Assembly: GCA_023667845.1 (NCBI GenBank)
Contig: JAMPIU010000095.1
Coordinates: 62,001-126,000 of the forward strand
Source of the DNA: Dehalobacter sp.
GTDB lineage: Bacteria > Bacillota > Desulfitobacteriia > Desulfitobacteriales > Syntrophobotulaceae
Direction: 5' to 3'
DNA length: 64,000 bases
Shown here: positions 1-64,000 of the stretch, one piece after another
Layout of the letters: every line of letters starts with the position of its first letter
Position numbering within the stretch: the first letter of the stretch is position 1
The notes under the pieces: model-generated
Seen by the model: only the letters and a program-made list of their open reading frames with translations
Database searches by the model: none
Told to the model about the DNA's origin: nothing
Made by a program: the position numbers and the translations under genes

Positions 1-170
1 ATTTCTACAGTTCCGGATAAAAGTAGGGAAAGTTTATTATCGAGCCCTTCCCCGTAGATAATATCTCCTTTGGCATATTTTGCGGCTTTTGATAACGTTA
101 ATAATTTTTGCACCATTTCATCGGCGATCATGTTTCCAGTCCAAGGAGACCATTCTTCCCACTGTCCCAT
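1..170 (-). CDS. CRP/FNR-family regulator, partial (N-terminal 56 residues)
   Basis: The gene runs off the left edge. It starts at the ATG read leftward from 170, behind an AGGTGG ribosome site. The visible protein begins MGQWEEWSPWTGNM and continues through the first strands of a cyclic-nucleotide-binding-like beta barrel (GLDNKL, LLLSGTVEI). About 42 of its 57 visible positions match the N-terminus of the complete regulator at 5800-6468, so the two are close paralogs. By family it should be an effector-sensing transcription factor of the CprK/FNR/CRP type, with its DNA-binding domain outside the window. It lies just beyond the MFS gene, so the transporter and transhydroxylase genes sit between two sister regulators. 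Identity as CRP/FNR superfamily is secure by paralogy. The effector is unknown. Confidence 0.85.
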   Translation of the reverse strand, partial: MGQWEEWSPWTGNMIADEMVQKLLTLSKAAKYAKGDIIYGEGLDNKLSLLLSGTVE

Positions 171-248
171 ATTGATAACCACCTATTGTTTAACAAAATC
201 GTAAATGAACGATATTAGTTTCGGTTAGTATAAATTTGACACACCTCA

Positions 249-254
249 ATTATA
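249..254 (-). promoter_or_regulatory. -10 element of the partial regulator gene
   Basis: A perfect TATAAT read on the minus strand lies about 80 bases upstream of the regulator start at 170. No convincing -35 box is visible at normal spacing, and none of the TGTAT-N6-ATACA operators found elsewhere in this cluster occurs here, so this regulator gene may be controlled differently. Confidence 0.4.
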
Positions 255-293
255 CCTTATGTCATTAATATTATGCATACGTATTCAGATATA

Positions 294-336
294 AATAACG
301 CATGTCGTTTAGGAATACTGAATGACATGCGTTATT
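294..336. terminator. hairpin after the MFS gene
   Basis: A 16-bp stem (294-309 with 321-336, one G-U pair) and an 11-base loop lies just beyond the stop codon of the leftward MFS gene and before the next leftward gene. The U-rich tract on the minus-strand side is short (TTTATAT). It probably acts as a terminator or a 3' stabilising hairpin between the two genes. Confidence 0.55.
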
Positions 337-393
337 ATTGTTTACAGTATAGTATTCTTCAGAACATTGCCTGTGATAAGTAACGAATGAATG

Positions 394-1608
394 TCAGGAA
401 GACAATGAGCGTTGTTCAGATTTATTAAGGGAGTTCTCTCTGAGCTTGAGAACCAGAATTAAGGGAATTAAAACCAACAGCAGGACACTTACGACACTAA
501 ATGCAACGGAGAAAACACCGTGACTGGCATCAAGGACTGTTCCGAATAAAATGGCACCGAATGAGCCGCCGACGTCAAACGAAATGATCAATAAACCCAT
601 TCCGATGCTGAGGTTTTTCTCGCTGACCATTTCAGGCATAGCGGAATAACAAACGGGAGCAACGACTGTGAATCCTAAACCAAGTAGTACGGCCCAAATG
701 AAGAACGTATTCATGAAGTGGAATCCAATCGCACAATAGGAAGCTGCCATAAGAACAGCACCAAAAATCAGGATCGGACGCTTGTAATTTTTCAGACCTT
801 TATCCAAGGCGGCTCCGAAGAACGGGGAAAGTACAAGCGGGATAATCATAATCAGGCTTGCAAACAAACCGATCTGTGCCGGCGGGGTGCCGTTCATACC
901 GAAATATGTCGGACCAAAGTTTACATAAGCGGAGACCGACAAAGTAAAGACTGCGTAGATGACGGCAAGGAGCCACATGTTGATGCTTTTGGGTGTGTCT
1001 TTAAGGCTGTGCGATGCTGCCGAAACTTCAGCATTTGCTTTCGGAAGACGCAGGAAAAGAAGACAAAGTAAGAAGACGGCGATTTCCAGACATGCGATCA
1101 TAAACATCGTATTGCGCCATCCCACTGCAGCTCCGACGCGACCGAAAACGTTTAAACCAAAAATCATTCCGAGTGGTTGAGCTGCCGTAAACAGGGCCAT
1201 GGCCATGCCCATATTTTTTTCATCGAAGTAACCTGTAACAAAGAGGGGCGTGACAATAATTAATGTCGTGCTACCTAAACCGGCAATAATCCGGCCAATA
1301 ACGATTGTCCAGAAATCAGTGGCAGTTCCGGTAAGTGCAACCCCGGCGCCAATTAACAAAAGTGCAATTAATACAAGTGTTTTGCGGTTAACCTTATTTG
1401 CCAGCAAGGAAATAAAATACGCAAATACAATTCCGCAAAGCGTAGCAGCAGACATCGCAAATCCGACTTGGGTATTGTTCATCGGGATATCTTTCAAAAT
1501 TAATCCAACGTTGGGAGCAATACTAATTTGGGAAGAGTTGAAAGCAATCATCGTTAAGCACATGAGCAACAGTACAACCCATTTGTAAGATCTGTTTGGC
1601 TCAGACAT
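394..1608 (-). CDS. MFS transporter, probable substrate importer of the transhydroxylase cluster
   Basis: A 404-residue integral membrane protein with about 12 hydrophobic segments in two halves joined by a hydrophilic stretch near residues 190-210, the standard major facilitator layout. The first loop after TM2 (LANKVNRK) and GRIIAGLG in TM4 fit MFS conserved regions. It starts at ATG 1608 behind AGGAGG. The gene is divergent from the transhydroxylase genes and shares their 290-bp control region with its operator copies, which suggests it moves the substrate or product of that enzyme. The promoter has an operator 35.5 bases upstream of the end of its -10 box, the same geometry as the enzyme promoter. 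The substrate cannot be read from the sequence. Hydroxylated aromatic acids or phenols are an inference from context. Confidence 0.85.
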   Translation of the reverse strand: MSEPNRSYKWVVLLLMCLTMIAFNSSQISIAPNVGLILKDIPMNNTQVGFAMSAATLCGIVFAYFISLLANKVNRKTLVLIALLLIGAGVALTGTATDFWTIVIGRIIAGLGSTTLIIVTPLFVTGYFDEKNMGMAMALFTAAQPLGMIFGLNVFGRVGAAVGWRNTMFMIACLEIAVFLLCLLFLRLPKANAEVSAASHSLKDTPKSINMWLLAVIYAVFTLSVSAYVNFGPTYFGMNGTPPAQIGLFASLIMIIPLVLSPFFGAALDKGLKNYKRPILIFGAVLMAASYCAIGFHFMNTFFIWAVLLGLGFTVVAPVCYSAMPEMVSEKNLSIGMGLLIISFDVGGSFGAILFGTVLDASHGVFSVAFSVVSVLLLVLIPLILVLKLRENSLNKSEQRSLSS

Positions 1609-1679
1609 CAGAATACCTCCTATTTTTTATTTTTAAAAATGAAACAACGAAATTAGTTTCACCTCCTTTTTCATTTTCG

Positions 1680-1723
1680 ATTATAAGATGGGAGGACAAA
1701 ATGAGATTGTATTATGTGATACC
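1680..1723 (-). promoter_or_regulatory. MFS promoter with TGTAT-N6-ATACc operator
   Basis: On the minus strand, TATAAT (1685 down to 1680) is the -10 box. An operator at 1708-1723 reads TGTAT-N6-ATACC, one base off the perfect palindrome. The operator centre (1715.5) lies 35.5 bases from the last -10 base, which places it near -41.5 of a start at about 1673. This is the class II activation position known for CRP and FNR proteins. No good -35 box is present, as expected for an activator-dependent promoter. Confidence 0.7.
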
Positions 1724-1738
1724 ATTTGAGAAATGTTT

Positions 1739-1754
1739 TGTATCTAATAATACA
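1739..1754. promoter_or_regulatory. middle TGTAT-N6-ATACA operator
   Basis: A perfect TGTAT-CTAATA-ATACA palindromic site lies between the two divergent promoters, exactly 31 bases (three helical turns) from the operator of the MFS promoter and 72 bases from that of the transhydroxylase promoter. It could serve as an upstream (class I-like) site for the MFS promoter. Confidence 0.65.
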
Positions 1755-1810
1755 ATTTTTTTTCTGTGCAACGTAACGATTTATTTTTGATAGGAGACAA
1801 CACAAAAGGA

Positions 1811-1854
1811 TGTATCAAGTAATACAAAAAAAAATCAAGGTGTTATCTTATAAT
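1811..1854 (+). promoter_or_regulatory. transhydroxylase promoter with TGTAT-N6-ATACA operator
   Basis: The operator at 1811-1826 (TGTAT-CAAGTA-ATACA) is centred at 1818.5. The -10 box TATAAT is at 1849-1854. Centre to last -10 base is 35.5, so the operator sits near -41.5 of a start at about 1861. No consensus -35 is present. The leader to the GTG start is about 40 bases and carries TAGGAGGG. Confidence 0.75.
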
Positions 1855-1899
1855 CTTAGCTGAAAAGGATTAATTATTATTTTATTAGGAGGGTAAAAA

Positions 1900-4896
1900 G
1901 TGTCATTTAGAAAAGTATCGACAAACAAACAGATACAGTTCTCAACTACGTTATTGGGTCTCGAAAAACTTTTAAATTTTTCTGCAAAGAGATATCCCAG
2001 TTTCGCAGCACACCTCAAAAAGAAAGACTTTACTTTGCAAATTAAAATTAGGGATGATTCACAGGGAAGGTTTTTTACCTTCAAAAATGGACGCGTGTCG
2101 TCAAAAAATGGGGTTAATCCCGGCGCCGATGTTGTCATGGCTTTTGAGGATGCGGCGCTGGCGTGCCATCTCATGAAATTTAACAGGAGCCAACTGGATT
2201 TTATCTCTGCCGGAAAGGACTTTTCCTTAACGGTTAACGGTCCGGACGAATTGTGTGTGTATGTCGCAAATATGCTGACCGCAATCACGAATATGTCGAC
2301 GATCTTCGGCGGCAATTACGGAACGGACATGGGGAATGGGGTCAAAAGGTATACCACAGGGTCAAACGGCGGCCCGATGTTTGTTTATGTCAAGGATGGG
2401 AAAATTTTAAGAACGACGCCGATCGACCTTGATAGCGAGGATCCGGAACCGTTTACAATTAACGCCAGGGGACGGAAATTTACGCCGCCAAAAAGAGTTA
2501 CCTGTACGTCTCACGGGCTGACGTGGAAATCCATGGTTTATTCGCCGGACCGTATTCTCTATCCAATGAAGCGGGTGGATTTTGATCCCAAGGGCAACAG
2601 AAATACACAAAACCGCGGGATATCGGGGTATGAGAGAATTAGCTGGGACGAAGCCCTGGATATCGTAAGCAGTGAAATTGCGCGGGTTAAAAAGACGTAT
2701 GGCCCGGGATCACTTTTTTTTGCAGGGAGCTCCCACCACACCTGGGGTAATATCGGTTACCACTTAAGCGCTTCGGACCGGTTTATCAACACGCTTGGTT
2801 TTTCACGCATCTGTATGAATCCGGACAGCTGGGAGGGTTTTTATTGGGGCGGAATGCACCACTGGGGAAACACGGCCAAACTCGGTTCGCCGGATCAGTA
2901 TTCCACGGTTGAAGACCAGCTTAAAAACTCCGAAATGCTTGTCATGTGGTCCAGTGACCCGGAGTCAACCTCAGGGGCCTATGGAACCTATGAAGGCGCT
3001 ATCCGTCGTGAATGGCTGAAGAGCCTGGGCATTAAGATTGTCCATATTGATCCTTTCTATAACCATACGGCTGCCTGGATGGGCGGAAAATGGTTCTCGC
3101 CGAGACCGGGAACAGATACCGCAATGGCGCTGGCAATCGCTTACGTCTGGCTGACGCAGGATCTTTATGATAAATTCTTTGTTGAAAACCGCACCAAAGG
3201 TTTTGAACTTTGGCGCGATTATATCCTTGGTAAGGAAGATGGCATACCGAAGACCCCGGAATGGCAGGAAAAAGAAACCGGTATTCCAGCAAAGGATGTC
3301 CGGGCTTTGGCCGAGGAATGGGGGACCAAAAAAACCTATATGTCCCCTGGCGGCATGGCCGGTGTAGGCAGCGCCTGCCGCGGATCAAACGGGGGAGAAT
3401 GGGCCAGATCAATGCTTTGTCTGATGGCGTTGCAAGGTTTTGGCAAACCCGGCGTAAACTTTGGCGCTATGCAGTTCGGAACACCGCTGAACCATCGCTT
3501 CTTCTTCCCGGGTTATGCGGAAGGCGGTTTCTCCGGTGACTATAACTTCACCGGTTCGCCCGTTAACCTGTACCAGCGTATGCCGTCGACGCCAAGCGTC
3601 AGCTCGGTTACGCAGTTTGTTCCCCGCTTAAGAATACCGGAAGCTTTTCTTGAAGGACATGCAATGGGTTATCCGATGAACCCTTACTCACTTGAGGGAC
3701 AGTTCTTCCCTGCGCCTTATCCGTCTCCCGGCCATTCGCAGGTTAAGCTCTACTATAAATACGGCGGCGCTTACATGAGCACCCAACCGGAGTCCAACCG
3801 GTACGCGCTGGCTTACCAGACCGACAACATTGAGTTTGTCGTTAATCAGTCAATTTGGAATGAAGGCGAAGTAAGGTTTGCCGATATCATTCTGCCGGTC
3901 TGCACGAACTTTGAGCGCTGGGACATTGGCGAATTTGCCCACAGCGGCGGTATCATCGACAAAACATTCCTGCAGTGTAATCACCGGACGTTCTTTATTC
4001 AGCATAAATGTATTGAACCACTGGGCGAATCAAGATCGGATTTCCAGATCTATACAGATATCTGCTGCAGACTCGGAGTTGGTGTCCCGTACAGTGAAGG
4101 CAATACAGAGTTTGACTGGGTCAAGAGGATGTTTGACGCGACCGATTTGCCCAAGGTGATCTCTTGGCGTAAATTCCTGACCAAAGGATATTATATCCTT
4201 CCGCCGATTTATGATGAAAAGGATCGTGACCCTGTCGCTTACAATTGGTTCTATGAAGGACGCCTGAAGGATGCGCCGGAACTGACGCCGCTGCCTTCGG
4301 AGTATAAAGAGGAATACCGGAGAGGGCTGCAAACCCAAAGCGGCCTGTTCGAATTCGAATGCTCAAGCCTTAAGCGTTTTGATCCGAATGATCCCGAGAG
4401 ACCTGTAATTAATAAGTATGTTCCGTCCTGGGAAGGCAGAAGCAGCGAACTGTATCAAAAATACCCGTTGCAACTGATCTCACCGCATCCGCGCTACAGT
4501 CACCATACCATGAGCGACGGCAAAGGAACGGTTATTAACGAGATATCCAACCACAGAATTTCCATCAACGGCTATCATTACTGGCCGATCCGGATTAACC
4601 CTGAGGATGCGGAAAAACGCGGTATCAAACACCATGACTTGGTGGAAGTCTACAATGACCGCGGTTCGGTTATCTGTGCCGCTGTGGTTACGCAGCGCCT
4701 AAATCCGGGCACGGTGCATGCCTATGAGTCTGCCGCTAAGTACGATCCGATCGGGCTCCCCGGAAAATCACCCGATAGAGGCGGACTCATAAACATCCTT
4801 ACGCCTTCCAGAACCCAAATCCGACAGTCGCACTCGATGGCTGCCAATTCTTGTCTTGTCGAAATTAGATTATGGAAGGGAGATCAGTCAAAATGA
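1900..4896 (+). CDS. molybdopterin enzyme large subunit, pyrogallol-phloroglucinol transhydroxylase-like, with extra N-terminal domain
   Basis: A 998-residue protein starting at GTG 1900 behind TAGGAGGG. Residues from about 135 on are co-linear with the large subunit of Pelobacter transhydroxylase (DMSO reductase family, bis-MGD, no Fe-S cluster of its own). The known active-site residues recur at a constant offset of 135: H279 (His144), Y287 (Tyr152), D309 (Asp174), S310 (Mo ligand Ser175) and Y539 (Tyr404). Arg153 is replaced by H288. These equivalences come from memory of the family. There is no twin-arginine signal, so it is cytoplasmic. Residues 1-130 are an added domain that resembles an SCP2-like lipid-binding fold ([28 protein letters not shown]); that resemblance is tentative. 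The coding end overlaps the small-subunit start (ATGA). Likely chemistry is water-independent hydroxyl transfer or hydroxylation of phenolic substrates. The true substrate is unknown. Confidence 0.85.
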
Positions 4897-5729
4897 AGAA
4901 GTGGCATTTTGTAATTGATATCGAAAAATGTCTTGCGTGTTTTAACTGTCTTGTCGTCTGCAAAGATGAATTTGATGACAATACGTTCCCGGGCTATTCG
5001 GTTCCCCAGCCCCGGTTCGGGCAAAAATGGATCGACCCGGTTCCGAAAGAGAGAGGGCAGTACCCGAATATTGATATGGCTTATCTGCCAAAAGTTTGTA
5101 TGCATTGCGCTAATGCGCCATGTGTTAAAGCCTCGGGCGGGGCGATTCAAAAGAGACAGGACGGTATTGTTCTCATTGACCCGGTGAAGGCGAAGGGCAA
5201 AAAAGATTTGGTCAAATCCTGTCCTTACGGCCTGATCTCTTGGAACGAAGAAGCCAATGTCGCTCAAAAATGCACGTTTTGTGCACATCTGATTGATCAA
5301 GGGTGGACAAAAACCCGTTGTTCTCAGGCTTGCCCGCTTGAAGCGATCAAAGTTGTTTATATGGAAGACGCGGATTTTGAAGAAATGGTTAAGGCAGAGA
5401 AGCTTGAAGCTTATAAGCCTGAGCTGAAAACGAAACCAGGCGGCCTGTACAAAAACTTGTACCGCTATACAAAGTGCTTTATCAGCGGGAGCGTAGCGTA
5501 TACCCGCGACGGTATTGAAAGATGCGCCGAAGGATGTAAAGTCGTCCTGTCTAAGGACAAGCAAAAGATTGCCGAACAGACGACGGATAACTTTGGAGAC
5601 TTTAAGTTCGACCAACTTGATGAAAAGAGCGGGAAATATCAATTAGAATTTTATCTGGATGGTTACAATAAAATAGTCAAAGAGGTCGATCTTACGACGA
5701 GTCTCAACATGGGAGAAATCCATTTCTAA
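4893..5729 (+). CDS. transhydroxylase-like small subunit, [4Fe-4S] ferredoxin-type protein with C-terminal beta domain
   Basis: A 278-residue iron-sulfur subunit, close to the 274 residues of the Pelobacter small subunit. ATG 4893 is chosen because it overlaps the preceding stop (ATGA), has AAGGGAG upstream and gives the expected family start [13 protein letters not shown]. Cysteine groups [32 protein letters not shown] and [10 protein letters not shown] fit several cubane clusters of the DmsB/NrfC type. The last 80 residues (from about FISGSVAY) form a separate domain rich in beta strands with GDFKFDQL, like the carboxypeptidase-regulatory/transthyretin-like domain that is a hallmark of transhydroxylase beta subunits. 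It would pass electrons to or stabilise the molybdenum subunit. Confidence 0.85.
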
Positions 5730-5733
5730 AACT

Positions 5734-5770
5734 GAAGATGCCAGGTAATCAAACATTGCCTGGCATCTTC
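5734..5770 (+). terminator. hairpin between transhydroxylase genes and regulator gene
   Basis: A perfect 12-bp inverted repeat (5734-5745 with 5759-5770) and a 13-base loop starts 4 bases after the small-subunit stop. Only a weak T-rich run follows (TTCAAATT), so termination may be partial, letting a fraction of transcripts reach the regulator gene. Confidence 0.6.
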
Positions 5771-5799
5771 TTCAAATTCCAATGAAAGGTTGTGATGAT

Positions 5800-6468
5800 A
5801 TGGCTCAGTGGGAAGCGTGGTCTCCTTGGACAGAAAATATGATTGACGATGAAATGGTACAGAAGCTGCTAAAGTTATCAAAAGTAGAAAAATATGAAAA
5901 AGGGGAGGTCATCTATTGGGAAGGACTGGACAATAGACTTTTCCTGCTGTTGTCCGGCAAGGTGGAAGTCAGCATTACAAGTGCCGGAGGGCGCAAGCGT
6001 ACCGTTGCGATTCGTGAAGCGCGCACTTTCATTGACGACGTACTTGTTGACGGGCTTTATTATGCCGTGACAATTACGTGTCTTACACCTGTTGATATCG
6101 CGGTATTTGAACAGCGTGTACTGACAAAAGCCGGTTATGAGGACCCCAGCATTTTGGATTGCATGTTAAAATCAGTCATTTTAAAGTTGCAAGGATTGTC
6201 TTTTTACTTGGCGGGACAGACATTTGAAGATGCGGAAGACAGAATTTATTTTCTTCTGATCAACTTGGCCAAAAAATACGGCATAAAAAACGGAAATACT
6301 TATTATCTCGAAAAACAGCTCACGCACCAATTTATCGCGGATATCGTAGGATCAACCCGCGTACGGGTAACACAAAGTATTAAAAATTTAAAGAATAAAG
6401 GGCTAGTGACGAAAAAGAATGGCAGGTTTGTCGTTTTTGTCGATGATAATCATAAAGTCATGCAGTAG
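5800..6468 (+). CDS. CRP/FNR-family (CprK-like) transcription regulator
   Basis: A 222-residue regulator starting at ATG 5800, which has AAAGG 10 bases upstream; an in-frame ATG at 5782 lacks a site. Residues 1-120 form the effector-binding beta barrel (GLDNRLFLLLSGKVEV), then a dimer helix, then a CRP-type winged helix-turn-helix near 165-215. No N-terminal cysteine cluster is present, so it is not an oxygen-sensing FNR. Like CprK it probably binds a small organic effector. In the recognition helix the CRP residues R180/E181/R185 become R187/V188/Q192. That fits the operator of this cluster, which keeps TG at positions 1-2 but has A instead of G at position 4. It lies directly after the transhydroxylase genes and is the likely activator of the three operator-bearing promoters here. 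Confidence 0.85.
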   Translation: MAQWEAWSPWTENMIDDEMVQKLLKLSKVEKYEKGEVIYWEGLDNRLFLLLSGKVEVSITSAGGRKRTVAIREARTFIDDVLVDGLYYAVTITCLTPVDIAVFEQRVLTKAGYEDPSILDCMLKSVILKLQGLSFYLAGQTFEDAEDRIYFLLINLAKKYGIKNGNTYYLEKQLTHQFIADIVGSTRVRVTQSIKNLKNKGLVTKKNGRFVVFVDDNHKVMQ

Positions 6469-6486
6469 TCTTTTTGTGCAATAAAA

Positions 6487-6521
6487 CCGTTCGGACAAAA
6501 ATCGGAACGGCTTGTTTTTTT
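6487..6521 (+). terminator. terminator after regulator gene
   Basis: An inverted repeat, CCGTTC with GAACGG plus two further pairs across one mismatch, is followed by CTTG and seven T residues. It begins 18 bases after the regulator stop codon and separates it from the chemoreceptor promoter. Confidence 0.65.
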
Positions 6522-6587
6522 GGGAGGACATATCGGATAGTGCAAAATATTTGACTGTGATGGTAAAGTATATTCAAATAAAATTAA

Positions 6588-6631
6588 TGTATCATATGAT
6601 ACATGGTATTTCACGAATAAAAAATTAAAAT
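6588..6631 (+). promoter_or_regulatory. chemoreceptor promoter with perfect TGTAT-CATATG-ATACA operator
   Basis: The operator at 6588-6603 is a perfect 16-bp palindrome centred at 6595.5. A TAAAAT -10 box at 6626-6631 ends 35.5 bases from the centre, the same distance as in the MFS and transhydroxylase promoters. There is no good -35 box. The predicted start is near 6638, giving a leader of about 64 bases. Confidence 0.7.
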
Positions 6632-6701
6632 TCAAATATAGAATCATGATATATATTCTCAAATTATCATTATGTTAGCAAGATTGACAGGGGAGAAGAG
6701 T

Positions 6702-7991
6702 ATGGGATTTAAAAATTTAAGCATTAAAAGCAAACTAATCGGCGTATTGTTGTTTGTGACTGTTGTGTTTATCACACTGCTTTGCTTCGCTTATTATGTT
6801 TTGATCGGCAACGGGCAAGGGGCAGCCGGAATAACGGATGTTGCCACGAAAATCAAGTATGTCATGATTGCTTGCGCGCTGGCATTCTCTATTACGGCAT
6901 TGATTATTGGGATTCTGGTACATACGTTAATTCTCAAACCTGTGGTTCGTTTGCAAGAAGGCCTTGCGGCTGCAGCCCAAAAACGAGAAGCTTTGTCATC
7001 TGACTTTTTGGGGAAAGATGAGGTTGGGCAGCTTGCTTATATTAACAATAAGCTTTTAGCGGATGCGATGGAAAACCGTGGTGCAGTTTTACTTAGTGTT
7101 GAAGAAATATCGAAGTTGGCTAAGCAACTGGATATAGGATCAGAGCAAACGGCCTCTGCATCCAATCAGATCGTCGGTTCCATTACCAGTATTGCAAGCG
7201 GGGTCGATAAACAGCTCGAATCTACGGTTGAATTATCGGCCTTTATGAAGCAAATGTCGGATGGTATGGAGCTAATCACCAGAAATACGAATGAAGTGGT
7301 CAGTCAATCTTCCCAAGCGGTAGAAAAAGCTAAAGAAGGCCAGGACACGGTTGGGAAATCAGTCAGTCAGATGAACAGTATAGATCAATCGGTCATGAGT
7401 TTTGCCGCGATTATTAGGCAACTCGGAGAAAGGTCAAAAGAAATCGAACACTTTGTGAACGATATTTCTGGAATTGCCGATCAAACGAATATGTTGGCTT
7501 TAAATGCAGCGATTGAAGCGGCACGTGCGGGGGTGCAAGGGAAAGGGTTTGCTGTGGTTGCGGAAGAGGTCCGGATATTGGCCGACCAATCCCAAGAAGC
7601 TGCAAAACAAATTGCATCCATTGTCAATGCGATACAAACAGATTCCCATATTGCTTCTTCGGCGATAGATGTTGTGAATGAAGAAGTGAAGCATGGCATT
7701 GAAACAGTCAATAACAGTGGTGAAGCATTTACCAAAATTGTGGAAATGATTAATCAGGTTTTTGTTCAGATTAATGAAGTATCTTCTATCCTGCAGCAGG
7801 CCCTCAGCGGCAACCGGTTGATATTTGATTCTGTTGCCAGGATTGAAAATGCAAGCCGGAACACGTCAGAGGAAATCCAAACGGTTTCCGCAGCGACTCA
7901 GGAACAGTTGGCATTTATGGAGGAATTATCTTCATCGAGTAAAAAACTTTCCAAACTTGCCCAAGATTTGTTTGGATCAATGCAAGTGTAA
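6702..7991 (+). CDS. methyl-accepting chemotaxis protein with minimal outside loop
   Basis: A 429-residue chemoreceptor. ATG 6702 is chosen over 6672 because AGGGGAG lies 7 bases upstream. TM1 is about residues 12-35 and TM2 about 53-76, with only some 17 residues between them, so there is no room for an external sensor domain. A HAMP-like segment follows (to about 120), then the coiled-coil signalling domain with the conserved tip (IADQTNMLALNAAIEAARAG, VVAEEVRILADQS). No C-terminal CheR/CheB tether is visible. By family it controls CheA. It lies behind an operator shared with the transhydroxylase and transporter promoters, so it is likely made together with them. It may sense a cytoplasmic or membrane signal, such as metabolism of the substrate, rather than an external ligand. 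Confidence 0.9.
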   Translation: MGFKNLSIKSKLIGVLLFVTVVFITLLCFAYYVLIGNGQGAAGITDVATKIKYVMIACALAFSITALIIGILVHTLILKPVVRLQEGLAAAAQKREALSSDFLGKDEVGQLAYINNKLLADAMENRGAVLLSVEEISKLAKQLDIGSEQTASASNQIVGSITSIASGVDKQLESTVELSAFMKQMSDGMELITRNTNEVVSQSSQAVEKAKEGQDTVGKSVSQMNSIDQSVMSFAAIIRQLGERSKEIEHFVNDISGIADQTNMLALNAAIEAARAGVQGKGFAVVAEEVRILADQSQEAAKQIASIVNAIQTDSHIASSAIDVVNEEVKHGIETVNNSGEAFTKIVEMINQVFVQINEVSSILQQALSGNRLIFDSVARIENASRNTSEEIQTVSAATQEQLAFMEELSSSSKKLSKLAQDLFGSMQV

Positions 7992-8016
7992 GATCTATAT
8001 TTCATTTGGCCACGTA

Positions 8017-8115
8017 TTGTTCAATACATTGGATCCAAATGAAATTATGGCTGTTATAATGCCGATTATTGATGAAGCGGCAAAATACAGTCACAAGACT
8101 TGCCGAAAAACGTAA
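8017..8115 (+). pseudogene. possible 3' remnant of an unidentified gene
   Basis: This frame reads on from the end of the chemoreceptor region without its own start or ribosome site. It encodes a protein-like tail (LDPNEIMAVIMPIIDEAAKY) ending at TAA 8113-8115. It looks like the C-terminus of a lost gene, possibly linked to the CobW-like remnant just downstream. I do not recognise the family. Confidence 0.3.
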
Positions 8116-8122
8116 TCTCCTG

Positions 8123-8175
8123 ATGCCCCAGTAAAACGTCAGTGTGAAGCATCTTCATCTATTTTACTGGGGCAT
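8123..8175 (+). terminator. 14-bp hairpin
   Basis: A perfect 14-bp stem (8123-8136 with 8162-8175) encloses 25 bases that themselves contain a small TGAAG/CTTCA stem. The A/T base of the stem and the following TTGCTGGATTTT give it terminator character for the chemoreceptor transcript. Confidence 0.5.
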
Positions 8176-8214
8176 TGCTGGATTTTAACGCAGAACGTAT
8201 TGAGGAGAAAATAC

Positions 8215-8298
8215 ATGAAAATCATAGTACTCTGAGGATTTCTGGGATCAGGCAAAACCAACTTATTATTACAGTTAGGCAGTCCCTGCTTGATATGT
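8215..8298 (+). pseudogene. remnant of a CobW/G3E-type GTPase gene
   Basis: An ATG at 8215, behind AGGAG, opens MKIIVL, then TGA, then GFLGSGKTNLLLQLG. This is the typical start and P-loop (GxxGSGKT) of a CobW/UreG/HypB family protein, interrupted by a stop codon at 8233-8235. Similarity is lost soon after, within about 85 bases. It is a decayed 5' fragment with its ribosome site still intact. CobW relatives often accompany corrinoid or methyltransferase genes, which may explain the unidentified remnant upstream. Confidence 0.6.
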
Positions 8299-8393
8299 AG
8301 AAGAAATAATCTGACAATAACAATCTTTTTTTTGCCTGAGCTTCCGCTACATGGTAAAATATATAGGCTATAATGTATCAGGGAGGAATCATT

Positions 8394-9149
8394 GTGTCAG
8401 GTCATTCCAAATGGGCCAATATTAAACATAAGAAAGCCAAAACCGATGCTATCAAAGGCCGGATTTTCACAAAATTAGCCAGAGAGATCATGGTGGCCGC
8501 ACGGGCCGGCGGTGCAGACCCGAACGGGAACTTTAGGTTAAAAATTGCGATTGATAATGCCAAGGCAGCCAACCTGCCGAATGACAATATTCAGCGCGCG
8601 ATCCAAAAGGGTGCCGGAGCAGGAGAAGGCGCCAATTATGAAGAACTGCGTTACGAAGGCTATGGTCCCGGCGGAGTTGCGATCATGGTGGAGCTGATGA
8701 CAGACAACAGGAACCGGACAGCATCAGAGATGCGTCATCTTTTCTCGAAAAACGGCGGCAACCTTGGAGAAACCGGCAGTGTCGGCTGGATGTTCACGGA
8801 AAAAGGACAGCTTGATGTACCGAAAGAAGATTTAAAAATGGATGAAGATGAAATCATGCTTCTGGCGCTTGAGGCAGGTGCAGAGGATGTCGCGTCTGAA
8901 GATGAGAGCTACGAAATCTTCACCGAGCCGGGCAGCATGCAGGAAGTCAGACAAGTGCTGCTGGACAGTAAGATACCGATTGAAAATGCGGCCATCAATC
9001 TGATTCCAGTCAACCGCGTCGAGATCGCCGATATCGAACAAGCGAAAAAGATCATTAAGTTGATTGATTCGTTGGAGAGCCATGATGATGTTCAGAAGGT
9101 CTATACAAACTTTGACCTTGCCGAATCACTGGAAGATGCTGATCTCTAA
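8394..9149 (+). CDS. yebC: YebC/PmpR family protein
   Basis: A 251-residue protein of the YebC family, DNA- or ribosome-associated regulators whose TACO1-type members ease translation of proline-rich stretches. The family start [15 protein letters not shown] follows GTG 8394, which has GGAGG 7 bases upstream; the in-frame ATG at 8373 lies before that site. The three-domain length is normal, with conserved [26 protein letters not shown] and [14 protein letters not shown]. It lies just upstream of ruvC, the usual place for yebC in many bacteria. Confidence 0.95.
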
Positions 9150-9265
9150 ATCATATCTTCCGCCTGGATAGATAAGATTTAGAATTGAACATGGTATGAG
9201 TATAGGATGATAAGCTTGACAGGCTACTGAAAGAATGGAATGCGGATCACAGAAGGAGCAAGAAG

Positions 9266-9763
9266 ATGTTGATTCTTGGCATTGACCCGGGAACCGCCAT
9301 CATGGGGTACGGACTGATCGAAAAAAATGGCCAAAAGCTTTCCCCGGTCACTTATTCCTGTTGGCGGACTCCGTCAGATTTGCCGATGCCGGACAGGCTC
9401 AGAATGCTTTACGAATCGCTGGAGGATTTCCTGGGAGAATATTCACCGGATGTGATGGCTGTCGAAGAGTTGTTTTTTAACCGCAACACCACGACAGCGA
9501 TTACGGTCGGACAGGCCAGGGGAGTCGTTCTGCTGAGCGCTGCACGCCGGAATATTGAAGTATCCGAATATACACCTTTGCAGGTCAAGCAGGCTGTGGT
9601 CGGATACGGCAAAGCAGATAAAAAACAGATACAGTATATGGTCAGGGCAATCCTGTCGCTGCAGGAAACACCAAAACCTGATGATACAGCTGATGCGCTG
9701 GCCATCGCCATATGTCATGCGCACAGCATGGGACGCCGGATAAATGGAGGAATGTTAAAATGA
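9266..9763 (+). CDS. ruvC: Holliday junction endonuclease RuvC
   Basis: A 165-residue RNase H-fold resolvase that cuts Holliday junctions during recombination repair. The acidic residues are present: D7 in LGIDPGTA, the glutamate of AVEELFF, and the aspartates in KPDDTADALAIA. ATG 9266 has AGAAGGAG upstream. The stop overlaps the ruvA start (ATGA), so the two are translationally coupled. Confidence 0.96.
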   Translation: MLILGIDPGTAIMGYGLIEKNGQKLSPVTYSCWRTPSDLPMPDRLRMLYESLEDFLGEYSPDVMAVEELFFNRNTTTAITVGQARGVVLLSAARRNIEVSEYTPLQVKQAVVGYGKADKKQIQYMVRAILSLQETPKPDDTADALAIAICHAHSMGRRINGGMLK

Positions 9764-10359
9764 TCGGAATGCTGCGGGGGACTGTGTGGACAGCCGAAGC
9801 GGACCGCCTGGTGCTTGATGTCGGCGGCGTAGGCTATTTACTCCATGTTCCGGTAAGTTCAATGGTAAAGATCAGGCAGGGGGAAGAAACTGTCTTGCAT
9901 ACCCATTTAATCATGCGGGAAGATGACCTCTCTTTGTACGGTTTTTTGACCCGCGATGAGAAAGAGCTGTTTCTGCAGCTGCTCAGCGTTACAGGGATTG
10001 GTCCAAAAGCTGCACTGGCGATTTTATCGTCATTTGCAGTCAGCAGGATTAAGACGGCAATTGCCTGTGAGGATGTTTCTTTATTAACCGAAGTTCCTGG
10101 AATCGGCAGCAAAACTGCGAAGAGAATCATTCTTGAACTGAAAGAAAAGATCAAGGATGTCGATATTAAAGCCGGAACGGAAGATTTGGGATCGTTCATT
10201 CCGCCAAATGATACACTTGAGACGTTGCTGGCTTTGGGCTTTTCCCGCTATGAAGCGCGTGACGCCCTGACCAGGGCGGAAAAGAGAGGACTGTCTTCCA
10301 TGGAGGATCAGCTCAAAGAAGCGCTTCGCTTATTGGCAGGACCATCAGAACATATGTGA
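9760..10359 (+). CDS. ruvA: Holliday junction branch migration protein RuvA
   Basis: A 199-residue protein starting at ATG 9760 within the ruvC stop, behind AATGGAGG. Domain I is the N-terminal OB fold (MIGMLRGTVW). Domain II has two helix-hairpin-helix motifs (LLSVTGIGPKAALAIL and LTEVPGIGSKTAKRII) that bind the junction backbone. Domain III, at about 155-199, contacts RuvB. It tetramerises on the crossover and recruits RuvB. The ruvB gene follows only after a 477-base gap filled with palindromic repeats, unusual for a ruvAB pair. Confidence 0.96.
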   Translation: MIGMLRGTVWTAEADRLVLDVGGVGYLLHVPVSSMVKIRQGEETVLHTHLIMREDDLSLYGFLTRDEKELFLQLLSVTGIGPKAALAILSSFAVSRIKTAIACEDVSLLTEVPGIGSKTAKRIILELKEKIKDVDIKAGTEDLGSFIPPNDTLETLLALGFSRYEARDALTRAEKRGLSSMEDQLKEALRLLAGPSEHM

Positions 10360-10443
10360 TACCCTTTGATATACTCGCACATGATTCTCAAATTACTTAC
10401 ACAAATTGTTGCTTATCTCTATATCTAAAACCATTATCAGGGC

Positions 10444-10590
10444 AAGTCTGTGGGCCACAATACCGCTTTTCGGCCTTTTGTGCCATCCATGGCACAAAAG
10501 GCCGCGCTGCGCTATCCTGCTCCGCTCACAGCGGAACTGTGGCCCACAGACTGATCTACTGGTTATTCAAGTAGGTCCGCATGTCGGAAT
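10444..10590. repeat. repeat A, copy 1 (large palindrome)
   Basis: The core, 10444-10552, begins AGTCTGTGGGCCACAATACC and ends with its near-inverted form (CTGTGGCCCACAGACT). It contains an inner hairpin around GTGCCATCCATGGCAC and a GC-rich CCGCGCTGCGC section. A tail to about 10590 (TTATTCAAGTAGGTCCGCATG) also recurs in other copies. Related copies lie near 23975, 36838 (inverted), 47563 (inverted) and 52721 (fragment). Confidence 0.8.
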
Positions 10591-10680
10591 GTAGCGCATT
10601 CTTTGTGTAGTAAAAAACGTTTAACTACTACAACGATTCAGAAGTAATTTGAAATTAAGCTTTCACTAACTCCAGACTAG

Positions 10681-10787
10681 GTCTCTGTAATGGATGGCCA
10701 GCGCCAAGCGGAGCATGGATTGCGCAGCACGGCTGTTAGCGCCATGGAGGGCGCTATCTGCCGAAAGCGGTCATCCATTACAGAGAC
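10681..10787. repeat. repeat B, copy 1 (palindrome)
   Basis: The ends GTCTCTGTAATGGATG and CATCCATTACAGAGAC are inverted. The interior holds GCGCCAAGCGGAGCATGGAT and a GCGCCATGGAGGGCGC hairpin. With repeat A it fills the ruvA-ruvB gap. It lies within an open frame that extends ruvB upstream, but that extension is repeat-derived and not coding. Related copies are near 18730, 47231 and 61373. Confidence 0.8.
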
Positions 10788-10836
10788 AAACCCGAGCAAG
10801 TCGATAGTAACTTCATTCACTAAAGGAGGAACCAAC

Positions 10837-11868
10837 TTGGAAAGAGTCATCACTTCCCTGGAGCGTCCTGAAGACCGGGATTTCGAAGCCTTAAGACCGG
10901 GCAGGCTGATGGAATATATCGGACAGGCAAGTATCAAAGAAAACTTAAGTGTCTTTATCCAGGCGGCCCAGAACAGGGGAGAGGCTCTCGACCATGTCCT
11001 TCTTTATGGTCCGCCCGGACTCGGCAAGACCACGCTGGCCAATATTATTGCGGCCGAGATGGGAGTCAATATCCGGACGACTTCCGGACCGGCGATTGAA
11101 AGGCCGGGAGATTTGGCGGCACTTTTGACTTCACTCGAACCACGCGATGTACTGTTCATTGATGAGATTCACCGTCTAAGCAGGACAGCGGAAGAAGTCT
11201 TGTATTCCGCGATGGAAGATAATTGTCTGGATATCGTGATTGGTAAAGGACCGAGCGCTCGTTCCATCAGGCTGTCCCTATCTCCGTTTACGCTGATCGG
11301 GGCGACGACCAGAGCCGGGCAGCTGACGTCTCCTTTGAGGGACAGGTTCGGGGTCATCAGCCGGCTGGAATTTTATACGACGGAGGAACTGCTGCAGATC
11401 GTCGTCAGGGCTTCCCGGATCCTGAAAGTGGATTTGTCACCGGACGGAGCGGAGGAGATTGCCAAGCGTTCCAGAGGGACACCGCGGGTGGCCAACAGGT
11501 TGCTCAAAAGGGTAAGGGACTATGCGCAGTTCTGGGGAAGCAGGATTGTTGATTCTCAGACGGCAGCCAAAGCAATGGATAAGCTCGAAGTTGATCCGAT
11601 GGGCCTGGACAGTCTGGATCAGAAAATTCTGCTGGCCATTATCCGGAATTTTGACGGAGGACCGGTTGGTCTGGAAACGCTGGCTGCTACTGTAGGTGAA
11701 GAGGCCGAGACCCTGGAAGATGTTGTGGAACCATTTTTGCTGCAGAGAGGTTTCCTGCAGCGGACACCAAGAGGCAGAATGGTAACGAACCAGGTCTACA
11801 GCTATTTTGGATTGGATCTTCCAGCGAATGTACAGACGGGACTTTTTTGTGAACCAGAAAGTAAATAG
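10837..11868 (+). CDS. ruvB: Holliday junction branch migration ATPase RuvB
   Basis: A 343-residue AAA+ motor that drives branch migration with RuvA. TTG 10837 is chosen because AAAGGAGG lies directly upstream and the protein then has the usual length and N-terminus ([11 protein letters not shown]-type). Walker A is [10 protein letters not shown], Walker B is LFIDEIHRL, sensor 1 is GATTRAGQL and the arginine finger lies in LRDRFG. The C-terminal winged helix begins near residue 255 ([13 protein letters not shown]). Confidence 0.96.
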
Positions 11869-12015
11869 CTTTCTGATTCAGCTAAGGGCAACTAAGACTT
11901 TAGCCAGCGCCAAAGGCTTGGCGTAAGCCAGGTTTTCTATAGGAAAATAATTGAATATACTGAACGATAGTTGGGCAATCTGTTTAACAGCCGGATAGTG
12001 AAGGAGTCGATTCAA

Positions 12016-13365
12016 ATGTTTTTCCATGGCTGCGGTGTTAAACAGAGCGCTTTTTTGTCTAAAGCTTTTTGCCTATTATTTGCTGTAATGCTTTTTTTGA
12101 TTACCCTGACACCGAATGCAGCGCTTGCAAGGGAGGTAACTGTGAAGCTTGTCTGGCAGTTCCCTGAAACCGGCTGGTTGGAAATCGAAGTCAGACAGGG
12201 CAGTTATACTCTTGACTATAATGATTTCAGCGTCAGCTTAACAGCCGGGGACCGCTGCCAGATCGGCCAGAGCAGTATGGCAGATTTCCTGGCTGTGGGT
12301 GACCAGTTCGTGATTCTGGAGAAAAATAAAGTTAAGCTTACTTCCGAGAATCAGGGCGTTTTTCGGGTCAGAGAACCCGAAAAGGATTGGATCAGCTACC
12401 GCGGAAATCTTTCTATTGTGAAAGAAAACGGTTGCTGGAAGCTGTATAATTCACTTGAGCAGGAAGACTACTTGAAAGGAGTCGTTCCGATCGAGATGAG
12501 CAATGCCTGGGCAGCAAAGGGTTTTGAAGCCTTGAAAGCGCAGGCGGTCGCCGCAAGGACATATTTGCTGAAAAATATAAACGGTGGTGTTATCACGGAC
12601 TCACCCGATATCCATCAGGCTTACCTCGGCAGATCAGTGGAAGGGGAAGCCAGCCAGGCGGTGACAGCAACGACGGGAGAGGTCCTGACTGATCAGGATA
12701 CCGGCAGACCCATTTCCATTTTCTACTCTTCACATAACGGCGGTTATACGGAGGCCCCCCAGAATGTCTGGCAGAATCAGGACGTTCATTATACGTCCAT
12801 GCCAGATCCGTTTTCCAACGGCATTGGAGGCTATACCAATCACTGGAGGTTTGTAATTGCCGCGGATGTTCTTGGAGAAGCTTTTGATCTTGCCCCGGTA
12901 AGACAGGTAAAACTGGCAAAATATGTATCGGGCCGCGTATACCGTGTCGTGCTTCAAGACTGGTTAGGCAACGAAAAATCGGTATCCGGCGGGGACTTTG
13001 TCCGCAAGTTTTATCCCGAAGGATCTCTTTCAAATGATTCTTTCCTTGGAAGACTATTTCAGGTAGAATATATCATGCCTGTATTTCAGAAAAATACCCC
13101 GGAGATTTCTTTGACTGGGAATTCTTTGGCAGGGATCTCTACGGAAGAAGGCAGTGGTCCGCTGCTCTCCAGGATCAAAAGCTCCAATGACGGTATAGCA
13201 GAAAAACCTGGAGTATACGGTGTATTTGTTTTCAACGGCAGGGGCTGGGGACACGGCGTCGGGATGTCCCAATGGGGTGCCTATGATATGGCAATGCAAG
13301 GTTATTCTTATCAGGATATCCTAAACTATTACTACAAAAATATTGATTTGGTGAAAATGGAGTAG
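12016..13365 (+). CDS. SpoIID/LytB domain protein
   Basis: A 449-residue exported protein. ATG 12016 follows AAGGAG and opens a signal peptide (hydrophobic core about residues 16-35, cleavage after NAALA). The SpoIID domain includes YLKGVVPIEMSNAW, LKAQAVAARTYLL, YSSHNGGYTE and near the end GRGWGHGVGMSQWGAY. In Bacillus, SpoIID is a peptidoglycan lytic transglycosylase needed for engulfment during sporulation. Here the gene sits between ruvB and queA, as in related clostridia, so it may be this SpoIID-like paralog rather than the sporulation spoIID itself. Confidence 0.85.
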   Translation: MFFHGCGVKQSAFLSKAFCLLFAVMLFLITLTPNAALAREVTVKLVWQFPETGWLEIEVRQGSYTLDYNDFSVSLTAGDRCQIGQSSMADFLAVGDQFVILEKNKVKLTSENQGVFRVREPEKDWISYRGNLSIVKENGCWKLYNSLEQEDYLKGVVPIEMSNAWAAKGFEALKAQAVAARTYLLKNINGGVITDSPDIHQAYLGRSVEGEASQAVTATTGEVLTDQDTGRPISIFYSSHNGGYTEAPQNVWQNQDVHYTSMPDPFSNGIGGYTNHWRFVIAADVLGEAFDLAPVRQVKLAKYVSGRVYRVVLQDWLGNEKSVSGGDFVRKFYPEGSLSNDSFLGRLFQVEYIMPVFQKNTPEISLTGNSLAGISTEEGSGPLLSRIKSSNDGIAEKPGVYGVFVFNGRGWGHGVGMSQWGAYDMAMQGYSYQDILNYYYKNIDLVKME

Positions 13366-13371
13366 CAGAGA

Positions 13372-14412
13372 ATGAGGTTGGAGGATTTTGATTACGACTT
13401 GCCGGAAAGGCTCATTGCCCAAACACCGGCGGAACCACGGGATTCATCAAGGCTGATGCTGGTGGATAAAGCCAAAGGTGAAATATTTCATTATTTATTC
13501 CAGGATATCGTGCAATTCTTCAATGCGGGAGACGTACTTGTCCTGAACAAGACTAGGGTGATTCCGGCCAGATTAATTGGGGAAAAAGAAGGCACCGGAG
13601 CAAAAATTGAGGTACTCCTGCTGAAGAGAATAGACAGGGATCGCTGGGAAGTCCTGGTTAAACCCGGCAAAAGGCTGAAACAGGGTCAAACCGTTGTTTT
13701 CGGGGGAGGACTTTTGCGTGGGGAATTGATCGAAATTCTTGACGACGGAAACAGGATCATTCATTTTACGTATTCCGGCTTGTTTGAGGAAGTCCTGGAC
13801 AGTCTCGGCGAGATGCCTTTGCCTCCGTATATCACCGCAAAATTAAACGATAAAGAGCGGTATCAGACTGTTTATGCCAAAGAAAACGGTTCGGCTGCGG
13901 CACCTACTGCAGGCCTGCATTTTACGGAAGAGCTGCTGCAGAGGATTAGGGACAAAGGAGTCGAGGTTCTTGAAGTCCTGCTGCATGTCGGTCTGGGAAC
14001 GTTTCGGCCGGTAAAGACGGAAGAAATCACCGAGCACCAAATGCACACGGAATATTTCAGCATCGATTTTGAGACTGCCGCCAGAATCTCTCTGGCCAAA
14101 AAAGAAGGCCGCAGGGTGATTGCGGTTGGGACAACCGTAGTCCGGACGTTGGAATCCGCAGCGGGACTTTGTCAAGATGCTTCCGGGAATGTGCTGTCCG
14201 AGACCGAAGGATGGACGGATATTTTTATCTACCCCGGATATCAATTCAAAATTGTCGATGCCATCATCACAAATTTCCACTTTCCGCGCTCGACACTGCT
14301 GATGCTGGTCAGTGCCTTTGCAGGCCGGGAATTGATTTTGGAAGCGTATCAGACTGCAGTCCGTGAGGAATATCGTTTCTTCAGTTTTGGGGACGCCATG
14401 TTTTTAGTTTAA
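13372..14412 (+). CDS. queA: tRNA preQ1(34) S-adenosylmethionine ribosyltransferase-isomerase QueA
   Basis: A 346-residue enzyme that transfers and isomerises the ribosyl part of SAM onto preQ1 in tRNA to give epoxyqueuosine. Recognisable features are the start [47 protein letters not shown] and the end [20 protein letters not shown]. It begins 6 bases after spoIID and is followed by tgt, so both queuosine steps are encoded together. Length is normal. Confidence 0.97.
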
Positions 14413-14454
14413 CATGGGAAAGATGCACGCATTCTAGTTCCCGTTAACACATGA

Positions 14455-15627
<1,173 letters not shown>

Positions 15628-15751
15628 GACAATAATATGAAATGTATGTACAGATAATAAAGTTCTGAAAACTAGCTTAGAAATTAAGTTGAAATAGAAA
15701 AATTTAAATAGAAAAATAATCTAAATACATGCTGAATTTGCGGAATAAAGA

Positions 15752-15760
15752 TGATATAAT
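15752..15760 (+). promoter_or_regulatory. extended -10 promoter of yajC
   Basis: TGA-TATAAT fits an extended -10 element about 50 bases upstream of the yajC start. The 185-base tgt-yajC gap is AT-rich and shows no other feature. Confidence 0.5.
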
Positions 15761-15813
15761 CAAATGAAGTAGGCATATTTAGGTAATTTACAATTAAGGG
15801 GGATTCTTTACTT

Positions 15814-16188
15814 ATGAATCAAAGCACGACAACGATGATGTATTTTGTACTATTTGTAGTTATGATTATCTTTATGTTTGTTTTGCCGAGCAGAAAGCAG
15901 AAACAAGAGCGGCAGAGACTGATGGAGTCCATTAAAATGAAGGCTAAAGTCACAACGATTGGCGGAATATTGGGCACCATTACCAAAATAAAAGAAGATA
16001 CGCTTATCATCAAGATCGCTAATAACGTTGAAATTGAAATACTTAAGACCGCGATCAAAAGTGCTGAAGGCGGCAAGGATACACCTGTCAAGAGTAATAA
16101 GAAGAATAAGCCTGAACCTGAAGAAGAGAATGAAGAAACTAAAGAAATTGATGAAGATGATGATGCCAAGGTTGAGGGCGATAAATAA
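15814..16188 (+). CDS. yajC: preprotein translocase subunit YajC
   Basis: A 124-residue protein with one N-terminal membrane helix (about residues 7-25) followed by PSRKQKQERQRLMESIK and TTIGGILGTITKI, the YajC signature. The last 35 residues are very acidic and lysine-rich (EPEEENEETKEIDEDDD). YajC associates with SecDF and YidC at the Sec translocon. ATG 15814 has AAGGGGG upstream. A hairpin and a new promoter separate it from secD. Confidence 0.93.
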   Translation: MNQSTTTMMYFVLFVVMIIFMFVLPSRKQKQERQRLMESIKMKAKVTTIGGILGTITKIKEDTLIIKIANNVEIEILKTAIKSAEGGKDTPVKSNKKNKPEPEEENEETKEIDEDDDAKVEGDK

Positions 16189-16269
16189 ACTGTGTTAGAA
16201 AACCAGTTATGTTGGTTTATGGAAAGTTGTTATCGGCGTAGTTTGAAATCTATTGCATATAATCCAAAT

Positions 16270-16297
16270 ATAAGCAAGTGCCATAACACTTGCTTAT
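16270..16297 (+). terminator. hairpin after yajC
   Basis: A perfect 11-bp stem (16270-16280 with 16287-16297) and a 6-base loop is followed by TGCTTTG. It precedes the secD promoter directly and is likely the yajC terminator, although the T run is short. Confidence 0.5.
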
Positions 16298-16307
16298 TGC
16301 TTTGAAA

Positions 16308-16337
16308 TTGACACCTCAAATGCAAAAGGGATATAAT
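16308..16337 (+). promoter_or_regulatory. sigma-A promoter of secDF
   Basis: TTGACA (16308-16313) and TATAAT (16332-16337) are both consensus, with an 18-base spacer. This is one of the best housekeeping promoters in the window. Confidence 0.8.
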
Positions 16338-16383
16338 GATGCTTGTATGGGCAAGTCCCTTTATTCTACTAGGAGGAAAAAGA

Positions 16384-17625
16384 ATGAAACGGGGAAATAC
16401 TTTAAAACTTGCAGTAACTGTCATTCTCGTTGCTGTTGTAGTTTTCTTTTCGATTCAGCCGCTGACGAATTCTGAAACCGGGATTCCGTTAGGACTTGAT
16501 TTACGCGGTGGCGTTCATCTGGTTTTACAGGCTGAAATGGGTAAAGACGGCGCAGAGATTACCAAAGACGATATGGATAAAGCACGGGCTGTCATCGAAG
16601 AACGTGTTAACGGGCTCGGAGTGTCCGAACCCTATATTCAGACAAACTATGATAAAAAGAGAATTATTATTGAACTGGCCGGAGTCGCTGATCCCGATGA
16701 GGCTGTTAAAGTTCTGCAGACAACGGCTAAGCTGACTTTCCGGGATCCGGATGGAAATATCCTGATGGACGGCTCCATGCTGAAGGATGCGAAGGCAGCG
16801 GTTGATACTTCCAGAGGCCGCACGGATTATGTTGTGCAAATATCGTTTACTTCTGAGGGTACCTCAAAGTTTGCGGATATCACAACGAAATATCTCGGTC
16901 AAAAGATTGGTATCTATATGGATGAGAGGAAGATTCAAGATCCGGAAGTTTCTGTGCCGATTGTGGACGGGCAAGGTCAGATCCAGGGCTATTCGTCGCT
17001 GGAAGAAGCAGCCCAGTATGCTGTTATGTTCCGTTCTGGTGCATTGCCGGTCAGCATGAGCATTGTTGAAAAGAATCAGGTGGGTGCGCTTCTGGGTGCG
17101 GATTCTTTGAATAAAAGTTTAAATGCGTGCGTCATTGCGCTTATCTTTATTTTCTTATTCATGTTGCTGCTCTATCGTTTACCGGGGCTGGTCGCTGATT
17201 TTTCTCTTGTGGTTTTTTCAGTGATTGTACTCTGGGGCTTATATGGAATCGGGACGGTTCTTACTTTGCCAGGTATAGCAGGGTTTGTCTTATCCATTGG
17301 AATGGCCGTCGATTTGAATATTATTGTCTACGAAAGAATCAAGGAAGAACTAAAGCTTGGCAAATCGCTGCGGGCTGCCGTGGATGCCGGATTCAGCCGG
17401 GCCTTCATTACTGTGTTTGACTCCAATATTACGACCATTTTTGCTGCCTTGGCACTATTTCTGCTCGGGTCTGCTTCGATCAAAGGTTTTGCGATTACAC
17501 TGATTGTCGGTATCGTAGCGAGCCTGTTTACGGCCATCACGTTTACCCGCTGGGTTATGCGCTGGATTGTCGGCATTAACCCGCGTATGAGCAAATGGCT
17601 GTTTGGCGTAAAGGAGGTAAAATAA
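16384..17625 (+). CDS. secD: protein translocase subunit SecD
   Basis: A 413-residue membrane protein that uses the proton gradient to pull exported proteins through the Sec channel. ATG 16384 follows AGGAGG; upstream in-frame ATGs overlap the promoter. TM1 is about residues 8-26. The conserved GLDLRGGVHLVLQ follows, then the external P1 region, then five C-terminal helices with AGFVLSIGMAVDLNIIVYERIKEE. It is shorter than enterobacterial SecD, as is normal in Firmicutes. SecF follows with no gap. Confidence 0.96.
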   Translation: MKRGNTLKLAVTVILVAVVVFFSIQPLTNSETGIPLGLDLRGGVHLVLQAEMGKDGAEITKDDMDKARAVIEERVNGLGVSEPYIQTNYDKKRIIIELAGVADPDEAVKVLQTTAKLTFRDPDGNILMDGSMLKDAKAAVDTSRGRTDYVVQISFTSEGTSKFADITTKYLGQKIGIYMDERKIQDPEVSVPIVDGQGQIQGYSSLEEAAQYAVMFRSGALPVSMSIVEKNQVGALLGADSLNKSLNACVIALIFIFLFMLLLYRLPGLVADFSLVVFSVIVLWGLYGIGTVLTLPGIAGFVLSIGMAVDLNIIVYERIKEELKLGKSLRAAVDAGFSRAFITVFDSNITTIFAALALFLLGSASIKGFAITLIVGIVASLFTAITFTRWVMRWIVGINPRMSKWLFGVKEVK

Positions 17626-18624
17626 GTGGCTGACAAGTATAAAGACAAAAAGACACTCAAAAATACGGCCCCGGTCGTTACCCCTGCCGCCAGTGAGGCC
17701 AGTTATGATGATGTCAAACATGAACATAGACTGTATTTTAATATTGTAAAAAAACGCTATATCTGGTTTGCACTTTCTTTACTTCTCATGATTCCTGGTA
17801 TTATTTCGCTTTGTACGCAGGGACTGAATCTTAGTATCGACTATAAAGGCGGTTCGATGTTCAATATTCAGTTTAATGAAAAAGTAACGCAGGCAGATAT
17901 CAATCAGGCCATGGATTCTGTCGGGCTGACCGGTAGCGTACAGCTGACGAATGGTGACATTTCGGCTATCGTCAGAACGGAAGCTTTGGATCAGACCAAG
18001 AGGGACGAGCTTCTGGCGGCAATTCAGAAACAGGCTGGAACGTTCGATATGAAAAATGTTGAAGAACAGCTTGTTCAGCCGGCAATTGGCGACGAACTAA
18101 AATCAGGTGCAATCAAGTCGCTGGCAGTTGCCTCACTTTTGATTCTGATTTATGTTTCGTTCCGTTTCCGTTTTGTTTATGCTGTCTCGAGCGTCATTGC
18201 GCTTCTGCATGATATACTTATTACGCTGGGCTTATTCTCCTTATTCCAGTGGGAAATCGATGCAGCGTTTATCGCGGCAATTCTTACCATCTTTGGTTAT
18301 TCAATTAATGATACCGTCGTCATCTATGACCGTATCAGAGAGAATGAAAGACGCATGAAAAAGAAAGACAGCTTCGAGGATATGGTCGACAAATCTGTCT
18401 GGCAGACGATGGGTCGTTCCGTAAAGACTGTCTGCACTGTACTGATCGCTCTGCTCGCAATATTCTTCCTGGGCGGAGAATCGACCAGATCATTCTCCCT
18501 GGCAATGATTATCGGCGTATTTTTCGGCGCCTATTCTTCCATTTGCATTGCCAGCCAGCTTGTCGTTGAGATTAAAAAGAGAACCAGCGAAGACAATAAA
18601 AAAGATAATCCGGCTGAAAGCTAA
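17626..18624 (+). CDS. secF: protein translocase subunit SecF
   Basis: A 332-residue partner of SecD with six membrane helices. It starts at GTG 17626, immediately after the secD stop, with AAAGGAGG upstream. Signature segments are LNLSIDYKGGSMFNIQF and AAILTIFGYSINDTVVIYDRIREN. The N- and C-terminal tails are long and charged. Separate secD and secF genes, rather than a fused secDF, are usual for clostridia. Confidence 0.96.
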   Translation: MADKYKDKKTLKNTAPVVTPAASEASYDDVKHEHRLYFNIVKKRYIWFALSLLLMIPGIISLCTQGLNLSIDYKGGSMFNIQFNEKVTQADINQAMDSVGLTGSVQLTNGDISAIVRTEALDQTKRDELLAAIQKQAGTFDMKNVEEQLVQPAIGDELKSGAIKSLAVASLLILIYVSFRFRFVYAVSSVIALLHDILITLGLFSLFQWEIDAAFIAAILTIFGYSINDTVVIYDRIRENERRMKKKDSFEDMVDKSVWQTMGRSVKTVCTVLIALLAIFFLGGESTRSFSLAMIIGVFFGAYSSICIASQLVVEIKKRTSEDNKKDNPAES

Positions 18625-18640
18625 ATTCATGCTATCATTC

Positions 18641-18670
18641 AAGGATCCCGGATTTTCCGGGGTCCTTTTT
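18641..18670 (+). terminator. secDF terminator
   Basis: The stem AAGGATCCCGG with CCGGGGTCCTT, a 4-base loop and a T5 tail lies 17 bases after the secF stop. Confidence 0.85.
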
Positions 18671-18729
18671 GACATTCATGGAGCAAAGGGCGGGACTACT
18701 TACTGATATACATCAATAACTGATAATCA

Positions 18730-18771
18730 GTCTCCGTAATGTATAGACAGCGCGGCTATACATTATGGAGA
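18730..18771. repeat. repeat B, copy 2 (short form)
   Basis: A 17-bp inverted repeat (18730-18746 with 18755-18771, one G-U) has ends GTCTCCGTAATG and CATTATGGAGAC like the other B copies, but an interior of only 8 bases. It looks like an internally deleted or minimal form of the element. Confidence 0.7.
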
Positions 18772-18812
18772 CCAGCCCAAGTAATATATGACACTTAGAA
18801 AGGACGAGGAAA

Positions 18813-19544
18813 ATGAAGCTAACTGTTCTAGGTTGCTGGGGAGCATATCCCGAAGCAGGAGAGGCAACAGCAGGTTATCTCTTGCAGACAGGCAGGCATA
18901 CGGTCCTATTGGACTGCGGCAGCGGGGTATTGGCGAATTTATGGAAGCATGTTTCCCACGAGCAGATCGACGCGGTTTTTATCTCCCATTTTCACCATGA
19001 CCATACGGCAGACCTCGGCTGCCTTCTGTATGCGAGCAAATTTGCGTTTGCATTTAAGAAAAGAACGCAGCCGCTTCCGGTCTATGCGAGTAATCAGCCG
19101 GGACGTTTTGAGGAATTGACCTTCGGTGAATACAGCAGCGGTATCGAAATAAAGCCGGACGCGGTTCTCGATCTTGACGGCTTAAAAATATCCTTTGCTC
19201 CAACCGTCCATGATGCCTACAACCTGGCAATGAAGCTTGAATATGCCGGCAAAGTCCTGGTCTATACCGGTGATCTTGGGCCTGCATCTGATTTAAGCCG
19301 GTTTGAGAGCGGAGCAGATCTGTTGATTACTGAATCAAGCCTGTATGCCCATGAAACCGGCTTATTCCAGGGGCATCTGACCTCTACCGAAGCTGCGGCC
19401 CTGGCAAAACAACTTGGGGCGAAAGCACTTCTGCTGACTCATTTTCCGCATATTGGTGAAACAGCAAAGCTGGCAGAGGAAGCTTCCCAATGTTATGCCG
19501 GCAAAATCTATCTGGCGAAAACCAATCTTACAGTAGAATTCTAA
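18813..19544 (+). CDS. MBL-fold metallohydrolase (RNase Z-like fold)
   Basis: A 243-residue enzyme with the metal-binding motif HFHHDH at about residues 58-63, LDCGSG before it, and later TGDLGPASDL and LLTHFPHIG. The start MKLTVLGCWGAYPEAGEAT is typical of the YhfI-like group within the RNase Z/ElaC-type metallo-beta-lactamase superfamily. It lacks the long exosite expected of true tRNase Z. The substrate is unknown. ATG 18813 follows AAAGGACGAGG. It stands alone between repeat B and the ilv genes. Confidence 0.85.
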   Translation: MKLTVLGCWGAYPEAGEATAGYLLQTGRHTVLLDCGSGVLANLWKHVSHEQIDAVFISHFHHDHTADLGCLLYASKFAFAFKKRTQPLPVYASNQPGRFEELTFGEYSSGIEIKPDAVLDLDGLKISFAPTVHDAYNLAMKLEYAGKVLVYTGDLGPASDLSRFESGADLLITESSLYAHETGLFQGHLTSTEAAALAKQLGAKALLLTHFPHIGETAKLAEEASQCYAGKIYLAKTNLTVEF

Positions 19545-19570
19545 TGGGAGACAGTATGCGTCTTTCATTT

Positions 19571-19607
19571 AAGTTAATTAACAACAAGTAAGTTAATTAA
19601 CAACAAG
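19571..19607. repeat. 19-bp tandem duplication
   Basis: The unit AAGTTAATTAACAACAAG occurs twice with period 19, just upstream of the ilvB promoter region. Each unit contains the 8-bp palindrome TTAATTAA. Confidence 0.8.
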
Positions 19608-19660
19608 AACAATGGATAGACTGAACTGATATAGTTCGTGCATTTATTTGCGTTCTGTAC

Positions 19661-19666
19661 TATAAT
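19661..19666 (+). promoter_or_regulatory. -10 element of ilvBN
   Basis: A perfect TATAAT lies 29 bases before the ilvB start, with no convincing -35 box. No T-box leader precedes the operon: the gap is only 150 bases and lacks TGGnACCGCG. Confidence 0.5.
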
Positions 19667-19694
19667 ACATACAAGAGAGAGGAGAGATAGCAGA

Positions 19695-21386
19695 ATGAAA
19701 ATGACCGGAGCACAAGCAATCATTGAATGTCTCAAAAAGGAAGATGTACAAGTCGTTTTTGGCTATCCCGGCGGATCGGTCTTAACTTTGTATGATGCGC
19801 TGTATATGTCCGGATTTCCTCATGTTCTGCCAAGACATGAACAGGGCGCAATCCATGCTGCCGACGGCTACGCCAGAGCAACCGGCAAGGTCGGCGTGTG
19901 TATGGCGACTTCCGGCCCTGGGGCCACGAATCTTATCACTGGAATTGCCACAGCCTATATGGATTCTATCCCGCTGGTGCTGATTACCGGTCAGGTTGCA
20001 GTATCTTTTTTAGGGCGGGATTCCTTTCAGGAAGCGGATATACGCGGGATCACAACCCCGATTACCAAACATAATTACCTGGTTAGGGATGTCAGGGATT
20101 TGCCGAAGATTGTAAAAGAAGCTTTTTATATTGCACGTACAGGCCGTCCGGGCCCTGTTTTAATTGATATTCCGAAAAATATCTTTGCGGAAGAAATAGA
20201 TTTTGAGTATCCCGCAGAGGTTAATCTAAGAGGCTATACCCCGATCTGCGAGGGAGACAGCCAGACGATGAATGCCGTATTTGACGAGCTTAAATTCGCC
20301 AAAAAGCCTTTGTTTTTCATCGGGGGCGGCTTGAATCTGTCGGACACTTCTGAAATCATGCAAAAAATAATAGCCTATACCGGGGTGCCAACTGTCTCGA
20401 GCCTGATGGGGCTGGGCTGCATCTCGAGTGATGATCCTCATTTTTTTGGCATGATCGGGATGCACGGCACGTATGCTGGGAATATGTCCACCACCGAGAC
20501 GGACCTGCTGATTGGAATCGGCGTGCGTTTTGATGACCGGGTCACAGGACGGTTGGATCAATTTGCTTCTAACGCTAAGATCGTGCATTTCGATATTGAT
20601 CCGGCAGAAATCAATAAAAATGTCCGGGCAAATATCCGGGTGATTGGCGATCTGCGATGGACACTTGAGAAGTTCTATCAAAAACTGCAGGAAAAACCTG
20701 CCAAAGAATGGCAGGATCAGTTTAAGCCGTGGCTGGAAAAGCTGTCTGGTTGGAAAAAGGAAAAGCCGCTCACGTATAAAAAAGATACGGATGAAATACT
20801 GCCGCAGCCTGTAATTGAAAAGATCTGTGAAATCACAGAAGGTAACGCTGTTATTGTTACGGACGTAGGCCAAAATCAAATGTGGACCGCCCAGTTCTAC
20901 GGTTTTAAACACCCAAGGTCACTGCTGACTTCCGGGGGACTTGGAACGATGGGCTACGGCCTTCCAGCTTCCATGGGAGCCCAGGTCGGGAAACCAAATA
21001 AGAAGGTCATTTGCATATGCGGCGATGGAGGCTTCATGATGAATTGCCAGGAGCTGATGACGATTGCCGACTTGAATTTGCCTGTCAAAGTCATGATCTT
21101 AAATAACCAATCTTTGGGGATGGTTGCCCAATGGCAGCGGGAATTTTACAACAGCCATTATGCACATTCCTGTATGAGAACGAAAGCAGACTTCGTCGAG
21201 ATCGCCAGAGCGATGGGTGTTCCTGCCGTCCGTCTTGATAAGAAAGAAGAAATTGAAGCTGTTCTGAAAAAAGCAATCTTCTCGGAAGGCCCGTTCCTGG
21301 TAGATATCCGCATTCCTGAAGAAGAGGACGTTTTGCCGATGGTTCCGACCGGGGCCGGTTTAAACCAAATGATATTGGGGGGCTGA
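19695..21386 (+). CDS. ilvB: acetolactate synthase large subunit
   Basis: A 563-residue thiamine diphosphate enzyme that condenses two pyruvates, or pyruvate and 2-oxobutyrate, in the first common step of valine, leucine and isoleucine synthesis. ATG 19695 follows GAGGAGAG and gives the usual start MTGAQAIIECLKKEDV. The TPP-activating glutamate is in PRHEQGAIHAADGYARATGK, and the TPP motif is CGDGGFMMNCQEL. The FAD domain is central. The regulatory subunit gene follows after 2 bases. Confidence 0.96.
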   Translation: MKMTGAQAIIECLKKEDVQVVFGYPGGSVLTLYDALYMSGFPHVLPRHEQGAIHAADGYARATGKVGVCMATSGPGATNLITGIATAYMDSIPLVLITGQVAVSFLGRDSFQEADIRGITTPITKHNYLVRDVRDLPKIVKEAFYIARTGRPGPVLIDIPKNIFAEEIDFEYPAEVNLRGYTPICEGDSQTMNAVFDELKFAKKPLFFIGGGLNLSDTSEIMQKIIAYTGVPTVSSLMGLGCISSDDPHFFGMIGMHGTYAGNMSTTETDLLIGIGVRFDDRVTGRLDQFASNAKIVHFDIDPAEINKNVRANIRVIGDLRWTLEKFYQKLQEKPAKEWQDQFKPWLEKLSGWKKEKPLTYKKDTDEILPQPVIEKICEITEGNAVIVTDVGQNQMWTAQFYGFKHPRSLLTSGGLGTMGYGLPASMGAQVGKPNKKVICICGDGGFMMNCQELMTIADLNLPVKVMILNNQSLGMVAQWQREFYNSHYAHSCMRTKADFVEIARAMGVPAVRLDKKEEIEAVLKKAIFSEGPFLVDIRIPEEEDVLPMVPTGAGLNQMILGG

Positions 21387-21388
21387 AA

Positions 21389-21886
21389 ATGAAACATACC
21401 TTAGTCGTATTGGTGGAAAATAAACCGGGTGTTTTGACCCACGTTTCCGGGTTGATCAGTCGGAGGAACTTTAATATTGAAAGCATTAACGCCGGCTATA
21501 CCGAGGAAGCCGACATGTCCAGAATCACCATTGAGGTTGATGCCGATGATGAATATGAATTGGAACAGGTTGTCAATCAGCTCTCCAAGCTAATTGATGT
21601 GATCAAAATCATTGATCTTACCGGAAAGGACAGGGTACACAGAGACCTTGCTCTGATCAAGGTGAAGGCTTCGCCGGAAAACAGGGCGGAAATTGTAAAC
21701 CTCGCCGAAATTTTCCGGGCCCATATTGTCGATGTCAATAAAGAGACCATGATCATTGAGCTGACCGGTGAAGATGTCAAAATTGATGCGATTTGCGAAC
21801 TGCTTGATGACTACGGAATCATTGAAATCGTCAGGACCGGCAAGATTGCGATCTGCCGGGGACCCAAGGCTGCCAAAGATCTCTAA
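21389..21886 (+). CDS. ilvN: acetolactate synthase small (regulatory) subunit
   Basis: A 165-residue subunit with an N-terminal ACT domain (HTLVVLVENKPGVLTHVSGL, RRNFNIESINAGYTE) and the C-terminal AHAS-specific domain. It activates IlvB and mediates feedback inhibition by valine. Length is standard (sometimes called ilvH). No further ilv or leu genes follow, so the rest of the pathway lies elsewhere. Confidence 0.95.
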   Translation: MKHTLVVLVENKPGVLTHVSGLISRRNFNIESINAGYTEEADMSRITIEVDADDEYELEQVVNQLSKLIDVIKIIDLTGKDRVHRDLALIKVKASPENRAEIVNLAEIFRAHIVDVNKETMIIELTGEDVKIDAICELLDDYGIIEIVRTGKIAICRGPKAAKDL

Positions 21887-22063
21887 CATAATATTTGAAG
21901 TGTGACACGGGTCTTAGATGCTCGGCAGTTGCTGTTATATTCGTAATAAACGAAGCCCCAGCGATGAAGAAGGATAAGCGTATGTATGTCGAAAGTTTGT
22001 TAAGACTAACTCAAAATGGACTCGTTACTCTGGAATAGAATTTTTCAGCAAGGAGGTATATGG

Positions 22064-23935
22064 ATGAATGCTTTTACCCGGTCGATTGTCCAGGTTTTTC
22101 GTGGGTCAGCGAAGGCCTTTCAAACTTTCCCAGCTGCAATTGCCTGTGCTTTCGGTTTTGCCGTCGTAACGTTGATCAGGATTCAGCTTGACTGGCCGCA
22201 ACAAGAACCTTATAACTTTCTGTTTAACAGTCTGCATTGGGCTTTTGCAATGGGTGCGGTATTCAGTCTGACCGTAATTACGGCTGCCCAAAGCCGGATT
22301 AACCAGAAAAAAACTTTTTTGGCTGCCAACCTGCTCGGTGTCATGGCCGCAGCTGTAACCTTCCTGGCGCTTTACCAGTTTGGAGGAACGACCCCGGAGG
22401 GATCCCACTATGCTGTAGTTACAGTCCTGGCTGCTGCCCGGGTGAGTATGGCTATGCTGGTCAGCTTCCTTGTCTTTACTGTGCTGGCAGGGTATCCCAA
22501 AGAACAGTCTGATTTTTCCAGGTCCTTATTCATGACGCAAAAGGCCTTCTTTATCGCTATCATTTATGGAGCAGTGATTATGGGCGGGGCTTCCGGCGTT
22601 GCAGGTGCTGTCCAAGCCCTATTGTATCACGGTATGAGCAGCAAGGTTTATATGGTTATCGGGACCCTGACCGGCTTTTTAGTCTTTACGATTTTTGTGG
22701 GTTATTTTCCGGATTTCCGCAAAGGAGAAGTTGACGAACACCGTGAAGTTGCCCAGAAACAGCCGCGGTTTATTGAAATTCTGTTTGGCAGCATCATGAT
22801 TCCGATTATCCTGGCGTTGACCGCAGTTCTGCTTCTTTGGGCGGGCAAAACGACTATGAGCGGCATAGGCGCATCGTCTTTCGTCCAGCTTTCCGGCATT
22901 GCCTCAGCTTATACCATCGGCGGGATTTGGCTCCATATGATGGTCACGAATTACGAATCCGCACTGGCAAAATTCTATCGCCGCGTTTATCCGATCGCCG
23001 CCCTGGTGATTCTCGCCTTCGAAGCCTGGGCAGTCGTGATCCAGCTGGGCAAGTCAGGACTTAAAACGATTGAATATTCCTTCATACTGATCTGGATTGT
23101 GGCCTTAGCAGCGGCTGTCCTGCTGATGATACGAAAGGCTAGGTCACATGCTGTAATTGCTGTCCTGACTTGTGTGCTTGCGGTATTCTCCGTATTGCCA
23201 GTCGTTGGCTATCAGGAACTTCCGGTCACTGCGCAGGTAAATCGACTGGAAAAGATCTTGGTCAGCCAGGGAATACTGAAGGATAACCAGCTGACTCCTT
23301 CAGCTGTCCAACCGGAACGCGCAGTACGTGAATCGATTACCGATGCAGTTGACTATCTGGCCAGTGCCAGTGAGGCAAAGCTGCCGTCCTGGTTTGATCG
23401 ACGTCTTGCCCAGAGCGATGTCTTCAAAGACAAACTAGGTTTTGATAAAACCTGGCCGGAACCTGAGGATATGCCAGGAAAAGACAATTATATCGCAACA
23501 TCCCTGATGTTACCGGCCGAACCCGTAGATATCAGCGGTTACCGCTGGGCTATTAATATGCAGATGGAATCTGTAAAGCAGATGGGAAATGTAAATGGGA
23601 AGGAATATATCACGATTGACGGCGACAAAGGTACCTATCGCATCTATTGGACGTACCCTGCCAATAACAATATCCCGTCTTTGAAGATTATGAAAGATGA
23701 CCGTGTGATTCTCGAACAGGAGTTGAACGGTTATCTCGATCAGATTGCTGATAAGTTCCCGCCGGGTAAGGCGGAAACTTATCAGGCAGCTTTGGATGAT
23801 ATGTGCCTGAAGCTGGAGACACCGGAAATAAGCGTGCTGCTTGTTTTCAGCAATATTGATATCAGCTTGGACCCCCGTGAAGATCGGATCAATTATTGGC
23901 TTAACCTTGATGAGTTGTACCTGAAAGAGAAGTAA
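22064..23935 (+). CDS. DUF4153-type multi-span membrane protein
   Basis: A 623-residue protein starting at ATG 22064 behind AAGGAGG; an in-frame ATG at 22016 lacks a site. About a dozen hydrophobic segments fill residues 20-400. A soluble C-terminal part of about 220 residues follows, probably extracytoplasmic. The layout fits the DUF4153 family of unknown role. No catalytic motif is evident. It stands alone between ilvN and a repeat A copy. Confidence 0.7.
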   Translation: MNAFTRSIVQVFRGSAKAFQTFPAAIACAFGFAVVTLIRIQLDWPQQEPYNFLFNSLHWAFAMGAVFSLTVITAAQSRINQKKTFLAANLLGVMAAAVTFLALYQFGGTTPEGSHYAVVTVLAAARVSMAMLVSFLVFTVLAGYPKEQSDFSRSLFMTQKAFFIAIIYGAVIMGGASGVAGAVQALLYHGMSSKVYMVIGTLTGFLVFTIFVGYFPDFRKGEVDEHREVAQKQPRFIEILFGSIMIPIILALTAVLLLWAGKTTMSGIGASSFVQLSGIASAYTIGGIWLHMMVTNYESALAKFYRRVYPIAALVILAFEAWAVVIQLGKSGLKTIEYSFILIWIVALAAAVLLMIRKARSHAVIAVLTCVLAVFSVLPVVGYQELPVTAQVNRLEKILVSQGILKDNQLTPSAVQPERAVRESITDAVDYLASASEAKLPSWFDRRLAQSDVFKDKLGFDKTWPEPEDMPGKDNYIATSLMLPAEPVDISGYRWAINMQMESVKQMGNVNGKEYITIDGDKGTYRIYWTYPANNNIPSLKIMKDDRVILEQELNGYLDQIADKFPPGKAETYQAALDDMCLKLETPEISVLLVFSNIDISLDPREDRINYWLNLDELYLKEK

Positions 23936-23974
23936 GACAGGGTATCCCTAGAATATTTTTTAATTTTATCGGGT

Positions 23975-24122
23975 AAGTCTGTGGGTCACAATACCGCTTT
24001 TCGGCTGTTGCGCCATCCTTGGCGCAAAAAGCCGCGCTCCGCATCGTGCTCCGCTCACAGCGGAACTGTGTCCCCCAGACTGATCATAGGGTTATTGAAG
24101 CAGGTCTGCATGTCAGAATGCA
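23975..24122. repeat. repeat A, copy 2
   Basis: The core is 23975-24081 (AGTCTGTGGGTCACAATACC to TGTGTCCCCCAGACT), with inner TGCGCCATCCTTGGCGCA. The tail (GGTTATTGAAGCAGGTCTGC) runs to about 24122. It has the same orientation as copy 1, with compensating changes in both arms of the inner hairpin. Confidence 0.8.
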
Positions 24123-24217
24123 GCTCATTATATAAAGTTTTAAATTGATTTCTAAATTAATGTAGTTCTTGCTCGAATAGTGGCAGGGACTATTTTTTCA
24201 TCAAGAGTTTATAAGAT

Positions 24218-24805
24218 TTGGCCAGAGAGTATAATTATTCCAGTGAGAACAGGGCAATACTATACAGGAACAGTACCATATCAACCCTAAAGCCTTTATA
24301 TCCTGCTGAGATATATGATAGGGTTGTTAAGGTAGTAGACATTGATAAAAAGCAGGGTGACGGATTGTTGTTTTGGAATCTGCTGGGTTTGGAGTTAATC
24401 CTGATTTGTGCGGCGGGCATAACGCTTCTTGGTAATTACTCCGGTCTCGTGATTGCGGGCCTAATTGTATCTGCAGTCAATTTTGCGGTGAATGAACCGG
24501 GCAGTATTCTGTTCTGGGAAATCATCATTCTTGCCTATATGTGTTTTGGATTAATTACGGCGTATCTGTTGAATAGGAAAACACACAATTTTCGTGTCCT
24601 CAAGGTAGCTGGCGGAAGTGTTACTTCGCTGTTCCTGTTTGGAATGCTACTGCCGTTTATACCGGCGATCCTGATTTGGACTGCTATTATAGGCATCCCG
24701 CTCGTTTTCAACTATCGGAGTATTTCAAGAGCGATTGTGCTTCAAGCAATTTTTAAGTTTATTTTTTGCACAGGTTGGCTTATTATAGGAAATATACTAT
24801 ATTAA
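24218..24805 (+). CDS. hypothetical membrane protein
   Basis: A 195-residue frame from TTG 24218 with four to five hydrophobic segments (about residues 52-72, 74-88, 97-116, 128-160, 172-194) and a 45-residue hydrophilic N-terminus. No family is recognised. There is no clear ribosome site at the TTG, so the true start could be internal, or the 5' end may have been altered by the adjacent repeat A copy. A weak hairpin with T6 (about 24174-24199) lies just upstream. Codon use is ordinary. Confidence 0.6.
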   Translation: MAREYNYSSENRAILYRNSTISTLKPLYPAEIYDRVVKVVDIDKKQGDGLLFWNLLGLELILICAAGITLLGNYSGLVIAGLIVSAVNFAVNEPGSILFWEIIILAYMCFGLITAYLLNRKTHNFRVLKVAGGSVTSLFLFGMLLPFIPAILIWTAIIGIPLVFNYRSISRAIVLQAIFKFIFCTGWLIIGNILY

Positions 24806-24839
24806 TGATACGAATTAATGATACAAAGGAGGGAAAAGT

Positions 24840-25187
24840 ATGGTCATTTTGTTAGTTTCAATCATTATTGCGCTCATTGTGGTGATTTTTGCGGTTCAAA
24901 ATGCAGCAGTTGTTCCAATCCATTTCTTATTCTGGACAGCAGATTTGCCGCTGGTTCTCGTTATTTTCTGTTCGGTCTTCGCAGGTGCCTTACTGATGTT
25001 CTGCCTTGCACTCCGCCGGGAATTGAAGTGCAGGAAAGAAACGAAAGTCAATAAAAAATTTACCAGCAAAAGAGCTGCAGCTTCGGATGCTGATCCGATC
25101 GATATACCGCAAAGAGATAGTCAGAACAAAGACGGTCAAACTGTTGCCAAAGAAAATACTGCCGGCGCTTCTGAAGATCAGAAATAG
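24840..25187 (+). CDS. LapA (DUF1049) domain membrane protein
   Basis: A 115-residue protein with two membrane helices (about residues 2-18 and 38-58) and the LapA signature around FAVQNAAVVPIHFLFWTADLPLVLVIFCSV. A charged cytoplasmic tail of about 55 residues follows. ATG 24840 has AAAGGAGGG. In other bacteria LapA helps lipopolysaccharide assembly; in Firmicutes its role is unknown. It is followed by recJ after 10 bases and is probably co-transcribed. Confidence 0.75.
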   Translation: MVILLVSIIIALIVVIFAVQNAAVVPIHFLFWTADLPLVLVIFCSVFAGALLMFCLALRRELKCRKETKVNKKFTSKRAAASDADPIDIPQRDSQNKDGQTVAKENTAGASEDQK

Positions 25188-25197
25188 GAATTAATTA

Positions 25198-27255
25198 ATG
25201 GAAAACAACTTGTGGGTTTTATCACAAAAGACGTATTCGGGGGAAGCATTTTTAGAAAAAGCGGGACTCTCCCGCAGTACCCTGAGTATTCTTCATAATC
25301 GCGGTTATTCTTCGAGAGACAGTGTTTTGGAATTTTTGAAGCCATCTCTGCTCGACCTGCATTCTCCGTTCTTGTTTAAAGATATGGAGGTCATCCTGCA
25401 AAGGCTTGCCGAGGCAAGGGCAGATCAGGAAAAGATTTTGATCTACGGGGATTACGATGCCGATGGTGTAACAGGAACAGCCTTACTGTATAAAGGACTG
25501 ACCAGTCTTGGGTATCAGGTCGTTGTCCATATCCCGAGCCGGGAAGAAGGCTACGGCCTGCACTCGGAAGCGATCGAAAAAGCAAGCCATAACAATGTCT
25601 CGTTGATGATTACCGTGGACTGCGGAATCTCAGCAGTTCAAGAAACGGCCTTTGCCAAAACTCTGGACATCGATATGATTATCACGGACCACCATGAACC
25701 ACCGGATGAGCTGCCTTGTGCAGTCGGAATATTAAATCCCAAAATAGCGGATTCAGGTTATCCGTTTCCGCATCTGGCCGGTGTCGGGGTAGCCTTTAAA
25801 CTCCTGCAGGCCTTATATGCCCGTTTAGGTTATTCTGAGGCGGCATTTGGCACGGAGAATGATTATCTCGATTTGGTTGCGCTCGGAACGATTGCGGATA
25901 TTGTACCGCTCGTCGGGGAAAACAGAATCCTCGTCAAAAACGGGCTGACCGTGATGGAAAATACCAGGCACTCCGGGATCAGGGCGATGCTGGAGGAATG
26001 CGGCCTTCTCGGCAAGAAGCTTAAGGCAGGTCAGATCTCGTTTATTGTGGCTCCGAGAATCAATGCCGCCGGGAGGATGGATACGGCGAGGCTGGCACTG
26101 AACTTACTGCTTGAAGAGACCTATAATGATGCGTTGGAGATGGCCAGGGAACTTAGCAAGGAAAACAATCAGAGACAGCTTACCGAAAAGGAGCTGCTTT
26201 GTGATGCTGAACGTATACTGGCTGAAGACCCAATACCCAATGTCATTGTCTTGTCCTCACCGAACTGGCATCACGGGGTGATTGGCATTGTCGCTTCGCG
26301 ACTCGTGGAGCGCTACAAGCGGCCGGTCTTCCTTATTGCCGAGGAAGGAGATACTGGGAAAGGCTCAGCTAGAGGAATCTCGGACTATCATGTTCTCGAC
26401 GAATTAAAAAAACAGGCGGATACTTTAAGCAAATTTGGCGGTCATAAACAGGCGGCCGGATTTACGCTTCCTGTTGACCAGATCCCGCAGCTCCGGGAAG
26501 GACTTAACAACAGTTTTCTTGAACTTGGGATCATCTTTAAGGAACGTTTTCAGATTGATTCTATTATATCGTGGGATGAATTGAATGTTCAGTTATTGGA
26601 AGAGCTGGAACAGATGGCTCCGTTCGGGGCAGGAAATCCAGCACCTGTCTTAAGAACGGACGGCCTTGCCGTCCAAAACGTTTCTGTTGTCGGTAAAGGC
26701 CGGGAACATTTGAAAATGACGCTCGCAGCAGCAAAGCTTAAACGGGAAGCTATGGCGTTTAAAAAGGGACAAGAATTTGATCTGGTCAAAAACATCGATA
26801 TGATCGATATTATTTATAATCTTGAGCTGAACAGCTACGGTAATGTCGAAACCATCCAGGCCGTCATCAAGGATTTCCGTCCTTCTGGCGTCAGAGCCGA
26901 GCAGGAAATCGCCTGTACGTCTGAAGGATATTCCGAAACGGAGCTGGCCTTTAGCGGGAACCTGACAGATTTTAAGACTGCCGCCCCCGAAGAAAAGATT
27001 CCGGCACCGCGTCTTTCCCGGAAGATACTGGCGGATTTCTATCGAAACCTTAAGAGCGTAATGGATGAACGCGGTTTTATTCGGTGGGAACCGTCTGCGG
27101 AAAAACCTGAAATGCAGCTCAACATCATGAAAATATTTGAGGAACTTGGCATCATCAGCTGGTATGGCGGAACAGGCCCGTATTTATTTAAATTAAACAA
27201 TATCGAGAAAACCTACTTGCAGACTTCTTTGCGTTTCAGAGTCTGGAGCGAATAG
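25198..27255 (+). CDS. recJ: single-strand DNA 5'-3' exonuclease RecJ
   Basis: A 685-residue DHH-family nuclease for recombination and mismatch repair. The motifs are YGDYDADGVTGTAL (I), TVDCGIS (II), DHHEPP (III), LGTIADIVPL (IV) and, in DHHA1, GGHKQAAGF. An OB-like region and a C-terminal extension to residue 685 follow, longer than E. coli RecJ but usual in Firmicutes. The gene is followed by relA/spoT, a common pairing. Confidence 0.95.
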   Translation: MENNLWVLSQKTYSGEAFLEKAGLSRSTLSILHNRGYSSRDSVLEFLKPSLLDLHSPFLFKDMEVILQRLAEARADQEKILIYGDYDADGVTGTALLYKGLTSLGYQVVVHIPSREEGYGLHSEAIEKASHNNVSLMITVDCGISAVQETAFAKTLDIDMIITDHHEPPDELPCAVGILNPKIADSGYPFPHLAGVGVAFKLLQALYARLGYSEAAFGTENDYLDLVALGTIADIVPLVGENRILVKNGLTVMENTRHSGIRAMLEECGLLGKKLKAGQISFIVAPRINAAGRMDTARLALNLLLEETYNDALEMARELSKENNQRQLTEKELLCDAERILAEDPIPNVIVLSSPNWHHGVIGIVASRLVERYKRPVFLIAEEGDTGKGSARGISDYHVLDELKKQADTLSKFGGHKQAAGFTLPVDQIPQLREGLNNSFLELGIIFKERFQIDSIISWDELNVQLLEELEQMAPFGAGNPAPVLRTDGLAVQNVSVVGKGREHLKMTLAAAKLKREAMAFKKGQEFDLVKNIDMIDIIYNLELNSYGNVETIQAVIKDFRPSGVRAEQEIACTSEGYSETELAFSGNLTDFKTAAPEEKIPAPRLSRKILADFYRNLKSVMDERGFIRWEPSAEKPEMQLNIMKIFEELGIISWYGGTGPYLFKLNNIEKTYLQTSLRFRVWSE

Positions 27256-27273
27256 GAACCCAGAGGTGGCTTA

Positions 27274-29442
27274 ATGAATTTTCAACAACTGAAGGAAACA
27301 TTGATTTCCAATAATGCGCAATACAATCTGGAAAAAATTGAAGAGGCCTATGAATATGCGGAACTTGCCCATCGCGGCCAACTCCGCAATTCCGGCGAAA
27401 AGTATATCTATCATCCGCTGGAAGTCGCTTCGATTCTTGCCGAATTGGAGATGGACGATTCGACGATCATTGCTGCGCTGCTGCATGATGTCGCTGAAGA
27501 TACGAACAGAACGCTTGGAGATATCCGTAAGAATTTTGGCGATGAAGTTGCGGGGCTCGTCGATGGGGTAACCAAACTCGGCAAAATTTCGTACAAGAGC
27601 AAGGTTGAAGTTCAGGTTGAGAACTTAAGGAAAATGTTTCTGGCGATGGCCAAGGATATTCGGGTTATTTTAATCAAGCTGGCCGACCGCCTGCACAATA
27701 TGCGGACCCTGAAATATCAGTCTGAATCTAAACAAAAGGAAATTGCGCAGGAGACGATCGAGATCTATGCGCCCTTAGCCAATAGGCTCGGGATATTCCG
27801 GATCAAGTGGGAGCTGGAAGATCTCGCCTTTCGCTATTTGCATTCGCAGGAATATTACGATTTAGTTGAAGGTATTTCTTTAAAGAGAAAAGAAAGACAG
27901 GAACAGATCGATGAGGTGATCGAGCAGCTTAAAGTCAGGCTCGATGAAGTCGGAATTGAAGCCGATATTGCCGGCCGTCCGAAGCATTTCTTTAGTATCT
28001 ATAAAAAGATGCTCGATCAAAACAAAGATCTGAGTGAAATATTTGATTTGACGGCAGTCCGGGTCATTGTCAAAACCGTGAATGACTGCTACGGAGCACT
28101 GGGGGTTATTCACACCCTATGGAAGCCTATTCCCGGAAGGTTTAAAGATTATATTGCGATGCCGAAACCGAATATGTACCAGTCACTGCATACGACATTA
28201 ATTGGAAACCACGGGGACCCGTTTGAAATCCAGATCCGGACCTGGGAAATGCACCGGACGGCTGAATACGGGATTGCTGCCCACTGGAAATACAAAGAAG
28301 GCAAAAAAATTGAGAGTAATTTCGAACAGAAACTATCCTGGATTCGCCAGCTCCTGGAGGTACAGCATGACTCCAAGGATGATGCCGGCGAATTTATGGA
28401 ATCGCTGAAAATAGACTTGTTTGCGGATACTGTATTTGTATTTACACCCAAAGGCGATGTCGTTGAATTGCCTGCCGATTCCTGTCCGATTGATTTTGCG
28501 TACCGGGTTCATACGGATGTCGGACATAGCTGTATCGGTGCTAAAATCAACGGAAGAATCGTTCCACTTGACACCAAATTGAAAAACGGGGATATTGTTG
28601 AGATTCTGACAACCAAGACACCCACCGGACCGAGTAGGGACTGGGTCTGTCTCGTAAAGACCTCTCAGGCCAAAAACAGGATCCGCCAGTGGTTTAAGAA
28701 AGAAAAAAGAGAAGAGAATATTATCAGAGGACGTGAAGGCCTCGAGCGTGAAGCCAGGAAACTTGGGCTTGAACCGTCAACAGCCTTAAAATCAGAAAAC
28801 ATGATCAAATTAGCCAAGAGCTTCAGTTTTAACAACATTGATGATCTATATGCAGCAATGGGTGATGGTGCGATTACTTTTAAAAAGGCCCTGGGCCGTT
28901 TGAAGGAAGAAATTCTGAAAGAAGAGCTGAAAACGCCGCTTCTTCCGATTCAGGCAGAACACAAGCACCTGGTGAAGCATTCTCAGGGAGTATCGGTCAA
29001 GGGGGTAAACAATATCCTGATCCGGTTTTCCCGGTGCTGCAATCCGCTTCCCGGAGATCCGATCATCGGCTATATAACGAGAGGCCGCGGCGTATCAATC
29101 CACAGGGCGGACTGCTCGGAGCTCGTTGGCCTTACGGCAGAAGAGCAGGAGCGGATCGTTGAGGTTGAATGGGAAGCCGCTGTCGAGTCAATCTATCCTG
29201 TAGACATCGAGATTATCGGTCTGGATCGCGTGGGTTTGGTCAGCGACATCATGAACGTGATCACCGAAACACGGACCCATATGCTCGGAATGAGTGCCCG
29301 GGTAGGCAAAGACCGCGTCTCCCATATCCGTCTGAGAATCGAAGTGAAAAACCTCGACCATTTAAACTTTGTTCTTAACAAGTTCCGCAAAGTCAAAGAT
29401 GTTACCGTGGTCGAAAGAATTCAGGGCGGAGGAAATAATTAA
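27274..29442 (+). CDS. relA: bifunctional (p)ppGpp synthetase/hydrolase RelA/SpoT
   Basis: A 722-residue long RSH protein that makes and degrades the alarmone (p)ppGpp. The HD hydrolase motif is intact (YIYHPLEVASIL, ALLHDVAEDT), as are the synthetase segments (DLTAVRVIV, FKDYIAMPKPNMYQSLHTT), so it is likely bifunctional (Rel). TGS (about residues 390-450), a zinc-finger/CC region (FSRCCNPLPGDPI) and a C-terminal ACT domain follow. ATG 27274 has AGAGGTGG upstream. It lies between recJ and an MBL hydrolase in one run of genes. Confidence 0.95.
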   Translation: MNFQQLKETLISNNAQYNLEKIEEAYEYAELAHRGQLRNSGEKYIYHPLEVASILAELEMDDSTIIAALLHDVAEDTNRTLGDIRKNFGDEVAGLVDGVTKLGKISYKSKVEVQVENLRKMFLAMAKDIRVILIKLADRLHNMRTLKYQSESKQKEIAQETIEIYAPLANRLGIFRIKWELEDLAFRYLHSQEYYDLVEGISLKRKERQEQIDEVIEQLKVRLDEVGIEADIAGRPKHFFSIYKKMLDQNKDLSEIFDLTAVRVIVKTVNDCYGALGVIHTLWKPIPGRFKDYIAMPKPNMYQSLHTTLIGNHGDPFEIQIRTWEMHRTAEYGIAAHWKYKEGKKIESNFEQKLSWIRQLLEVQHDSKDDAGEFMESLKIDLFADTVFVFTPKGDVVELPADSCPIDFAYRVHTDVGHSCIGAKINGRIVPLDTKLKNGDIVEILTTKTPTGPSRDWVCLVKTSQAKNRIRQWFKKEKREENIIRGREGLEREARKLGLEPSTALKSENMIKLAKSFSFNNIDDLYAAMGDGAITFKKALGRLKEEILKEELKTPLLPIQAEHKHLVKHSQGVSVKGVNNILIRFSRCCNPLPGDPIIGYITRGRGVSIHRADCSELVGLTAEEQERIVEVEWEAAVESIYPVDIEIIGLDRVGLVSDIMNVITETRTHMLGMSARVGKDRVSHIRLRIEVKNLDHLNFVLNKFRKVKDVTVVERIQGGGNN

Positions 29443-29469
29443 AATATGATTTAGAGGTGGCGATATCGC

Positions 29470-30099
29470 GTGATTGAAAGAATAATTACGCCTGTCTTGG
29501 GTGTGAACTGCTACGTGCTGGCTTGTGACAAGACCAAAAAGGCTGCAATCATCGATCCCGGATCGGGCAGTGCGATGATCAAGGATTTGCTGAGGAGGCA
29601 TAACCTCGAGGTTGAACGGATCATCTTGACGCACGGACATTATGACCATATCGGGGCAGCTGAAGAATTGAGAAAAACGCTGCATGCTGAAGTCGCCGTC
29701 CACAGGGAGGATGCAGGGATGCTGACGGATCCTCAGAAAAACCTTTCCAGAATGTTCAGCAGGGACTACGTCATGTCTCCGGCTGAAATACTGTTGGAAG
29801 ACGGTCAGGAATTCTTTATTGGTGAAGTTCAAATAAAAGTTATCCATACACCGGGACATACACCGGGCGGCATCTGCCTGCTGACGGACGGTGTGCTGTT
29901 CAGCGGGGACACGCTCTTTGACTGCTCCATCGGCAGAGCGGATTTTCCAGGGGGAGATTTTCATAAACTGCTCAGCAGCATCCATGATAAGCTGATGATT
30001 TTGGACGACCAAATCCTGGTCTATCCCGGACATGAATCCTTTACATCCATTGGCCGGGAAAGGGTCAGAAATCCATATATCAGTGGAGACCTGGCCTGA
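29470..30099 (+). CDS. MBL-fold hydrolase (glyoxalase II-like)
   Basis: A 209-residue metallo-beta-lactamase-fold enzyme with THGHYDHIG, HTPGHTPGGICL and FSGDTLFDCSIGRADFPGG, the pattern of YqgX/GloB-like hydrolases that use two metals. It starts at GTG 29470 behind AGAGGTGG. Its stop overlaps the hemZ start (TGATG). The same rel-MBL-hemZ order is common in Firmicutes. The substrate is not established; a thioesterase role is possible. Confidence 0.88.
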   Translation: MIERIITPVLGVNCYVLACDKTKKAAIIDPGSGSAMIKDLLRRHNLEVERIILTHGHYDHIGAAEELRKTLHAEVAVHREDAGMLTDPQKNLSRMFSRDYVMSPAEILLEDGQEFFIGEVQIKVIHTPGHTPGGICLLTDGVLFSGDTLFDCSIGRADFPGGDFHKLLSSIHDKLMILDDQILVYPGHESFTSIGRERVRNPYISGDLA

Positions 30100-31727
30100 T
30101 GGAGGAAAGTATTCTTCTTTGCAGTTCCACAATCGATCCGAAAATGCTGGCCAGCTGCTCACAAATTATAGCAGCTTTTTTTCCGGGTAAAAAGTTTAGA
30201 ACAGGCAGAAATCTCATGCCAGGAGAGTTATCTTCCGACGTACTACCGGATGACATGCGATCAGCCGCCGTTCGATCGGATGCTGGAATAATACGGTGTG
30301 CCGCTGATAATGGACGGTCTGATGCTAAAGGTTTTTGCATGGACATCGAATCCGTGAATACTGTCTCGGGAAAGGTTTATGAAATCTGCCTAACCGACAG
30401 AACGACCGGAAAAAAATATGCGAAGACAGTGCAGACGGGATCAGCGGATGATTTCTACAGACTGAAGCTTCCCGGCAAAGAACCGCTGTCCCAGATCATT
30501 TTAAAGAGAGGATTATGTACATTTTTATCCGAATATACCGGAAAAAAGCTTCCGTGGGGAAGTCTGACCGGGATACGGCCTGGTAAAATCATTGGCAAAA
30601 TGACCGATCTCGGATATGACGAAGAACAAAAGAATAAAGTCTTGCGAGAACTTTACCTCGTTGACCAGGAAAAGGTGAGCCTGCTTCACCAGATCGAACA
30701 GGTTCAGCAGCCTTTCCGTCAAATGATGAAAGAAGCCGAGCATTTTGCCGGCGTTTATCTTGCGATACCTTTTTGTCCGTCCCGCTGTTTCTACTGCTCG
30801 TTTCCGTCCAATACCCTGACCGGTAAACAAACCGGACAGCTTTGCCGCTATCTGGAAGCTCTGAAGAAGGAAGTCAAACTAACCGGGGAAATGATGCGGG
30901 GACTGGGTATGAAGGCCGACAGCCTTTATATCGGCGGTGGTACACCGACGGTGCTAAGCGCCGCCGACCTGCAGATGCTGCTGGAAACCATCCGTGACGG
31001 GATTCCACAGGCTGAGCGGTGTGAATATTCTGTTGAGGCCGGCAGACCAGATACAATTGATCATACAAAACTGACAGTCATGAAGAATTTTGGGGTGAAC
31101 CGGATAAGTATTAACCCTCAGACCATGCAGGAGGCAACGCTGCCCGTGATTGGACGCAGGCATACGGCCGCCGATATCCGGGAATGTTTTCTTCTAGCCA
31201 GAGATATTTCCGACTGGGTGATCAATATGGATTTGATCCTTGGACTGCCGGGTGAAGGATCTGAGGAAGTCCTGGACAGTGTGGAAAAAGTACTGGCTTT
31301 GCAACCGGATAACATTACTGTCCATGCCCTGGCGCTGAAACGAGGTTCTGCGGCCTGGGAAAACCATTCAGCTTCAAACCGCGAAGAGTCTATAGACTGG
31401 CAGGATATTCAGCGCGAAGTCCACCGCAGGATTCAACAGCGCGGATATATTCCGTATTATCTGTACCGACAAAAGTATATTGCCGGTAACCTTGAGAATA
31501 TCGGCTATGCCCTTCAGGGCAAAGAATGCCACTATAATATCGCGGTGATCGAAGAGCAGCAAAACATCATTGGTCTTGGCACAGGCAGCGTCAGCAAAAT
31601 ACGGAAGAAGGGTTCCGGCCATGAGAATATCTATCATCCGCTGGACCTGCAGTGTTATGAGGACCAACTGATGCAGGCCCACCAAAAAATAAAGCAATCA
31701 TTAACAGATTTTTTGCCTGTTTTATGA
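30099..31727 (+). CDS. hemZ: radical SAM coproporphyrinogen dehydrogenase-like protein HemZ
   Basis: A 542-residue radical SAM protein. The [4Fe-4S]-SAM motif is CPSRCFYC in LAIPFCPSRCFYCSFPSN at about residue 220, followed by the GGGTPT motif and the HemN-type ending. The 200-residue N-terminal part is specific to the HemZ branch (SLTGIRPGKII). It is thought to act in anaerobic haem formation, but family members may also be haem chaperones. Translation is coupled to the MBL gene. Confidence 0.88.
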   Translation: MEESILLCSSTIDPKMLASCSQIIAAFFPGKKFRTGRNLMPGELSSDVLPDDMRSAAVRSDAGIIRCAADNGRSDAKGFCMDIESVNTVSGKVYEICLTDRTTGKKYAKTVQTGSADDFYRLKLPGKEPLSQIILKRGLCTFLSEYTGKKLPWGSLTGIRPGKIIGKMTDLGYDEEQKNKVLRELYLVDQEKVSLLHQIEQVQQPFRQMMKEAEHFAGVYLAIPFCPSRCFYCSFPSNTLTGKQTGQLCRYLEALKKEVKLTGEMMRGLGMKADSLYIGGGTPTVLSAADLQMLLETIRDGIPQAERCEYSVEAGRPDTIDHTKLTVMKNFGVNRISINPQTMQEATLPVIGRRHTAADIRECFLLARDISDWVINMDLILGLPGEGSEEVLDSVEKVLALQPDNITVHALALKRGSAAWENHSASNREESIDWQDIQREVHRRIQQRGYIPYYLYRQKYIAGNLENIGYALQGKECHYNIAVIEEQQNIIGLGTGSVSKIRKKGSGHENIYHPLDLQCYEDQLMQAHQKIKQSLTDFLPVL

Positions 31728-31765
31728 AAAAATACAGGAATCCTGATGAGACTGAAGGATAATTG

Positions 31766-31774
31766 TGTTATAAT
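31766..31774 (+). promoter_or_regulatory. extended -10 promoter of hisS-aspS
   Basis: TGT-TATAAT lies about 70 bases before hisS. No T-box element (no TGGnACCGCG or terminator) is present in the 118-base gap. Confidence 0.5.
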
Positions 31775-31845
31775 AGATAAGCTTATTTTTTAGATTGGAC
31801 ACGCCGGATGATCTGGTGATCTACCGTTGTGCAGGAGGAAGTATC

Positions 31846-33117
31846 ATGTCGATTCAACGGCCGAAAGGTACACAGGATATCATTCCGGGTACCGTAGAAA
31901 AGTGGCAGTTTCTCGAAGAACAAATCCGGAAGATTTGTTCCGAGTATGGATATAAAGAAATCAGAACACCGGTCTTTGAGGCGACCGAACTTTTTCAGCG
32001 CGGCGTCGGAGAGACAACGGATATTGTCAATAAAGAAATGTATACCTTTATGGATAAAGGGCAGAGATCCATCACGCTGCGTCCGGAAGGGACGGCTTCC
32101 GTCTGCAGGGCGTATACCGAGGACAAGCTTTATGCGCTGCAGCAGCCCGTCAAAATGTATTACCTCGGCCCGATGTTCCGCTATGAGAAGTCCCAAGCCG
32201 GACGCTTCCGGCAATTCCACCAGTTCGGAGCAGAGGTGCTCGGTGGAGAGGATCCGCTTGTCGATGCCGAAATCATCTGTCTGATCTGGGATTTTTTTGG
32301 CAGAATCGGCCTTAAGGGACTCGTCGTTGAGATCAATTCCGTGGGTTGTCCGACGTGCCGGGCTGAGCACAGGATTAGGCTGCAGGAGTTTCTGCAGGAA
32401 CGCAAGGATGATCTTTGTCCGGATTGCCAAAACCGCTTTACCAAAAATCCGATGCGGATTTTAGACTGTAAGAACAGTTCCTGTCAAAAGCTGACGGAGA
32501 ATGCTCCGACGACCCTGGATACGCTCTGTGTAGACTGTGCGGAACATTTCGCGAAGATTCAGGAATATTTAAAAATCGCTGGGGTTGCGTATCAGATTAA
32601 TCCCAGAATGGTTCGCGGGCTGGATTATTATCAAAAAACGGCCTTTGAAATCACGGCTGAAGGTATCGGCGCCCAGAACGCGATTTGCGGAGGCGGGCGT
32701 TATGACGGACTTGTCCAGGAAATTGGCGGGCCGGCCACACCGGGAATTGGTTTTGCCATGGGACTGGAACGTATCCTGAGCGTCATGGAAAAGCAGAATG
32801 TTGAGATGATGCCTGAGATTGAAGCGCCGGTCGTGATTGCAGCTCTGGGTGAGGCGGCCAGACAGGAAGGGTTCAGGCTTTTAGGTGATCTTCGGCAGGC
32901 CGGGCTGCCGGCAGTTATGGACCTTCTTGGAAAAGGACTTAAAGGTCAGCTTAAATATGCAGACAGGGAACAGGCCCGCTATGTATTAATATTGGGTGAC
33001 GATGAACTGTCCCAAAAAATGGTGATTGTCCGCGATATGCGGCTGGGAGATCAACAGGAAATCCCGCTGGATCAAATCAAAGCTTTTTTGTTGAATCATA
33101 CGAAATGCGAAATGTAA
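31846..33117 (+). CDS. hisS: histidyl-tRNA synthetase
   Basis: A 423-residue class II synthetase. ATG 31846 follows GCAGGAGG; an in-frame TTG at 31795 has no site. The start is [11 protein letters not shown]. Motif 2 is [19 protein letters not shown]. The histidine A box is [11 protein letters not shown] and motif 3 is [11 protein letters not shown]. The C-terminal anticodon domain begins near residue 325. A four-cysteine insert (CPTC, CPDC) is typical of clostridial HisS. aspS follows after 16 bases. Confidence 0.97.
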
Positions 33118-33133
33118 AAGTAGGAGGATGTCC

Positions 33134-34915
33134 ATGTTAGCAGAAAGAATCGGAGCGGGTACGCTGAACAGGAAAAACGCAGGTGAAAAAGTCAAATTGT
33201 TGGGTTGGATTCAAACCAGAAGAGACCATGGAGGCGTCATTTTTGTTGATTTGCGCGACAGGTCCGGCATTGTCCAGATTGTCTTCAATCCGGATATGCC
33301 TGCAAACGCTTTTAATCAGGCTGAGAAGCTCCGCTCGGAGTATGTGATAAAGGCCGAAGGTCTCGTCCGGGTGAGACCTGAAGGTTCAGAAAATCCGAAT
33401 ATGGTTACCGGAGAAATTGAAGTTGTGATCGAAAACCTGGAAATACTCAATAAAGCGAAAACTCCGCCTTTCTATATCCAGGACAATGTGGATGTCGATG
33501 AAAGTGTCAGGCTGAAACACCGCTATCTCGATCTCCGCCGGACCGAAATGCAGAACATCTTTAAGATCAGACACAGGGTCACGAAAATCATGCGTGATTT
33601 TCTGGACAGTGAGGGGTTCCTGGAAATTGAAACGCCGATTTTAGCTAAGTCAACGCCGGAAGGGGCCAGAGACTATCTCGTGCCCAGCCGCGTGAATCAG
33701 GGAACATTTTATGGGCTGCCCCAATCACCGCAGATCTTTAAACAGTTGTTGATGGTCGCTGGCATGGAAAAATATTTTCAGATCGCCCGCTGTTTCCGCG
33801 ATGAAGACTTGCGCGCGGACCGCCAGCCGGAATTTACCCAGCTCGATTTGGAGATGTCCTTTATTGAGATTGAAGACCTTCTGCCGATGATGGAGAACCT
33901 GATTGCCAAGATATTCAGGGAAGTCAAAGGTATTGAGATTACGCTTCCCATTCCGCGGCTGACCTATCAGGAGGCGATGGAACGCTATGGTTCGGACAAA
34001 CCGGATACCCGCTTTGCCATGGAACTGATTGACGTGGCTCCGGTTGTCAAAGATTCCGGATTTAAAGTATTTGCCGACGTTATCGCGAAGGGAGGCAGGG
34101 TTAAGGGGATCTGCGCCAAAGGCTGTGCCGGCATGCCGCGGAGAGAAATTGACGCGCTAACCAAATTTGTCAGCATTTACGGCGCGAAAGGACTTGCCTA
34201 CATCGTGATGGATCCCGAAGGAATGAAATCACCGATTCTGAAGTTCTTCACCGAACAGGAAATTAACGCGCTGTTGGCCGCGATGGGAGCAGAAACCGGA
34301 GATATCCTATTCTTCGTTGCCGATAAGGAATCCGTCGTTCATAATGCGCTTGGAAACTTAAGACTAGAGCTGGCCAAACGAATGGAGCTTATTCGGGAAG
34401 ATGTGATTAACTGTCTTTGGGTTACGGAATTCCCGCTCTTTGAATATGATGAAGAAGAAAAACGCTATGTGGCGATTCACCATATGTTTACCAGTCCGAT
34501 GAATGAAGATATTGCCCTCCTGGATTCCGATCCGCTGAAGGTAAGAGCAAAGGCTTATGACATGGTCCTGAACGGAATGGAACTCGGTGGAGGAAGCATC
34601 CGGATTCACCAAAGGGATGTTCAGGAAAAAATCTTTGACCTGATTGGTTTGAGCAGTGAAGAGGCTAAAGAAAAATTTGGCTATCTGCTTGAAGCGTTCG
34701 AATATGGCACACCGCCCCATGGGGGAATTGCGTTTGGGCTGGATAGAATTACGATGATTCTTTCCGGACGGGACAACATCCGCGATGTCATCGCATTTCC
34801 GAAGACCCAGAGTGCTTCATGTCTGCTGACTCAGGCGCCTTCACCGGTCGTGGACAGCCAACTCAAAGAGCTTCATATTAAACTGGACTTGAAAGCAAAA
34901 CAGCCTTCTAATTAA
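33134..34915 (+). CDS. aspS: aspartyl-tRNA synthetase
   Basis: A 593-residue bacterial-type class II synthetase with an N-terminal OB fold, the GAD insert and motif 3 [12 protein letters not shown] 33134 is 6 bases after AGGAGG and preferred over ATG 33128, which is part of that site. Motif 2 is [20 protein letters not shown]. The residue pattern alone does not decide whether it is discriminating or also charges tRNA-Asn. Confidence 0.96.
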
Positions 34916-35097
34916 TCATTCATCAATAATTCCCCATCAATTCAATTTAATTCATCTTATCTCATTAATAGAACTTTCGATAAGGGCTTTGCCGGTTTAT
35001 TATTCATAAAAAACAGGCATAATATATTTCATATCCGGCAAAGTGTATGCAATATCTTGAATATCCTGAGATATACCGAAATATCCTGCAAAGCCTC

Positions 35098-35155
35098 TTG
35101 ACAGAATAACCAGACTGACCATATAATAATCTTGGAGAATACCCCTGTGGGGTAT
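35098..35155 (+). promoter_or_regulatory. csoR promoter with CsoR-type operator
   Basis: TTGACA (35098-35103), an 18-base spacer and TATAAT (35122-35127) form a strong promoter. A perfect operator, ATACCCC-TGT-GGGGTAT, at 35139-35155 covers about +5 to +21. This is the GC-tract palindrome known for CsoR-family repressors and indicates autoregulation. Three near copies of AATATCCTG lie upstream at about 35051-35089, function unknown. The rest of the aspS-csoR gap holds only a long-loop inverted repeat (34987-34995 with 35035-35043). Confidence 0.8.
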
Positions 35156-35171
35156 AGAGGCGAGGGGTAAG

Positions 35172-35447
35172 ATGGAACCAAAGAAAAAAAGTGGGCCGGG
35201 AAACGATATTATGATCCGATTGAAACGGATTGAGGGACAGGTCAAAGGATTGCAGCGTATGCTTGATGAAGAAAAATGCTGTTCTGATATTCTGGTTCAA
35301 GTTGCGGCAGTCAAGGCAGCAATCAATAAAGTTGGCATTATGATTTTTGAAGAGCACTCCAGAACCTGCTTGAAAGATGCGCTCGAAACGGAAAATGATA
35401 AAGCCCTGGATGATCTGATTGTTCTGTTGAATCGGTTTGTCCATTAA
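35172..35447 (+). CDS. csoR: CsoR/RcnR-family metal-sensing repressor
   Basis: A 91-residue all-helical repressor of the DUF156 family (RLKRIEGQVKGLQRMLDEEKCC). The copper-ligand triad of CsoR is present: a cysteine in EEKCCSDIL, and the histidine and cysteine in EEHSRTCL. The His between the cysteines favours a Cu(I) sensor over the persulfide sensor CstR, which has only the two cysteines. ATG 35172 has GAGGGG upstream. The next gene is thioredoxin, not a copper pump. Confidence 0.88.
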   Translation: MEPKKKSGPGNDIMIRLKRIEGQVKGLQRMLDEEKCCSDILVQVAAVKAAINKVGIMIFEEHSRTCLKDALETENDKALDDLIVLLNRFVH

Positions 35448-35506
35448 TCTTGCGGACAAACAAAAGTCTTTTTCTATGGTGACGTTAAGAAACGGAGGGA
35501 TTTAAG

Positions 35507-35836
35507 ATGGCAGGTGTTAATGTCAAAACATTTACTGCTGAGAATTGGCAGAGTGACGTACTCAGTTCAAGCCAGCTGGTATTGGTCGATTTTTGGGCTG
35601 CCTGGTGCGGACCTTGCAGAATGATAGCTCCTGTGGTGGAAGAACTGGCAGATGAATATGCCGGAAAAGTAACCGTCGGCAAATTAAACGTCGATGAGCA
35701 GGGGGAAATCTCCCAGAAATACGGCGTAATGAGTATCCCGACACTGCTGCTGATTAAAAACGGTGAAATCGTTGATAAGATCGTTGGCTTCAGAGGGAAA
35801 CCAGATCTTGTAAAGGCTATTGAAGCGAAATTGTAA
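35507..35836 (+). CDS. trxA: thioredoxin
   Basis: A 109-residue thioredoxin with the active site [10 protein letters not shown] at about residues 28-37 and the cis-proline motif [11 protein letters not shown]. It reduces protein disulfides. It follows csoR after 59 bases without an intervening terminator and shares a strong terminator downstream, so the two are probably one operon under CsoR control. ATG 35507 has ACGGAGGG upstream. Confidence 0.93.
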
Positions 35837-35854
35837 TTAGAAAGATATACGGCC

Positions 35855-35904
35855 AGGCCTATCCCAAAATCGCCACCGGTGGCGATTTTGGGATAGGCCT
35901 TTTA
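35855..35904 (+). terminator. loopless 23-bp terminator palindrome
   Basis: A perfect 46-base palindrome (35855-35900), with arms of 23 bases centred on GCCACCGGTGGC, is followed by TTTT. It ends the csoR-trxA transcript and could work in both directions. Confidence 0.85.
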
Positions 35905-35918
35905 TGTAAGACATAAAG

Positions 35919-36044
35919 GAATCCTCGCGTTAAGACATGTCAACGGTTTCAGGCCACGGATGGCCTACTGTCGCGGTGCCATGGATGGCAAGGCGCGATG
36001 ACTTATTGTAAAGCCCAGAGTTTTTGACATGTTAGCGAGGATTC
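35919..36044. repeat. repeat D, long palindromic element
   Basis: The ends GAATCCTCGC and GCGAGGATTC are exact inverted copies, with ACATGTCAA and TTGACATGT just inside. The interior contains GGCCACGGATGGCC and GTGCCATGGATGGCA motifs like those inside repeats A and B. A further stem (36059-36071 with 36087-36099) follows. Together these fill the 356-base gap after trxA; no gene is seen there. Confidence 0.65.
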
Positions 36045-36192
36045 TTGTTTGCGAGATGGTGAGTTGTTAAATATTCCACTGGATTGTTTAACGACTCACG
36101 TGTGAGCGGCGCATTTCGCGCTGTACGAGGCTACAACACCCCAGAAAAAGATATGACGCCCCTGATAATTGAAGCGCCTCATTGAGTTAAAT

Positions 36193-36705
36193 TCAATTTT
36201 TAGCATAACATTGGATGATTTCACCTATATAAACACGGTGATAATCGTCCTGCTTATAGTTGCTTTCAATTGCCGGATCAAGAAAATGGCTCGGGTCCAA
36301 ATCCTGATAATAGAGTTTTTTACATTCCATAACCAGTCTAGCTTCCTTAAAATAGACGGATCCAAATGGGCTTTCAACGGGTGTAATCCCCGTAGCGGAA
36401 GCTTTGTTCACATCTCTTCCGGAATTTGCTCCGCAGAAAGATAAAGCCTTTCGATAGTCTTCTTCAAAAAACGAAAGCGTAAAAGTATCATTTTCTTCCA
36501 TAAACTGATAGGTATAACGCGAAGGCCGGACGAAACAAAAGCATACCTTCTTATTCCACAAAACACCGAATCCACCCCAACTGGCTGTCATCATATTATA
36601 CTTTTCCATATTTCCCGCTGTGATCAGCATCCAGTCCTTTCCGACCAGTTTAAAGGGGTTATCCGTTAACTGCTCAGGTTTCACTAGCTTAAATTCATTA
36701 TTCAT
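36193..36705 (-). CDS. flavin reductase-like FMN-binding split-barrel protein
   Basis: A 170-residue protein read leftward from ATG 36705, with AGGAG 8 bases upstream. The split-barrel features are KDWMLITAG, MTASWGGFGVLWNKKVCFCFVRPSRYTYQF and the FTLSFF segment, as in flavoredoxin and FMN reductases. It may move electrons via FMN or reduce a flavin. It is monocistronic. A specific partner cannot be named. Confidence 0.8.
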   Translation of the reverse strand: MNNEFKLVKPEQLTDNPFKLVGKDWMLITAGNMEKYNMMTASWGGFGVLWNKKVCFCFVRPSRYTYQFMEENDTFTLSFFEEDYRKALSFCGANSGRDVNKASATGITPVESPFGSVYFKEARLVMECKKLYYQDLDPSHFLDPAIESNYKQDDYHRVYIGEIIQCYAKN

Positions 36706-36837
36706 CACAATATCTCCTATTAATATTTATTTTTGTCTTATATCCAAATAAGATGTTTTTAACCTACAATTAAGACATTCAATATTCTACTACATAAATG
36801 AACGGGATATTACATAACAAACGTGCTTTAAGCATGA

Positions 36838-36945
36838 GATCAGTCTGCGTGCCACAGTTCCGCTGCGAGCGGAGCACGATGTAGAAGCGCGGACTTTTTA
36901 AGGATTGTGCCATCCATGGCACGCGGGTATTGTGGCATGCAGACT
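36838..36945. repeat. repeat A, copy 3 (inverted orientation)
   Basis: ATCAGTCTGCGTGCCACAG at the left and TGTGGCATGCAGACT at the right are inverted ends. The section CCGCTGCGAGCGGAGCACGAT and the inner GTGCCATCCATGGCAC match copies 1 and 2 in reverse. Confidence 0.75.
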
Positions 36946-36954
36946 TCCCCCGGA

Positions 36955-37230
36955 TTATTCAATATTTCTTAAAGTATCCAACCGTTTATTCCTAAAATAA
37001 AGCCCCGTATCAACTGCGATCAGGCAAAAATTCAGGATATATAGTATAATGACATAATCGAACGAATAAATCATCTTGTGCAGGATGCCGGATAAATAGC
37101 CGATAAGTAATACAACCAGGAAAAACAGACTTTTTCCTTTCGCTGTTCTGGCCTTGTAGGACGAGTAGATCGAAAAAGGCCAGGCCGAACCAAAACATAG
37201 CAGCATAATCATTTCAAAAATACTCAACAC
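36955..37230 (-). CDS. small PQ-loop-like membrane protein
   Basis: A protein of about 91 residues with three hydrophobic helices and the segment AWPFSIYSSYKARTAKGKS, which resembles SemiSWEET/PQ-loop relatives and is widespread in clostridia without known function. GTG 37230 is 6 bases after AAAGGA and preferred; the upstream in-frame ATG at 37236 abuts that site. The stop lies 10 bases from repeat A copy 3. Confidence 0.65.
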   Translation of the reverse strand: MLSIFEMIMLLCFGSAWPFSIYSSYKARTAKGKSLFFLVVLLIGYLSGILHKMIYSFDYVIILYILNFCLIAVDTGLYFRNKRLDTLRNIE

Positions 37231-37309
37231 AATCATTCCTTTAATTCTAGACTACGATAATTTTTGTTATCATTTTATTTGGTAGATTTTTTCTGCGAGG
37301 GAGTCTCTA

Positions 37310-38740
37310 ATGATCATAAACAATATCCAGAGTATTGGCAAGATTTCTCCTTTGATAGATTTTACACAATTGAAAACCGGACAGCTTCTTCCGGTGGAAA
37401 TCATCAGCAGAAATGGAAATCAGGAGGGACTGATCTCCATTTCCGGGCAAAAAATTAAAGCCCAGCTGGAACCGCAGTTTCTGGAAGGTGAAAGATTTCT
37501 GGCGGTTGTCAAAGAGGTCAATACGGAAGGCATTGTTTTGAGCCGGGTTAGTCAGAGCAACGGCCAGTTGAGCAGCTTGTCTGCGGAACAACTGTCTTCA
37601 ATGATAACCAAAGGATTTGGCCTTTCAGCCGAGGAAGCGGACTTTCTGGTCAACAGCATGGTCAATCAGAACACGGCAGCAGGCAGCAAGAGTGCTCCGC
37701 CTGAAATACTATACCAGGCCGCTGATAAGCTGTGGACGATTTTACGGGAAGGAAAAAGCCAGGGTAATTTATTAAGCAAGACAGCTTTCGGAACAGCGCC
37801 GCAGGAGACAAATGCCGGCGCAGGGCGGGTATCCAGCCAGGCAGCCGGACAAGCTCTTCGGTTGACCTCGGAGCAGATCACAACGATTCTAAACAGGGGA
37901 ATCAACCTGACTCCAGAGATATCCGTCATCCTGGCGAAATATCTGAATCAGCAAAACAGCGGTGTTCTTAAAACGATGCTAGCGGATCAGAATGCTGCAA
38001 ATCAGGACTTAACAAATCAAAGTTCAACGAGTCAAAGTCCAGTAGATCAGAAATCTCCGCTCAGTACGCTTGCAGACCTGCTCTGGAAGATCATCCCGAA
38101 GTGGGAGGATACCAGTGGCGAGCAGTTTGAAAATATCCTGCATTATTTCAAAAGCCTCGGTCTTGAGCACGAGAATCAGCTGCTGCTCAAATTAAAGAAT
38201 AATGCCGGTCAGGAAGCAGAACAAACGGAAAATGTAAAAACAATGCTCTTAAACGCGCTGGCTGAAGATTCTGCCTCTCCGGAAAGAAGCGCGCTGAAGG
38301 GTTTTCTGGATGAGATTACCGGACAGCAGATCTGGATCCAGACCGGGAATAAAGAAAATGCCGCCTATTTGCTTATGCATATCCCGCTGCAGAATAACAG
38401 TGAAATCTATGATTGTTCGCTTGCAGTGGAGAGTTCCCGCAAAGGCCATAAAGTGGATATTGAACACTGCCATCTGGCGCTGCAGGTCGAGACGGAACAT
38501 CTTGACCTGCTCGGAGCCGACCTTACGCTTTACGACAACAAACTGCATATCTGCCTCTTAAACGATCATCCCGAGGAGTTGAATCCGCTCATTGAAGATC
38601 TCTATGATCAAATCAAGCAGAACTTCGCGGATATTGGCTTATCTTTAGAAAAACTATCACTGAAGACCTACGATGAATTCCCCCAGTTTGCGCATTTCCT
38701 GGCCGGAAAAAACTTTTCAGGGGTGGATATCAAAGGATGA
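37310..38740 (+). CDS. YlqG/FliK-like protein
   Basis: A 476-residue protein with an ordered N-terminal beta-rich domain, a low-complexity glutamine/asparagine/serine-rich middle (about residues 215-245) and a C-terminal domain (LMHIPLQNNSEIYDCSLAVE, HLDLLGADLTLYDNKLHICL) like that of flagellar hook-length control proteins. In Bacillus the relative YlqG is encoded next to YlqH, an FlhB-like protein, and the same pairing occurs here. The genes overlap by 4 bases. A link to flagellar or other type III export is inferred. Confidence 0.65.
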   Translation: MIINNIQSIGKISPLIDFTQLKTGQLLPVEIISRNGNQEGLISISGQKIKAQLEPQFLEGERFLAVVKEVNTEGIVLSRVSQSNGQLSSLSAEQLSSMITKGFGLSAEEADFLVNSMVNQNTAAGSKSAPPEILYQAADKLWTILREGKSQGNLLSKTAFGTAPQETNAGAGRVSSQAAGQALRLTSEQITTILNRGINLTPEISVILAKYLNQQNSGVLKTMLADQNAANQDLTNQSSTSQSPVDQKSPLSTLADLLWKIIPKWEDTSGEQFENILHYFKSLGLEHENQLLLKLKNNAGQEAEQTENVKTMLLNALAEDSASPERSALKGFLDEITGQQIWIQTGNKENAAYLLMHIPLQNNSEIYDCSLAVESSRKGHKVDIEHCHLALQVETEHLDLLGADLTLYDNKLHICLLNDHPEELNPLIEDLYDQIKQNFADIGLSLEKLSLKTYDEFPQFAHFLAGKNFSGVDIKG

Positions 38741-39039
38741 AAAGGGAAAGTCCAAATAGTAAAAAACAAAATATGAAAAAAGCTGCTGCCCTGGCCTATG
38801 ATCATGTTGGTGCTCCGAGGATTGTCGCCAAAGGGGAAGGGCATATGGCCCAAAAAATAATCGAATTGGCGGAAGAGCAGGGCATTCCGGTCCAAAATGA
38901 CGACACCCTTGTAGAAGCCTTGATGCAGGTAGAGATGTCCAAGGAAATACCGCCTGAGCTCTATCAGGCGGTTGCTGAAGTACTGGCTTTTATTTATCGC
39001 TTGGATAAAATGAAGGGGACGAAGAAGGATACGCCTTAA
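38737..39039 (+). CDS. stand-alone FlhB C-terminal-domain protein (YlqH-like)
   Basis: A 100-residue soluble protein matching the cytoplasmic C-terminal domain of FlhB/YscU (AAALAYDHVGAPRIVAKGEG, GIPVQNDDTLVEAL, IPPELYQAVAEVLAFIYRL). It lacks the NPTH autocleavage motif and all membrane helices. The ATG overlaps the preceding gene, and the stop overlaps by 4 bases the stop of the convergent gene at 39036. Its role, perhaps as an accessory of flagellar export, is unproven. Confidence 0.8.
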   Translation: MKRESPNSKKQNMKKAAALAYDHVGAPRIVAKGEGHMAQKIIELAEEQGIPVQNDDTLVEALMQVEMSKEIPPELYQAVAEVLAFIYRLDKMKGTKKDTP

Positions 39040-39350
39040 ACTGATTTTGGTTTAGTCCTTTTATTCAAATGCCTCTGGGCAAATATTTCAGCCACGCGTT
39101 CATTGCTGCCCAGCACAAGTCCATGCAGACGCCATTCCCGGAAAGTATGCCAGAATTTTTCTTCGGAGATACTGACCGTATACTTTTCGGATTCCTCGTC
39201 ATACGGCCAAAAAACATCGATCCAGAGCTTCCCCTTATTGGTCAAAAATAAAATAAAGTGATGCAGTTCCGTATTCGCTGAGGTGAGATCCCTGATCAGG
39301 ATGTGAGAGCGGCCGTCGGGGAAATCCGTTCGCAAATAGATTGGCTTCAT
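39036..39350 (-). CDS. hypothetical protein
   Basis: A 104-residue soluble protein starting at ATG 39350 behind AGGAGGAAAAGG. No family is recognised. Sequence features are an N-terminal beta-rich half (MKPIYLRTDFPDGRSHILI), a tryptophan-containing middle (LWIDVFWPYDEE, FWHTFREWRLHG) and a basic tail. It is convergent with the FlhB-like gene. Confidence 0.6.
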   Translation of the reverse strand: MKPIYLRTDFPDGRSHILIRDLTSANTELHHFILFLTNKGKLWIDVFWPYDEESEKYTVSISEEKFWHTFREWRLHGLVLGSNERVAEIFAQRHLNKRTKPKSV

Positions 39351-39491
39351 CCTTTTCCTCCTGAAATTCGTATGATTTGATTGATTTGGCACCAATCAAG
39401 TTTCTTTATGATCTTCTCTGTATTTAGTTTATTAGGAATGTTATGATTTATTGTTAAGTGCGTATATTTTTTTTGAAGGGAGCTTGGCTGA

Positions 39492-42209
39492 TTGAATCAG
39501 GCTTGTGTAATCCTATCTCTAATACGTCCGGGTACTCCCTCAGAACGTGGGTACCTGGCAGCTCTGCGCTTGGGAAAAGGGGTATTCCCAAAGTATCTGG
39601 TATTTTCGTTCCAAGGCGAAGGTGAAGCCCCAAGCAGAATGGAGCAGCATAAAAAAAGTCTTGAAGATTTTACCCATGATGCCCTTATATTCGTTTATGA
39701 GCATAAGAAAATCCTGCCGGATTTGAAAAAATATTTTGAAATTAATCTGAACCAGAACGTGATTGAGGTTCAGGAACTTGCCGCAGTGTTTTTCCCGGCA
39801 GTCAGCCAGCAAAGTTTAGAGGAAATAACCGATAAACTTAAGACAAAGAAACATTACATGTTTATATCTACGGCCCAGAAAAGAGTCCGGCTGACCCATG
39901 ACCTGCTTCTGCAGTGCTGGGAAAAGGGGCTGAAGGCTGATCTGGGCTTCTTGAGCAAGCTGGAAGAATATACAAAAGGCCTTTCTTGTCAGCCTGTACT
40001 AACCGAATTGAAAAAAGAAATCGTGCGGACGTATCCGGACAGACCCATCCGTACTGCACCTTATCAGGGAGAGACGACACAAAATCTTTTTAGCCCCGGT
40101 ACGGATGATTTGGCTGAAATTCCTGATTCGCCGGCTTGGGCTGTGCAGTGTTTCGGCCAGGACGGCTTACTCGCCAGCAATATTCCGGGGTTTGAAAACA
40201 GAGAGATTCAAACCGTCATGGCCGCTGAGATCCTGAAAGGGTTTACCGAAGCGACAGATGTTGTGATTGAAGCCGGTACAGGAACAGGGAAAACGCTTGC
40301 CTATCTGATTCCGGCACTCTGGTGGTCCAAAAGGCATCAGCAGAAGGTGATTGTTGCGACCCACACCATCACTTTGCAGGAGCAGCTCTTCAGCAAAGAC
40401 CTTCCGCTGCTGCAGAAGATCCTGCCTTTCCCATTTGAAACAGCACTGCTTAAGGGTAAGAGCAATTATTTATGTCTGAAATGCCTTTATCAGGAATCGC
40501 TGTTTACGGATGATACAACCCATGATGAACAACTCCGGCAGGCCGCATTCTTTTCCTGGGCTTCTGAAACGAAAACCGGGGATTTTGGAGAACTGCCGAA
40601 TAATCAAAGCTTCGTTCCGACTTATCGAAAATTTGGCGCGGATAATCCGGCCTGTCAACCCGGAGAGTGTTCCTTTACTTCACGTTGTTACCTTTATAAT
40701 GCCAGGAAGAGAGCCGAGGCTGCTGATGTTCTTGTGATTAATCACTCCTTGCTCCTTGCCGACATCAAAACGAATTATAAGATTCTGCCGGAATACAGCA
40801 ATCTTATCATTGATGAAGCGCATAATATTTACCAGACTGCGCTCAAGCAACTTGGATTTGAAATTTGCCTCGAACAGATGCTGCGGCTGACGGACAGTAT
40901 CTATGGTGGGAAAGGCAATCTATTCGCTTATCTGAAAAGAAATCATGCTGTTTGGGCAGAGGTCTTCCCTGCCTTCAACTGGACCTATTTCAAAAGCAAT
41001 CTTGAAGAGATTCCGGATCGCTGCAGGGCGGCTGCGGATCAGGCCCAGGAACTTTTCAGCATGCTGCAAAGCGTGCTTGGCCGACAGTTCAGTCTTCGCT
41101 TAGACCCAGAGAAGGTCGGCGAAGATATCCTGCAGATGATCCTGCTGGCCTCGGAAAATCTGATCATCAGGTTCAAAGGCATTGTGGAGGTGCTGGATAG
41201 AATTAATGCCTTTCTGGCTCTTGAAAGTGAGCAGCTAGAAGAAACCAGATATGAGATTAGCAGAATAAAAAGTGATATTGCCCAAATCGTTGACGGATTT
41301 GGCAAGATCGTTAGTAAAGGTGAGGAGGAACGTGTAACCTATCTCGAAAAAAGCAACACAGTCTATTTGAAAAACACGCTGATCAATGTTGCTCCGGTAT
41401 TAAATAAAAAAATATTCAGTAAAAATAATTGTACGATTTTAACTTCTGCCACCTTAAGTGTCGGTGAGGATTTTACGTATTTGACCAGGGATATCGGAGT
41501 AGAGGACTATATCAGCCTGAAGCTGGATTCACCGTTTGATTATGAAAAACAAATGGTTTTCTGTGTCGTCAATGATTTATCTGTAAATCTACCGGAGGAT
41601 AGGCTCGCAGAAAAGACTGCTTCATTTATTGGGAGAATTGCCGAAGAGATGAATGGAGGTACACTGGTATTATTTACTTCCCACCGGTATTTGCAGCGGG
41701 TATACCACTTGTTGGGGGATGAAGAATGCTGCCAGTACCTGAATGTGCTGGCCCAGGGGATTGACGGCACCAGGGAAGACCTTCTGCAGGAGTTTATGCA
41801 GAACAACAGCAGTGTCCTGCTTGGAACGAACAGCTTTTGGGAAGGCATCGATCTTCCCGGGGACATGCTGCGCTGTGTCATCATGGTCAGACTGCCGTTT
41901 TGGCCGCCGGATACGCCCATTCTGGAAGCGAAGGCCCGCCTGTTGGAAAGTCAGGGACTTGATCCGTTTTATGCGTTAAATTTGCCTGAAGCAATTATCC
42001 GCTTCAAGCAGGGTTTTGGACGTTTGATTCGAACGAGAGAGGATAAAGGAGTCGTGATTGTTCTGGATGACCGGATTATCAAAAAAAGGTATGGCCGATA
42101 TTTTCTGCAGGCCCTGCCGATTACTTCTTTCTATCAGGGAAGTTCGGAGCGCGTCCTCCAAAAGGTTTCATCGGTTCAGGTACCCGTAATCGGCAATTCA
42201 AGAGCGTAA
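39492..42209 (+). CDS. DinG/XPD-type ATP-dependent DNA helicase
   Basis: A 905-residue superfamily 2 helicase. Walker A is EAGTGTGKTLAYL (about residue 258), the DEAH box is DEAHNIY (about 438), and the C-terminal motifs are LLGTNSFWEGIDLPG and QGFGRLIRTREDKG. Cysteines in YLCLKCLY and CQPGECSFTSRC fit an XPD-like Fe-S site. In many Firmicutes DinG starts with a DEDD 3'-5' exonuclease domain; the first 210 residues here show no such acidic motifs. The start is TTG 39492 behind GAAGGG. Confidence 0.85.
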   Translation: MNQACVILSLIRPGTPSERGYLAALRLGKGVFPKYLVFSFQGEGEAPSRMEQHKKSLEDFTHDALIFVYEHKKILPDLKKYFEINLNQNVIEVQELAAVFFPAVSQQSLEEITDKLKTKKHYMFISTAQKRVRLTHDLLLQCWEKGLKADLGFLSKLEEYTKGLSCQPVLTELKKEIVRTYPDRPIRTAPYQGETTQNLFSPGTDDLAEIPDSPAWAVQCFGQDGLLASNIPGFENREIQTVMAAEILKGFTEATDVVIEAGTGTGKTLAYLIPALWWSKRHQQKVIVATHTITLQEQLFSKDLPLLQKILPFPFETALLKGKSNYLCLKCLYQESLFTDDTTHDEQLRQAAFFSWASETKTGDFGELPNNQSFVPTYRKFGADNPACQPGECSFTSRCYLYNARKRAEAADVLVINHSLLLADIKTNYKILPEYSNLIIDEAHNIYQTALKQLGFEICLEQMLRLTDSIYGGKGNLFAYLKRNHAVWAEVFPAFNWTYFKSNLEEIPDRCRAAADQAQELFSMLQSVLGRQFSLRLDPEKVGEDILQMILLASENLIIRFKGIVEVLDRINAFLALESEQLEETRYEISRIKSDIAQIVDGFGKIVSKGEEERVTYLEKSNTVYLKNTLINVAPVLNKKIFSKNNCTILTSATLSVGEDFTYLTRDIGVEDYISLKLDSPFDYEKQMVFCVVNDLSVNLPEDRLAEKTASFIGRIAEEMNGGTLVLFTSHRYLQRVYHLLGDEECCQYLNVLAQGIDGTREDLLQEFMQNNSSVLLGTNSFWEGIDLPGDMLRCVIMVRLPFWPPDTPILEAKARLLESQGLDPFYALNLPEAIIRFKQGFGRLIRTREDKGVVIVLDDRIIKKRYGRYFLQALPITSFYQGSSERVLQKVSSVQVPVIGNSRA

Positions 42210-42247
42210 AGACGCAGAATATTCGGGAACTGATTTCACCCCTCATC

Positions 42248-42284
42248 TAACCTGTGCATATAGTAAGGCACAGGTTATTTTTTT
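42248..42284 (+). terminator. dinG-like gene terminator
   Basis: A 10-bp stem (TAACCTGTGC with GCACAGGTTA) and a T7 tail ends the helicase transcript. The T run also leads directly into the ribosome site of the next gene. Confidence 0.8.
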
Positions 42285-42298
42285 GAGGAGGAATGGAA

Positions 42299-42646
42299 AT
42301 GGTTCAGCCGGTAGATTGGTCCAATGTTGGCGTCAGGATCGTCCAGGGATTTTATACCACCATTGATGCCGTACGGCAGCTCGATACGCAGGAAGCTGCA
42401 CTTGTCATGAAACTGTTGGGAAAATCCTGTACGAAGATGATGAAAGACGGTGTCGGACATCAATTTGGAATTGCCATGATTGAAACAAGTGAAAAATTGG
42501 CGCTCACAGATAAACTGACCTTTGAAGATGTTTTGAAAATGCTGACGTCAATCGTAGGAAAACTTTATTTCACGGCAAAAACTGCGGAGGAAATCGAACT
42601 AGTCAAACAGCTTGAAGATGCTGTCAAAAATTACCACGTCGTATAA
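42299..42646 (+). CDS. hypothetical protein, helical
   Basis: A 115-residue protein. ATG 42299 is chosen because GAGGAGGA lies 7 bases upstream; ATG 42293 would touch it. The sequence is mainly amphipathic helix (IDAVRQLDTQEAALVMKLLG, TAEEIELVKQLEDAVKNY) with one cysteine and no membrane segment. I do not recognise the family. It precedes the spoVM-like gene, with 59 bases between them. Confidence 0.6.
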   Translation: MVQPVDWSNVGVRIVQGFYTTIDAVRQLDTQEAALVMKLLGKSCTKMMKDGVGHQFGIAMIETSEKLALTDKLTFEDVLKMLTSIVGKLYFTAKTAEEIELVKQLEDAVKNYHVV

Positions 42647-42705
42647 AATCAGGCTGCCGCATAAATTATTCTCAAGACAGCAGTGCTGGAAGGAGGAAAA
42701 ATCCT

Positions 42706-42774
42706 ATGAAAATGTACTATATCAAGCTGCCTCAGTCCGTACTTAATCTTCTGAAAAAAATCTTCAACAAATAA
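42706..42774 (+). CDS. spoVM: SpoVM-like sporulation peptide (22 residues)
   Basis: A 22-codon gene with a very strong ribosome site (GGAAGGAGG, 9 bases before ATG 42706). The peptide begins MKMYYIKLPQSVLNLLKKIF, matching SpoVM of Bacillus (MKFYTIKLPKFLGG..., 26 residues) at M, K, Y, I-K-L-P and in its amphipathic-helix character. SpoVM inserts shallowly in the outer forespore membrane, recognises its convex curvature and anchors SpoIVA to start coat assembly. This fits a spore former with Spo0A encoded 1 kb downstream. The assignment rests on sequence pattern and length. Confidence 0.8.
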   Translation: MKMYYIKLPQSVLNLLKKIFNK

Positions 42775-42796
42775 TTGCCGGGTGTCATGAATTTCC

Positions 42797-42839
42797 AATT
42801 TCCCTCCTATATTATAGTAAAAGGTTTAGGAGGGAAATT
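42797..42839 (+). promoter_or_regulatory. hairpin occluding the ribosome site of the next gene
   Basis: A perfect 12-bp inverted repeat (42797-42808 with 42828-42839) includes the Shine-Dalgarno AGGAGGG in its 3' arm and ends at the base before the ATG. The 19-base loop contains a TATTATAG stretch that could be a -10 box. Transcripts starting upstream would hide the ribosome site; transcripts from the loop promoter would not. Confidence 0.6.
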
Positions 42840-43259
42840 ATGTTATTGAACCGTCATTTTTTTATACTTGTCTGCAGTATTTTTTTTATTGGCGTCATTG
42901 TATGGTGGCAGAATCCGAATACTGCAGTTTCAGCAATAGCCAATGGGCAAAGTTATGCAAATCCGAAGGCAGTGATTGAAGATTATTGGGAAAAGCTTGA
43001 TTACAGGCAATTTGATCTTGCTTCGGCTCTGGCATCAGGACAGGCCGAAGCTACGAATAGCATACTGCAGCAGATGTTTCAGGATAATCCATTTTTAAGT
43101 GTTCAAAACGTGGAGATTCAAAACACTTCTGCGCAAAATAGTTATTTGGTTGAAATTACGACGGGGTCATCCATTGATCAAAGAAAAGTACTTACATACC
43201 AGATTATAGTAGAACAACAAGACGATGGTCTGAAAATCGTAGAGATGAGTCCCGAATAG
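42840..43259 (+). CDS. hypothetical exported or membrane-anchored protein
   Basis: A 139-residue protein with an N-terminal hydrophobic segment (residues 6-22) that can be a signal anchor. The rest (YANPKAVIEDYWEKLDYRQFDLASAL, then beta-strand pattern) looks like a small NTF2-like or DUF4878-type lumazine-like domain, which is tentative. It begins at ATG 42840 with AGGAGGG held in a hairpin. Function unknown. Confidence 0.6.
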   Translation: MLLNRHFFILVCSIFFIGVIVWWQNPNTAVSAIANGQSYANPKAVIEDYWEKLDYRQFDLASALASGQAEATNSILQQMFQDNPFLSVQNVEIQNTSAQNSYLVEITTGSSIDQRKVLTYQIIVEQQDDGLKIVEMSPE

Positions 43260-43333
43260 AAAATTTGCATATCTTTAGTCACCTTGGGAACAATACAATC
43301 GACGATTGACAAAAATAATTTGGGGTGAACATC

Positions 43334-43522
43334 ATGATTGCTTATGTAGAAAAAGAAGCCTGTATCGGATGTGGAGTATGTCCTGCAATTTGCCCGGACA
43401 TTTTTGAAATGGATGATGACGGATTGGCTGTAACGCGTCAGGAACAGGTTCCGGAGACTCTTGAAGAATCAGCGCAGGAAGCAGCCGACGGTTGTCCGAC
43501 GGAAGCAATTATCATCAGCTGA
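43334..43522 (+). CDS. [4Fe-4S] ferredoxin
   Basis: A 62-residue single-cluster ferredoxin. The cluster cysteines are in CIGCGVCPAICP and the last in DGCPTEAI. The middle is acidic (DIFEMDDDGL). It is an electron carrier of the Thermotoga/Bacillus type. ATG 43334 has GGGGTGA 5 bases upstream. Its partner is not evident here. Confidence 0.93.
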   Translation: MIAYVEKEACIGCGVCPAICPDIFEMDDDGLAVTRQEQVPETLEESAQEAADGCPTEAIIIS

Positions 43523-43733
43523 AACATCATGCAGATACGGTAACTCGTCAGAACAAGACAAAACTTTAATATTTACACTGAAATTCTCTTGAAGTTCGGG
43601 ATAATATGTAGGACGAAAAATAAATTGGCTTATTTTAACGAAAAAAAATAATTCTCAAATATCGTTTTTTGCAGATGGGACAGGCCTTTGCAATAAATGC
43701 CAAAATTAGAAAGTGTTCCTTATTTTTTAAGAA

Positions 43734-43758
43734 TTCGACATCTCCGCTGATTTATAAT
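43734..43758 (+). promoter_or_regulatory. spo0A promoter with a Spo0A box
   Basis: TATAAT at 43753-43758 is the likely -10 box. TTCGACA at 43734-43740 is a perfect Spo0A box (TGTCGAA) on the minus strand, lying over the -35 region. This suggests Spo0A acts on its own gene. No convincing sigma-H promoter was seen. Confidence 0.55.
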
Positions 43759-43813
43759 GATACTACCGGAAAAACGAACCGGGAAAAATATGATAAAGCG
43801 GGGAAATGTAGAG

Positions 43814-44608
43814 ATGTCAAAAAAGGTAAAGATTATTGTAGCCGAGGATAATCGAAATCTATGTCAGATCCTTCAGGATTATATTTCAAAGGATGATAGC
43901 TTTGAGCTTGCTGGCGTAGCCTACAATGGACTTGAAGCTTGGGATTTGATTCAAAAACATGACCCGGATCTCGTCATTATGGATCTTGTGATGCCGAATC
44001 TTGATGGTTTGGAAGTCCTGGAAAGAATCAATGCTAGAACATCAGTCAGGAAACCCAAAGTCATATTATTAACGGCTTTCGGGCATGAAACACTGACGCA
44101 TCAGGCCATGGTCATGGGGGTTGATTATTTTATCCTGAAACCATTTGATCTGGAAATTCTGGGAAAACGCATCAGGACGCTGACGCAGGATCTGGAAATC
44201 ACAAATCCACCGCTGCTGCAGACTTGTTCCTCTGTTGCGTCGGTCGGAAGAGGGGTCAATATCAACGTAGAAGTAACGACAATGATGCACCAGCTCGGTA
44301 TTCCGGCTCATGTCAAAGGATATCAATACATCAGAGATGCAATACTCATGGTAATCGAAGATGTTTCTTTACTCGGGGCTGTAACCAAAGAACTGTACCC
44401 GGCAATTGCTAAGAAATACAATACGGCTCCCAGCAGGGTGGAAAGAGGCATCAGACATGCCATTGAGCTGGCCTGGGAACGCGGACATATGGAAACGCTG
44501 AAGCGGATCTTCGGATATTCGATGAACATAGAACGTCAAAAACCTACCAATTCTGAATTCATTGCACTGCTCGCTGATAAGCTTCGGGTGATGAGTAAGG
44601 TTGGATAA
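43814..44608 (+). CDS. spo0A: sporulation master regulator Spo0A
   Basis: A 264-residue response regulator. The receiver domain has acidic pocket AEDN, phosphoacceptor in LVIMDLVMPNLDG and lysine in ILKPFD. The C-terminal Spo0A DNA-binding domain follows, with SRVERGIRHAIELAWERG as the recognition region. ATG 43814 gives the standard start MSKKVKIIVAEDN; the ribosome site is weak, and ATG 43790 in frame is an alternative. Phospho-Spo0A binds TGTCGAA boxes, one of which lies upstream. Confidence 0.96.
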   Translation: MSKKVKIIVAEDNRNLCQILQDYISKDDSFELAGVAYNGLEAWDLIQKHDPDLVIMDLVMPNLDGLEVLERINARTSVRKPKVILLTAFGHETLTHQAMVMGVDYFILKPFDLEILGKRIRTLTQDLEITNPPLLQTCSSVASVGRGVNINVEVTTMMHQLGIPAHVKGYQYIRDAILMVIEDVSLLGAVTKELYPAIAKKYNTAPSRVERGIRHAIELAWERGHMETLKRIFGYSMNIERQKPTNSEFIALLADKLRVMSKVG

Positions 44609-44633
44609 ATGAACGAACGAACAGTCAGTGTAT

Positions 44634-44663
44634 AAAGATGTCTCAGAGAGGAGGCATCTTTTT
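44634..44663 (+). terminator. spo0A terminator
   Basis: An 11-bp stem (AAAGATGTCTC with GAGGCATCTTT, one G-U) is followed by further T residues, 26 bases after the spo0A stop. Confidence 0.75.
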
Positions 44664-44710
44664 ATTTGCGCTGAAATAGATTACAATGAATCCTGAAGGA
44701 GTTGAAGATC

Positions 44711-45331
44711 GTGCAGGTGAAAGGAAAGTTCATTGTGCTCGAAGGCATCGATGGATCAGGCAAAGGAACGCAGATTGAGCGTCTGAAGGTATATCTTGAA
44801 ACAGTACGCGGAGTAAAAACCATTCTAACCAGAGAACCAAGCCAGGGTCCGCTCGGGACAACGATCCGCCAGGTACTTTCAGGCCGGATCAACGGCGTGA
44901 ATGACAGCTGTCTGGCGTTGCTGTTTGCTGCCGACCGGCTTGATCACAACAACAATCTGGTCATTCCTGCCCTGGAGCAGGGAAACTATGTGATCTGTGA
45001 CAGATATATATGGTCTTCGTTTGCGTATCAGGGAATGAAAAATGATGAATCCTGGATTGGAGAAATCAATCAATATGCGGTGAAACCGGACCTTACACTT
45101 TTCATAAAGGTAAGCCCGGAAACATCGCTCAAGAGAATAGCAGCAGGCAGATTCCAGACCGAAATATTTGAAAACAGCGAGACGCTGCGGCACGTTGCTG
45201 ATAATTACCAAAAGCTGTACAAACAGTGGCAAAAAAATGGGGAACCGGTTGTTGAAATCAATGGGGAAAAGGAGCCGGAGCTGGTTCAGCAAGACATCAT
45301 TGCGGCTTTCCGATTATATTTTCCGGAGTAA
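44711..45331 (+). CDS. tmk: thymidylate kinase
   Basis: A 206-residue dTMP kinase for DNA precursor synthesis. The P-loop is LEGIDGSGKGTQ, the DRX motif is VICDRYIWSSFAYQG and TREPSQGPLG is near residue 40. GTG 44711 is 9 bases from GAAGGAG; the in-frame TTG at 44702 abuts the site. The more usual P-loop ending is GKTTQ, here GKGTQ. It lacks the customary holB neighbour and has its own terminator. Confidence 0.9.
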   Translation: MQVKGKFIVLEGIDGSGKGTQIERLKVYLETVRGVKTILTREPSQGPLGTTIRQVLSGRINGVNDSCLALLFAADRLDHNNNLVIPALEQGNYVICDRYIWSSFAYQGMKNDESWIGEINQYAVKPDLTLFIKVSPETSLKRIAAGRFQTEIFENSETLRHVADNYQKLYKQWQKNGEPVVEINGEKEPELVQQDIIAAFRLYFPE

Positions 45332-45369
45332 GTGTTATTAAATTCTGAAAAGGACACAAAGTATAAGGA

Positions 45370-45394
45370 ATGCCAGTCTCTTTGAGGCTGGCAT
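45370..45394. terminator. convergent terminator hairpin
   Basis: An 11-bp stem (ATGCCAGTCTC with GAGGCTGGCAT, two G-U pairs) and a 3-base loop lies between tmk and the convergent gene ending at 45439. T-rich flanks on both sides are modest. Confidence 0.6.
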
Positions 45395-45438
45395 ATTAAA
45401 TGTATATGGAATACTAAAAAATGAATTTTACGTTATTG

Positions 45439-45975
45439 TTAATGAACGATTTTTGCAATTTTGGGAAGCCAGTTTCTTTGGAGCATCAGCTGCTCCAGCC
45501 GGTAAGCCCAATCAAATCCCATGTTCAGCTCCTTGCGGAGACGATTCCCAATTTCCAGGTGATAGCTTTGATTAATGGCTGTCAATAAGGCCATTTGGCT
45601 GGAACTGTTCATTTCCAGCAGCAGCAACGCAATTTCCATATCACTGAAGTGCAAGTGGTCTGGTATATCCTGGTATTTTTCCAGGGACCGTTCGGGAAAC
45701 TGTATGGTTGGCAGCTTGACGTCCTCGGATTGTAAAAAATCTTCACTCATTTCGACAGTTCTTTCTACCAGTGCATCGCGTGCATCTTTAAGCAGTACTC
45801 TGAGCTCCGGATCTTCGGCATGATTATACAGGGTGGTAATAATTGAGGCTTGAAAACGACCCATCAAGACAATCTGATATTGCAAACCCGCCTCAATATA
45901 ATTAGCAGGTTCGTGATCAATTATATTTTGAACAATAGAATTGCTCTTGGCGGTCGCTTTTTCTAGAATATTCAT
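45439..45975 (-). CDS. hypothetical protein, ferritin-like/DUF3231-type
   Basis: A 178-residue helical protein read from ATG 45975, with AAAGGAGG upstream. The frame extends beyond this start into the tRNA gene, but that part is not coding. Repeated helical blocks (GLQYQIVLMGRFQASIITTL, EIALLLLEMNSSSQMALLT) resemble DUF3231/CotF-like ferritin-fold proteins linked to spores in bacilli. That assignment is tentative. Confidence 0.6.
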   Translation of the reverse strand: MNILEKATAKSNSIVQNIIDHEPANYIEAGLQYQIVLMGRFQASIITTLYNHAEDPELRVLLKDARDALVERTVEMSEDFLQSEDVKLPTIQFPERSLEKYQDIPDHLHFSDMEIALLLLEMNSSSQMALLTAINQSYHLEIGNRLRKELNMGFDWAYRLEQLMLQRNWLPKIAKIVH

Positions 45976-46063
45976 CGTTAAATCCTCCTTTTTATATAGT
46001 AGGTTTAACGATTTATCTGTTTTTATGCTTGAAAACAATAAAATGCCGTAAAATATATATGAT

Positions 46064-46094
46064 ACTAAAAAAACACTGCAAGCACTTGCAATGT
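46064..46094 (-). terminator. tRNA-Arg terminator
   Basis: On the minus strand a 10-bp stem (ACATTGCAAG with CTTGCAGTGT, one G-U) and a T7 run follow the tRNA 3' end by 13 bases. Confidence 0.8.
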
Positions 46095-46107
46095 CTATTT
46101 TTTCTAA

Positions 46108-46183
46108 TGGTGCGCCCGGTTGGATTCGAACCAACGACCTGCGGCCTCGGAAACCGTCACTCTATCCCCTGAGCTACGAGCGC
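46108..46183 (-). tRNA. tRNA-Arg (anticodon CCG)
   Basis: A 76-base tRNA. The acceptor stem is GCGCTCG with CGGGCGC, the T arm is GTTGGTTCGAATCCAAC and the CCA end is encoded. The anticodon loop TTCCGAG gives CCG. The anticodon stem has an A-C opposition at its outer end (27-43) and a G-U at the inner end, which is acceptable but imperfect. It reads the CGG codon. It is transcribed leftward and alone. Confidence 0.93.
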
Positions 46184-46314
46184 AATAAAACTGCTACATT
46201 ACTTTACTAAATAGAATTCTTTTTGTCAAGAATAATGTTGAAGAGAGTGTTGAAGAGAGCTTAGAGCAAATTGTCGGAGAAAGCTTGGATGACTAGATTA
46301 ATTTGAGGTAAAAC

Positions 46315-47172
46315 ATGAACCTAAAAAAAATACCATGGCATTTTCTCAAAAGATTTTTTGGAATCATTATAGGCGCAGTGATTGTAGCTGTCAGCATTAA
46401 TACATTGATCCTGCCCAACCAGATTGCTGACGGGGGAGTCACAGGAATCGCGATTCTGCTGCATTATCTGTTTCAATGGAATATAAGCATTCTGGTGGCC
46501 CTTCTGAATATTCCGTTATTCATTCTCGGCTACAAGTCAGTCGGCAGACAGCTGTTTTATTGGAGTATCCTAGGCGTAGGGACATTATCTGCTGCTCTGA
46601 AGTTTACAGATGTTTTGGCTCCGATAACAACAGATACGCTGCTGGCCTCTATTTTCGGGGGCGTTATATCCGGTATCGGGATGGGCATCATCTTTCGCTG
46701 TCGCGGCTCATTAGGCGGTACCGATATCCTGGCGATCGTGTTGAATAAAAGAATCCAATTTAGTGTCGGGCAGATCATCTTAATACTCGATGCGGTTGTC
46801 TTTATCGGAGCTGCACTGATCTTTAGCCCGGAAATGGCCATGTATGCAATGATTTATATGTTTATCGCTACCAAAGTGATCGATCTCGTCCAGGTCGGGT
46901 TGGACTATTCCAAGAGCGTTATGGTCGTCACAGAAAAGCCGGACGAGATTGCTGAGGATATCATCAATATTGTCGGCAGAGGCGTAACGTATCTTCAGGC
47001 CGAAGGGGCTTATTCACGTTTTCAAAAAAGAGTGGTCTACAGTATCGTAAATAGAGCACAGCTGACCCAGGTCAAAGAAATTGTCCACAAATATGACCCG
47101 GACGCTTTTGTGGCCATCGGCGATGTTTCAGAGGTCGTCGGCGAAGGGTTCCAGAGCTGGAAAGGGCATTAA
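46315..47172 (+). CDS. YitT family membrane protein (DUF2179)
   Basis: A 285-residue protein with five to six membrane helices in the first 175 residues (LILPNQIADGGVTGIAILL, FGGVISGIGMGIIFRCRGSLGGTDILA are YitT signatures) and a C-terminal cytosolic DUF2179 domain (residues about 205-285, ITYLQAEGAYS-like). Physiological substrate unknown; members occur in many copies in Firmicutes. The gene is monocistronic and followed by a 580-base repeat-filled gap. Confidence 0.88.
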   Translation: MNLKKIPWHFLKRFFGIIIGAVIVAVSINTLILPNQIADGGVTGIAILLHYLFQWNISILVALLNIPLFILGYKSVGRQLFYWSILGVGTLSAALKFTDVLAPITTDTLLASIFGGVISGIGMGIIFRCRGSLGGTDILAIVLNKRIQFSVGQIILILDAVVFIGAALIFSPEMAMYAMIYMFIATKVIDLVQVGLDYSKSVMVVTEKPDEIAEDIINIVGRGVTYLQAEGAYSRFQKRVVYSIVNRAQLTQVKEIVHKYDPDAFVAIGDVSEVVGEGFQSWKGH

Positions 47173-47230
47173 TAGATCGATTCGTACATCCCGTTTTCGA
47201 ATAAAGGTAGATATTAGTTTACTCGGGTTA

Positions 47231-47386
47231 GTCTCCATAATGGATGGCCGCTTTCGGCTGTTGTGCCATCCGTGGCACGTCGCTCCTTGCCATCCATGGC
47301 ATCACGACATTAGGCCATCCGTGGCCGTCAAAAAGCCGTGCTGCGCAATCCATGCTCCGCTTGGCGCCGGCCATCCATTACGGAGA
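47231..47386. repeat. repeat B, copy 3 (long form)
   Basis: The ends GTCTCCATAATGGATGGCC and GGCCATCCATTACGGAGA are inverted. The interior holds three nested GCCATCC-type palindromes (for example TGCCATCCATGGCA) and TGCGCAATCCATGCTCCGC, as in copy 1. It follows yitT. Confidence 0.8.
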
Positions 47387-47494
47387 TCTAATCTGGAGTC
47401 ATGGAAGTGTCTTTTGGAGCTAGCATCAATTTCGGATCGTTATTCTAGTAAAACGTTCTTAAAATAGCCCGCTCAAATAATGGGCTACATTATT

Positions 47495-47671
47495 GCATGC
47501 AGACCTGCTTGAATAATCCTATGATCAGTCTGGGGGCCACAGATACTCCTAATAATCCTATGATTAGTCTGCGTGCCACAGTTCCGCGACGAGCGAAGCC
47601 TGGATGGCGCAGCGCGGCCTTTTGTGTCAGGAGGACACAACGGCCGAAAGCGGTATTGTGGCACGCAGACT
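47495..47671. repeat. repeat A, copy 4 (inverted, with duplicated end)
   Basis: The core is 47563-47671, with ends TAGTCTGCGTGCCACAG and TGTGGCACGCAGACTA. In front of it is the tail (GCAGACCTGCTTGAATAATC) plus an additional partial end (ATCAGTCTGGGGGCCACAG at about 47524-47542), and AATAATCCTATGAT occurs twice. This suggests insertion of one copy next to, or into, an older one. Together with repeat B copy 3 it fills the yitT-pdaB gap. Confidence 0.75.
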
Positions 47672-47756
47672 AGTCCTAACATACTAGTCTTGTAATGTAA
47701 AGAGGGTTATGTCGACAGATTTAGCGAGTAAATTGAGAACGCGATACAAGTGCTCA

Positions 47757-48521
47757 TTACAGGCTCGAACCGGGCGGCCAGCTCTCTTGGGCATTGCTGA
47801 GCAGCTTGCCGACCGTCACAATTTCATAGTCCTTCGCTTTGAGCATCTTCAGAACAGTGGGGAGTGCCTCGGGCGTATCCGGCGCGGAATCAGAAGCGTG
47901 GAAGAGGATAACGTCGCCGGGGGAGGCTCCTTTATTTTTGGAGCGTCCGTTCATCACATAATTGACGATGGCGTCGGCTCCGGGTCTTTTCCAATCCAGG
48001 GAATCAACGCTCCATTGGATGACTTTGTAGCCCCTCTCGTTTGCGATCAAGATGACCTGGTTGTCATAGGCCCCGTTCGGAGCACGCAGCAGGTTGATTT
48101 TCTGGCCGCTTAAACGTTCCAGGGTTTCTTTGGAAGTATCGAGCTCTTTCATGAGGGAATCAGCTGTCAAGGTGTTTAAATCAACATGACGCCGCCCGTG
48201 GGAGCCAATTTCGTGGCCGTCCGCGGCAATGCGCTTGACTAGCTCCGGTTTTGTTTCGGCCCACGGAGATGAGAGAAAGAAAGTGGCCTTGATATTTTCT
48301 TTTTCTAGGATATCCAAAATCGGCTGCACATTTTCTTCACCCCAGCTGATATCAAAAGTAAGCGCAACCAGCTTTGTTTCGGTCTTGACGGAGTAAATGG
48401 GCTTTAAATTTCCGGTAACAACGGATACAACCTGTTCTTTGTTTACGGCCAAAACCGCAATCAGCATCAGGATCACGGTCCCCACCGCCAGCTTTTTTCT
48501 GTTCACCACAAAGACGCTCAT
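47757..48521 (-). CDS. pdaB: PdaB-like polysaccharide deacetylase
   Basis: A 254-residue protein with an N-terminal signal anchor (about residues 10-28) and a NodB homology domain: LTFDISWGEENVQPIL, SHGRRHVDLNTLT (metal histidines), RAPNGAYD and VILFHAS near the end. TFDISWG in place of TFDDG is typical of PdaB, which maintains the spore after late sporulation in Bacillus. It starts at ATG 48521 behind GGGG. It would act on peptidoglycan outside the membrane. Confidence 0.82.
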   Translation of the reverse strand: MSVFVVNRKKLAVGTVILMLIAVLAVNKEQVVSVVTGNLKPIYSVKTETKLVALTFDISWGEENVQPILDILEKENIKATFFLSSPWAETKPELVKRIAADGHEIGSHGRRHVDLNTLTADSLMKELDTSKETLERLSGQKINLLRAPNGAYDNQVILIANERGYKVIQWSVDSLDWKRPGADAIVNYVMNGRSKNKGASPGDVILFHASDSAPDTPEALPTVLKMLKAKDYEIVTVGKLLSNAQESWPPGSSL

Positions 48522-48581
48522 TGTTTATCCCCCCTTAGAACCATGCTTATTCCGGGGAGCCGTAAATCATGTTAAATATAA

Positions 48582-48612
48582 AAAGGAGGTGTCTATAAAG
48601 ACGCCTCCTTTC
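48582..48612 (-). terminator. terminator of the small membrane protein gene
   Basis: A 13-bp stem (AAAGGAGGTGTCT with AGACGCCTCCTTT, one G-U) lies between the gene ending at 48664 and pdaB. T residues follow on the minus strand (CCTCCTTTTTATA). Confidence 0.75.
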
Positions 48613-48663
48613 AGCATTTAAAGTTTAAATGTCCGGTATGATCCACCGTGTATCGCGGTGGCA

Positions 48664-48915
48664 TTATTTTGGCCAGCGAACCCCAAAAATGATTTCCAGC
48701 AGATCGATCTTGAAAATGATTCTGAGGAGCAGGTGTAATACCAATAAAGAAATGAAAACGACCACGGCAACCTTGATAATCCAAAAGCCGATACTCAGGA
48801 TGATGCCGAGCAGCGGTTTTAAAACCAGGTAGGCCAGATAAAGGCAGAGTATGAAAATCAGGGCTTTGGCGATGATCCAGAGAATATTTTTTGAAGATGG
48901 GCTTTTTGTGCTCAT
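48664..48915 (-). CDS. hypothetical small membrane protein
   Basis: An 83-residue protein from ATG 48915, with GGAGGG upstream. Two hydrophobic helices (about residues 12-32 and 34-62) are followed by a charged end (IDLLEIIFGVRWPK). No family is recognised. It is separated from pdaB by a terminator. Confidence 0.6.
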   Translation of the reverse strand: MSTKSPSSKNILWIIAKALIFILCLYLAYLVLKPLLGIILSIGFWIIKVAVVVFISLLVLHLLLRIIFKIDLLEIIFGVRWPK

Positions 48916-49040
48916 TACAATCCCTCCTGCAGGATGATTTACTTCATTGTTTTCAAGAGCAAAAACATTCATAGCGCCGGTTTGCTCCCTTAGATTCAGT
49001 ATAGCATATTATAGACCAAATGAAGTTGCCCCAACTCATA

Positions 49041-49100
49041 TATTGTAAAGAAAATTCAGGTATTGTGAAGAAAATTCACATATTTTGAAGAAAATTCAGG
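49041..49100 (+). repeat. 20-bp tandem repeat, three copies
   Basis: The unit TATTGTAAAGAAAATTCAGG occurs three times with 2-5 changes per copy (49041, 49061, 49081). The last copy merges with AGGAGGG, so its end forms the ribosome site of the TPR gene. Confidence 0.85.
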
Positions 49101-49109
49101 AGGGATACC

Positions 49110-50390
49110 ATGGAGACCACACTGGAAGTATGGAGGAAGTATCTGGAAAATGGAATCAAATGCTTGGGTGACGGAAACACTGAAGAAGCTGAAAAAAGTC
49201 TGCAGATAAGCCTTATCGAGGCTGAAACACTGGAAATACCGGTGATTATTGCTTTTTCCCAGCGCTTGCTCGCAGCGGTCCAGGTGAAAAATAACAAATT
49301 GAATGATGCCGAAGCCGGATTCCGAAGGGCACTGGCCTGCTGCAAACAGCTGCATAACAATAAGGGGATTGCTGAAGCCAGGGCCGGATTGGCCAGCGTT
49401 TATTTCAGCCAGGGGAAGAATGCCAAAGCCATTTATTTATATAAGCAGGCTATCAGGGACTATCCGAGAGAAGCATCATCCCCGCGTTTAGCGGCCTTGT
49501 ACTCCGATCTGGGCCAGGTTTATATAAAAATTAAAGAGTGGCAGGCTGCAGAAGAGACTTTTCTGCATGCCGAGAATCTCTGCCGGAAACATGGTTATCT
49601 GAGTGGGGAGGCAGAGATCAGCCTCTGTTTGGGAGAAATGTATTACAGTCAGGGGCAGAGAATTGCGGCGCAGGAAAGATTTTATCATGCCGCGAAGATC
49701 TATGCCAGGTTAGGCGAACAGGTTTCTCTGGCTAATGCGCTGCAATATATCGCCTTCTTGTACTTTGAAAAAGACAGGCTGCCGGAAGCCCTGCTTTTGC
49801 AGCAGAGAGTTGTTGCGCTGTATTTGAAAAACGGCCGTGATCATGAAGTCAGTGAAAGTTATTTCATGTTAAGTAATCTTCTTCAATGTTCGAAATTGCT
49901 GGATGAAGCAATCAGCAGCCTTGAGTTGTCCATTCAATACCATCAAGGAAGCGAATTCGGCTTTGCTGTGCGTTATTACAGTCTGGCCATCCTGTTGATT
50001 ATGAAACAGGATTACTCGGAGGCGAAGAAACAGTATCTGGAAGCTCTGAAGTATTTCCAGTTCTTTGGTGACAGCTCCAAGATCGGCGAAATCAGCGAAG
50101 AATTAACATATCTTATCCGCTACGAGGATACTTTGTTTCAGGAGAATCTGTACAAACTGCTCGGCAAAAGGTTTTATGACGAGCCGGAACTGCCGAAAGG
50201 AGAAGCGATGTTAAAGCTTGCCAATCTTTTGATGAAGAAAGGCAAAAATATGGAAGCGCTGCGCTGCGGCTGGATCGCGCTGGTGTACGCCAGGTCGCTG
50301 CAGGATGAAACAAAAGAAATTGAGCTGCTGATTCAGGATTTGTCCCAGACTATCAGATATCAGAAAAAGACCTCCCGACTTTATCGGTAA
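49110..50390 (+). CDS. tetratricopeptide repeat protein
   Basis: A 426-residue soluble protein made of about 9-10 helical TPR units over residues 10-360 (for example KNNKLNDAEAGFRRALACCK, QGKNAKAIYLYKQAI, EWQAAEETFLHAENLC, KQDYSEAKKQYLEALKYF). No enzymatic domain, signal peptide or DNA-binding part is seen. The arrangement resembles Rap/NprR-type peptide-binding TPR arrays, but there is no evidence for a signal peptide partner. ATG 49110 follows AGGAGGG. Confidence 0.8.
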   Translation: METTLEVWRKYLENGIKCLGDGNTEEAEKSLQISLIEAETLEIPVIIAFSQRLLAAVQVKNNKLNDAEAGFRRALACCKQLHNNKGIAEARAGLASVYFSQGKNAKAIYLYKQAIRDYPREASSPRLAALYSDLGQVYIKIKEWQAAEETFLHAENLCRKHGYLSGEAEISLCLGEMYYSQGQRIAAQERFYHAAKIYARLGEQVSLANALQYIAFLYFEKDRLPEALLLQQRVVALYLKNGRDHEVSESYFMLSNLLQCSKLLDEAISSLELSIQYHQGSEFGFAVRYYSLAILLIMKQDYSEAKKQYLEALKYFQFFGDSSKIGEISEELTYLIRYEDTLFQENLYKLLGKRFYDEPELPKGEAMLKLANLLMKKGKNMEALRCGWIALVYARSLQDETKEIELLIQDLSQTIRYQKKTSRLYR

Positions 50391-50509
50391 AATCGTCTTA
50401 GAACTTTCAGAATGTAATTATACTTTCTGATATACCGAAAAAGGACTGTGAAAAAAATTGGGAATAGGTTAGAATAGATTATAAGCCAAAATAAGGTGGA
50501 GATGTTCAC

Positions 50510-51043
50510 TTGAATCAACATGATCAGGTTCTGCTTGAAAGCTTTGAACGGATTTATTGTCTTTTAGAAAAAGAAACCCAAAATTTAACGGAGATCAAAT
50601 CGGCTTATGCTGAAAAAATTCGCCAGTGGGAGGATGAGATCAAAGCGTATGCGATGATGATAGAGGAAATCTCCGTTCCGGCCAGGTTTATTCTTGAGCA
50701 TATCCTGTCCCTGAAATTTAAGTCCGGTCAGATGGCAGTGGAAGCTGAGAATATCACCCAGGGTTTTTCTGGAATAGGGGACATCCGTGTGGAAAAATTC
50801 GGCATTATCAAAATCTCCACTGGAAACTTACAGCTTAGCTGGCGCGATGAACTGTATAATTACTTATTTTATCCTGATAAGGTGGAATTGCGGACAAACG
50901 ACGAAAGGACGACGATTAAACTGTTCTTTTCCCAGCAATTTGACGGGAAGGATATTCAAAGATTTTCTGCGGTTACGGAAAGCCGTCAGTTGTTATATAT
51001 TCACCCAGCATTGAAAAAGTATTTAGAACCATGTCAATCCTAA
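50510..51043 (+). CDS. hypothetical protein with N-terminal coiled coil
   Basis: A 177-residue protein from TTG 50510, with AGGTGGAG upstream. Residues 1-60 are an amphipathic helix/coiled coil (LLESFERIYCLLEKETQNL). The rest is mixed alpha/beta with no known motif. Its last 16 bases overlap the left arm of repeat C copy 1, so the repeat contributes the final residues and stop. It sits upstream of glnA. Confidence 0.55.
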   Translation: MNQHDQVLLESFERIYCLLEKETQNLTEIKSAYAEKIRQWEDEIKAYAMMIEEISVPARFILEHILSLKFKSGQMAVEAENITQGFSGIGDIRVEKFGIIKISTGNLQLSWRDELYNYLFYPDKVELRTNDERTTIKLFFSQQFDGKDIQRFSAVTESRQLLYIHPALKKYLEPCQS

Positions 51044-51076
51044 AATTTTAAATATAAGATTTATGGTTGACATGGT
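51028..51076. repeat. repeat C, copy 1
   Basis: Inverted ends ACCATGTCAA (51028-51037) and TTGACATGGT (51067-51076) enclose an AT-rich 29-base interior. Related copies are at 52491-52656 and 62642-62687. Confidence 0.7.
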
Positions 51077-51121
51077 ACTGTAGGAGTAAAAGTTTTAAAC
51101 AATTGAAGGGAGCGCTGAGAA

Positions 51122-52450
51122 TTGAATTATACGAAAGAAGATGTCTTGCGAGAGGCGTATGAAAAGGGCGTAAAATTCATGAGACTTCAGTTTACCGATA
51201 TTTTCGGAGTATTAAAGAATGTCTCTATTCCGGTAGAACAACTTGAGAAAGCCCTGGACGGAGAAATGATGTTTGACGGTTCTTCCATTGAAGGCTTTGT
51301 GCGTATTGAGGAGTCGGACATGTACCTAAGACCCGACCCTGACACATTTGTCGTCTTCCCGTGGAGGCCTGCTGAAGGCGGGGTAGCGAGACTCATCTGT
51401 GATGTCTATAATCCTGACGGGACGCCATTCAACGGTTGCCCCCGCAATACACTAAAAAAAGTACTGGCAGAAGCCTCAGAAATGGGTTTCAAATGCTACA
51501 TAGGACCGGAGCTGGAATTTTTCCTGTTCCATGTCGACACTGAGGGCAGACCGACCCTGATTACCCATGATAAAGCCGGTTATTTTGACATGACACCGGT
51601 TGATTTAGGGGAGAGTGCCAGAAGAGATATGGTTCTGGCGCTGGAACAGATGAATTTTGAAATTGAAGCCTCCCATCATGAAGTTGCTCCCGGACAGCAT
51701 GAGATTGACTTCAAATATGCCGATGCCTTGGAAATGGCTGATAAAATGGTCACCTTCAGATTTGTCGTCCGGACGATTGCCCAGCGGCACGGACTGCATG
51801 CGACATTTATGCCAAAACCGATCTTTGGGATCAATGGCTCCGGAATGCATGTCAACCAGTCTTTATTCAAAAATGGCAAAAACGTTTTCTATGATCAGGA
51901 AGGACCGATGAACCTTTCGAGCGAAGCGTATCATTATATTGCCGGCATTATGGAGCATGCGAAGGCTTTCACAGCGATTACCAATCCTACGGTCAATTCG
52001 TATAAAAGGCTCGTTCCGGGCTATGAAGCGCCCTGCTATATTGCCTGGTCGGGCCGCAACCGGAGTCCGCTGATACGTATTCCGGCCAAGAGGGGTTCTT
52101 CAACCCGTATTGAGTTAAGAAGCCCGGATCCCTCCTGCAATCCTTATCTGGCTTTAGCGGTCCAGATTAAGGCCGGACTGGATGGGATCAAACGGAAACT
52201 TAACCCGCCCGAAGCCGTTGATTTGAATATTTTTGCCATGGATGACAGGCAAAGAAAAGAGATGGGGATTGACTCGCTTCCCGGAGATCTCAAAGAGGCT
52301 TTAACGCTATTAAGCAATGATGAAGTCATCAAAGATGCCCTCGGCGAGCACATCTATTCCCGATTTGTTGCAGCAAAGACCGAAGAATATGACAGCTTCC
52401 GCATCGCCGTGCATAAATGGGAAATCGACAGATATCTCGAAATATATTAG
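51122..52450 (+). CDS. glnA: glutamine synthetase, type I
   Basis: A 442-residue enzyme forming glutamine from glutamate, ammonia and ATP. The length matches the GSI-alpha class of Firmicutes. Key segments are [46 protein letters not shown] and [19 protein letters not shown]. There is no adenylylation-site loop of the GSI-beta type. It starts at TTG 51122 behind AAGGGAG. No GlnR-type operator is evident upstream. Confidence 0.95.
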
Positions 52451-52490
52451 CCGCAGAGCACGCGTAATGATAGATGGCTAAAATTGTCAA

Positions 52491-52656
52491 CCTAGTACCT
52501 TGTCAACTTTAAAACTGTAATATAATGGGGAGCAGATTTCTTTTAAGACAAGGCGGAGGATTGAGGCATACCGAGCGTATGGTGATTGACGACAACGCAG
52601 TATTAACAGAAATCTGCCGCCAGGATATATAGATTTAGGGTTGACATGGTACTAGG
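52491..52656. repeat. repeat C, copy 2 (long, composite)
   Basis: Outer inverted ends are CCTAGTACCTTGTCAAC and GTTGACATGGTACTAGG. Inside, a second pair (GCAGATTTCT at 52532 and AGAAATCTGC at 52608) flanks a 66-base interior. TTGTCA (52500) and TATAAT (52521) in the left end could form a promoter with a short 15-base spacer. Compared with copy 1 it appears to have gained an inner element. Confidence 0.7.
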
Positions 52657-52720
52657 CAAGGGTTAGGGATATATTCCTTAACCCTTATTCTTCCCTGGTA
52701 CCGCGTTGAATTATGTTAGC

Positions 52721-52753
52721 TATCCTGCTCCGCCCACAGCGGAACTGTGGCCC
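52721..52753. repeat. repeat A, fragment
   Basis: TATCCTGCTCCGCCCACAGC and GGAACTGTGGCCC are the right half of repeat A (compare copy 1 at 10513-10545). The partner arm is absent, so this is a truncated remnant. With repeat C copy 2 it fills the 363-base gap between glnA and the next gene. Confidence 0.7.
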
Positions 52754-52813
52754 TCCATGACATTAACATAAAAAATCGGTGAGTAAGTTTTCTCGCAGGG
52801 GGTATTCTAAACA

Positions 52814-53788
52814 GTGTTTATCAGCCAGTTCAACCAATTAGCTTTTCAATACATAGAGAATTATGAAGTACAAAAGGCGCCCCCGGTTACGATAATTGCC
52901 GGCCAGGAAGGACTGGGCAAGACCCAGCTACTGAATTGTATCCTGCAAAAGATGAAGCCGCAAAAGGTGAAGACTGTCCTGATCGATGCAGATAAATTTT
53001 CAAAGAAATTTGCGTTTGCGGCCCAAAATGGCAGCCTTAACAGCTTTCGTCGCTCTGTGCGTTCTAATGACCTTTTCCTGCTTGATAATATTAATGTGCT
53101 GCAAGGGAAAAAGAAAACACTTGAAGAACTGTTCCATACCGTAGATACCATTCTGGCACAAGGCGGAAAGACGGTCATTACATATCAGGGCAGTACACCC
53201 AACTTTGACTTTTTGAACCAGCGGTTTGCATCAAGGCTTAAAAGCGGATTTTTCCTCTATTTAAAGGACCCGGCAGCCGAGGAGATCGAGCATTTCATCG
53301 CGTATCGTCTTACCGGAGATTTGTTTCAGGAGATCCTGCCCTGCCAGTCGGCGCTTCTTTCCGGAATTAAAAATATGAAGCAGGCTGTAAAGATTGCTGA
53401 ACAGCTAAAAAAAGACATTCAGCCGGCAAACTTTGCGGAGGAGAAAATCCATGTACCTCAGTCCGAAAAATTATTTCACTTTCCAGGCATTGGAGAACAG
53501 GCCAATCTCGTTGTTTCTATCGTTTGTGAATGCTGCGGTTTGGAAAAAGACAAAGTCCTGGGCAGTACGAAAAAAAGGGAGATTGTGGAAGCAAGGCAAA
53601 TGGTGTATCTCCTGCTGCATGAGATATTTCAGTGCCCCTATCGTGATATTGCGTCCTATTTTCGAAAAAACACCGGAAGTCTGACAAATCAGTCTGAAAA
53701 GATACGGGAGAGAAAACAGGCGTTGTTTGAAACTTTATGTAAAAAACTGTATAATGCTGAAAAGGAGAGATCTTATGGGCGCGGATAG
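52814..53788 (+). CDS. DnaA-like AAA+ protein lacking DnaA domain I
   Basis: A 324-residue protein from GTG 52814. Walker A is GQEGLGKT (residues 30-37). The Walker B region is LFLLDNINVLQGKKKTLEEL, co-linear with DnaA but with N in place of the second acidic residue. RFASRLKSGF matches the arginine-finger region. The C-terminus (about 230-310) resembles DnaA domain IV, including KKREIVEARQMVYLLLHEIF, but the DnaA-box recognition motif (GGRDHTT) is replaced by FRKNTGSLT. DnaA domain I/II is missing. It is therefore not the initiator itself. It could bind DNA or regulate replication, Hda- or DnaA-paralog-like. It overlaps pfkA by 14 bases. Confidence 0.75.
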   Translation: MFISQFNQLAFQYIENYEVQKAPPVTIIAGQEGLGKTQLLNCILQKMKPQKVKTVLIDADKFSKKFAFAAQNGSLNSFRRSVRSNDLFLLDNINVLQGKKKTLEELFHTVDTILAQGGKTVITYQGSTPNFDFLNQRFASRLKSGFFLYLKDPAAEEIEHFIAYRLTGDLFQEILPCQSALLSGIKNMKQAVKIAEQLKKDIQPANFAEEKIHVPQSEKLFHFPGIGEQANLVVSIVCECCGLEKDKVLGSTKKREIVEARQMVYLLLHEIFQCPYRDIASYFRKNTGSLTNQSEKIRERKQALFETLCKKLYNAEKERSYGRG

Positions 53789-54743
53789 CAAGGTTGCAGT
53801 TTTAACCAGCGGAGGGGATGCTCCCGGAATGAACACCGCGATACGGGCGGTTGTTCGCAAGGGCATTTACCATGATCTCCGGGTATATGGGGTTTTCCAT
53901 GGTTATGATGGGCTTCTGCGCGGTGAAATAAAAGAAATGGAGCTGGGTTCAGTTGCAGATATTGTGCATCGCGGCGGAACAGTCCTGAAAACTGCCAGAT
54001 GTGAAGAAATGTTTACAGCTGAAGGCCAGCGTCAGGCCGCGGATCAGCTGAAGGCCAAAGGAATCGAAGCGCTCGTGGTCATTGGCGGAGATGGTTCTTA
54101 CCGCGGAGCAAAAAAACTTGCCGAATGGGGTATCAAAGTCATTGGCGTGCCGGGTACGATTGACAATGACATTGCCGGCACAGATTCAACGATTGGTTTT
54201 GACACGGCGGTGAACACCGTTGTTGAGGCTGTAAGCAAATTAAGAGATACCGCTTCATCCCATGAACGGACTTTTCTTGTCGAAGTCATGGGCAGAAACT
54301 GCGGAGATATTGCCCTCCACTCAGGACTCGCGATTGGTGCCGAATCGATCCTGACTCCCGAAATTCCTTTTGATCTTCAGGAAATCAGTGAGAAACTGCT
54401 GCGGGGATATCGGAGAGGAAAAAATCACAGTATTATTATTTGTGCCGAAGGAGCAGGGGATATCCGTGAAATTGCTTCAGGCTTAAAAAAATATTCCGGA
54501 TTGGAAAACCGAGTGACGATTCTCGGTCACATTCAACGCGGAGGAGCGCCCTCGGCGGCCGATTCTTTGCTTGGAGCAATGATGGGCGGCAAGGCCATTG
54601 AAGCGCTGATGGAGGGAAAATCTGAGGTGATGATCTCTCATTTCCAAAATGAGATTGTGGACAGGCCACTGGAACTCGCTTTTAAGGAAAAGAAAATGTT
54701 TAACCGTAAGCTCTATGAGCTGGCTAACGAGCTGGCTATTTAA
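53775..54743 (+). CDS. pfkA: ATP-dependent 6-phosphofructokinase
   Basis: A 322-residue glycolytic kinase. The start KVAVLTSGGDAPGMNTAIRA, VVIGGDGSYRGA, the catalytic GVPGTIDNDIAGTD and the effector-site VEVMGRNCGDIAL are typical of bacterial ATP-PFK. ATG 53775 follows AAAGGAGAG inside the end of the DnaA-like gene, so the two are translated together. The usual pyk and accA/dnaE neighbours are absent. Confidence 0.96.
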   Translation: MGADSKVAVLTSGGDAPGMNTAIRAVVRKGIYHDLRVYGVFHGYDGLLRGEIKEMELGSVADIVHRGGTVLKTARCEEMFTAEGQRQAADQLKAKGIEALVVIGGDGSYRGAKKLAEWGIKVIGVPGTIDNDIAGTDSTIGFDTAVNTVVEAVSKLRDTASSHERTFLVEVMGRNCGDIALHSGLAIGAESILTPEIPFDLQEISEKLLRGYRRGKNHSIIICAEGAGDIREIASGLKKYSGLENRVTILGHIQRGGAPSAADSLLGAMMGGKAIEALMEGKSEVMISHFQNEIVDRPLELAFKEKKMFNRKLYELANELAI

Positions 54744-54774
54744 CGATATATAACTTTGCGAGGTGGGAAGAGAA

Positions 54775-56916
54775 GTGGAGACTGTTTTTGCCCTTGATAT
54801 CGGCACCAGAGTCGTTATTGGACTTGTGGCGCAAAAGAGTGAATCGGGATATGAAGTCATAGCCAGTGCGCGGACCGAACATACGCAAAGGGCGATGTAT
54901 GACGGACAGGTTCATGATGTGAACGAAGTCGCTAAAGCTGTATCCTATGTAAAGCATGAACTTGAGCATAAACTAAACTGCAAATTGACAAAAGTGGCTG
55001 TGGCTGCAGCAGGCAGGGCACTTTGTACCGAAACAGCGACGGTCACGAGAGAGGAAGTTCTGCCGACACACTGGGAACAGGAAGAAGTCCTGGCCATGGA
55101 AATGGAAGCTGTCCAAAAGGCCATGAAGAAAATCTCGGCTGAAGAGACAGATAATATCCTATTCTACTGTGTCGGATACAGTACGGTGAAGCAGCTGCTC
55201 GAAGACCAGCAGATTACAACGCTGGTCGGGCAGAGGGGAAAAAAAGCAGAAATCACGGTTATTTCTTCGTTTTTACCGAGAACGGTTGTCGATGGCCTTA
55301 TTGCAGTTTTAGCAAGGGCGGGGCTTGAGATGGCCAGTTTGACGCTGGAACCGATTGCCGCCGGACTGGCCGCAATTCCCGGAGATATGAGAAGACTGAA
55401 TCTGGCCCTCGTGGATATCGGGGCAGGGACAGCAGATATTGCATTTACCAAGGAAGGCACTTTCTTTGCCTATGGAATGGTGCCCATGGCCGGCGATGAG
55501 GTCACAGAAGCAATCTGTTCCAATTATCTGGTCGATTTTCAGGAAGGCGAAAGGATTAAAAAACAGCTGAACGGGAACGATCCAAATCCAAACAGCCTGA
55601 TTGACATCGTCAATTTCTTCGGAGCCAGGTCCTCTGTCACACGTCAGGAAATTCTGGATGTCATTAAACCGACCGTTCAGGTGATTGCCGAAAGGATCGG
55701 CGGAGAAATCCTGCTGCTGAATAACAGCTGTTCACCCCAGGCTGTGATCATGGTCGGGGGAGGTAGCCTTACTCCCTTGATGGGAGATATTTTGTCAAAG
55801 GTGATTAATCTTTCCCGGGGTAGAATCGGCATTCAAGTCCGCGAAAGGTTGTCCGCGGTCTCCGGCCAGGAAGAAGATTTATTTGGTTCGGATGTCATTA
55901 CGCCGATAGGAATTGCAATTTCCGCGCTGGATAATAAAGGTCTCCATTATTATGCAGTCAATGTAAATAACACGAATATTCCGTTGTTTGAACTGCAGCT
56001 TGCTACGGTGGCGGAAGGGCTTCTCGCAGCAGGCATCCAGCCGAAAACGTTCTTTGGACGTCCGGGATCGGCGCTGATCTATAAGCTAAACGGTGAGATT
56101 CAGGTTATTAAAGGAGAGTTGGGAAGTCCAGCGGTGATTACAGTCAATGGCCAGTCGGCCAAGCTGGATCAGAGGCTTAGTCAGGGTGACGAGGTCACCT
56201 TTATGCCGGGTCATTCAGGAGAAGATGCCAAAGCGCAGGTCAAAGATGTCATTTCCCGGCCCGCAGCGAAGAAGATTATCTGGGATGGCAAGGAAGAGGA
56301 ATTCAATCCGTTCATCTATCTGAACAATAAACCGGCAGATGAAGAAGACTGGCTTGAGGATGGCTGCAGCCTGCTTGTAAAAATGAATGAAACGCTCTAT
56401 GATTTACTGGCCATGAAAGGCATTAATCTCAATAAAATAAACAAAAAGAAAATCAAAGTCAACAATCAGCCCCGGGAACTGGTATCGGATATGGAGATTA
56501 TCGTAAATGGTTACGCTGTAACCAAAGACTGTGTTATTAATAACAACGATCGTATCGATATTCTTGAGAAAAAAATATTGATCAGGGATTTGGCGCTGGA
56601 AGCCGAACCGATGATTTTTACGGTTAACGGAGAAGCGTTCAGTTTACCGCCGCTTGAAGCAAAGATCTACTGCAAAGGAAGGGTCATTCAGGAAGATGAG
56701 CCTATCGAAGACGGTATGGAAATCAGAGTGGAAGGTTTTTCGCGCAAACCCATTTTGTCGGAACTATTTCCGTATATAAATCTTGCTGAAAACTCAATTT
56801 CGGGCGGAAAACTGGAAATGCAGGTCAATGGCAGTGAAGCTCATTTTACGACCGAGCTGAATCAGGGAGACCGTATTATTGTCAACTGGATCAACAAATT
56901 TGCGCTCGCCAGATAA
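54775..56916 (+). CDS. FtsA-like actin-fold protein with long C-terminal extension
   Basis: A 713-residue protein. GTG 54775 is 7 bases from GAGGTGGG and gives VFALDIGTRVVIGLVA; GTG 54763 lies within that site. Residues 1-350 have the FtsA/PilM actin fold: phosphate 1 LDIGTR, SHS2-like insert, phosphate 2 LALVDIGAGTADIAF and VIMVGGGSLTP. Residues 350-713 are beta-rich, with repeated ubiquitin-like or S4-like turns (VTVNGQS, FTVNGEAFSL, MQVNGSEAHF). FtsA tethers FtsZ to the membrane, but this longer group, common in clostridia, is of unknown role. No amphipathic C-terminal anchor is evident. Confidence 0.75.
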   Translation: METVFALDIGTRVVIGLVAQKSESGYEVIASARTEHTQRAMYDGQVHDVNEVAKAVSYVKHELEHKLNCKLTKVAVAAAGRALCTETATVTREEVLPTHWEQEEVLAMEMEAVQKAMKKISAEETDNILFYCVGYSTVKQLLEDQQITTLVGQRGKKAEITVISSFLPRTVVDGLIAVLARAGLEMASLTLEPIAAGLAAIPGDMRRLNLALVDIGAGTADIAFTKEGTFFAYGMVPMAGDEVTEAICSNYLVDFQEGERIKKQLNGNDPNPNSLIDIVNFFGARSSVTRQEILDVIKPTVQVIAERIGGEILLLNNSCSPQAVIMVGGGSLTPLMGDILSKVINLSRGRIGIQVRERLSAVSGQEEDLFGSDVITPIGIAISALDNKGLHYYAVNVNNTNIPLFELQLATVAEGLLAAGIQPKTFFGRPGSALIYKLNGEIQVIKGELGSPAVITVNGQSAKLDQRLSQGDEVTFMPGHSGEDAKAQVKDVISRPAAKKIIWDGKEEEFNPFIYLNNKPADEEDWLEDGCSLLVKMNETLYDLLAMKGINLNKINKKKIKVNNQPRELVSDMEIIVNGYAVTKDCVINNNDRIDILEKKILIRDLALEAEPMIFTVNGEAFSLPPLEAKIYCKGRVIQEDEPIEDGMEIRVEGFSRKPILSELFPYINLAENSISGGKLEMQVNGSEAHFTTELNQGDRIIVNWINKFALAR

Positions 56917-56940
56917 AAAAAGAAAACCCCCAGCTGGGGG
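56915..56940 (-). terminator. minus-strand terminator CCCCCAGCTGGGGG
   Basis: A 14-base palindrome at 56927-56940 is followed on the minus strand by TTTTCTTTTTTT. There is no T run on the plus side. It would end transcripts from the gene at 57094-57462 after a 150-base 3' region, and it overlaps the last codons of the FtsA-like gene. Confidence 0.8.
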
Positions 56941-57093
56941 CGATAGGCCAAGGGCCTAGGTGGAAAGGGTTAAGGAGTATACACCCAGCAGTATAGTCGG
57001 AAACAGCCGTACTTGTCCCGTTTTTTCACCCAACAGCATGTTCTGGAGGGTGAATAGTTCAGGAGAGCGGTTTAACGCACTACATGGACCGCG

Positions 57094-57462
57094 TCATTTC
57101 TTCATCACGGCTCCGATACTCCCACCGATCACACCCGCTATGGGACTAATCAGGACTTTCTTGAGCAGTATTTTCCAAGAAGGATCACCCGCATAGAAAA
57201 TGTAATAAATCAATAGGGTGACCACAAAAAAACCGATTCCAACAGCCAGTCCGTACAGAAGTCCTCTTGCTCCGGATTGATACGCAATGTAAAAACTGGC
57301 GATGAGTACGCCAATTCCGGCAGCGAGCAGCGAGTAAAGGAAAGATTCCTGCACCGAAGTAAAAAAGTAGACCAGACTCAGAACAACGGTCAGCAGAAAT
57401 GAGATAACAATGGCCAGCGCTATACCTTTGGTAACTAACGACAGCTGAAACGGTTTTGACAT
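57094..57462 (-). CDS. TIGR04086-type membrane protein
   Basis: A 122-residue protein with four membrane helices (about residues 9-31, 37-57, 63-84, 96-118). ATG 57462 follows GGGAGG; the longer frame upstream lacks a site. The pattern (four helices, glycine-rich last helix GVIGGSIGAVMKK) fits the small TIGR04086 family of spore-forming Firmicutes, function unknown. Confidence 0.65.
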   Translation of the reverse strand: MSKPFQLSLVTKGIALAIVISFLLTVVLSLVYFFTSVQESFLYSLLAAGIGVLIASFYIAYQSGARGLLYGLAVGIGFFVVTLLIYYIFYAGDPSWKILLKKVLISPIAGVIGGSIGAVMKK

Positions 57463-57579
57463 ACGGCAGCCTCCCTTTTCTCCAATTTCTGTACACCATA
57501 TGCTTGGCCCATATAACTTATGACTTAAAAGCTTAGACAAAGTTTGAAATAAAAAAGGTTTAGGGAGAAGGCGATCAAG

Positions 57580-58404
57580 ATGAAAAAAATGATTCCAGAT
57601 TTTAAAAAGATGAGCGAACAGGAAAAAAAGATTACGATGCTGACAGCCTATGATTTTCCGACGGCACGAATCGTGGAAAAAGCCGGCGTCGATGTAATCC
57701 TTGTGGGTGATTCGCTTGGGATGGTCATCTTAGGATATGACTCAACCGTTCCAGTGACAATGGAGGATATGCTGCATCATGCCAAAGCTGTCCGCCGGGG
57801 TGCTCCAAGTACTTTCATGATTGTGGATATGCCTTATCTGACCTATGCGAGGCCTGAAGATGCGTTGCGCAATGCCGGAAGGCTGATGCAGGAGGGTGGA
57901 GCCGACGCTGTTAAACTCGAGGGCGGGGAGGAATACCGCGAGATTATCAGCTTTCTGACCAAAGCCGGGATTCCTGTTGTCGGACACATTGGTTTGACGC
58001 CTCAAACCGCCGGCCTGCTGGGCGGATATAAAGTCCAGGGAACAGAAATACACAGCGCTTCCAAACTTTTGCGTGATGCCGGAATTCTGGCTCAAGCCGG
58101 TGTTTTTATGCTGGTCCTGGAAGCAATACCGGCGCTACTCGCGGCAAAGATCACACAGTCGATATCCGTACCGACCATTGGCATTGGTGCCGGAAATCAA
58201 TGCGACGGCCAGGTCCTGGTTATTCATGACATGATTGGCGCTTCGGACAAGACTGTACCGACTTTCGTCAAACAATACGCAATGATTGAATCCCTGATCG
58301 TTGATGCTGTGCAAAAATATTGCGCGGAAGTCAAAGACACCGCGTTTCCTTCCGACAAACATTCTTTTTCCATGAAGGAAGAGGTTTTAAACAAGCTGAC
58401 CTGA
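57580..58404 (+). CDS. panB: 3-methyl-2-oxobutanoate hydroxymethyltransferase
   Basis: A 274-residue TIM-barrel enzyme that makes ketopantoate from 2-oxoisovalerate and methylene-tetrahydrofolate for pantothenate/CoA. Signatures are ITMLTAYDFPTARIVEKAGV, LVGDSLGMVILGYDSTVPVT, GHIGLTPQT and PTIGIGAGNQCDGQVLV. It stands alone without panC or panD, unlike many bacilli. ATG 57580 is preceded by TAGGGAGAAGG. Confidence 0.95.
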   Translation: MKKMIPDFKKMSEQEKKITMLTAYDFPTARIVEKAGVDVILVGDSLGMVILGYDSTVPVTMEDMLHHAKAVRRGAPSTFMIVDMPYLTYARPEDALRNAGRLMQEGGADAVKLEGGEEYREIISFLTKAGIPVVGHIGLTPQTAGLLGGYKVQGTEIHSASKLLRDAGILAQAGVFMLVLEAIPALLAAKITQSISVPTIGIGAGNQCDGQVLVIHDMIGASDKTVPTFVKQYAMIESLIVDAVQKYCAEVKDTAFPSDKHSFSMKEEVLNKLT

Positions 58405-58510
58405 CAGACAAATAATTTATTAATTTTTCGAAATAGTTTTAGCAGGCTTAATATTATTTTTAAAAAATTAATATATTTTTACAATTTAAGTGAAAATAAT
58501 CATTAATTTA

Positions 58511-58519
58511 TGATATAAT
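58511..58519 (+). promoter_or_regulatory. extended -10 promoter in AT-rich region
   Basis: TGA-TATAAT follows about 75 bases of very A/T-rich DNA that could act as an UP element. It lies 50 bases before the winged-helix regulator gene. Confidence 0.5.
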
Positions 58520-58568
58520 ACAATAAACTATTTGGTTGTTTTATTTTTGCTTGGAAGGATGAATAACA

Positions 58569-59003
58569 TTGAAGCTGAAAGATAAGACGTACAATAAGTT
58601 CTTGGAGTTTTTTGAGAAGGTGTCCAAGAAACATGAAGAAGATCAGTTTGAGATTGCCTATTCCGAAATACAACGTGAGACAGGCGTGGCAAGTATTACC
58701 CTGAAAAAAGCGCTGAAGGTGCTGGAAGACGACAAGATTATTGAAATCAATCAGGGCAGAAATACCCGATATGGCAAGATCAGGTATCTAAATAAATTGA
58801 ATGCCAATTCAAAAGATCCCGCTAATAGAACAAGAACGCTTGCTTTAGTGGATGATGGAACGGTGAATCCAGGGACACTGCATCAAATCAAGAATATGTC
58901 CAGTCTCGTCGAACAGCTGCGGCAGAGGGTACGTACCCAGGAGATGACGATTTCTGTGATTTTGGACAGACTTGCTGATTTGGAAGATAGAGTGCATCGC
59001 TAA
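58569..59003 (+). CDS. winged-helix DNA-binding protein with C-terminal coiled coil
   Basis: A 144-residue protein from TTG 58569 behind GGAAGGATG. Residues 20-75 form a winged helix resembling GntR/MarR-like folds (YSEIQRETGVASITLKKALKVLEDDKIIEINQGRNTRYG). The end (SSLVEQLRQRVRTQEMTISVILDRLADLEDRV) is a coiled coil, probably for oligomerisation. There is no ligand domain. Such proteins act as small regulators in clostridia. The target is unknown; the adjacent LtaS-like gene is a candidate. Confidence 0.7.
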   Translation: MKLKDKTYNKFLEFFEKVSKKHEEDQFEIAYSEIQRETGVASITLKKALKVLEDDKIIEINQGRNTRYGKIRYLNKLNANSKDPANRTRTLALVDDGTVNPGTLHQIKNMSSLVEQLRQRVRTQEMTISVILDRLADLEDRVHR

Positions 59004-59052
59004 AACATAATTGGTTTTCCAGTTGTTTCTAGAGGATTTTTCTTCACCCCGG

Positions 59053-59270
59053 TGTTATAATAGCTATGATGCTGCTCTGTTTGTATGGACTATCATGGTT
59101 TTGATCCTATTTTTTTCTCGGGAACTGAGTAGTGGCAGGTCGTGTACATCATGCTTTGCAAAAAGAAGATGGAAAGATCTGTCTAGGTACCCACCTGCAT
59201 GTGCAGGGTCAGAAAACCAGATGTCTAACGGCAAAGCGGGAAGAGGATGTCCAACGGACATCCTCTTTAA
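59053..59270 (+). promoter_or_regulatory. leader RNA with terminator ahead of LtaS-like gene
   Basis: TGT-TATAAT (59053-59061) is an extended -10 box. A strong hairpin, AAGAGGATGTCC with GGACATCCTCTT (59241-59252 with 59256-59267), then TTTAAAATTT, ends about 20 bases before the LtaS-like start. A roughly 200-nt transcript could be either a regulated leader (attenuator/riboswitch) or a free small RNA. Possible pairings include GCAGGT (about 59136) with ACCTGC. No known riboswitch class is recognised. Confidence 0.5.
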
Positions 59271-59287
59271 AATTTATGAGGAATTCT

Positions 59288-61372
59288 ATGGAGGAGAAAG
59301 TGTCTAATTCTAAATTTCTGGCTATAATTCCGTTAATGGTTTTAATATTGTTTGAGACGGTCTCACGCGGAAGTTTCGTCCATACACTGGTCTGGGTAGT
59401 ATGCCAACCGAATCAATTTATTGCCACGTATGCTATTCTGTTTGGACTGATTAATGCTTTTTATCTTTTGCCCCGGCGTTTGTACCTGTCCATTGCAGTA
59501 GTCATTCTAACCGGCCTTTCCTTTATTGCGCTGGTCAGCAGGGAAAAACTACTCCTAAGAGGAGAGCCTTTGCTGCCCTGGGATTTAAACCTTGGGAAGG
59601 AAGCCGCGAATATTTCCCAGAGCTTTCAGGATCTGCCGATCGCTTTTATGTTGGGACTCGTGATTTTGCTCATCGCTGCGATCATCCTGATCATTCGTTA
59701 CATACCAAGAGAAGAGTACCTTTCGGCTCAAAAAGTCCCCATTGCGGTACTGTCTTTTCTCTTGCTGTTTAATCTGGTTGCCCATACTTCTATGCAAAAG
59801 ACCTTCAACTGCCGGCTTGTAAACTGGAGCCAGCAGTCCAATTACGAAGAAAATGGCTTGATTATAGGCTTTATGATGAATTATAAAGCCTATTCGGATA
59901 ATGCTCCGGCTTCTTACCAAAAAGAAGAAATTGAAAAGATCATTGCTCAGACCAAAACTGATTACACGGTTGATCCGGATTTTACCCCAAATGTCATCTT
60001 TGTGCAAAGTGAGGCTTTCTGGGATCCGACGCTGATGAAAGAAGTAAGCTTCAGTGAAGATCCAATTCCGTATTTTCATTATCTGCAAAAAAATTATTCA
60101 GGCGGAAAGATAGTTGTTCCTGTCTTTGCCGGAGGAACGGTGAATACAGAGTTTGAAGTTCTAACAGGGTATTCCTGCCAGTTTCTCCCGGCAGGGATCA
60201 TTCCGTATGTCCAGTACGCAACCAGGGATATGGATGCTCTGCCCGCAATTTACAAAAAGCAGGGCTATGAGGCTACGGCAATTCATACTTACCATAACTG
60301 GTTTTACCGCCGCAATATTGTTTTCGAAGAGATGGGATTTGACAAATTTATCAGCAAGGAATTTTTTACAGATCCGGAGAAGAAAGGAACTTATATCCGT
60401 GATACGGAGCTTACGAAGAAGATTCTGCAGCAGCTTGGACAGAATGATAAACCCGATTTTATCTATGCGATTTCTATGGAGGCTCATGGACCTTATGCGG
60501 AAAAACCTAATGCCGGAAATACGATTCAGGTTCAGGGCGACTTTTCAGCTAAAAATAAAATACTTCTGGAGAATTACGTCAATACGATTTCTGACGTCGA
60601 TCAGTCCCTGAAAGCATTGATTGAAGGTCTAAATAAGATTGATGAACCAACGATCGTTGTTTTTTATGGAGACCATTTGCCTTTGCTCGGCAATAGTTCC
60701 GAAGTGTATAAAGAAGCTGACTTTTTTCAGGATGGAGGAAGTTACAGCGATTATTTAAACAAATATACGGTGCCATTTGTTATCTGGGACAATTTTTCTA
60801 CCCAGAAAGATAAAAATATTTGCATTTCTTCCAGCTTTTTGGGGCCATATATTCTGGAAAAAAGCAAAAAAGAAGGAAATACGCTGATGGATTTCCTCTA
60901 TTCCTTATATGAAAAAGGGTCGGACGTGATGGCCGCCGCGCAATATCAGAAGAATGAAAAAATCACCGAAGCAGAATCCGCGGACTATGAAATGCTGCAA
61001 TATGATTCCCTGATTGGCAATGCGTATGTCTATGAGCTTAAACCACAGGATAAACCTGTTCAGAATGCTTTGTACCTGCTTGGAGAACGTTTTCCCAAGA
61101 TCGAAAAGGTCCTTCGTCTGAGTGGAAATGTGATTCAGGTTCAAGGGGAAAACTTCCTGCCGGATTATCAGATTTATATTGATGATACCCTGGTTAAAAC
61201 GAAGTACGTAAGTAATACTGTCTTAACAGCCGTCTTGCCGAAATCAATCCAGAATGAGACTGAGCCTGTCAGCCTTCTTTTAAAGATGATCGACAGCCTC
61301 AATAATGTTATTTCGGAATCAAATACGTATTCATTCTCGTGTACGGATGGCGCCTCCATCGATGATAAATAA
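59288..61372 (+). CDS. LTA synthase-family sulfatase-fold membrane protein
   Basis: A 694-residue protein. ATG 59288 follows TGAGGA; the frame extending upstream runs through the leader terminator and is not coding. Five N-terminal membrane helices (to about residue 155) precede an extracellular sulfatase/phosphoglycerol-transferase domain: NVIFVQSEAFWDPTLM, the nucleophile threonine in FAGGTVNTEFEVLTG, HTYHNWFYRR, VVFYGDHLPLLG. The last 90 residues look like an Ig/IPT-type beta domain. By family it transfers glycerol-phosphate or similar to cell-wall polymers. The final codon abuts a truncated repeat B. Confidence 0.85.
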   Translation: MEEKVSNSKFLAIIPLMVLILFETVSRGSFVHTLVWVVCQPNQFIATYAILFGLINAFYLLPRRLYLSIAVVILTGLSFIALVSREKLLLRGEPLLPWDLNLGKEAANISQSFQDLPIAFMLGLVILLIAAIILIIRYIPREEYLSAQKVPIAVLSFLLLFNLVAHTSMQKTFNCRLVNWSQQSNYEENGLIIGFMMNYKAYSDNAPASYQKEEIEKIIAQTKTDYTVDPDFTPNVIFVQSEAFWDPTLMKEVSFSEDPIPYFHYLQKNYSGGKIVVPVFAGGTVNTEFEVLTGYSCQFLPAGIIPYVQYATRDMDALPAIYKKQGYEATAIHTYHNWFYRRNIVFEEMGFDKFISKEFFTDPEKKGTYIRDTELTKKILQQLGQNDKPDFIYAISMEAHGPYAEKPNAGNTIQVQGDFSAKNKILLENYVNTISDVDQSLKALIEGLNKIDEPTIVVFYGDHLPLLGNSSEVYKEADFFQDGGSYSDYLNKYTVPFVIWDNFSTQKDKNICISSSFLGPYILEKSKKEGNTLMDFLYSLYEKGSDVMAAAQYQKNEKITEAESADYEMLQYDSLIGNAYVYELKPQDKPVQNALYLLGERFPKIEKVLRLSGNVIQVQGENFLPDYQIYIDDTLVKTKYVSNTVLTAVLPKSIQNETEPVSLLLKMIDSLNNVISESNTYSFSCTDGASIDDK

Positions 61373-61395
61373 GCGCGGCCATCCATTACGGAGAT
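61373..61395. repeat. repeat B, terminal fragment
   Basis: GCGCGGCCATCCATTACGGA and the following GATT match the right end of repeat B copy 3. It starts at the base after the preceding stop codon. The left arm is missing. Confidence 0.65.
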
Positions 61396-61422
61396 TAAAC
61401 CCAAAGCTAATGTATTTGCGTT

Positions 61423-62457
61423 TTATGGTGTACTATTGGCCCATTCTTCATCAAACAGCGCTGCAACTTTTTTGGCGACAGCAGGGGAAGGGATAGTCAA
61501 AGAACCTTCGTGATTAATAACAAAAGAAGGATATGTCCAGGCAGAATTGGAAACAAACAGCGTTGTCTGATCAAAAATACCGAAATTCGCACCCATCGCT
61601 TTTTTGTCAGGATGATTGTAATAGCGCAATTCGATCTGGGCGTCCTTTAATTCCTGAATAGCATCGGGCGAGGTAATTGCACTGGAAAGGCTGACGATCA
61701 CTTTCACGTTACAGCCTCTTTTTTTTGCCTCCAACAGGGCATCGATTATATCGTCTTTACTCAGTTGTTCGGTTTCTATTAAGACCTCAGACGCAGCAGC
61801 GTTGATTAAATTAAGAAGCTGCTGTTTAACATTGACAGCAATGGCAAAGGTAATATTGTCTTCTGGTAATTTGGAAGTATCCGGTAAATCAAGCGACAGT
61901 GTTGTCGTATAGTTCCAGTCTTTGCCGAAGGATTTGTCCATGACACCGACAGAGTCTCCGGATAGTTTTACAGCCATGCTGTGCGCATCGAAGCCTTTGG
62001 CGGTCCAGTCCTTTCCGTAAAAAACAGCCGTTTTGTGATCAACAACCATATAGCGTACTGTCTGGTACTGTCCTTTCTCAGCAGGATAGTACTGGACCGA
62101 TATGTTTTCATTTTTTAGTGCTTTGATGGTTGAGGTATTATCTCTCTGCCATTGATCGAGCAGCAGTCTTACTTCGATGCCCGAATGCGCTTTTGTAATC
62201 AGTAAATTAATGATTTCCTGATCATTCAGACTGGACAGCTCGATATAAATGGATTGTTTGGCCTGATTGATTACATTCAAAGTTAGCGGACGGATAGCGG
62301 CTCCGTCTAGGTAAAGCGCACCAGCTGGCAAGTTTGATACTGGATTGGACTCATCATCAGCGGAAAACGAGAATATTTTGCTGCATCCGGACATCGTTGG
62401 GACAGATATCACGATGATCATCAGGATGATCAGGAAGGGTACTTTTGCTTTGGACAA
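61423..62457 (-). CDS. phospholipase D-like lipoprotein with degenerate active sites
   Basis: A 344-residue predicted lipoprotein. TTG 62457 follows AGAGG and opens a signal peptide with lipobox around VPTMSGC (cysteine about residue 25). Two PLD-like halves are seen (IYIELSSLNDQEIINLL, VLIETEQLSKDDIIDAL). The catalytic HxKx4D motif is altered in both: half one has DHKTAVFYGKD and half two has MGANFGIFD with no histidine or lysine. It is likely a non-catalytic or changed-function member exposed outside the membrane. Confidence 0.75.
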   Translation of the reverse strand: MSKAKVPFLIILMIIVISVPTMSGCSKIFSFSADDESNPVSNLPAGALYLDGAAIRPLTLNVINQAKQSIYIELSSLNDQEIINLLITKAHSGIEVRLLLDQWQRDNTSTIKALKNENISVQYYPAEKGQYQTVRYMVVDHKTAVFYGKDWTAKGFDAHSMAVKLSGDSVGVMDKSFGKDWNYTTTLSLDLPDTSKLPEDNITFAIAVNVKQQLLNLINAAASEVLIETEQLSKDDIIDALLEAKKRGCNVKVIVSLSSAITSPDAIQELKDAQIELRYYNHPDKKAMGANFGIFDQTTLFVSNSAWTYPSFVINHEGSLTIPSPAVAKKVAALFDEEWANSTP

Positions 62458-62641
62458 AATATCAGCCTCTTTACCAATAAATTGAGCTTTGGCAACTCTT
62501 CTCTTATTATACATATTTTTAGAGATAAATAACGAAAAAAATAGTTCCAATTGGAAAAATATCTGATTGAAAGGCTATTTGATGAGCGGTTCTCCAGCCA
62601 AATAAAAGGTAAATCATGGAAAGAGGAAGAATAACTATCCA

Positions 62642-62687
62642 GTACCATGTTAACCTGAATCTACAATAATTTTAAGGTTAACAAGGC
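62642..62687. repeat. repeat C, copy 3
   Basis: GTACCATGTTAACCT and AGGTTAACAAGGCAC are inverted with two mismatches, around an AT-rich 17-base interior (GAATCTACAATAATTTTA). The ends match copies 1 and 2 with TTAAC in place of TCAAC. It lies in the gap before the TPR gene, in which no gene is seen. Confidence 0.6.
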
Positions 62688-62731
62688 ACTCACTCGTCTT
62701 TAAAGAAGATTTTATATTTAGGGGTGTTGAT

Positions 62732-63880
62732 ATGGGAAACCGCTTGCGTCTCAAGACAAAAATGCAGATCAATTGGCTGCTTTTCATGGGTGAAGAACAG
62801 CAGGCTCTAGAAATCCTGTTTGGAATCTTAAACACAGAAAATATCTCCGATGCCCTGTATCTGGCAGAAGTGAAAACACTGATTAATCATAAGGTTTTCA
62901 AGGAAGCTCAGGCCTATTTGGAAGCAGCAATCATCTATAGCGAAGAGCCCGGACAGCTGGCCGAAGTGCATTTTTTACTAGCCCGCTGCTGTCATGGACA
63001 GGGCTTTGTCAATGATGCTTTGATTCATCTCGAAAATGCGCTTCAGCTGGAAGCGAACAGTACGTACTGGAATCTGCAGACGGATTGTTATCTCGAACTT
63101 GGGGAATGGCAGGAAGCTATTAATTGTCTGGATAAGTCTCTGCGTTCCTCACCTGGAGATGCCGATATCCTTTTTCGACTTGGCAGCATCTATCAGTTCC
63201 AGGGGCAGTACAGGGAAGCTTTAAACTGTTTCAGCGGCTGCTGTAAAGTGAAGCCGTATCAGCCGGAATACTGGGAAATGAAAGCTGAGATGCAGCTGAA
63301 AATGAATCAGACCGAGGATGCGGTCGAATCTTTCCATAAAGCGATCAAATGCGGGGGGCATTTCAGCCTGATGTCCAGGCTGGCCTACTGCTATGCGCAG
63401 ACCGGCCAGCAGAGCAAAGCCCGGAAGCTGTTCCAGAAAGTATTAAAACATGACCCGGATGATCTTGATGCCCTATGCAATCTGGCCGGCATTTACCACG
63501 AGTTCCAGCAGGACGACCAGGCTTACCGATTACTCAGAAAAGCCTATACGCTCAAGAATAACGACACCTTGCTGCTGAATAATTTAGGCTTTATCTGTTT
63601 TCAGCTCGGAAGAACGCGCAAAGCAATTGAGTATTATCAGAATGCCCTGAAAATTGATCCGGAAGATAAAACGGTGCTCTATAATTTAAGTGTCTGCATG
63701 ACTGAAAAAGGGCTGTGGGACGACGCCAAAATTATCCTGGAACGACTGGTCTCCATGGATAGCAAAAACAGCGCGGCCTGGATCCTGCTTGGAAATACGT
63801 ATGAAGAAATGTCCAACACGAAGGTGGCAGTCGACTGTTACAATAAATCTTTTGGTTTAACGGTTAAAAAAGCCATTTAA
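62732..63880 (+). CDS. tetratricopeptide repeat protein
   Basis: A 382-residue soluble protein with about nine TPR units from residue 50 to the end (for example GFVNDALIHLENALQLE, EWQEAINCLDKSLRSSPGD, QYREALNCFSGCCKVKPYQ, RTRKAIEYYQNALKIDPED). The first 45 residues are helical, without a signal peptide. No other domain is present. ATG 62732 has AGGGGTG upstream. The binding partner is unknown. Confidence 0.8.
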   Translation: MGNRLRLKTKMQINWLLFMGEEQQALEILFGILNTENISDALYLAEVKTLINHKVFKEAQAYLEAAIIYSEEPGQLAEVHFLLARCCHGQGFVNDALIHLENALQLEANSTYWNLQTDCYLELGEWQEAINCLDKSLRSSPGDADILFRLGSIYQFQGQYREALNCFSGCCKVKPYQPEYWEMKAEMQLKMNQTEDAVESFHKAIKCGGHFSLMSRLAYCYAQTGQQSKARKLFQKVLKHDPDDLDALCNLAGIYHEFQQDDQAYRLLRKAYTLKNNDTLLLNNLGFICFQLGRTRKAIEYYQNALKIDPEDKTVLYNLSVCMTEKGLWDDAKIILERLVSMDSKNSAAWILLGNTYEEMSNTKVAVDCYNKSFGLTVKKAI

Positions 63881-63920
63881 GATCAGACTCCCCAAAGAGG
63901 TTTCATTATCATTTATTTTC

Positions 63921-63929
63921 TGGTACAAT
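63921..63929 (+). promoter_or_regulatory. extended -10 promoter of the last gene
   Basis: TGG-TACAAT lies 28 bases before the ATG at 63958. The leader carries GGGGGG as ribosome site. Confidence 0.45.
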
Positions 63930-63957
63930 TATAGAAACGTTTTTGGGGGGCATTACC

Positions 63958-64000
63958 ATGGCAGACTGGAATCCAGAGGCCTATTTAAAATTTGAGAAAG
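63958..64000 (+). CDS. probable SAM-dependent methyltransferase, partial
   Basis: Only 14 codons are visible (MADWNPEAYLKFEK). The W-N-P-x-x-Y-L-x-F start is typical of trans-aconitate methyltransferase-like class I methyltransferases. The gene runs off the right edge, so the assignment is from the N-terminus only. Confidence 0.55.
   Translation, partial: MADWNPEAYLKFEK

Follow-up and report, generated by a model that had tools for sequence, protein, structure and literature searches.

A leader of about 200 nt in front of an LtaS-like gene of Dehalobacter sp. raises the question whether it is a regulatory element of that gene or an RNA gene in its own right. It lies within a window of 64,000 nt (positions 62,001 to 126,000 of contig JAMPIU010000095.1), to which all coordinates refer unless otherwise stated. 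A first-pass annotation, made from the letters alone, had described some 180 structured bases between an extended -10 box and a 12-bp terminator hairpin ending 20 bases before the start codon, had read the arrangement as an attenuation leader, and had offered a free small RNA as an alternative. The three building blocks proved to be real. The box TGTTATAAT is present at 59053-59061, the region 59066-59275 folds to -74.9 kcal/mol compared to -53.9 ± 3.9 kcal/mol for shuffled sequences (z -5.4, 0 of 200 as good), and the hairpin ends at 59267, with an ATG following at 59288. It was the alternative that turned out to be right: with a probability of roughly 97%, the sequence data identify the region as an ordinary 6S RNA gene (ssrS) with its own promoter and intrinsic terminator. 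6S RNA is a small RNA, widespread among bacteria, that binds RNA polymerase and holds it in check.

The covariance-model search suggested by the first-pass annotation was run over the window with 4227 Rfam families and yielded two matches, one tRNA and RF00013 (6S/SsrS RNA). The latter covers 59066-59246 on the plus strand, scores 62.6 bits where the gathering score is 46.4 (E value over the window 5.3e-10) and spans the full model (1-187 of 187). Between 58900 and 59400, RF00013 was the sole Rfam family at E up to 1. The match starts 4 nt past the -10 box and stops within the 5' arm of the terminator hairpin, and thus promoter, RNA and terminator make up a complete small-RNA gene. The assignment to 6S RNA draws on covariance-model membership, covariation within the fold, conservation of promoter box and hairpin, and the order of the neighbouring genes. 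A riboswitch or T-box was rejected, as no such family reached its gathering threshold in the window or, within 58900-59400, an E value of 1 or below, in line with the earlier remark that none of the known riboswitch cores is recognizable. In the open literature, we found no paper joining 6S RNA with Dehalobacter or with lipoteichoic acid synthase.

We then asked how the RNA is distributed among 25 genomes of the family. RF00013 was found above cut-off in 24 of them, with 26 matches in total, the exception being G019, which is 67% complete. The genome harboring the window (3.65 Mb, 209 contigs, 99.95% complete) has one copy, and a search with RF00013 at E values of up to 10 revealed no second 6S. 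Two core patterns, CCCACC-N5-9-GCRGGGTCA and GTTTTGATCC-NA-N10-GGG, each have a single match in this genome, both inside the same 6S, although a strongly diverged copy could escape this search, which used RF00013 and the core patterns but no subtype-B model. Across the 25 genomes, each pattern matched at a 6S in 24; the first gave one non-6S match (G015) and one match when reversed (G009), and the second missed one of the two G002 6S copies and gave no match when reversed.

Sorted by reading, the 26 loci fall into 20 of subtype A, the type of the window, and six of subtype B (L011, L012, L014, L017, L024 and L025). Subtype A has a closing stem that is mostly CTGCT/AGCGG and a compact terminator hairpin abutting it, whereas subtype B carries CCTACC or CCCACC near its start and, where seen by eye, a longer and looser hairpin. 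The co-occurrence of both subtypes in G002 and G011, compared to only one in 22 of 24 genomes, points to an old duplication followed by differential loss. G021, in which a subtype-B 6S alone was detected, has what look like the terminal bases of a subtype-A 6S (ACGGCAAAGCGGGAA) and its terminator behind the helix-turn-helix (HTH) gene (L067:1405-1485, minus strand) with the rest missing, apparently a 6S gene lost through internal deletion.

For the analysis of covariation, 19 of the 20 subtype-A loci were aligned, including that of the window; L010, nearly identical to L008, was omitted. RNAalifold derived 52 pairs from these sequences, with 94.5% of cells paired compared to 88.2% after shuffling. 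Double-sided changes were seen at 21 pairs, as against a shuffled mean of 12.5, and 0 of 500 shuffles reached 21; because the fold was derived from the tested alignment, the comparison favours it somewhat, but the margin is nonetheless large. The covariation score of 0.276 dropped to 0.047-0.077 when partners were slid by 1-3 columns. A less decisive measure, the number of further pair types, gave 53 versus 47.1 for shuffled alignments, a value reached by 12 of 500 shuffles. In keeping with 6S RNA, the covarying fold is a conserved rod built of a closing stem, a central bubble and an internal stem. Mapping the 49 Rfam pairs on the window RNA left six non-standard, three of them at the very base, and the core segments GGUUUUGAUCCUA and CCCACC...GGGUCAG are nearly invariant across loci.

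By homology, the RNA, a rod of about 181 nt with a central bubble, would mimic an open promoter. It should bind the housekeeping RNA polymerase holoenzyme, as described for 6S RNAs in the excerpts available of PMC8414754 and PMC8876501, and lower transcription in starving or slow cells; accumulation in stationary phase would be expected as well. The polymerase would then copy a short product RNA (pRNA) off the central bubble, releasing the 6S RNA (same excerpts). For the window 6S, we infer expression, polymerase binding and a pRNA start at about U59110. The predicted template, read leftwards from U59110, occupies 59097-59110 (+) and would give 5'-AUAGGAUCAAAACC, with a start uncertain by about one base. 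The predicted 14-mer is identical in 16 of the 20 subtype-A loci and differs in L007, L008, L010 and L026. It carries GG at positions 4/5 and AA at 9/10. The pRNA hallmarks given in an excerpt of PMC8414754 are AA at 9/10 and GG at 5/6 in lactic acid bacteria or 4/5 in Gram-negatives, and the placement of GG at 4/5 here therefore suggests that the assigned start may be one base off.

On the 3' side of the central bubble, a hairpin CCUGC-AUGU-GCAGG is predicted at 59194-59207 (+), within the conserved CCCACC..GCRGGGTCA core. When the window RNA was folded with the pRNA footprint held unpaired, this 3'-bubble hairpin formed; a hairpin in the 3' bubble has been described for B. subtilis 6S-1 (PMC8876501, in excerpt). 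The central bubble collapse helix of the B. subtilis type was hardly predicted in the blocked window RNA (0.31 expected pairs), and we rejected it as a conserved feature, at least 4 expected pairs being reached in only 10 of the 26 loci.

The promoter is of the TGN-type. TGN directly precedes the -10 hexamer 5' of all 26 family 6S loci, the hexamer being TATAAT in 25 and TATACT in L018. Taken alone, the extended -10 pattern proves little, as it occurs six times in the window compared to 1.98 expected occurrences, and 3 of 100 shuffles reach six. There is no good -35 at the 6S promoter, which is why a simple two-hexamer promoter scan of the window missed it. At the level of sequence, the conservation of the promoter box in 26/26 loci, together with the hairpin in 20/20 subtype-A loci, argues for an independent gene. 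Upstream of the box, we noted by eye a candidate conserved element (TTTTCCA...GTTTCT...AGGAT; 59015-59037, +). It lies at equal distance to the -10 box in g1, g4, g5 and g11; g7 has part of it, g3 has it farther upstream, and in g6 or g8 it was not seen by eye. Its consensus, approximately TTTCCAnnnGTTTCTnnARGAAT, stands at a fixed distance from the -10 at many subtype-A 6S promoters; besides the window, it was noted in L004, L005, L007, L015, L018, L019, L021 and L023.

At the other end, the terminator (59241-59275, +) consists of a 12-bp hairpin with arms 59241-59252 and 59256-59267 and a weak U-tract, UAAAAUUU, with TTTAAAAT following the last G-C pair. The U-tract is short, which accounts for the hairpin being absent from a simple terminator scan of the window. 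A hairpin stands at this place in all 20 subtype-A loci, with sequences varying among genera, and in the minimum free energy fold it adjoins the closing stem without competing with it. Read by eye, the longest T-run 3' of the hairpin is 3 in all five loci of the genus and at least 5 in 14 of the 15 others, the exception being L005, which also has a run of 3; we kept to reading by eye here, as a rule that ends the stem at its closing G-C pair still enters the U-tract in g8 and g11 (7 loci). In L007, one of the genus loci, 6 of the 8 positions behind the hairpin are T.

The neighbourhood of the 6S gene is conserved as well. Upstream lies a gene for a 144-residue winged-helix protein (58569-59003, +), GntR-like but below the Pfam cutoff (21.1 bits against 27) and matched by no NCBIfam model; the protein has a match in 20 of the 25 family genomes, two of them partial. 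Counting neighbours within at most 1.5 kb per side, with the contig ends of L003 and L020 too close for a full view, we found the small HTH gene directly 5' of 6S in 15/20 subtype-A loci and panB nearby in 15/20. The first-pass annotation had pointed to a regulator gene just upstream: as a neighbour it is indeed conserved, but any regulation of the RNA by it would be conjecture. An HTH protein acting on 6S via the upstream element was considered and found unsupported, as three g11 genomes keep the element without a match to the protein (E up to 1e-4). Behind four of five HTH genes that do not adjoin a 6S (L067, L071, L074 and L076), no 6S was found, the only hits being two matches far below gathering to other families.

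On the 3' side, 6S is followed by the LtaS-like gene in 5/20 subtype-A loci, and these five genomes are precisely those of the window's genus. In 11 of the 15 other loci, the downstream gene is a PLD-family gene encoded on the opposite strand, at a distance of over 1 kb in L009. In the window, this usual convergent neighbour is found right behind the LtaS-like gene (61423-62550, opposite strand), suggesting that the LtaS-like gene was inserted between the two. Ancestrally, the genes most likely ran panB, HTH, 6S and reversed PLD, with the LtaS-like gene probably a late arrival.

The LtaS-like gene (59300-61372, +) encodes an LTA-synthase-superfamily protein in which Pfam detects a sulfatase domain (180.6 bits) as well as a TIG domain. 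The gene starts at ATG 59288 or GTG 59300, 20 or 32 nt past the hairpin end. The GTG is preceded by GGAGG at 59290-59294, and because the relative L007 shares this GGAGG-GTG arrangement, GTG 59300 is probably the better start. Among relatives of solved structure, the phosphoglycerol transferase GacH ranks first, followed by LTA primase and LTA synthases, and the NCBIfam LtaS model scores 57.5 bits against a cutoff of 970; 'LtaS-like' fits the protein, 'LtaS' would be too strong. A second, more distant relative is encoded in the same genome outside the window (C95:156964-158475). In G004, the LtaS-like gene (L022:1735-3179, in reading direction) is interrupted near residue 207-219, where it breaks into two overlapping frames, owing to a frameshift or a sequencing error.

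These findings bear on what else the region might be. Judged by its layout of promoter, structure, hairpin and start codon, it could be an attenuator or riboswitch that acts in cis and serves the LtaS-like gene alone, as first proposed. We consider this very improbable: the RNA is 6S by covariance model, and it is conserved in genera with no LtaS-like gene behind it, such a gene being absent from 15/20 subtype-A loci within the sequence stretch examined. Conversely, none of the LtaS-like genes of other genera (E up to 1e-20) has a 6S match in front; they reside on other contigs than 6S or far off, the nearest at about 13 kb in G010, an outcome close to the lack of conservation upstream of orthologs that had been named beforehand as speaking against a leader. 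Five loci of about 10 kb each with LtaS relatives from Paenibacillus, Cytobacillus and Neobacillus likewise yielded no Rfam match that reached the gathering threshold. The notion of an RNA that travels with the LtaS-like gene was dropped, the two being adjacent in 5/20 subtype-A loci. Even more remote is the idea of a degenerate, non-functional 6S copy. Some relatives did lose one subtype, and L067 seems to keep only the 6S 3' end and terminator, but in the window's nearly complete genome this is the sole copy found, and each of the five genus genomes has promoter box, core and stems intact.

Adding to the 6S identity rather than competing with it, the 6S gene could double as promoter and leader, with read-through of the weak terminator yielding the LtaS-like mRNA. 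We give this slightly less than an even chance. The scant room for a promoter, with no plus-strand promoter listed by the scan between hairpin and gene, and the short T-runs in the genus both suggest read-through transcription. Moreover, the tight spacing is kept in L007, even though its LtaS-like protein is only 56-59% identical, and there is a precedent in Coxiella, where ssrS lies within the ygfA 5' UTR, a linkage termed highly conserved among gamma-proteobacteria (PMC4064990, in excerpt). However, the silence of the promoter scan is weak evidence, given that it overlooked the 6S promoter too; the T-run contrast comes down to one or two evolutionary events, as four of the five loci in the genus are near-copies; L005 shares the short run outside the genus; and L007 retains considerable T-content behind its hairpin. 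In addition, TAAAAT at 59268-59273, -10-like but lacking a -35, might act as a separate promoter, although the box is not conserved in L007. The LtaS-like gene may thus live on read-through of the 6S terminator. A fuller scenario, which we regard as speculative and rather unlikely, is that a glycerophosphotransferase-like gene of the LTA synthase kind moved behind the 6S terminator, which then lost part of its U-tract, so that envelope expression would be driven by read-through from the 6S promoter and track 6S production. The locus offers a simple test of whether protein genes can be expressed by 6S read-through outside proteobacteria.

In sum, the locus deserves annotation as ssrS, which removes one false riboswitch candidate and makes the supposed leader a standard global regulator RNA. 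The analysis also supplies, for the lineage of the window, the 6S promoter and ends, the likely product RNA and the neighbouring genes. Compared to known systems, as far as the excerpted accounts describe them, the RNA resembles B. subtilis 6S-1 (bsrA) and the Firmicutes members of RF00013 in its rod with central bubble, the GG/AA hallmarks of the predicted pRNA template and the 3'-bubble hairpin. Whereas B. subtilis has two 6S copies (PMC8414754, in excerpt), one was found in the genome of the window. The window RNA further departs from 6S-1 in that its terminator hairpin abuts the closing stem and in that the collapse helix is hardly predicted. The placement of a 6S gene directly before a protein gene, with possible read-through, is reminiscent of ssrS-ygfA in gamma-proteobacteria (PMC4064990, in excerpt). 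Here, in contrast, the gene that follows codes for an LtaS-like transferase, and 6S ends in a hairpin of the intrinsic type. Rho-dependent termination has reportedly been described for E. coli by Chae et al. in 2011. With terminator attenuators and riboswitches, finally, the locus shares the order of promoter, structured RNA, terminator and start codon, but its RNA matched no riboswitch family and is conserved independently of the downstream gene.
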